Assembly (NCBI GenBank): GCA_016209865.1
Contig: JACQVL010000209.1
Location: 1 to 23,468, forward strand
DNA: 23,468 nt
Direction: 5' to 3'
Source: Candidatus Latescibacterota bacterium
GTDB taxonomy: Bacteria > JAAXHH01 > JACQVL01
Within the stretch, counting starts at the first letter, position 1. Every line of letters begins with the position of its first letter. Below are positions 1 to 23,468 of this stretch, piece after piece. The notes beneath the pieces are model-generated. The model did no database searches, was not told the origin of the DNA, and saw only the letters and a program-made list of their open reading frames with translations. Made by a program: the position numbers and the translations under genes.

Positions 1-1
1 G

Positions 2-67
2 GATGCAGCGTGCCATCGCATTGCAGAATCCGTCGAATACCTGCGACGAATCGGGTGCGGGGTGTGA
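2..67 (+). CDS. Possible C-terminal end of a truncated upstream gene
   Basis: Frame 2 reads through from the window edge for 21 codons (ending ...YLRRIGCGV) to a TGA at 65-67. The composition looks coding (Ala, Arg and Glu rich) and the frame stops just before the AT-rich repeat at 71. The piece is too short to assign a family, and the other two forward frames also stay open across it, so reading it as a real C-terminus is an inference. Confidence 0.3.
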   Translation, partial: DAACHRIAESVEYLRRIGCGV

Positions 68-70
68 AAC

Positions 71-95
71 GATTTTGGATTTTAGATTTTGGATT
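71..95. repeat. AT-rich heptad repeat (GATTTTG/GATTTTA)
   Basis: Three and a half units of 7 nt: GATTTTG, GATTTTA, GATTTTG, then GATT. The run is very AT-rich inside a high-GC window and lies in the spacer before the hydrolase gene. It is one of several different 7-nt-period repeats found in spacers of this window. The rest of the 68-137 spacer holds only a GAGG ribosome-binding site at 127-130. Confidence 0.7.
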
Positions 96-137
96 GACGC
101 CCACTTAGAGGTAAACCGCTGAAGGCGAGGTCACTTT

Positions 138-1904
138 ATGGCACGGCGCAAAACGCTCAAACTCTCCGAACCCACCTACGACATCACCGTCGAGAAGAAC
201 GTCATCGTCCCGATGCGGGACGGCACGCGGCTGGTCGCCGATGTCTACCGTCCCAAAGCGCGGGGCGCGTTTCCCGTCCTGATCGAACGCACCCCGTACA
301 ACAAGGACGTCTGCCCGGAGATCCAGCTCAAATCCCCCGAATACTACGGCTCGCGCGGGTATGTCACGATCATCCAGGACACCCGCGGCCGGTTCGCCTC
401 CGGCGGAGAGTTCTACCCGTTCGAGGATGACGGCTGGGGGCCGAACCGGGACGGGTACGACACGATCGAGTGGGCCGCCGCCCAGCCGTGGTCGAACGGC
501 AAAGTCGGGACGATCGGCGGCTCCTACTCCGGCGCGACGCAGTACCGGCTCGCCCCGACCCGCCCGCCCCACCTGACCGCCATGTTCGTCCGGGAATCGT
601 CCTCCGACTACAACAACGAGTGGGTCTATCGAAACGGGGCGTTCGAGCTGGGGTTCATGCTCTCCTGGGCGACCGGGGTCGTGCTGAACAACATCGAGCA
701 TCTCGTCCCGCCTGACGCGGTGGCGCGCGAACGCGGCATCCTGCAGAAGGCCAGAGAGGCGGATCTGGAGAGTTGGTTCAAACACCTGCCCCTGAACCCG
801 TACCCTGTCCTTGCCCGACTGGGCGTCTGGTACAACGACATGCTCGACCACCCGGACGACGGGCCGTACTGGTGGCGGTGGAACATTGCCCACCAGCATC
901 GGGAGATTGACATCCCTGTTTACCATCTGGGCGGCTGGTACGACATCTTTCAACGGGGTACACTCGAGAATTTCAAGGGCGTCGCGGCGTATGGGCGCTC
1001 CGACCGGGCGCGCCAGTTCCAGAAGCTGATCGTCGGCCCGTGGGTGCACGGCCCACTCCAGACTGCCGTCTCCAAAGCCGGAGACGTCGATTTCGGCCCA
1101 GACGCAATTGTCGATCTCAACCCCCTTCGGCTCCGCTGGTTCGATTACTGGCTGAAAGGCATCGACAACGGCATCATGGACGAGCCGCCCGTCCGGGTGT
1201 TCGTCATGGGCGCGAACGCCTGGCGGGACGAGGACGCCTGGCCGCCGAAGAACGTCCGGTACACCCCGTACTACCTGCACAGCGGACGCAGCGGCTCCAT
1301 TCGATCCCTGAACGATGGTACCCTCAGCCCGCTCACCCCGCCGGCCACAGACAGCCCTGATAGCTTCGTCTACGACCCGATGCGGCCCGTCCCCAACCGG
1401 GGGGGCGCGACGCTGGGCATCCCCGGCGGGCCGTTCGACCAGCGGCCGGCGGATGAGTTGAGCCTCACGTACACCACCCCCCCGCTGATGGAAGACCTGA
1501 CCGTGATCGGGCCGGTCACGTGCATCCTGTACGCGATGTCGAGCGCGCCGGACACCGACTGGGTCGTCAAGCTCTGCGACGTCGCGCCTAACGGGTTCTC
1601 GATGCTCCTGACCGACGGCATCCTCCGGGCGCGCTACCGGGAGTCCCGCGAACGCCAGACGCTGATGACCTCCAACCGGGTCTACCGGTTCGAGGTGGAT
1701 GTCTGGGCCACCGCCCACGTGTTCAAGAAGGGACACCGGGTTCGGGTGGTCGTGACGAGCAGTAATTTCCCCCGGTTCGACCGCAACCTGAACACGGGCG
1801 GCCCGTTCGGCAAGGAAGTCGTCGGCACGACGGCGGTGAATACGGTCTTTCACGATAGCGTGCGGGCATCGTATGTCGTGTTGCCGGTGGTCGGTGAAGA
1901 ATAG
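138..1904 (+). CDS. CocE/NonD family alpha/beta-hydrolase (peptidase S15-like)
   Basis: The 588-residue protein matches the CocE/NonD and X-Pro dipeptidyl-peptidase S15 family: an alpha/beta-hydrolase core and a C-terminal jelly-roll domain (about residues 340-585). The triad can be read by family motifs: Ser129 in GGSYSG, Asp268 in GGWYDIF and His303 in GPWVHG, in the same order as cocaine esterase. The N-terminal signature VPMRDGTRLVADVYRP (24-39) is typical. Known members cleave esters or amides, including alpha-amino-acid esters and acyl groups; the substrate here cannot be told. No signal peptide is visible, so it is probably cytoplasmic. The start is supported by GAGG 7 nt upstream. The stop codon TAG abuts and partly overlaps a TGACNAG heptad repeat, and the last codons resemble a TCGGTGG repeat. 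No TTA codons were seen in it, unlike most later genes. Confidence 0.9.
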   Translation: MARRKTLKLSEPTYDITVEKNVIVPMRDGTRLVADVYRPKARGAFPVLIERTPYNKDVCPEIQLKSPEYYGSRGYVTIIQDTRGRFASGGEFYPFEDDGWGPNRDGYDTIEWAAAQPWSNGKVGTIGGSYSGATQYRLAPTRPPHLTAMFVRESSSDYNNEWVYRNGAFELGFMLSWATGVVLNNIEHLVPPDAVARERGILQKAREADLESWFKHLPLNPYPVLARLGVWYNDMLDHPDDGPYWWRWNIAHQHREIDIPVYHLGGWYDIFQRGTLENFKGVAAYGRSDRARQFQKLIVGPWVHGPLQTAVSKAGDVDFGPDAIVDLNPLRLRWFDYWLKGIDNGIMDEPPVRVFVMGANAWRDEDAWPPKNVRYTPYYLHSGRSGSIRSLNDGTLSPLTPPATDSPDSFVYDPMRPVPNRGGATLGIPGGPFDQRPADELSLTYTTPPLMEDLTVIGPVTCILYAMSSAPDTDWVVKLCDVAPNGFSMLLTDGILRARYRESRERQTLMTSNRVYRFEVDVWATAHVFKKGHRVRVVVTSSNFPRFDRNLNTGGPFGKEVVGTTAVNTVFHDSVRASYVVLPVVGEE

Positions 1905-1926
1905 TGACGAGTGACAAGTGACGAGT
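1903..1926. repeat. TGACNAG heptad repeat, single arm
   Basis: Three 7-nt units (TGACGAG, TGACAAG, TGACGAG) preceded by AG and followed by T. The same 24 nt occur, reverse-complemented, at 8912-8935. The first two bases belong to the stop codon of the preceding hydrolase. Because the period is 7, the TGA of successive units falls in successive reading frames. Confidence 0.85.
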
Positions 1927-1941
1927 AAAGAATCCTCATGG

Positions 1942-1970
1942 TGTCATTCCCGCCCAAGCGGGAATCCATG
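1942..1970. repeat. ATTCCCGC hairpin repeat, copy 1
   Basis: The element reads TGTCATTCCCGC, a short CCAA loop, then GCGGGAATCCATG, giving an 8-bp inverted repeat (ATTCCCGC/GCGGGAAT) with conserved flanks. Related copies lie at 7283-7310 and 21297-21322 (opposite orientation) and 18917-18944 (same orientation). This looks like a dispersed intergenic repeat and not a specific terminator, since no T-run follows. Confidence 0.8.
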
Positions 1971-1976
1971 CTTTTA

Positions 1977-2003
1977 ACCGACCACCGACCACCGATCACC
2001 GAC
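1977..2003. repeat. TCGGTGG heptad repeat (complement strand)
   Basis: On the minus strand this reads TCGGTGA, TCGGTGG, TCGGTGG and TCGGT, a 7-nt period. An oppositely oriented partial copy (GGTGGTCGGTGA, 1886-1897) lies within the last codons of the upstream hydrolase, so the two may form arms around the 1898-1976 spacer. Confidence 0.7.
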
Positions 2004-2021
2004 TGCCAGCCTGGAGCCTCC

Positions 2022-4271
2022 ATGCCCGAACGCCAGCTCCGCATGCGCCGGCCCCACTTCGACCGCCTCCCCGGCTACACCCTCCCGGAAGGCTACACCC
2101 TCCGCACGTACCGTCCCGGCGACGAGGCCGCCTGGGCCGCCATCATGAACACCGGGATCGGGTCGGGCTGGACGGCGGAACTCTGCGCCCAGAAGCTCAC
2201 CTCCCTTCCGCAGTTCCGGCCCGACGGCCTGTTCTTCGTCACGTACGACGGCCAGCCCGTCGGCTCCGCCTGCGCCTGGCCGGACGCGCCCGACCGGCTG
2301 GACATCTGCCAGCTCCACATGGTCTGCGTCGTCCCGGAACACCGGGGCAAAGGCCTCGGCCGGTCGGTCACCCTCGCCGTCCTCCACTACATGCGGGATC
2401 AGGGGTTTCAAGAGACGTACCTGTTGACGGACGACGACCGGCTCCCGGCGCTGAAAGAGTACCTCGACCTGGAGTACGAGCCGGTCTACCTCGACGACAG
2501 CCACCGGGCGCGATGGGCGCGGGTCATCTCCCAGCTCGGCCAGACTGAGCGGTGGTGGCGGCACGCCCGGCCAGAGCCAGTCTCGTACCAGCTCCGCCAG
2601 GCCGAGGGCAACCTGGCCTTGCTCGTCATCACCGACAGCTCCAGACGGCAGGCGTATGACCTCGCCCGCCGCACGGTCTTCTCCGCCCTGTTCCACCTGG
2701 GCATCCCCTACCGGGTGCTCGATTTGGCGACCGCTCGCGAGACGTCCCACGCGCTCAGGAGCCATTCGGCGATCCTCCTCGCCCAGTCAGGAATCGGGGA
2801 CAGCCTGTCGGACGTGTTCGCCCGCCAGATGGCAGAGGTCGTCCGGGCCGGGGTCGGGCTGATCAGCGTCGATCATCGTCTGGATCGGTATCCCGACCCG
2901 CTCCGCCGGCTTCTCCCGGTCGCCGTCTCCGATGGGGTGATGACGACCGAGGCGGCGGCTGTTCCTCCGGACGACCATTTCATCGTCCGCACGCACGACC
3001 CGGCCGTCGTCCACCGGTTCGTCCGGCCGGTCGAAGTGGCCTGCGTGGATGTCGTCGACGACGGCCTGACGCTCGTCGAGACGGGAGAGCACGCGCCCGC
3101 TCTCGTCGTCGGGACGCACGGCGCGGGCCGGGTTGCCCAGTACCTGGTCAGTCCAGCGGTTTGGACGCACGAGTCCTTTGGTCATTGCGAAGGGCTGGAC
3201 GACGTGTTCTGGAAGTCGATCGTCTGGACGGCGCGGAAGCCGTTCGTCATGAAAGCCATGCCCCCGTTCGTCGCCATCCGGGTGGATGAGGCGTCCGGCG
3301 CGGCGGATGGGTTCGCCTGGGTGAGACCGCTCGTCGCCCGCGGCTGGCGTCCCCATGTCGGGGTGCTCACTGAGGAAATCCATCAGGCGGAATGGAGGAC
3401 GATGGCGGACCTGGCCAGGACGGGAGGAGTGGAGTGGTGTCCGCAGTCCCTCACCGGCCGGCGCGGCCTCTACTTCCACCACGTCGCCCGCCGGCCGTAC
3501 AGCGACGATGAAGTCCAGGCGTGTCTGTCCCAGGCGAAGGGGAAATTCGACCAGTACGGCATCCCCCTCCCCAGAAGCCTGAACTCCCGTGACGGAGAGT
3601 TTGGCCGGAATGTCATTCCGTTGCTGGCTGAATGGGGCGTTCAGTACACGCTGAGCCTGTTCCTCCCGAACGAGCCGTTCGACGGGGATCATGTCGACTG
3701 GGAACCGGGGCCGTATGGCCAGGCCGGTTTCATCCTCGACGACCTGTTCGGGTTTCCCGGTCTGTTTGCGGCAGTGGCGTTGCACCTCCCCAGCCGGGAA
3801 CGGGAGTACATCGACCCGGCGCGGACGCGGTACACCGTCGGCCCGGGGTTTGTCGACGCGGTCGACTGCTTCCATGAGCGGACGGTCGCGCATGGGTTTC
3901 CGGCTAACTTGATCGAAGACACGGCCCGGGCGGCGGCACGCGCGGTCCGGCTCGGTCTGGACAGCCGGTTCTACGGTCTGATCGTCACCCGGGAGCCGAT
4001 GATCAACGCGCTTTCCCCGGATGAATGGGAGCGGTTCCTGGACCGCGTCGATGAGCTCACGGCCGGGTACGGGACGATCCGGGCGTCGCTGGATGTCATC
4101 GCGGAGTACGGCCGGAGCCACGCGAAGACGCATCTTGCCCGCGCGGAGTACGACCGGGAGACGGGGCGATTCCATCTGACGCTCTCCGGGCGCGCGACGG
4201 TTCCGCTCTTCATCCAGGTGTTCGATGAGGCCTGTCAGGAGCGGGTGGAGAGAGTGATGAGTGAAGAGTGA
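2022..4271 (+). CDS. Three-module protein: GNAT acetyltransferase, amidotransferase-like and polysaccharide deacetylase-like domains
   Basis: Residues about 20-170 form a GNAT N-acetyltransferase; the acetyl-CoA motif V-x-P-x-x-R-G-x-G-x-G is at 104-113 (VPEHRGKGLG). Residues about 196-405 look like a class I glutamine-amidotransferase or ThuA-like Rossmann domain (LALLVITDSS, then AILLAQSG and GVGLISVDHRL), with no evident Cys nucleophile. Residues about 415-700 resemble a NodB-type polysaccharide deacetylase barrel, starting FVAIRVDE with a later RSLNSRDGEF segment; the canonical HxxxH pair is not obvious. The ATG at 2022 is preferred over 1938, because 1938 lies at the edge of dispersed repeats while 2022 has GGAG 5 nt upstream. 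No signal peptide is visible. Its last codons are a run of AGAGTGA-type heptads. GNAT is secure; the other two assignments are fold-level. Confidence 0.75.
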   Translation: MPERQLRMRRPHFDRLPGYTLPEGYTLRTYRPGDEAAWAAIMNTGIGSGWTAELCAQKLTSLPQFRPDGLFFVTYDGQPVGSACAWPDAPDRLDICQLHMVCVVPEHRGKGLGRSVTLAVLHYMRDQGFQETYLLTDDDRLPALKEYLDLEYEPVYLDDSHRARWARVISQLGQTERWWRHARPEPVSYQLRQAEGNLALLVITDSSRRQAYDLARRTVFSALFHLGIPYRVLDLATARETSHALRSHSAILLAQSGIGDSLSDVFARQMAEVVRAGVGLISVDHRLDRYPDPLRRLLPVAVSDGVMTTEAAAVPPDDHFIVRTHDPAVVHRFVRPVEVACVDVVDDGLTLVETGEHAPALVVGTHGAGRVAQYLVSPAVWTHESFGHCEGLDDVFWKSIVWTARKPFVMKAMPPFVAIRVDEASGAADGFAWVRPLVARGWRPHVGVLTEEIHQAEWRTMADLARTGGVEWCPQSLTGRRGLYFHHVARRPYSDDEVQACLSQAKGKFDQYGIPLPRSLNSRDGEFGRNVIPLLAEWGVQYTLSLFLPNEPFDGDHVDWEPGPYGQAGFILDDLFGFPGLFAAVALHLPSREREYIDPARTRYTVGPGFVDAVDCFHERTVAHGFPANLIEDTARAAARAVRLGLDSRFYGLIVTREPMINALSPDEWERFLDRVDELTAGYGTIRASLDVIAEYGRSHAKTHLARAEYDRETGRFHLTLSGRATVPLFIQVFDEACQERVERVMSEE
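4251..4271. repeat. AGAGTGA heptads forming the 3' end of a CDS
   Basis: Three consecutive 7-nt units (AGAGTGA, TGAGTGA, AGAGTGA) encode the last six residues and the stop codon of the three-module protein. A shorter copy (CAGTGA plus AGAGTGA) lies at 5815-5827, after the first aminotransferase gene. This suggests the native C-terminus was replaced or extended by repeat sequence. Confidence 0.6.
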
Positions 4272-4280
4272 AAAAAGAAG

Positions 4281-4310
4281 GCAGAGGGCAGGGGAGCAGA
4301 GGGGCAGAGG
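4281..4310. repeat. Purine-rich GCAGAGG repeat
   Basis: Imperfect tandem units GCAGAGG, GCAGGGG, AGCAGAGG and GGCAGAGG (7, 7, 8 and 8 nt) form a G-rich purine strand. It is in the 4272-4460 spacer and adjoins an A-rich run. I see no coding function; the G-runs could in principle support non-B DNA. Confidence 0.6.
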
Positions 4311-4422
4311 AGAAAAGGTCTATTCAAGGTTTTGTTCGGAAAGTTGTACAATAGGTTGTCTCCATCACATTCTTCATCTATCGCCAGAAATGACACCGTG
4401 CAGCATGTGAACGATTGCCTTT

Positions 4423-4440
4423 CTTGTCACTCGTCACTGA
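4423..4440. repeat. TGACNAG heptad repeat, short copy (complement strand)
   Basis: On the minus strand it reads TCAG followed by TGACGAG and TGACAAG, the same family as 1903-1926, 8846-8935 and 23227-23332. It sits immediately upstream of the Shine-Dalgarno sequence of the first aminotransferase gene. Confidence 0.7.
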
Positions 4441-4446
4441 TTGAAC

Positions 4447-4454
4447 AAGGAGGT
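4447..4454 (+). promoter_or_regulatory. Strong ribosome-binding site deciding the start at 4461
   Basis: AAGGAGGT lies 6 nt before the ATG at 4461. It fixes the start of the first Tat aminotransferase and rules out a longer in-frame reading (from 4332) that would begin inside spacer and repeat sequence. Confidence 0.8.
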
Positions 4455-4460
4455 CTCACC

Positions 4461-5807
4461 ATGTCCCCAGTCGAACAGATGATCGAGAGTATCCCGGAGA
4501 GCGCATGGCAGGTCTCACGCCGGTCGTTCATGAAGCGCCTCGTCGGAGGAGTGGCTGCGGCCAGCCTCCTCTCCGGCAGCCGACTCGCGTCCGCTGCCAC
4601 GTTGGCCCCCTTAGCGGAGACCGCAAAGGCCCTGGATGGAAAGGAGATGGGGGATGAACGGTTCTGGGGGCTGGTGAAAGACCAGTTCATCCTGAAAGAG
4701 GGACTGGCCCTGATGAACGCGGCGAACCTCTGTCCATCGCCGTACCCGGTGATGGAGACGGTGTTCAATTTGACACGGGACATCGATCGGGACGCCTCCT
4801 TCCCCAACCGGGCAAAGTTTAGCGAGATGCAGGAGACGACACGGAAGAAGTTAGAGGAGTTGCTCGGCGCGGCGCCGGACACGATCGCCCTCGTCCGGAA
4901 CACGAGCGAAGCGAACAACGTCGTCAGCAGCGGCATCGTCCTCAAGCCCGGCGATGAAGTGGTCTTGTCCGACCTGAACCACCCGTCGAACGGGGTGGCG
5001 TGGGAGGTCAAGGCCAGGCGGTACGGGTTCACGATCAAGAAGGTGCACATCGACGTGCCCCCGAAGAGCCCGGACGACATCATCAAAGCGTTCCGGTCTG
5101 CGCTGACGCCCGCCACCCGGGTTCTCGCCTTCACTCATGTCGCCAGCACCAGCTCCGGCGTGCTGATGCCCGCGAAGGAACTCTGCATGATCGCCCGCGA
5201 GCGCGGAATCTGGGCACACGTCGACGGGGCACAGAGCTTCGGGGCGCTCAACGTGAACCTCACGGACATGGGCTGCGACTCCTACTCCGGGAGCGCGCAC
5301 AAATGGTTCATGGGACCGAAGGAAGTCGGCATCCTGTACGTCCGGAAGGAGCGGGTCGACGCGCTGTGGCCGAGCATCATCAGCGTGCCCTGGCGGGATC
5401 AGATCGTCGGCGCGCGGAAATTCGAGGCGCTCGGTCAGCGGGACGACAGCGCGATCGCGGCGGTTGGCCGGACGGTGGACTTCCACAACATGATCGGGAA
5501 AGCGCGGGTCGAAGCGCGGATGCGAGCGATCGCGACCGCTATCAAGGAGGGGATCACGAAGATTCCAGGCGTGCAACTGTACGCCTCGATGGCCCCGGAG
5601 TTGTCCGCCGGCGTCATCATCTTCAAACCCGGCACGGCGGACCCGCGCAAGGCGTTCACCAAGCTGTACGAGAAATTCCAGATCGCGGGCGCGTCATCGG
5701 GCGGGGAAACCCCCGGCGTCCGGCTGTCGCCCCACATCTACAACACGATGGCAGAAGTCGACCGGGTGCTTGCGGCCGTCTCGGACATCATGAAGAACGG
5801 AGCGTGA
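4461..5807 (+). CDS. Tat-exported class V aminotransferase-fold PLP protein (isopenicillin N epimerase-like), copy 1
   Basis: The 448-residue protein begins with a twin-arginine signal (SRRSFMKR at 19-26, hydrophobic stretch to about residue 47), so it should be exported folded with PLP bound. The class V aminotransferase fold follows: LVRNTSEANN (144-153) in the phosphate-binding region, HVDGAQ (253-258) with Asp255 for the pyridine nitrogen, and the predicted Schiff-base Lys281 in SGSAHKW. The family includes isopenicillin N epimerase, cysteine desulfurases and related lyases; the exact reaction is not predictable. It is followed after 34 nt by a paralogue with the same layout, suggesting a cotranscribed pair or heterodimer. 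A TACAAT at 4347-4352 might be a -10 element but has no convincing -35. Confidence 0.88.
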   Translation: MSPVEQMIESIPESAWQVSRRSFMKRLVGGVAAASLLSGSRLASAATLAPLAETAKALDGKEMGDERFWGLVKDQFILKEGLALMNAANLCPSPYPVMETVFNLTRDIDRDASFPNRAKFSEMQETTRKKLEELLGAAPDTIALVRNTSEANNVVSSGIVLKPGDEVVLSDLNHPSNGVAWEVKARRYGFTIKKVHIDVPPKSPDDIIKAFRSALTPATRVLAFTHVASTSSGVLMPAKELCMIARERGIWAHVDGAQSFGALNVNLTDMGCDSYSGSAHKWFMGPKEVGILYVRKERVDALWPSIISVPWRDQIVGARKFEALGQRDDSAIAAVGRTVDFHNMIGKARVEARMRAIATAIKEGITKIPGVQLYASMAPELSAGVIIFKPGTADPRKAFTKLYEKFQIAGASSGGETPGVRLSPHIYNTMAEVDRVLAAVSDIMKNGA

Positions 5808-5841
5808 AGAAGAGCAGTGAAGAGTGAAGGGAGTGCACAGC

Positions 5842-7236
5842 ATGGAATCGAAAGAAAAACCGGTGTCTGAGCAAACCACGACCCCACCCGCGATGGAAAG
5901 GCGGCGGTTCTTACAGACGATGGGGAGCGCCGTCGGTCTGGCCGCTGCGGCCACGCTGGCCGGGCCAGACGACGTCCTCCGCACGGTCGAAGCCGCCGCC
6001 CAGAGCCTCAGCGGTCTCAGTCCCAAGCAAGCGGCGCGCGAAGAGTCGTTCTGGCTGGGCATCCAGCAGGCGTTTACGATGAGCCGCAGCCTCATCAACC
6101 TGGACAACGCGTGGACCTGCCCCTCGCCGCGGCTCGTCACCGAGGCGGTCGTGCGGTACACCTGGCTGCAGGAGGAAGAACCGGCCCAGCAATGGATCCA
6201 GAAGCTGAGACCACGCCAGGAATCCGTCCGGATCGGCTTGGCCCGGCTGTTCGGCTGCGATCCGGAGGAGATCGCCCTCGTCCGCAACGCCACCGAAGCC
6301 CTCCAGATCGTCCTCTTCGGGATTCCGCTCAAGTCGGGCGATGAAGTCCTGACGACCAGCCTGGATTATGGGTCGATGGTGAGCACCCTGAACTATCGCC
6401 AGCAGCGCGATGGGATCGTCCTGAAACGGATCGACATGCCGACGCCCCCCAAGGCGATGGAGGAGCTGGCCGGGGCGTTCGAGCGCGCCATCACCCCCAA
6501 GACGCGCCTGATCTTAGTGTCGCACATCGCGTACCTGAACGGACAGGTGTTTCCGATCAAGAACATCTGCGACCTGGCTCACCAGCGGGGCATCGAAGTC
6601 GTGGTCGACGGCGCCCATTCGTTCGCCCATCTGGATTTCACCCGGCAGGACCTCGACTGCGACTATTTCGGGACGAGCCTCCACAAGTGGCTGCTCGCCC
6701 CGAAAGGTACGGGCTTGCTCTACGTCCGGAAGGACAAGATCGAAACCATCCCTCCCCTGATGTCTGCGCCGTCGGGCCGGAGGAAGGCCAACATCCGGAA
6801 ATTCGAGCAGGTCGGCACCCATCCAGCGGCCCCGATCTTAGCCATCGCGGAGGCGCTCTCCTTCCACACCGTCATCGGGTCGAAGCGGAAGGAAGAGCGT
6901 TTGCGGTACCTGAAGGATTACTGGGCGGAACGCCTGAGGAAGGTGCCCAACGTCCGGCTGTACACCTCCTTACAGCCGGAGATGAGCTGCGGGATCGCCA
7001 CCGTCGGGGTCGAGGGCGTCCATCCGGTCGCGTTCCGCGACTACCTCTGGGAGCGGCACCGGGTTCAGACCGCCCGGATCGTCAGCGCGGGGATTCAGGG
7101 ACTGCGGGTCTCCCCGAACCTGTACACGACGTTGAACGAACTCGACTACTTCTGCGAGGTCGTCGAAGACGTCGCGAAGAAAGGGCTGCCTGAGCCGCAC
7201 AAGAGCTTCAAGCCCGACGACACGACGACGGGCTGA
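5842..7236 (+). CDS. Tat-exported class V aminotransferase-fold PLP protein (isopenicillin N epimerase-like), copy 2
   Basis: This 464-residue paralogue of the preceding gene has an N-terminal extension, a twin-arginine motif (ERRRFLQTM, 19-27) and a hydrophobic h-region (about 28-41). Shared fold markers: LVRNATEALQ (146-155), DGAH (256-259; His replaces the Gln of copy 1) and predicted PLP lysine Lys282 in TSLHKW. The ATG at 5842 is chosen over the GTG at 5824 because GGGAG lies 8 nt upstream. The ...GIQGLRVSPNLYTT segment near the C-terminus parallels ...GVRLSPHIYNT in copy 1, which supports duplication followed by clear divergence. Contains two of the rare TTA codons not followed by G (both TTA CAG). 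The gene ends facing the minus-strand cluster. Confidence 0.88.
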   Translation: MESKEKPVSEQTTTPPAMERRRFLQTMGSAVGLAAAATLAGPDDVLRTVEAAAQSLSGLSPKQAAREESFWLGIQQAFTMSRSLINLDNAWTCPSPRLVTEAVVRYTWLQEEEPAQQWIQKLRPRQESVRIGLARLFGCDPEEIALVRNATEALQIVLFGIPLKSGDEVLTTSLDYGSMVSTLNYRQQRDGIVLKRIDMPTPPKAMEELAGAFERAITPKTRLILVSHIAYLNGQVFPIKNICDLAHQRGIEVVVDGAHSFAHLDFTRQDLDCDYFGTSLHKWLLAPKGTGLLYVRKDKIETIPPLMSAPSGRRKANIRKFEQVGTHPAAPILAIAEALSFHTVIGSKRKEERLRYLKDYWAERLRKVPNVRLYTSLQPEMSCGIATVGVEGVHPVAFRDYLWERHRVQTARIVSAGIQGLRVSPNLYTTLNELDYFCEVVEDVAKKGLPEPHKSFKPDDTTTG

Positions 7237-7253
7237 GAAGAGGTTAATTCTAC

Positions 7254-7310
7254 CGCAAAGGTCGCAAAGAACGCAAAGAACAATGGATTCTCGCTTTCTC
7301 GGGAATGACA
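7254..7310. repeat. CGCAAAG tandem repeat followed by ATTCCCGC hairpin repeat, copy 2
   Basis: Positions 7254-7280 hold three 9-nt units beginning CGCAAAG. They run into a reverse-oriented ATTCCCGC element (7283-7310), whose arms here have diverged to ATTCTCG/CGGGAAT with a 6-nt loop. The element sits in the 78-nt gap between convergent genes, where the hairpin could serve as a bidirectional terminator, although no U-tract is present. Confidence 0.65.
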
Positions 7311-7314
7311 ACCA

Positions 7315-8808
7315 TTACTTCTCCATGATCGCCTCCGCCGCCCGGCGGCCAGAGACGATCGCGGCCGCCACGCCCCCGCCGGGGAATGTCCAGTGGCCGC
7401 ACAGGTACAGCCCGGCGGTCGAGGTCGTCGGGCCGGGCCGGTACGCGCCGCTCTGCGACGGGATGTTCGCCCAGCCGTACGCCGCGCCGCGATGGTTGAA
7501 CGTGTACCGCTCCATCGTGAGCGGCGTCCCAACCTTGCGGATGAACGCATGCTCGGACAGGCCGGGGATGAGTCGCTCCGCTTTGGCGATCATCCGGCTG
7601 CCGATGGTTTCCTTCAAGTGTTGGTAGCGTTCGACCGCCCGGTACGTCCGGTCACGCGGGTTCTCGCCCGGCGCGCCCCACGCATCGGCCCGGCCGTAGT
7701 CTGCCAGTCCCATCAGGATGACCTGATGCTGGCCGGCCGGCGCCCGGCCGGGGTCGGATTTCGTCGTAACGGTGACGACCATCGACGGGAAGGACGGCTG
7801 GTCGGCGAAGATGTCCTGGTACGCCACCTCGAAATCGTCCGTGTCATGGAACACGCAGGTGTGAAACCCGACGTCGAGGGGCATCTCCACGCCGAGGTGC
7901 ACCTCGACCGCCGACACCGACGGCTGCCACGTCTCCAGCCGGACGCGCCATTCCTCGTCGATGTGCTCCTGGCCGACGAGTTCGAGCCATGTCTGATGCG
8001 GGTCGGCGTTCGACACGACGGCCCGGGCGCGGATCGTCCGGCCGTCTTCGAGCAGGATTCCGGCGACGCTGTGTTGCTCGACGAGGATGTGCGTCACGCG
8101 CGTCTTGGTGACGACCTGTCCCCCCGCCTCCTGGATAGCCGAGGCGATCGCGTCCGACAGGGCTTTCGCGCCGCCCTTCAGGAAGGACGTGCCACCCTGG
8201 GCATGGTAAGTGGCCCATGCCATGGCGAAGTGCGCGGCGGACAGACGGGACGGCGGCAGGCCGTACAGCGGCCACAGGGCGCAGATGAGGGAGTGCAGGC
8301 GGCGGTCCCGCACGTACTCGTCTAACATCGTCTGGGCAGTCTTGTCCGCGTACCGGGCGACGAGGCCGTTCGACTGATCGAGGCCCTCGCGTCCGATCGT
8401 GGCCATGTCCGCACAGACGCGCCGGAGGCCGCCACGGTCGAATGGGAACCGGCTCCCCAGCAATTCGTCGTATTGGCTGGGGTCGGACGGGATGTCGACC
8501 TCGTTCTCTCCAATACGACACCGGTACGCGGGGTCGAGTTTGACGAACTCGAGACGATCCGCGATGCCCAGCCGGCGGAGCGTGTCCCCGATCCAGCTTC
8601 CCGGCCCGCACCCGCCGAGGAGGTGGAGGGTGGAATCGAACATGAACTCTTTGCCGAAGTACTGGACGTACCCGCCGAGTTTGCCGTGCTTCTCGGCGAC
8701 GAGGACGCTCAGTCCGGCCTGCGCGGCCATCGCTCCGCACGTCAGCCCGGCCATCCCGGAGCCGATGATGATGACGTCGTACCTATCCTGTAGAACGGGT
8801 GCTTCCAT
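7315..8808 (-). CDS. FAD-dependent oxidoreductase of the phytoene desaturase / carotenoid isomerase / retinol saturase type
   Basis: The 497-residue protein opens with a dinucleotide-binding motif GSGMAG (16-21) after YDVIII, an acidic residue at the end of strand 2 (Glu39), and GGYVQYFGKEFMFDSTLHLL-type sequence (45-64) typical of CrtISO and RetSat-like enzymes. The C-terminus has the family FAD-binding segment LYLCGHWTFPGGG (about 467-480). The known families isomerise, desaturate or saturate polyenes; no carotenoid genes lie nearby, so the substrate is open. The start at 8808 is chosen because GAGG precedes it by 6 nt; longer starts run into the TGACNAG repeat. It is downstream of the gamma-glutamyltransferase gene on the same strand, separated by a 139-nt inverted-repeat spacer. 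Confidence 0.85.
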   Translation of the reverse strand: MEAPVLQDRYDVIIIGSGMAGLTCGAMAAQAGLSVLVAEKHGKLGGYVQYFGKEFMFDSTLHLLGGCGPGSWIGDTLRRLGIADRLEFVKLDPAYRCRIGENEVDIPSDPSQYDELLGSRFPFDRGGLRRVCADMATIGREGLDQSNGLVARYADKTAQTMLDEYVRDRRLHSLICALWPLYGLPPSRLSAAHFAMAWATYHAQGGTSFLKGGAKALSDAIASAIQEAGGQVVTKTRVTHILVEQHSVAGILLEDGRTIRARAVVSNADPHQTWLELVGQEHIDEEWRVRLETWQPSVSAVEVHLGVEMPLDVGFHTCVFHDTDDFEVAYQDIFADQPSFPSMVVTVTTKSDPGRAPAGQHQVILMGLADYGRADAWGAPGENPRDRTYRAVERYQHLKETIGSRMIAKAERLIPGLSEHAFIRKVGTPLTMERYTFNHRGAAYGWANIPSQSGAYRPGPTTSTAGLYLCGHWTFPGGGVAAAIVSGRRAAEAIMEK

Positions 8809-8845
8809 TGGAAACCTCGTCTTGTAGGGCGGCGACCGGTGAATT

Positions 8846-8935
8846 AGTGACGAGTGACGAGTGACAAGTGACAAGCAACAAATAGAAAACAAGATCGATT
8901 TCCTGATTTTTACTCGTCACTTGTCACTCGTCACT
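8846..8935. repeat. TGACNAG heptad inverted repeat
   Basis: The left arm (8846-8875) carries four heptads (two TGACGAG, two TGACAAG). The right arm (8912-8935) reads, on the minus strand, TGACGAG, TGACAAG, TGACGAG. The arms pair over about 22 bp with one mismatch around an AT-rich loop of roughly 36 nt. It fills most of the gap between two minus-strand genes and could form a large hairpin in their transcript. Confidence 0.85.
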
Positions 8936-8947
8936 GATTCCCTGCCC

Positions 8948-10645
8948 TTAATACCCCACCGCATACCCATCTCTCCTCGGATCGCTCCCGCCCATCAGCG
9001 CGCCGTTATCCGGGTTGATGTAAATCGCTTGAGCGTTGCCCATCGCCCCCCAGTCGTCCAGAATGGTAAGCGCGTGGCCGCGTGAGGCCAGTCCAGCCCG
9101 GACCTCGTCCGGGAACCGTCCCTCTAAGCGGAGTTCATCGGGACAGGTATGGGGGAAGTCGGATTCCGTCCCGTTCCCCGTATGCCGCCAGCGCGGGGCC
9201 TCGACCGCCTCCTGGACGGTCAGGCCGAAATCGAGGACGTGGGTGATGACCTGCAGGTTCGTCTGCACCTGCGTATCCGCCCCCGGCGTCCCGCAGACCA
9301 GGCGTAGGGGCGCACGGTCGTGCATCCCGTCATCATCGAACACCATCACCGGGTTCATCGTGTGCCGGACCCGCTTGCCGGGCATCAGGCAGTCGACGTG
9401 GTCGGCCTCCAGATGCCAGTACGTCATCCGATTGTTCAGGAGAATCCCCGTGTTCCCCGCGATCAGCCCGGACCCGAAGCTCATCTGGATGCTCTGGAGC
9501 TGGCAGACGGCGTTCCCCCACCGATCCACGACGCAGAAGCAGGTCGTGTCTTCGTGCGGCTCCGAGTGGCGCGCAGCAAACGACCGGCGCGTCCGTTCCC
9601 ACCCGTCCGGCCGTCCGGCCTCCACCGCCGGCATCGCCCGGTCGAGGTCGATCAGCCGGCCGCGCTCGGCGGCGTACGCTTTGGCGAGCAGTCCGGCGGT
9701 CGGGACATCGATCCAGTCGGGGTCGGCCATGTACGCCTCGCGGTCGGCGAACGCGAGACGTTTCGCCTCGACCATCAGATGGACGGCAGCCGCGGTGTTG
9801 CACCCTAAGGCTTGCAGGTCGAACTGCTCGACGATGTTCAGCTCTTGCAGCAACACGTGTCCGCTGGAATTGGGCGGCGCTTCGTAGACTCGATGCCCCC
9901 GGTACGTCGTGCTGATCGGCTCCTCCCACCGGGCGTGGTAGTCCGCGAAATCCTGGGCGGACAGGAGACCGCCGTGTTGTTCGCTGAACCGGACGATCTC
10001 CCGCGCGATTTCCCCACGGTAGAACGTCTCGCTCCCCTCGCGTCCGAGCGCGCGGAAGCTGTCGGCGAGCGCCGCCTGGATAAGCACTTCGCCCGCGCCG
10101 AGCGGCCGGCCGTCCCGGGTGTACACCGCCCGCGAGGTCGGGAAGGTGGTCAGGGTCGGGGGCTCGTCTACGATCGCCCGGCCGAGCTTATGGCTGATGG
10201 GAAAGCCGTGTTCCGCCAAGTCGATGGCGGGCTCCAGCACGGTCGAGAGCGGGAGCACCCCGTATTGCTCGTGCGCGACACACCAGCCGTCGATGAGGCC
10301 GGGGACGGACACGGTGAGGATGCCTTTCGCCGGGATGCCGTCCGGAAGGAACAGCTCCCGCCACGCCGCGCGGGGGGCTGGGCCGGTGGCGTTGACCACC
10401 TTGATCTCGCCCGTCTGTGCCCGATAGACCATGATGAAGCCGTCCCCGCCCATCCCGGACATGTTGGGCTCGACGACGTTCAGGGCGGCGGCGGTGGCGA
10501 TCGCGGCGTCGATTGCGTTCCCGCCCTGCAGGAGGATGCGGAGGCCGGCTTGCGAGGCTAACGGATGGCCGGAGGCCACCATCCCGGTCCGACCCATGAT
10601 GACCGGCCGGTGGGCGGTGCCGGTCAGGCCGTGCGGCGAGGACAT
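8948..10645 (-). CDS. Gamma-glutamyltransferase family Ntn-hydrolase
   Basis: The 565-residue protein matches the gamma-glutamyltransferase family, in which a proenzyme self-cleaves before a Thr that becomes the nucleophile. The predicted nucleophile is Thr367 in EDTTCFCVVDRWGNAV. Other landmarks are GGNAIDAAIA (41-50), NMSGMGGDGF (61-70), NNRMTYW in the small subunit and a C-terminal GGSDPRRDGYAVGY. The family hydrolyses or transfers gamma-glutamyl groups, and relatives act as cephalosporin acylases or on oxamate-type amides. No signal peptide is visible, whereas classic bacterial GGTs are periplasmic. It starts 11 nt after the metallohydrolase stop, with AGGAG 8 nt before the ATG, so the two are cotranscribed. 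Four TTA codons on this strand's genes, three of them here, are each followed by G. Confidence 0.9.
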   Translation of the reverse strand: MSSPHGLTGTAHRPVIMGRTGMVASGHPLASQAGLRILLQGGNAIDAAIATAAALNVVEPNMSGMGGDGFIMVYRAQTGEIKVVNATGPAPRAAWRELFLPDGIPAKGILTVSVPGLIDGWCVAHEQYGVLPLSTVLEPAIDLAEHGFPISHKLGRAIVDEPPTLTTFPTSRAVYTRDGRPLGAGEVLIQAALADSFRALGREGSETFYRGEIAREIVRFSEQHGGLLSAQDFADYHARWEEPISTTYRGHRVYEAPPNSSGHVLLQELNIVEQFDLQALGCNTAAAVHLMVEAKRLAFADREAYMADPDWIDVPTAGLLAKAYAAERGRLIDLDRAMPAVEAGRPDGWERTRRSFAARHSEPHEDTTCFCVVDRWGNAVCQLQSIQMSFGSGLIAGNTGILLNNRMTYWHLEADHVDCLMPGKRVRHTMNPVMVFDDDGMHDRAPLRLVCGTPGADTQVQTNLQVITHVLDFGLTVQEAVEAPRWRHTGNGTESDFPHTCPDELRLEGRFPDEVRAGLASRGHALTILDDWGAMGNAQAIYINPDNGALMGGSDPRRDGYAVGY

Positions 10646-10656
10646 GAGGAAAGCTC

Positions 10657-11445
10657 CTACGAGGGTTGCACGTCCACCGTCTGCCCTTCGCGGGCGAACG
10701 AGACGTTCGGGAAGACCTGGGCGGCGCGAGCCAGGGATTCCTCGCAGCGGGTCTGTTGGTAGTGGAGCAGGATCAACCGGCGGACGGCCGCACGCTGGGC
10801 GATCCGCGCCGCATCCACGGCGGTCGAGTGACCGTCCCGTTCCAGGTCCGGGCGAGGGTAGTCGTGGGGGAACGTGGCGTCATGGATGAGCAGGTCGCAG
10901 CCGCGGACGTGCTCCGCGATCGGTTCATGGTACGCGGTGTCGCCCGTGAATGCGACGGTCGCCCCGGTGCGACGGTCGGTGAACCGGTAGCACCGGCCGT
11001 CGACCGGGTGGCGCGTCTGGCAGGCGGCGAGGGAGAAGTCGTCCGCCTGGATCGTCTCACCGGGCTGGATGACCCGGATGTCGGGCTTCCAGGCGTACCG
11101 CGGGTACCGGTCGACCATCAGGAAAACGCGCGTCGCCTCCATCACATCGGGCAGGTCCCCCGGTCCGATGATCGTTAGCGACGGCTTTCCCATACCGGAG
11201 TGCCATCGCTGCGCCCAGTAGAAGAAGAATTGCGGCAGGCCGAGGTAGTGGTCCTGGTGGCAGTGGGTCAGGATGATCGTCTTGATCTGCAGCGGGTCGA
11301 GGCCAAACCGCATCATCTGCGCGGTCCCGCACCAGCCGGTGTCGACGAGATGCGTGCCGTTGATGACGAAGCTGGCCACATCCCGTCCCGCCTCCGGGAC
11401 TGCGTCGGCCGTGCCGAGGAAGGTGATGGTCGTCGTGGGCGTCAT
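10657..11445 (-). CDS. Ribonuclease Z-like metallo-beta-lactamase-fold hydrolase
   Basis: The 262-residue MBL-fold protein opens TITFLGTADAVPEAGRDVAS, the typical start of the RNase Z / arylsulfatase-like branch. The zinc motif is HCHQDH (His61, His63, Asp65, His66); the later metal or catalytic residues are carried by TRHP, FTGDTAYHEP, HDATFPHD and LLHYQQ. The ATG at 11445 (GGGA 8 nt upstream) is preferred to one at 11466, which would overlap the upstream cytochrome gene and has a poorly spaced ribosome-binding site. It is the middle gene of a cytochrome c - MBL - GGT run on the minus strand. Whether it processes RNA or hydrolyses a small ester, sulfate or phosphodiester cannot be told from sequence; the exosite arm expected for tRNA 3' processing is not evident. 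Confidence 0.87.
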   Translation of the reverse strand: MTPTTTITFLGTADAVPEAGRDVASFVINGTHLVDTGWCGTAQMMRFGLDPLQIKTIILTHCHQDHYLGLPQFFFYWAQRWHSGMGKPSLTIIGPGDLPDVMEATRVFLMVDRYPRYAWKPDIRVIQPGETIQADDFSLAACQTRHPVDGRCYRFTDRRTGATVAFTGDTAYHEPIAEHVRGCDLLIHDATFPHDYPRPDLERDGHSTAVDAARIAQRAAVRRLILLHYQQTRCEESLARAAQVFPNVSFAREGQTVDVQPS

Positions 11446-11458
11446 GCGGGAGTTCCCA

Positions 11459-11860
11459 CTATTCATCGTCCTTCGAGACCGGGGCTTTGCTCACGATCTC
11501 TTTCTGGCCGTGGTGGCAGGTGTAACAGGTGACCTGATCGACTTTTTGCTTCTTCATCGCCGTCCGGTTGATGGCGGCGACCTGCTGATTGATGGTATTC
11601 ATCAACTTCAGAAACTCACGACCCGTGAGTTTGGTCGGTTTCTCGTCGCTCGCATAGTCCTTCAGGTTGTGACAGAAGTCGCACTTGACCCCCAGTCCGG
11701 CGGTGAACGTCTTCATATACTCCCGGATTTCCTTCGTCGATTTGCCTTTGAGGACTTGGACGTTCTTCGGTTCACCGACCTGCGCGTGTGCCAGTGCGCT
11801 GGCCATCACCATCCCGGTGACCAGTCCACTCAGCACGAGCGCGTAGCTCAACCGTCTCAT
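11459..11860 (-). CDS. Small periplasmic diheme cytochrome c (photosynthetic reaction-centre cytochrome c-like)
   Basis: The 133-residue protein has a signal peptide (hydrophobic residues 7-24, cleavage probably after AHA at 26) and two haem c attachment sites, CDFCH (60-64) and CYTCH (112-116). The NVQVLKGK...EIREYMKTFTAGLGVKC lead-in is the signature of the small reaction-centre cytochrome c subunit-like family (CytoC_RC) widespread in non-photosynthetic Acidobacteriota and Bacteroidota. It probably carries electrons in the periplasm. Met49 and Met87 are candidate axial ligands. The start at 11860 has AAAGGAG 5 nt upstream; an earlier in-frame ATG at 11890 is rejected because it precedes that site and lies inside an operator-like sequence. 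A strong sigma-70 promoter lies upstream. Confidence 0.85.
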   Translation of the reverse strand: MRRLSYALVLSGLVTGMVMASALAHAQVGEPKNVQVLKGKSTKEIREYMKTFTAGLGVKCDFCHNLKDYASDEKPTKLTGREFLKLMNTINQQVAAINRTAMKKQKVDQVTCYTCHHGQKEIVSKAPVSKDDE

Positions 11861-11879
11861 CGAGGCTCCTTTCTGATGA

Positions 11880-11890
11880 ATGATAATCAT
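11880..11890. promoter_or_regulatory. Fur-box-like palindrome
   Basis: ATGATAATCAT is a 5-1-5 inverted repeat identical to the centre of the Fur consensus (GATAATGATAATCATTATC); its flanks do not match further. It lies in the untranslated leader of the cytochrome c operon, about 24 nt downstream of the predicted -10 element, where a repressor could block transcription. Iron control of a haem protein is plausible but inferred. Confidence 0.4.
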
Positions 11891-11913
11891 ATCTTTTTAA
11901 CACGATTTGCGGG

Positions 11914-11942
11914 ATAATAGTTCGCGTCACGAGGGTTGTCAA
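11914..11942 (-). promoter_or_regulatory. Sigma-70 promoter for the cytochrome c - MBL - GGT cluster
   Basis: Read on the minus strand: TTGACA (11942-11937), exactly 17 nt, then TATTAT (11919-11914). A consensus -35 with ideal spacing and a 5/6 -10 box makes this one of the best promoter candidates in the window. Transcription would start near 11907, giving a leader of about 47 nt. Confidence 0.75.
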
Positions 11943-11974
11943 GACAAAGATTCTCGTCGTGTGACGTTCCGGAC

Positions 11975-12003
11975 TTGTCTCTTTTCCGCGTTTCCGCTAT
12001 AAT
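11975..12003 (+). promoter_or_regulatory. Sigma-70 promoter for the site-2 protease gene
   Basis: TTGTCT (11975-11980), 17 nt, then a perfect TATAAT (11998-12003). It faces away from the cytochrome promoter, making a divergent pair separated by about 30 nt. The expected transcript starts near 12010, with a leader of about 74 nt before the ATG at 12084. Confidence 0.75.
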
Positions 12004-12083
12004 AGAGAACAGGGTGGCGTCTCCCCTCCATTCAGGATGGGACGCGCAGCGATGGTGGAAGCTCTCAACAGGAGGTCTCGATC

Positions 12084-13211
12084 ATGAAATGGGCATTCAG
12101 ACTGGGAACCGTGGCCGGGATCGGTCTCTACCTGCACGGGACGTTCCTGATCCTGCTCGCCTGGGTCGGGATCAGTCACATCGTGCAGGGACATAGTATC
12201 GCCGACGCCTTCGAGGGGATGGTGTTCATCATCGCGCTCTTCGGCTGTGTGGTGCTGCACGAGCTCGGCCATGCGCTCAGCGCGAGGCGGTACGGGATTT
12301 CCACGCGGGACATCACCCTGCTGCCCATCGGCGGTCTCGCCCGGCTGGAACGGATGCCCCGGGAGCCGAAGCAGGAGCTGGTCGTGGCGTTAGCCGGGCC
12401 GGCGGTGAACGTCGTCCTGGCGGTGGTCTTGTTCGGAGTGATCGTCGGACTGAGCGGCTTCGATGCGTTCATGCCGTCAGCCCCACTGACTCTCGTCGGG
12501 GGAGACTTCCTCAACAAGCTGCTCTGGGTGAACGTCTCCCTCCTCGTCTTCAACCTGCTCCCCGCGTTCCCGATGGACGGCGGTCGGGTGCTCCGGGCGC
12601 TGCTCGCCCAGCGGATGGACTACGTACGGGCGACTAAAGCAGCGGCGCGGATCGGCCAGGGGATGGCGCTCCTGTTCGGACTGGTTGGCCTGTTCTCGAA
12701 CCCCTTCTTGCTGTTTATCGCGCTCTTCGTCTACATCGGCGCGACCGAGGAGGCGGCTGCCGTCCAGATGCAGTCGGCCTTCCGGGGGATTCCGGTGATG
12801 GCGGCGATGGTGACCAACTTCCGGACGCTCACGCCGGATGATTCGCTGGCCCGTGCCGTCGAGCACCTCTTGGGCGGCTGTCAGCAGGATTTCCCGGTGA
12901 TGGAGGGGAATCAGGTCGTGGGCGTGCTCACGCGGAACGACCTCCTGATGGCGCTCGGCCAGCAGGGGCCTGAGGCGCGGGTCGGGGACGTGATGCGACG
13001 CGGGGTCGAGCCGGTCGACGCGTTTGAGATGCTGGAGACGACCGTGCAACGTATGCGTGCGGGCGGGCACCCGGTCCTCCCCATCGTCCACGGCGGGGCG
13101 CTGGTCGGCCTTCTGACCCAGGAGAACATCGGGGAATTTACGATGATCCAGGCAGCCCTGCAACAGGCCGGACGCTCGGCCCGGACGCCCTCTCTGACCC
13201 AGGATCGATGA
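12084..13211 (+). CDS. Site-2 protease family membrane metalloprotease with C-terminal CBS domains
   Basis: The 375-residue protein is an intramembrane zinc protease of the M50 / SpoIVFB-like group. HELGH (59-63) supplies the zinc ligands and catalytic Glu, and Asp165 in FNLLPAFPMDGGRVLRAL is the third ligand. Several hydrophobic segments span residues 1-225. Two CBS motifs follow (about 232-355), a common arrangement that may sense adenylate nucleotides and gate the protease. AGGAGGT about 8 nt upstream supports the start, and a clear sigma-70 promoter lies 80 nt away. The gene stands alone, with its own promoter and a separate one for the next operon. No anti-sigma factor or other obvious substrate is encoded nearby. 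Confidence 0.92.
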   Translation: MKWAFRLGTVAGIGLYLHGTFLILLAWVGISHIVQGHSIADAFEGMVFIIALFGCVVLHELGHALSARRYGISTRDITLLPIGGLARLERMPREPKQELVVALAGPAVNVVLAVVLFGVIVGLSGFDAFMPSAPLTLVGGDFLNKLLWVNVSLLVFNLLPAFPMDGGRVLRALLAQRMDYVRATKAAARIGQGMALLFGLVGLFSNPFLLFIALFVYIGATEEAAAVQMQSAFRGIPVMAAMVTNFRTLTPDDSLARAVEHLLGGCQQDFPVMEGNQVVGVLTRNDLLMALGQQGPEARVGDVMRRGVEPVDAFEMLETTVQRMRAGGHPVLPIVHGGALVGLLTQENIGEFTMIQAALQQAGRSARTPSLTQDR

Positions 13212-13264
13212 ACCCTTACGAACCCCGCCGTGTGTCGTTCGAGGCAGAAATTTCGATTTTCTTG

Positions 13265-13293
13265 TTGACATTCCCTGCTTTCTTCCTTATTAG
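13265..13293 (+). promoter_or_regulatory. Sigma-70 promoter for the PQQ dehydrogenase operon
   Basis: TTGACA (13265-13270), 17 nt, then TATTAG (13288-13293): a perfect -35, ideal spacing and a 4/6 -10 box. It would give a leader of about 145 nt before the GTG at 13446. Confidence 0.65.
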
Positions 13294-13346
13294 CTTTATC
13301 CCTCACCTTCACCCCATTCTTCAAACCCGAAAGGAGGGCGATTCGA

Positions 13347-13373
13347 GTGCTCAATCGGGTTGTGTTCGGTTAA
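13347..13373 (+). other. Possible eight-codon leader peptide ORF in the PQQ operon 5' leader
   Basis: GTG followed by seven codons and TAA (product MLNRVVFG) lies 9 nt after a strong AAAGGAGG at 13330-13337. The CGATT at 13339-13343 can pair with AATCG at 13353-13357, folding the start of this mini-ORF into a hairpin. Conservation cannot be judged; it may be chance. Confidence 0.25.
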
Positions 13374-13431
13374 ACATGTCCCTTCGTCGCTGCGATCAGA
13401 AGTGGGGGAGTGGGCTCTCTCCTTTCATGAC

Positions 13432-13440
13432 AAAGGAGGT
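13432..13440 (+). promoter_or_regulatory. Ribosome-binding site deciding the GTG start at 13446
   Basis: AAAGGAGGT ends 5 nt before the GTG at 13446. The later in-frame ATG at 13473 has no such site, so the GTG start is preferred. Confidence 0.75.
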
Positions 13441-13445
13441 CACGA

Positions 13446-15428
13446 GTGGATACTGATCTGAGACGTTGCCTGATGAGGTCCCGCTACGCTCTTGTAGCGC
13501 TCTCGTGCATGACGGTCCTGCTTGCCTGCGCGAAGCCGCCGCAAGGCAAGATGATCCCCGCTGAATCGAAGCCCGGCGAATGGCGGCAGTACGGCAACGA
13601 CCTGGCCTTCACCCGGTATTCGCCCCTCGACCAGATCACCCGCGAGAACGCCAAAGACCTGAAAATCGCCTGGCACTGGAAACAGGAAAACTTTGGCGCG
13701 GAGCCGGAGTTCTATGGGCAGACGACGCCGATCTACGTGGACGGCGTGCTCTACGCCACGGCGGGATACCGGCGGGCGGTGGTGGCGATCGACCCGGCCA
13801 CGGGGGAAACCCTGTGGATGTACCGGATGGACGAAGGCGAGCGGGGGGACAAGGCCCCGAGGAAAAATTCGGGCCGGGGGGTGTCGTTCTGGACCGACGG
13901 CCAGGGGGACAATCGGATTTTTGTCGTGACCATCGGGTTCTACCTGGTCGGGCTGAACGCGGAGACCGGCCAGCCGATCCCGTCGTTCGGGAAGAATGGG
14001 GTCGTCGATCTCATGGAAGGACTGCGGGGGCGTGAGAAGGTCGATGTCGTCGGGGCCGTCGGATCGACCTCCCCGCCGACGATCGTGAATGAGGTCATCG
14101 TGGTCGGGCCGTCTCTGGCTCCAGGCTTCCGCCCCAAATCGATGAAGAATGTCCCCGGCGACGTGCGGGGTTTCGATGTCCGCACCGGTAAGCTCCTCTG
14201 GACGTTTCACACCGTTCCCGAGCCGGGTGAACTCGGCAGCGACACCTGGAAGGAGGGTTCGGGAGCCCATACGGGAAACACTGGAGTCTGGACCTCCATC
14301 TCCGCCGACCCTGAACTGGGCTACGTCTACCTACCGGTCGAAGCGCCCACCAACGACTACTACGGCGGACACCGGCCCGGCGACAACCTCTTCGCCAATT
14401 CCCTGGTCTGCCTCGAAGCCAAGACCGGTAAGCGGGTCTGGCACTACCAGATCGTCCACCACGATGTCTGGGATTATGACAATCCCTCCGCGCCCATCTT
14501 AGCGAACCTCACCGTGGATGGGAAGCCGGTCAAGGCGGTCATCCAAAACACCAAGCAGGGCTTTTCGTACGTGTTCGACCGGGTGACCGGCCAGCCGGTC
14601 TGGCCGATCGAGGAGCGCCCGGTGGGGAAGTCCGACGTGCCCGGCGAGCAGACCGCGCCGACGCAACTGTTCCCGACCAACCCTCCGCCGTTCGAGCGCC
14701 AGGGGATCTCGACCGACGACCTGATCGACTTTACCCCGAAGCTGCGAGCTGAGGCGCTGGAGATCGTGAAAAAATACCGGCTTGGCCCGCTGTTTACCCC
14801 GCCGTCATTAGCGCAGGCCCCGGATAGCACGAAAGGCACGATTCAGATCCCGGGGGCGAACGGCGGGGTCAACTGGAATATGACCGCCCTGGACCCCGAA
14901 ACGGGTATCAACTATATCGCCTCGAATACCAGCATTACCCTCATGGCGCTCAAGAAACCAGGGAAGGATGAATCGGACATGAATTATATCTCCGCGACGT
15001 TGCAAGCGCCGCAGGTCCAGGGTCTTCCGCTTGTCAAGCCGCCGTGGGGCCGGATCGTCGCGGTCGACATGAACACGGGGAAACATCTGTGGATGGTGCC
15101 GAACGGGGATGCCTCGGCCAATGTGAAGAATAACCCCGCGTTGAAAGGGGTCACCCTGCCGCGCACGGGCAAGATCACGCGGTTCGGGACGATGGTCACG
15201 AAGACCCTGCTGTTTGCCGGGGAAGGGTTTGGGGGGGATCCGAAGTTCCACGCCTACGATAAGAAGACCGGAGAGATCGTGGCGGAACTCGATCTCCCCG
15301 CTGCTCAGGTCAGTTTGCCGATGACTTACCTGCACAAGGGGAAGCAGTACATCGTCATGTCCGTCGGTGCCGCGAATCACCCGGCGGAACTGGTGGCGTT
15401 CAGTCTGCCTGAAGAGGAGAAAAAATAG
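13446..15428 (+). CDS. PQQ-dependent dehydrogenase lipoprotein (eight-bladed beta-propeller)
   Basis: The 660-residue quinoprotein is of the alcohol/glucose dehydrogenase propeller type. An N-terminal lipoprotein signal ends in LLAC with lipidated Cys28, anchoring it in the periplasm. WRQYGNDLAFTRYSPL (46-61) starts the propeller, and typical propeller-blade segments follow, such as VAIDPATGETLW (113-124), FDVRTGKLLW, LEAKTGKRVW and VDMNTGKHLW. The segment HHDVWDYD (338-345) carries the likely catalytic/metal-site aspartates seen in sugar-type PQQ dehydrogenases. Substrates are probably sugars or alcohols, with electrons passed to a cytochrome or quinone. No haem motif is present, so a separate acceptor is needed, and the last gene of this operon encodes a haem c domain. 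The DUF1080 gene follows after 24 nt. Uses a GTG start. Confidence 0.9.
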   Translation: MDTDLRRCLMRSRYALVALSCMTVLLACAKPPQGKMIPAESKPGEWRQYGNDLAFTRYSPLDQITRENAKDLKIAWHWKQENFGAEPEFYGQTTPIYVDGVLYATAGYRRAVVAIDPATGETLWMYRMDEGERGDKAPRKNSGRGVSFWTDGQGDNRIFVVTIGFYLVGLNAETGQPIPSFGKNGVVDLMEGLRGREKVDVVGAVGSTSPPTIVNEVIVVGPSLAPGFRPKSMKNVPGDVRGFDVRTGKLLWTFHTVPEPGELGSDTWKEGSGAHTGNTGVWTSISADPELGYVYLPVEAPTNDYYGGHRPGDNLFANSLVCLEAKTGKRVWHYQIVHHDVWDYDNPSAPILANLTVDGKPVKAVIQNTKQGFSYVFDRVTGQPVWPIEERPVGKSDVPGEQTAPTQLFPTNPPPFERQGISTDDLIDFTPKLRAEALEIVKKYRLGPLFTPPSLAQAPDSTKGTIQIPGANGGVNWNMTALDPETGINYIASNTSITLMALKKPGKDESDMNYISATLQAPQVQGLPLVKPPWGRIVAVDMNTGKHLWMVPNGDASANVKNNPALKGVTLPRTGKITRFGTMVTKTLLFAGEGFGGDPKFHAYDKKTGEIVAELDLPAAQVSLPMTYLHKGKQYIVMSVGAANHPAELVAFSLPEEEKK

Positions 15429-15452
15429 GCTTCACTCGCTAAGGAGGAAGGT

Positions 15453-16097
15453 ATGAGACGGACTGTCTGGCTGCTGCTTGCGGCGCTGCTGGTCGCCGGG
15501 GCGATCATGCCGGCGGATGGGATGGCCCAGGCCGCGCCGGCGTCGATGGCCAACACCCTGACCCCGGCTGAGGACGCCGAAGGCTGGAAACTGTTGTTCG
15601 ACGGCAAGACCCTGTTAGGCTGGACCCGGCGCGGGGGCGGCGCGGACTGGAAGGTCGAGGAAGGGGCGATCACCGCCGTGGCCACCGGAGGGCCGAGTTA
15701 TATCGGCACCGCCTATGAATACATCAACTTTCATCTGAAGGCCGATTTCTGGCAGGATGAGGGTCACAACAGCGGGATTTTTCTTCGAGGGCCGAGGGCG
15801 GCCGAAGCGCCCATCAACCAGAAATCTTCCTATGAGATTAACATCTCCGACGAGCACAAGACGTTCCCGACGGGGAGCATCGTCGACCTGCACCGGTTCG
15901 ACCCCGTCCCGAAGACGGCCGGGAAATGGAACACGTATGAGATCATGGCCGAGGGCGATCATCTCGTCGTCAAGCTGAACGGGACGACGACGATTGACCT
16001 CAAAGATGGCACCCATTATAGCGGCATCATCGCCCTGCAGGCGTTTGGCACCGGGAAAGTACGGTTTCGGAACGTCAAGATTCGGCCGCTGAAATGA
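15453..16097 (+). CDS. Secreted DUF1080 (3-keto-disaccharide hydrolase-like) protein
   Basis: The 214-residue protein has a signal peptide (hydrophobic residues 5-19, cleavage near GMAQA at 23-27) and a single DUF1080 concanavalin-like domain (about 44-212) beginning GWKLLFDGKTLLGWTRRG, with W-K-V-E-E-G-A-I and HNSGIFLRGP typical of the family. Some DUF1080 members cleave 3-keto-glycosides, products made by sugar 3-dehydrogenases. Its place 24 nt after a periplasmic PQQ dehydrogenase therefore suggests sequential oxidation and cleavage of a glycoside; that link is inference. AAGGAGG precedes the start with 5-6 nt spacing. The TonB receptor gene starts 16 nt after its stop. Confidence 0.85.
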   Translation: MRRTVWLLLAALLVAGAIMPADGMAQAAPASMANTLTPAEDAEGWKLLFDGKTLLGWTRRGGGADWKVEEGAITAVATGGPSYIGTAYEYINFHLKADFWQDEGHNSGIFLRGPRAAEAPINQKSSYEINISDEHKTFPTGSIVDLHRFDPVPKTAGKWNTYEIMAEGDHLVVKLNGTTTIDLKDGTHYSGIIALQAFGTGKVRFRNVKIRPLK

Positions 16098-16113
16098 TCC
16101 TCGGTGCGATGAG

Positions 16114-18321
16114 ATGAAGACCCTCGTCCTTGCGCTGATCTCCCTGTGTGCCGTTGCCCATCTTGCTCTCGCCCAAGAGCGGCAACCGACGCACCAGGAT
16201 TCGTCGAACACCGGCGAGACCCCTCGATTTGAGGTTGAACCCCTCGTCATCACGGCGACCCGGTATGCGCGACCCGTCTATCGCGTCCCGTATGCCGTCG
16301 ACCTGCTCAACCAGGATGACATCCAGCACGCCGAGGTCGGGCTTTCTCTGGAAGAGGCGTTGCGTTCCCTGCCGGGCGTGGTCGTGCAGAACCGGTACAA
16401 CCTCTCCCAGGGGGATCGCATCAGCCTGCGGGGGATCGGGAGTCGGGCGGCCTTCGGGGTGCGAGGGCTGAAGCTCATCCAGGACGGGATTCCCCTGACG
16501 ATGGCGGACGGCCAGTCCCAACTGAACAACATCGACCTGGGGTCGGCCGGGCAGGTCGAAGTGCTGCGCGGGCCGAGTTCTTCGCTGTACGGCAACGCGG
16601 CCGGCGGCCTGATCAGCCTGCAGACGCAGACCGCCGTCGCCACCCCGTTCCAACTGCAACCCCGCCTGCTGGTCGGCGCCGATGGCTTGCGGAAATGGGA
16701 AGGGAAAGCCTCCGGCCAGGTCGGCCGCCATCAGTATCTCGTCAACGTCAATTCGCTGTGGCAGGAGGGCTACCGCGATTTCGCCAACGCTCGTTCCACC
16801 GGGGTCAACGCGGTCGGACACCACGTCCTGTCTCAGTCACTCAGCCTGACGACGGTGCTGAACGCTTACAATGCGCCCTACCTGCTGAACCCCAGTTCGC
16901 TGGCGAAAGCCGAGGCCGACACCGCGCCGACGAACGCGCGTCTGGCGGTGCAACGGCAGGGCGCCAGCAAGAAAACCAACCAGACCCAGGGCGGGATCAC
17001 CCTCCAGTACCGGGGGCGCGACAGCACCCGCCTGGAAGCCACTGTCTACGGTCTGGGCCGGTCGCTGTTCAACCCCATTCCGGGCCGGATTATCGACCTG
17101 GATCGCAAGGCCGGAGGACTGCGGACGGTGTGGAGCCGATCCGCTCAGGTCGCGGGATCGACGCTCCGGTGGACTGCCGGGGCCGATGTCGAGGTCCAGC
17201 GCGACGCCCGGCAGGAGTTTGGGAACGGGGGCATCCCCGCTCAGCACGTCGGGAAAGTCCACGACGACGCCATCTTCAAGCTCCTCACGTACGGCCCGCG
17301 TCTGCTCGATCAGGCGGAACGGGTGCTGGGCGTCGGTCCCTTCGTCGAACTGGAACTGACGCCATACCCCGCCTGGGTGATCACCGTAGGAGGCCGGTAT
17401 GACCGCTACCGATTCACCGTCGACGATCGGTTTCTGGATGACGGGGTAGACGATTCCGGGACGCGCACGATGGACCAGGTCAGTCCGATGGTGGGTCTGA
17501 CTTACCGTCCCCATCGGTTCATCAGCCTGTACGGGAACTATGCCACGGCGTTTCAGACCCCGACCACGACCGAATTGAGCAACCGGCCGACCAGAGAAGG
17601 CGGGTTCAACCCCGACCTGCGGCCGGAACGGGTACGCAGCGTCGAGGCGGGTCTCAAGGGCCTGTGGCCGGCACGACAGTTCACCTGGGATGCCGCGTTC
17701 TATTTCCTGACGATCGATGAGATGCTCATCCCGTTTCAAATCGACGATCCCAGCACCGAGGAGGTCTTCTTCCGGAACGCGGGCAAGACCCGGAACAGAG
17801 GGATCGAACTCAGGCTCACCTGGGCTCCGACGCCCGGATGGCGGGCTTCGTTCGCCTATACCCTGATGGATTTCATCTTTCAGGATTTTCTGGTCGAGAC
17901 GTCCGTCAATAACCGGCTGACCCGGTCTCAGCTCAAAGGAAACGACGTGCCGGGCGTTCCCCCGCAGCATCTGTACGCCGGGGTGATGTATAAGCACCGT
18001 CGCGGCGGATACGCCGAAGCCAACCTGCAGTGGATGGATCGTTATTTTGCCAACGATTTCAACGGACCGGGGCCGGGCAGCACGAAACCCGTCCGGGATT
18101 TCATCAATGACGCGTACCTGACGGTTGACCTGCGTCTGGGGGGCCAGCGCGACCTGGGATGGGTTGGGATCGACGTGTTTGTCGGGGTCAACAACCTGTT
18201 CAATACCCGGTATAACGGGTCGATCGTGCCCAATGCGGCGGGGGATCGGTTCTTCGAGCCGGCCGCCGGCCGCACCTGGTATACGGGCGTGGGGATTCCC
18301 GTTCCCCACGGGAGGCGTTGA
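16114..18321 (+). CDS. TonB-dependent outer-membrane receptor
   Basis: The 735-residue receptor has a signal peptide (1-20, cleavage ALA|Q), a TonB-box-like EPLVITATR (42-50), a plug domain (about 52-165, with LRSLPGVVVQNR, RISLRGIGSR and VEVLRGPSSSLYGNAAGG) and a 22-strand-type barrel to the C-terminus. It imports an energised ligand across the outer membrane; siderophores, cofactors and glycans are all possible. Within this operon a sugar, or PQQ itself, would make sense. Oddity: the protein ends ...GVGIPVPHGRR and not in an aromatic residue, so the usual terminal Phe/Trp BAM signal is missing or internal. The ribosome-binding site is weak (GATGAG just upstream), which may mean translational coupling. 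The next gene begins 2 nt after its stop. Confidence 0.9.
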   Translation: MKTLVLALISLCAVAHLALAQERQPTHQDSSNTGETPRFEVEPLVITATRYARPVYRVPYAVDLLNQDDIQHAEVGLSLEEALRSLPGVVVQNRYNLSQGDRISLRGIGSRAAFGVRGLKLIQDGIPLTMADGQSQLNNIDLGSAGQVEVLRGPSSSLYGNAAGGLISLQTQTAVATPFQLQPRLLVGADGLRKWEGKASGQVGRHQYLVNVNSLWQEGYRDFANARSTGVNAVGHHVLSQSLSLTTVLNAYNAPYLLNPSSLAKAEADTAPTNARLAVQRQGASKKTNQTQGGITLQYRGRDSTRLEATVYGLGRSLFNPIPGRIIDLDRKAGGLRTVWSRSAQVAGSTLRWTAGADVEVQRDARQEFGNGGIPAQHVGKVHDDAIFKLLTYGPRLLDQAERVLGVGPFVELELTPYPAWVITVGGRYDRYRFTVDDRFLDDGVDDSGTRTMDQVSPMVGLTYRPHRFISLYGNYATAFQTPTTTELSNRPTREGGFNPDLRPERVRSVEAGLKGLWPARQFTWDAAFYFLTIDEMLIPFQIDDPSTEEVFFRNAGKTRNRGIELRLTWAPTPGWRASFAYTLMDFIFQDFLVETSVNNRLTRSQLKGNDVPGVPPQHLYAGVMYKHRRGGYAEANLQWMDRYFANDFNGPGPGSTKPVRDFINDAYLTVDLRLGGQRDLGWVGIDVFVGVNNLFNTRYNGSIVPNAAGDRFFEPAAGRTWYTGVGIPVPHGRR

Positions 18322-18323
18322 CG

Positions 18324-18866
18324 ATGGCCCGGTCGCACGACCCGCCGAATTACATGGGTGTGTTCTACTCGTTAGCCGTGCTCACCGGGCTTGAGATCGG
18401 GGTGACGTTCCTCCCCATCCCGACCCTGCTCAGCCGGATTCTGCTGGTCGGCCTGGCCGCCACCAAGGCGGCGCTGGTGGCCCTGTATTTCATGCATCTG
18501 AAGTTTGAGCGGAGGACCCTCACCTGGATTGCCTTGACACCGGGGTTGATCTGTACGTTCTTAGTGCTGATGCTCCTCCCGGATAGTGTGGCCATCACAC
18601 GGCGTCCAGGATCGTTCGCGGCCGCGCAGGAGACGCTGCCGCCCGTTGAACTCATCACAGGCCCTGGCGTTGACGTCGTGAAAAGAAACTGTACCCGCTG
18701 TCATCCGGTGAACATCATCGCCCAGACGAGGAAGGATCGGGCCGGGTGGCTGGAATCCATCCGATGGCTGCAGCAAGAAAAAGGCCTTCGGCGGTTTGAT
18801 CAAAAAACAGAAGAGACAATTTTAGATTACTTATCGACGTATTATGCGCCGGAATCGTCGCAGTAG
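18324..18866 (+). CDS. Cytochrome oxidase subunit IV-like membrane protein fused to a haem c domain
   Basis: The 180-residue protein has three hydrophobic segments (about 12-30, 38-58, 67-88). The sequence LVALYFMHLKFERR (51-64) is the hallmark of bacterial cytochrome c oxidase subunit IV (CtaF/COX4_pro). A linker leads to a haem c site CTRCH (123-127) and a helical C-terminal tail. Basic residues after segment 2 put that loop in the cytoplasm, so the haem domain would lie in the periplasm. No other oxidase subunits are nearby; it lies 2 nt after the TonB receptor in the PQQ operon and may be the electron acceptor for the dehydrogenase. Oddity: no Met or His follows CTRCH, so the usual sixth haem ligand is missing. 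GGAGG 8 nt upstream supports the ATG. The stop codon lies within a large palindrome. Confidence 0.8.
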   Translation: MARSHDPPNYMGVFYSLAVLTGLEIGVTFLPIPTLLSRILLVGLAATKAALVALYFMHLKFERRTLTWIALTPGLICTFLVLMLLPDSVAITRRPGSFAAAQETLPPVELITGPGVDVVKRNCTRCHPVNIIAQTRKDRAGWLESIRWLQQEKGLRRFDQKTEETILDYLSTYYAPESSQ

Positions 18867-18893
18867 GGGCGCAGCATGCTGCGCCCCTACTGC
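18860..18893. repeat. Perfect 34-nt palindrome, possible terminator
   Basis: Both 17-nt arms match perfectly around the centre GCATGC (GCAGTAGGGGCG... mirrored by ...CGCCCCTACTGC). The TAG stop codon of the oxidase-IV/cytochrome fusion (18864-18866) lies inside the left arm. As RNA it would form a very stable hairpin at the operon end, but no U-tract follows. Its form resembles dispersed palindromic repeats more than a dedicated terminator. Confidence 0.8.
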
Positions 18894-18916
18894 CGGGCCA
18901 TTACCTTATAATCTGG

Positions 18917-18944
18917 TGTCATTCCCGCGCAAGTGGGAATCCAT
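18917..18944. repeat. ATTCCCGC hairpin repeat, copy 3
   Basis: Same family and orientation as 1942-1970: TGTCATTCCCGCGCAAG followed by TGGGAATCCAT, with one arm mismatch. It ends 17 nt before the start of the VWA gene. A TATAAT at 18907-18912 lies between the palindrome and this copy, but no -35 box was found. Confidence 0.75.
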
Positions 18945-18961
18945 ATCGCGCGTCATTGCCC

Positions 18962-21256
18962 ATGCTCGATTCGCTCCTGAAATCGCTCGGCGTGCTCAGC
19001 ACGAACGGGAAATTGCTGTTCAAGTCGCCCCTGGCCCCGTGGGGAGTGTTGTGCATCACAGCCGCGATCATCGCCGCCGTTCTTCTATTCTATCGGCGCA
19101 CGACCGTCCCGATCTCCGGGCGAACCCGCACGCTCCTCATCACCATGAAGCTGCTGCCCCTTCTGCTCATCCTGGTCAGCCTGCTCGAGCCGGTGATGGT
19201 GACGTCGGAAGTGACCCCCCAGCAGGGGTTCGTGCTCGTCCTGGTCGATGACTCGAAGAGCATGCGCATCCAGGACGCGCCCGGTCGCCTCCCCCGGTTC
19301 GAGGCGGTCAAGCGGCTGATGACCGATCAAGAACTGCTCGCCTCGCTGTCCGGGCGGTTCAAAGTCCGCACGTTCCGGTTTGCGTCCGACGCCGAACGGG
19401 TCGAGGACCTCACCCGACTGGAGGCGAGCGGCGGGTCGACCAACATCGCCGGGGCGCTGAGCCAGACGACGCAGGAGTTCCGGGACCTTCCGTTAGCCGG
19501 GGTGGTGCTCGTCTCCGACGGGGCGGACAACGCCAGTCAGGGGTCGAACGACCTGGCGGGCGTCGCCGCCGCGTTGAAGGCCCAGGGCATCCCGGTCTAC
19601 GCCGTGGGAGTCGGCCAGGAGCACATCGAGAAGGATATCGAGATCGTCAAAGTGGCGACGTCCAAGACGCTCGCCGCCGGGTCGGTCACCGACCTGTTTG
19701 TCACCATCCGGGGCCACGGGTTCCCCGGCCAGGCGGTCGACCTGCACGTGAAAGAAGGCACCCGGATCGTCCGGACGGAGAAGGTCGAGTTGGGGAAAGA
19801 CGGGGAGACGAAGCGCGTCAAACTCTCCTTAGCGCCCGAGTCGCCGGGCATCTTCGAGTACACCGTGCAGGTGCCCCCCCGGCCGTCGGAGACGATCACG
19901 GAGAACAACCAGCGGAGTTTTCTGGTCGATAACCGATCCCGGACCGCCCGGGTGTTGTACGTCGACGGCTACCCCCGGAAGGAGTTTAAGTTCATCCGGC
20001 GGGCGGTCGAGGAAGATCGCCAGATTCAGCTCGCGTCCTTAGTGCGGGTCTCGAAGGAGAACCGGCTGTACCGGCAGGGGGTCCGGACGCAGGAGGAGTT
20101 GCGGGACGGGTATCCGAGGACGAAAGAAGAGCTGTTCCAGTACGACACGGTCATCGTCGGGGATGTCGAGGCCCGGTGGTTTACCCCCCAGCAGTTGCAG
20201 ATGACGGAGGAGTTCGTCAGCGTCCGGGGGGGCGGGTTCCTGATGTTAGGCGGGGATCACACGCTCGCCGAAGGCGGGTATGTCGGGACGCCGATCGAGG
20301 ACGTCCTGCCCGTCCGGATCGGTGGAGGCCGGCGCGGGAGCGGATGGGGGACGGGGGTGGTGGATCGCGAGTTCCGGGTCGGACTGACCCCGGACGGGAA
20401 AGCTCATCCGATGCTCCGTATCGCCCCCGACCCGGATGAGAACCTCCGGCACTGGGGCCGGCTGCCCGAACTGGTCGGGTACAACCGGGTCGGCGAGCCG
20501 AAGCCGGGCGCGACCGTCCTGGCCGTCGATCAATCCGTCGACCTGCTCGAAGGCTCGAACATCATCCTGGCCGTTCAGCGGTACGGGCAGGGCCGGTCGA
20601 TGGTGTTCACGACCGCCGGCTCCTGGCGGTGGCAGATGCTCATGCCGGCGGTCGATCCCTCCCATGAGCGTATCTGGCAGCAGGTCGTCCGCTGGCTGGC
20701 GCTCTCCTCGCCCAGCCAGGTGACCCTGACGCTCGACAGGGAATCGTACGGCGACCGGGAGCCGGTGACGATCAAAGCCCGGGTCGTGGATACCGCGTAC
20801 GCGCCCGTCAACGACGCGTCCGTCTGGGCGCAGGTGACCGACCCGACCGGCCAGTCGGAAGCCGTGGAGCTCGAATGGACGTTCAGCGATGGCGGAACCT
20901 ACCGGGCAGAGTACCATCCGAAAGCGGGTGGGATGCATCGGGTGGAGGTGTTCGTGAAATCCCCGGAGACGATCACCGCGCGCGACCAGGGCGGGTTTAG
21001 CGTCGCTGAGTCGGCCTCGGAATACACGGATGCCGTCCTGCACGCGGATGTGCTCACACGCTTAGCGGAGACGACTGGCGGGCAGTATGTGGGCATCGAG
21101 CAGGCCCGCCGGCTGCCGGACGCCATCAAGCCGGTGAAACGGACGACCTCGATGGTGATCGAGAAAGACCTGCGGGATATCCCGCCGCTGTTTGCCGTGG
21201 TCGTCCTCCTGCTCTCCCTGGAATGGGTCCTCCGGCGACGGCAGGGATTGGCGTGA
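18962..21256 (+). CDS. VWA-domain membrane protein with glutamine-amidotransferase-like region
   Basis: The 764-residue protein has two N-terminal membrane helices (about 27-44 and 58-78), a von Willebrand factor A domain (about 88-290) with an intact MIDAS (DDSKS at 96-100, a Thr in GGSTN near 160, and Asp186 in LVSDGADN), a central class I amidotransferase-like region (about 395-460, FLMLGGDHTLAEGGY), beta-rich segments, and a C-terminal helix (about 741-757) ending in basic residues. This is the layout of large uncharacterised VWA proteins of Acidobacteriota, Planctomycetota and relatives, usually found beside MoxR ATPase and DUF58 genes; neither is present here. The ATG at 18962 (or a TTG at 18956) has no recognisable Shine-Dalgarno site, because an ATTCCCGC repeat occupies the upstream sequence. 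Function unknown; a surface or periplasmic binding or assembly role is likely. Confidence 0.8.
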   Translation: MLDSLLKSLGVLSTNGKLLFKSPLAPWGVLCITAAIIAAVLLFYRRTTVPISGRTRTLLITMKLLPLLLILVSLLEPVMVTSEVTPQQGFVLVLVDDSKSMRIQDAPGRLPRFEAVKRLMTDQELLASLSGRFKVRTFRFASDAERVEDLTRLEASGGSTNIAGALSQTTQEFRDLPLAGVVLVSDGADNASQGSNDLAGVAAALKAQGIPVYAVGVGQEHIEKDIEIVKVATSKTLAAGSVTDLFVTIRGHGFPGQAVDLHVKEGTRIVRTEKVELGKDGETKRVKLSLAPESPGIFEYTVQVPPRPSETITENNQRSFLVDNRSRTARVLYVDGYPRKEFKFIRRAVEEDRQIQLASLVRVSKENRLYRQGVRTQEELRDGYPRTKEELFQYDTVIVGDVEARWFTPQQLQMTEEFVSVRGGGFLMLGGDHTLAEGGYVGTPIEDVLPVRIGGGRRGSGWGTGVVDREFRVGLTPDGKAHPMLRIAPDPDENLRHWGRLPELVGYNRVGEPKPGATVLAVDQSVDLLEGSNIILAVQRYGQGRSMVFTTAGSWRWQMLMPAVDPSHERIWQQVVRWLALSSPSQVTLTLDRESYGDREPVTIKARVVDTAYAPVNDASVWAQVTDPTGQSEAVELEWTFSDGGTYRAEYHPKAGGMHRVEVFVKSPETITARDQGGFSVAESASEYTDAVLHADVLTRLAETTGGQYVGIEQARRLPDAIKPVKRTTSMVIEKDLRDIPPLFAVVVLLLSLEWVLRRRQGLA

Positions 21257-21263
21257 TTCAAGT

Positions 21264-21377
21264 ACAAAGGACGAAGGAGTAAGGACGAAAAAAGGAATGG
21301 ATTCCCGCTTCTGCGGGAATGGCCGTTGCTTCAATGACGCAAGTTGTTTCGTCCTTCGTCCTTTGTCCTTCATCCTT
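21264..21377. repeat. AAGGACN heptad inverted repeat enclosing ATTCCCGC repeat copy 4
   Basis: The left arm has three 7-nt units (AAGGACG, AAGGAGT, AAGGACG at 21267-21287). The right arm has four complementary units (CGTCCTT twice, TGTCCTT, CATCCTT at 21350-21377). A 15-bp perfect match joins 21264-21278 with 21352-21366. Inside lies a reverse-oriented ATTCCCGC hairpin (21297-21322, perfect 9-bp arms). Together they fill the spacer between the VWA gene and glmS; no glmS ribozyme is recognisable there. Confidence 0.8.
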
Positions 21378-21394
21378 ACAAAGGGGTGTTGCTT

Positions 21395-23221
21395 ATGTGT
21401 GGCATCGTTGGCTACGTCGGCACGCGCGAAGTCCTGCCGATCCTGCTGGGCGGACTGAAGCGACTGGAATACCGTGGGTATGATTCAGCGGGGATCGCCG
21501 CGTTGCAGTCGGGACGGCTGAGCACGGTCAAGACGGTCGGCCGGTTGAGCCGGCTGGAAGAAGAGATCACCGGCATCGGGTTCGACGCCGGTCTGGGCAT
21601 CGGCCATACCCGCTGGGCGACGCACGGCGAGCCGTCGACGATCAACGCCCATCCCCATACCGACTGTCGCGGGAACATCGCGCTCGTGCACAACGGGATC
21701 ATCGAAAACTTCGAGGGACTGAAAAGGCTGCTGGAAGAGAAAGGACACCGGTTCCGGAGCGCGACGGACACCGAGGTCCTGGCGCACCTGATCGAGGAAT
21801 TTTACGAAGGAGACCTTGCCGAGGCAGTGACCGTTGCCCTCCATCATGTCGAAGGGACGTATGGCATCGCGGTGATTGCCCAGCGAGAGCCGGGTGTGCT
21901 CGTCGCCGCCCGGCACGGCAGCCCGCTCGTCGTCGGCCTGAGTGAGGGGGAACGGTTCCTCGCCTCGGATGTGGCGGCGCTCATCGAGCATACCGACCGG
22001 GTGATCTACCTGAAGGACGGGGAGCGCGTCGTCCTCACCCAGGATGACGTCAAGGTGAGTTCGATAGATGGCGTCACGCTCCGGCCCGAAGAAACCCGGA
22101 TTACCTGGGACCTGGAAGCGATCGAACGCGGCGGGTTCGATCATTTCATGCTCAAAGAGATTTTCGAGCAGCCGACCGCGGTCGTGAATTCCCTGCGCGG
22201 CCGCTTAGATGTCCAGCACGGCTCCGCCATCCTCGGCGGGCTGAACCTGACTCACGATGACCTCGCGGGCATCCGCCGGATCATCCTGACCGCCTGCGGC
22301 ACCTCCTGGCACGCCGGACTGGTCGGGGAGTACATGCTCGAGGAATTGACCCGGATCCCCGTCGAGGTCGAGTACGCGTCGGAATTCCGCTACCGCAGCC
22401 CGATCATCGACGACGGCACTCTCGTCTTTGCCATCAGCCAGTCGGGCGAGACTGCCGAGACCTTAGCCGCCATCCGGGAGGCGAAGAAGCGCGGGGCGAA
22501 AACGCTCGGCATCTGCAACGTCGTCGGGTCGACGATCGCCAGGGAGTGCGACGGCGGCATCTACCTCCACGCCGGGCCGGAGATCGGGGTGGCCTCTACG
22601 AAGGCGTTCACCGCCCAGATCTCCGTGCTGGCCCTGCTCACCCTGCTGCTCGCCCATGCCCGCGAGCACTACCGTGAACGCCGCCTCGTCATCGCGCGGG
22701 AGTTGCAGCACATCCCGGAGAAGATGCGCCAGGTGCTCGATCTCAACGACCGCATCCGCCAGATCGCGGAGGAGTATGCCGACCGGAACAACGCTCTCTA
22801 CCTGGGCCGGTTCTTCAACTTCCCGGTCGCCTTAGAAGGGGCGTTGAAGCTCAAAGAAATCTCGTACATCCACGCGGAAGGCTACCCGGCGGCGGAGATG
22901 AAGCACGGGCCGATCGCCCTCATCGATAAGAACATGCCGGTGGTGTTCATCGCCACCCAGGACCGGGTGTACGACAAGATCATGAGCAACATCGAAGAGG
23001 TCCGCGCGCGGAAAGGCCAGGTCATCGCCATCGCCACGGAAGGGGATACCTGGATCGGCAAGAAAGCCGACCATGTCATCTACATCCCGGACATCGACCC
23101 GTTCTTAGTGGCTCTCCTGTCCGTGATTCCGCTCCAGTTGCTCGCCTACCACATCGCGGTCCTGCGCGGCTGTGATGTCGATAAGCCCCGGAACCTGGCG
23201 AAGAGCGTGACGGTGGAGTGA
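21395..23221 (+). CDS. glmS: Glutamine--fructose-6-phosphate aminotransferase (isomerising)
   Basis: The 608-residue GlmS is full length compared with the E. coli enzyme (609). It makes glucosamine-6-phosphate from fructose-6-phosphate and glutamine, the first step to UDP-GlcNAc for peptidoglycan and LPS, in the cytoplasm. The N-terminus MCGIVGYVG exposes Cys as the Ntn glutaminase nucleophile. HTRWATHGEPS (about 69-79) and HNGIIENF follow. Two SIS sugar-isomerase domains (about 285-430 and 455-600) include ACGTSWHAG, SQSGETAETLAA and EGYPAAEMKHGPIALID, and it ends KPRNLAKSVTVE. The ATG at 21395 is required because Cys must be residue 2; AAAGGGG is 8 nt upstream. The leader holds heptad repeats and no visible riboswitch. 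Downstream is a long repeat region. Confidence 0.97.
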   Translation: MCGIVGYVGTREVLPILLGGLKRLEYRGYDSAGIAALQSGRLSTVKTVGRLSRLEEEITGIGFDAGLGIGHTRWATHGEPSTINAHPHTDCRGNIALVHNGIIENFEGLKRLLEEKGHRFRSATDTEVLAHLIEEFYEGDLAEAVTVALHHVEGTYGIAVIAQREPGVLVAARHGSPLVVGLSEGERFLASDVAALIEHTDRVIYLKDGERVVLTQDDVKVSSIDGVTLRPEETRITWDLEAIERGGFDHFMLKEIFEQPTAVVNSLRGRLDVQHGSAILGGLNLTHDDLAGIRRIILTACGTSWHAGLVGEYMLEELTRIPVEVEYASEFRYRSPIIDDGTLVFAISQSGETAETLAAIREAKKRGAKTLGICNVVGSTIARECDGGIYLHAGPEIGVASTKAFTAQISVLALLTLLLAHAREHYRERRLVIARELQHIPEKMRQVLDLNDRIRQIAEEYADRNNALYLGRFFNFPVALEGALKLKEISYIHAEGYPAAEMKHGPIALIDKNMPVVFIATQDRVYDKIMSNIEEVRARKGQVIAIATEGDTWIGKKADHVIYIPDIDPFLVALLSVIPLQLLAYHIAVLRGCDVDKPRNLAKSVTVE

Positions 23222-23226
23222 TGAAT

Positions 23227-23332
23227 CAGTGACGAGTGACGAGTGACCAGTGACGAGCAAGAGTGGACACGAGAGAACACTATCGTAGGGTTTGCATGTT
23301 GGGTTTTACTCGTCACTGGTCACTCGTCACTG
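23227..23332. repeat. TGACNAG heptad inverted repeat with TGACCAG unit
   Basis: The left arm (23227-23257) has four heptads (TGACGAG twice, TGACCAG, TGACGAG). The right arm (23308-23332) is complementary, with three units in the same order. The arms pair perfectly over about 23 bp around a loop of roughly 50 nt. The inner TGACCAG unit is matched in the opposite arm, where the locus at 8846-8935 has TGACAAG in both arms. It starts 5 nt after the glmS stop and could act in 3'-end formation. Confidence 0.85.
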
Positions 23333-23384
23333 CCTTTCTAGAGTTTTTCAGATAATGTTTTGGACTACGCCTCCTGCCCTCACA

Positions 23385-23460
23385 CCTCACCTCATCCCCC
23401 AGCCCCCTTCCCCTCTCCGCAAGCGGAGAGGGGAAGGGGGCTGGGGGCGTAGGGGTGAGG
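23385..23460. repeat. Long C/G-rich hairpin repeat
   Basis: Perfect 25-nt arms (23396-23420 and 23423-23447) rich in CCCCC and CCCTTCCCC blocks meet at a 2-nt AA centre. They are extended outward by CCTCACC (23385-23391) and GGTGAGG (23454-23460) across an unpaired internal loop. One strand is almost all pyrimidine, the other almost all purine. No open reading frame is associated. This is a dispersed-type palindromic repeat. The segment 23333-23384 between this and the previous repeat holds nothing I can identify. Confidence 0.8.
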
Positions 23461-23468
23461 TTCAAGAC

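Follow-up and report, generated by a model that had tools for sequence, protein, structure and literature searches.

The final gene of a PQQ dehydrogenase operon in a Candidatus Latescibacterota bacterium joins a module of the oxidase subunit IV (COX4) family to a single-haem cytochrome c domain. In our judgement, this protein is probably the membrane-tethered haem c partner of the operon's PQQ dehydrogenase, in which subunit IV would have been repurposed as a membrane anchor. The stretch analysed here, the window, covers 23,468 nucleotides (positions 1 to 23,468 of the forward strand of contig JACQVL010000209.1). The source assembly has 356 contigs and is 83% complete, and the comparison set consisted of 16 genomes of one order, that is, the source genome and 15 relatives.

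The fusion gene and its operon

The features discussed below are these (window coordinates, strand, feature):

13470..15428, +, PQQ-dependent dehydrogenase (PF01011, E 1e-194), predicted lipoprotein from the LLAC lipobox at its N terminus
15453..16097, +, exported protein of the 3-keto-disaccharide hydrolase family (PF06439, E 1.1e-37)
16114..18321, +, TonB-dependent receptor, PqqU by the published signature (F99, R304, R365), with NF041535 as best NCBIfam match
18311..18315, +, ribosome-binding site GGAGG, within the 3′ end of the TonB receptor gene
18324..18866, +, COX4–haem c fusion gene (ORF, ATG, GGAGG, Pfam and NCBIfam matches to two families)
18324..18599, +, subunit IV (COX4_pro) module, residues 1-92, three transmembrane helices (PF03626, conserved columns, structural matches)
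18600..18644, +, linker, residues 93-107 (AlphaFold pLDDT about 55)
18645..18845, +, single-haem cytochrome c domain, residues 108-174 (identity to relatives' operon cytochromes, SorB structure match)
18690..18704, +, CTRCH haem-attachment motif, residues 123-127 (from sequence)
18768..18770, +, Leu149 (CTG), at the position of the presumed distal haem ligand, Met in all compared homologues (alignments)

The ORF at 18324-18866 on the forward strand is real: it encodes 180 amino acids in an intact frame from an ATG start. Because this start lies 2 nt past the stop of the TonB receptor gene and a GGAGG site precedes it by 8 nt, the fusion is probably translated within the TonB receptor operon. 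It closes a tight operon behind the genes for the PQQ dehydrogenase, which has no haem domain of its own, the 3-keto-disaccharide hydrolase and the PqqU-type receptor; an earlier reading of the window, made from the sequence only, had rightly placed it in a dehydrogenase operon.

The receptor scores 320.6 bits against the PqqU model NF041535 and does not reach the cut-off of 1200. The published PqqU signature, Y, F or W at position 99 with R304 and R365 in E. coli numbering (PMC12124388), occurs as F, R and R in the window receptor and in three relatives. PqqE above the cut-off was found in none of the 16 genomes of the order, and also in none of 14 control genomes, so that this cut-off may be insensitive here. 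The receptor signature and the lack of PqqE above the cut-off in the order together suggest PQQ scavenging, and the operon conserved in the order is probably a PQQ-scavenging operon. As for the substrate, LacABC and DUF1080 proteins in Caulobacter provide a glycoside precedent (PMC9007349), and the 3-keto-sugar hydrolase in the operon likewise suggests a glycoside. Elsewhere in the window, positions 4332-7236 encode two tandem class V aminotransferase-like proteins with apparent Tat-type signals (RRSFMKRL and RRRFLQTM). A small gene at 11459-11890 (reverse strand), divergent from an M50 protease gene, matches NF033196, a non-photosynthetic relative of reaction-centre cytochrome c, and has two CxxCH-like sites.

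A cytochrome matching residues 106-177 of the fusion is present in 14 of the 15 relatives, with 48-59% identity over the whole match. Eight such loci were opened; in seven, it directly follows a TonB receptor 57-63% identical to that of the window, with a hydrolase (52-57%) and a PQQ dehydrogenase (61-62%) upstream where the contig allows. The order PQQ dehydrogenase–hydrolase–TonB receptor–cytochrome was confirmed at five loci (L116, L117, L118, L120 and L121) and partly at two (L115 and L122), where the contig begins within the operon and does not include the dehydrogenase. At the eighth (L119, genome G011), the cytochrome has no other operon genes within 9 kb. The opened relatives' cytochromes have one N-terminal transmembrane helix, as in MNRFMRVLGQIAFVIVLDAIVIGVIYY, and no COX4. 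Because the same-operon cytochrome of the relatives is anchored by one helix, comparison indicates that the anchor was exchanged, one helix being replaced by three-helix subunit IV. The repurposed membrane anchor proposed in the sequence-only reading is thus supported by the relatives.

Identity and origin of the two halves

The N-terminal half matches COX4_pro (PF03626) over residues 12-81 (E 1.3e-12; 48.4 bits, cut-off 28.9) and has three hydrophobic helices (12-30, 39-57 and 66-84), which bears out the earlier claim of a COX4-type three-helix module; a missing profile match would have spoken against it. Against TIGR02229 (caa3 subunit IV) the fusion scores 34.9 bits, just below the cut-off of 37.25, and an unfused subunit IV from an oxidase operon (locus L009), used as a control, reaches only 37.4. 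The loop between helices 2 and 3 (residues 60-65) is positively charged and compatible with an N-in/C-out orientation, for which E. coli CyoD served as the reference. The AlphaFold model, three long helices and a small helical domain, agrees with the hydrophobicity. A Foldseek search with the whole fusion model gave no significant match. VIA-align on the Foldseek list placed CyoD chains and SorB amid many helical bundles of similar Z, so we regard these matches as supportive; the CyoD chains of bo3 oxidase match residues 5-59 with Z up to 7.0, which is not distinctive. All 22 subunit IV columns with at least 90% conservation in 37 canonical sequences are kept in the fusion, a count biased in its ALYFMHLK part, which had served as the search pattern.

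From where might this module have come? When 84,980 species were scanned, each represented by one genome, 80 related COX4 loci were returned, of which the best, 50-67% identical, belong to Calditrichota, Poribacteria, Methylomirabilota, Tectomicrobia and records titled Deltaproteobacteria. The genes at loci L006, L007, L009 and L023 lie in operons of the form COX2-COX1-(CtaA-CtaB)-COX3-COX3-COX4, with CtaA-CtaB placed after COX4 at L006, and L013 has the same order as far as its contig reaches. The order's own subunit IV, located in its oxidase operon, shares only about 34% identity with the fusion's COX4 half. In the tree, the fusion falls among oxidase-operon subunits IV of other phyla, with no firm nearest neighbour, and the order's subunit IV stands apart on a branch of length 2.44. 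By these comparisons, the COX4 half is to be placed with the oxidase-operon subunit IV of other phyla and not with that of its own order.

The fusion is the sole COX4_pro match in its genome, and the combination with haem c was seen in this single genome. None of the 80 related COX4 loci has a CxxCH motif in the COX4 frame, no plasmid record covering 80% of the fusion query was found, and we found no description of a COX4–cytochrome c fusion in the open-access literature. It appears to be a rare variant built from known modules. A canonical subunit IV without such a fusion, which would tell against the sequence-only reading if found with a complete oxidase operon, is indeed the state in the relatives; the complete oxidase operon was not found in the source genome.

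The C-terminal half matches family models weakly when checked against cytochrome c families (SorB NF052246: E 1e-4, 22.2 bits, below the cut-off of 93; Pfam Dehyd-heme_bind: 0.028), and it is 48-61% identical over 54-70 residues to its counterparts from operons of this type in related species. The CTRCH haem c extension described earlier is thus a SorB-type domain (residues ~108-174). In a search of solved structures, SorB of Starkeya was the best relative by sequence (E 0.32), and its chain 2blf_B matches the haem domain structurally (Z 6.4, rmsd 2.5, 64 residues). Matches of the haem domain alone to the QHNDH haem domains 1jmx_A and 1jju_A (TMq 0.62-0.63, E about 1 or worse) were not significant. 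For all five of the plasmid homologues opened (Pontibacter, Vibrio, Nitratireductor, Spirosoma and Leisingera), the gene immediately upstream encodes a sulfite oxidase or molybdopterin oxidoreductase. This gene order, together with the SorB match in sequence and structure, indicates that the haem half belongs to a class that takes electrons from the adjoining dehydrogenase.

The missing oxidase and the altered haem site

Could the COX4 half still be a working subunit IV? In such a case, it would sit in a haem-copper oxidase like those of Calditrichota, Poribacteria, Methylomirabilota and Tectomicrobia, and the attached haem would feed electrons from the PQQ dehydrogenase into the oxidase. The full set of strongly conserved residues and the complete oxidase operons around the nearest unfused relatives favour this idea, as do two relatives of the order (G011 and G013) that encode COX1 and COX2 belonging to this type. 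A further parallel is COX operon type a-II, in which COX1-COX4 fusions often occur with PQQ dehydrogenases (PMC4013037): there, too, subunit IV is a fused part and a PQQ dehydrogenase is near oxidase genes, but its COX4 is joined to the catalytic subunit, whereas that of the window is joined to cytochrome c. Against the idea, COX1 above the cut-off, COX3 and CtaA (haem A synthase) were all missing from the 83%-complete source genome, whereas all 15 relatives have the three. The lack of other oxidase genes noted in the sequence-only reading therefore holds beyond the window for the whole assembly; because of the assembly's incompleteness, we treat it as suggestive. As about 820 kb separate CtaA and the oxidase operon in relative G002, we estimate that 17% incompleteness would remove both by chance in about 3% of cases, if the losses are independent. 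Moreover, the G013 operon of this type has a DUF420-like gene at the COX4 position. We therefore consider a working subunit IV unlikely. The docking to an oxidase encoded elsewhere, as suggested earlier, may occur: it accords with the conserved COX4 residues, but no COX1, COX3 or haem A synthase was found to support it.

Several candidates and clusters were seen during the oxidase search. A weak COX1 match on contig C16 proved to be a different multi-helix membrane protein, NnrS-like in looks, and the COX2-like matches were a small CuA-like lipoprotein (C53) and an apparent nitrous oxide reductase (C179). The former (7466-7843, numbered in L183) stands alone, contains a CuA-like motif (CSNFCGIGHLAM) and has no transmembrane hairpin. 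Contig C193 (L197, 4835-7849) encodes a Rieske protein, cytochrome b and a CydA-like protein that carries a haem c domain (Cytochrome_CBB3) at its C terminus, and a further membrane protein is encoded close by; this may be a bd-like oxidase cluster in a genome without a detectable haem-copper oxidase. In G013, contig C274 (L182, 497-2488) carries an oxidase operon with two COX3 genes, in which the DUF420-like multi-helix gene replaces COX4.

A different doubt concerns the haem half. In SorU, a cytochrome of the SorB kind, the haem is ligated by His and Met (PMC4760952). The Met of the motif RWMQ, which aligns with the SorB Met and would be the ligand of the haem iron, is kept in every aligned homologue (the aligned relatives of the order, two distant homologues, the five plasmid homologues and SorB), and in the fusion its place is taken by Leu149. 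The fusion's haem domain contains no Met elsewhere, and His127 of CTRCH is its only His. Ordinary His/Met electron-transfer chemistry is therefore doubtful, and, barring an assembly error at the Leu149 base, the haem would lack normal His/Met ligation. The lost Met argues for a changed haem role or a drifting gene. The haem half might thus be no normal carrier: its haem could be five-coordinate or take Lys, water, NO or CO as a ligand, and the domain could serve sensing or ligand binding or be in decay. A fall in third-position GC over the last ~40 codons, absent in the relatives, also fits this explanation. However, the frame is intact, and CTRCH, the domain Trp and the rest of the domain are kept at about the identity of the operon proteins; in addition, a single nucleotide change, A to C, suffices for Leu149, so that a consensus error is possible. 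Altogether, we regard a haem half turned to sensing or ligand binding, or in decay, as rather improbable.

The end of the gene shows some further peculiarities. Third-position GC is 0.25-0.55 at 18744-18866 against about 0.8 in neighbouring genes, the lowest stretch among correctly framed genes of the window, and the protein remains conserved there. A perfect 32-base palindrome at 18861-18892, CAGTAGGGGCGCAGC/GCTGCGCCCCTACTG around AT, overlaps the fusion's stop codon and has no other copy in the window; it looks as if an element had been inserted at the end of the gene. The protein ends in YYAPESSQ, compared with YYGK or YYGR in relatives.

Finally, although a fusion known from one genome, in 356 contigs at 83% completeness and with no second genome of its family in the comparison set, could have been joined from unrelated genes during metagenome assembly, such an artefact is most improbable, because the start has a ribosome site and a position that suggests coupling to the TonB gene, the frame is continuous, the haem half sits at the usual place of the operon cytochrome, and a chimera would require an in-frame COX4 insertion with two breakpoints about 300 bp apart.

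Proposed role and relation to known systems

We therefore return to the repurposed anchor. The ancestral cytochrome would have had a single N-terminal transmembrane helix; by comparison with the relatives, the source lineage has exchanged it for a whole oxidase subunit IV with its three helices. The new anchor would leave the orientation of the ancestor unchanged, with the N terminus on the inner side and a periplasmic haem. The PqqU-type receptor would import PQQ, which would load the dehydrogenase lipoprotein; this enzyme may oxidise a sugar-like substrate in the periplasm, and electrons would pass to the fusion haem at the membrane surface and from there into the membrane chain. Against this explanation stand Leu149 with no substitute ligand, the occurrence of the fusion in one genome and the partnership with the dehydrogenase, which rests on gene order, given that the G011 cytochrome stands alone. 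More speculatively, and with rather low confidence, we can imagine that subunit IV was captured by a PQQ dehydrogenase operon in a lineage that has lost its haem-copper oxidase, and now forms the base, within the membrane, of a dehydrogenase complex whose c haem is unusual and Met-free.

The fusion resembles, and departs from, three known kinds of protein. First, it shares the three-helix module, the strongly conserved residues and a significant profile match with COX4_pro (PF03626; CtaF/CyoD), but differs in its haem c domain, its dehydrogenase operon and a genome without detected oxidase core genes. Second, like the SorB/SorU cytochromes (NF052246; PDB 2blf), it has a single haem, a similar predicted fold and homologues encoded behind a dehydrogenase; in contrast, its putative partner is a PQQ dehydrogenase, it is membrane anchored, it has Leu for the distal Met, and it scores 22 against 93 bits. 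Third, it shares its operon position and a haem half 48-61% identical with the one-helix cytochrome that the order encodes in its PQQ dehydrogenase–PqqU operon, but it has COX4 for the single transmembrane helix and has lost the Met.

Oxidase subunit IV carries no cofactor, and little is known of what it does. The exchange of a plain anchor for COX4 in a conserved operon amounts to an evolutionary before-and-after experiment, which raises the question of whether subunit IV is a mere membrane module or a docking part that brings the haem of a dehydrogenase to an oxidase. A PQQ receptor beside a PQQ dehydrogenase, with no PQQ synthesis found, may be a compact way of living on scavenged PQQ, and the fusion could link this presumably sugar- or alcohol-oxidising enzyme directly to the respiratory chain.
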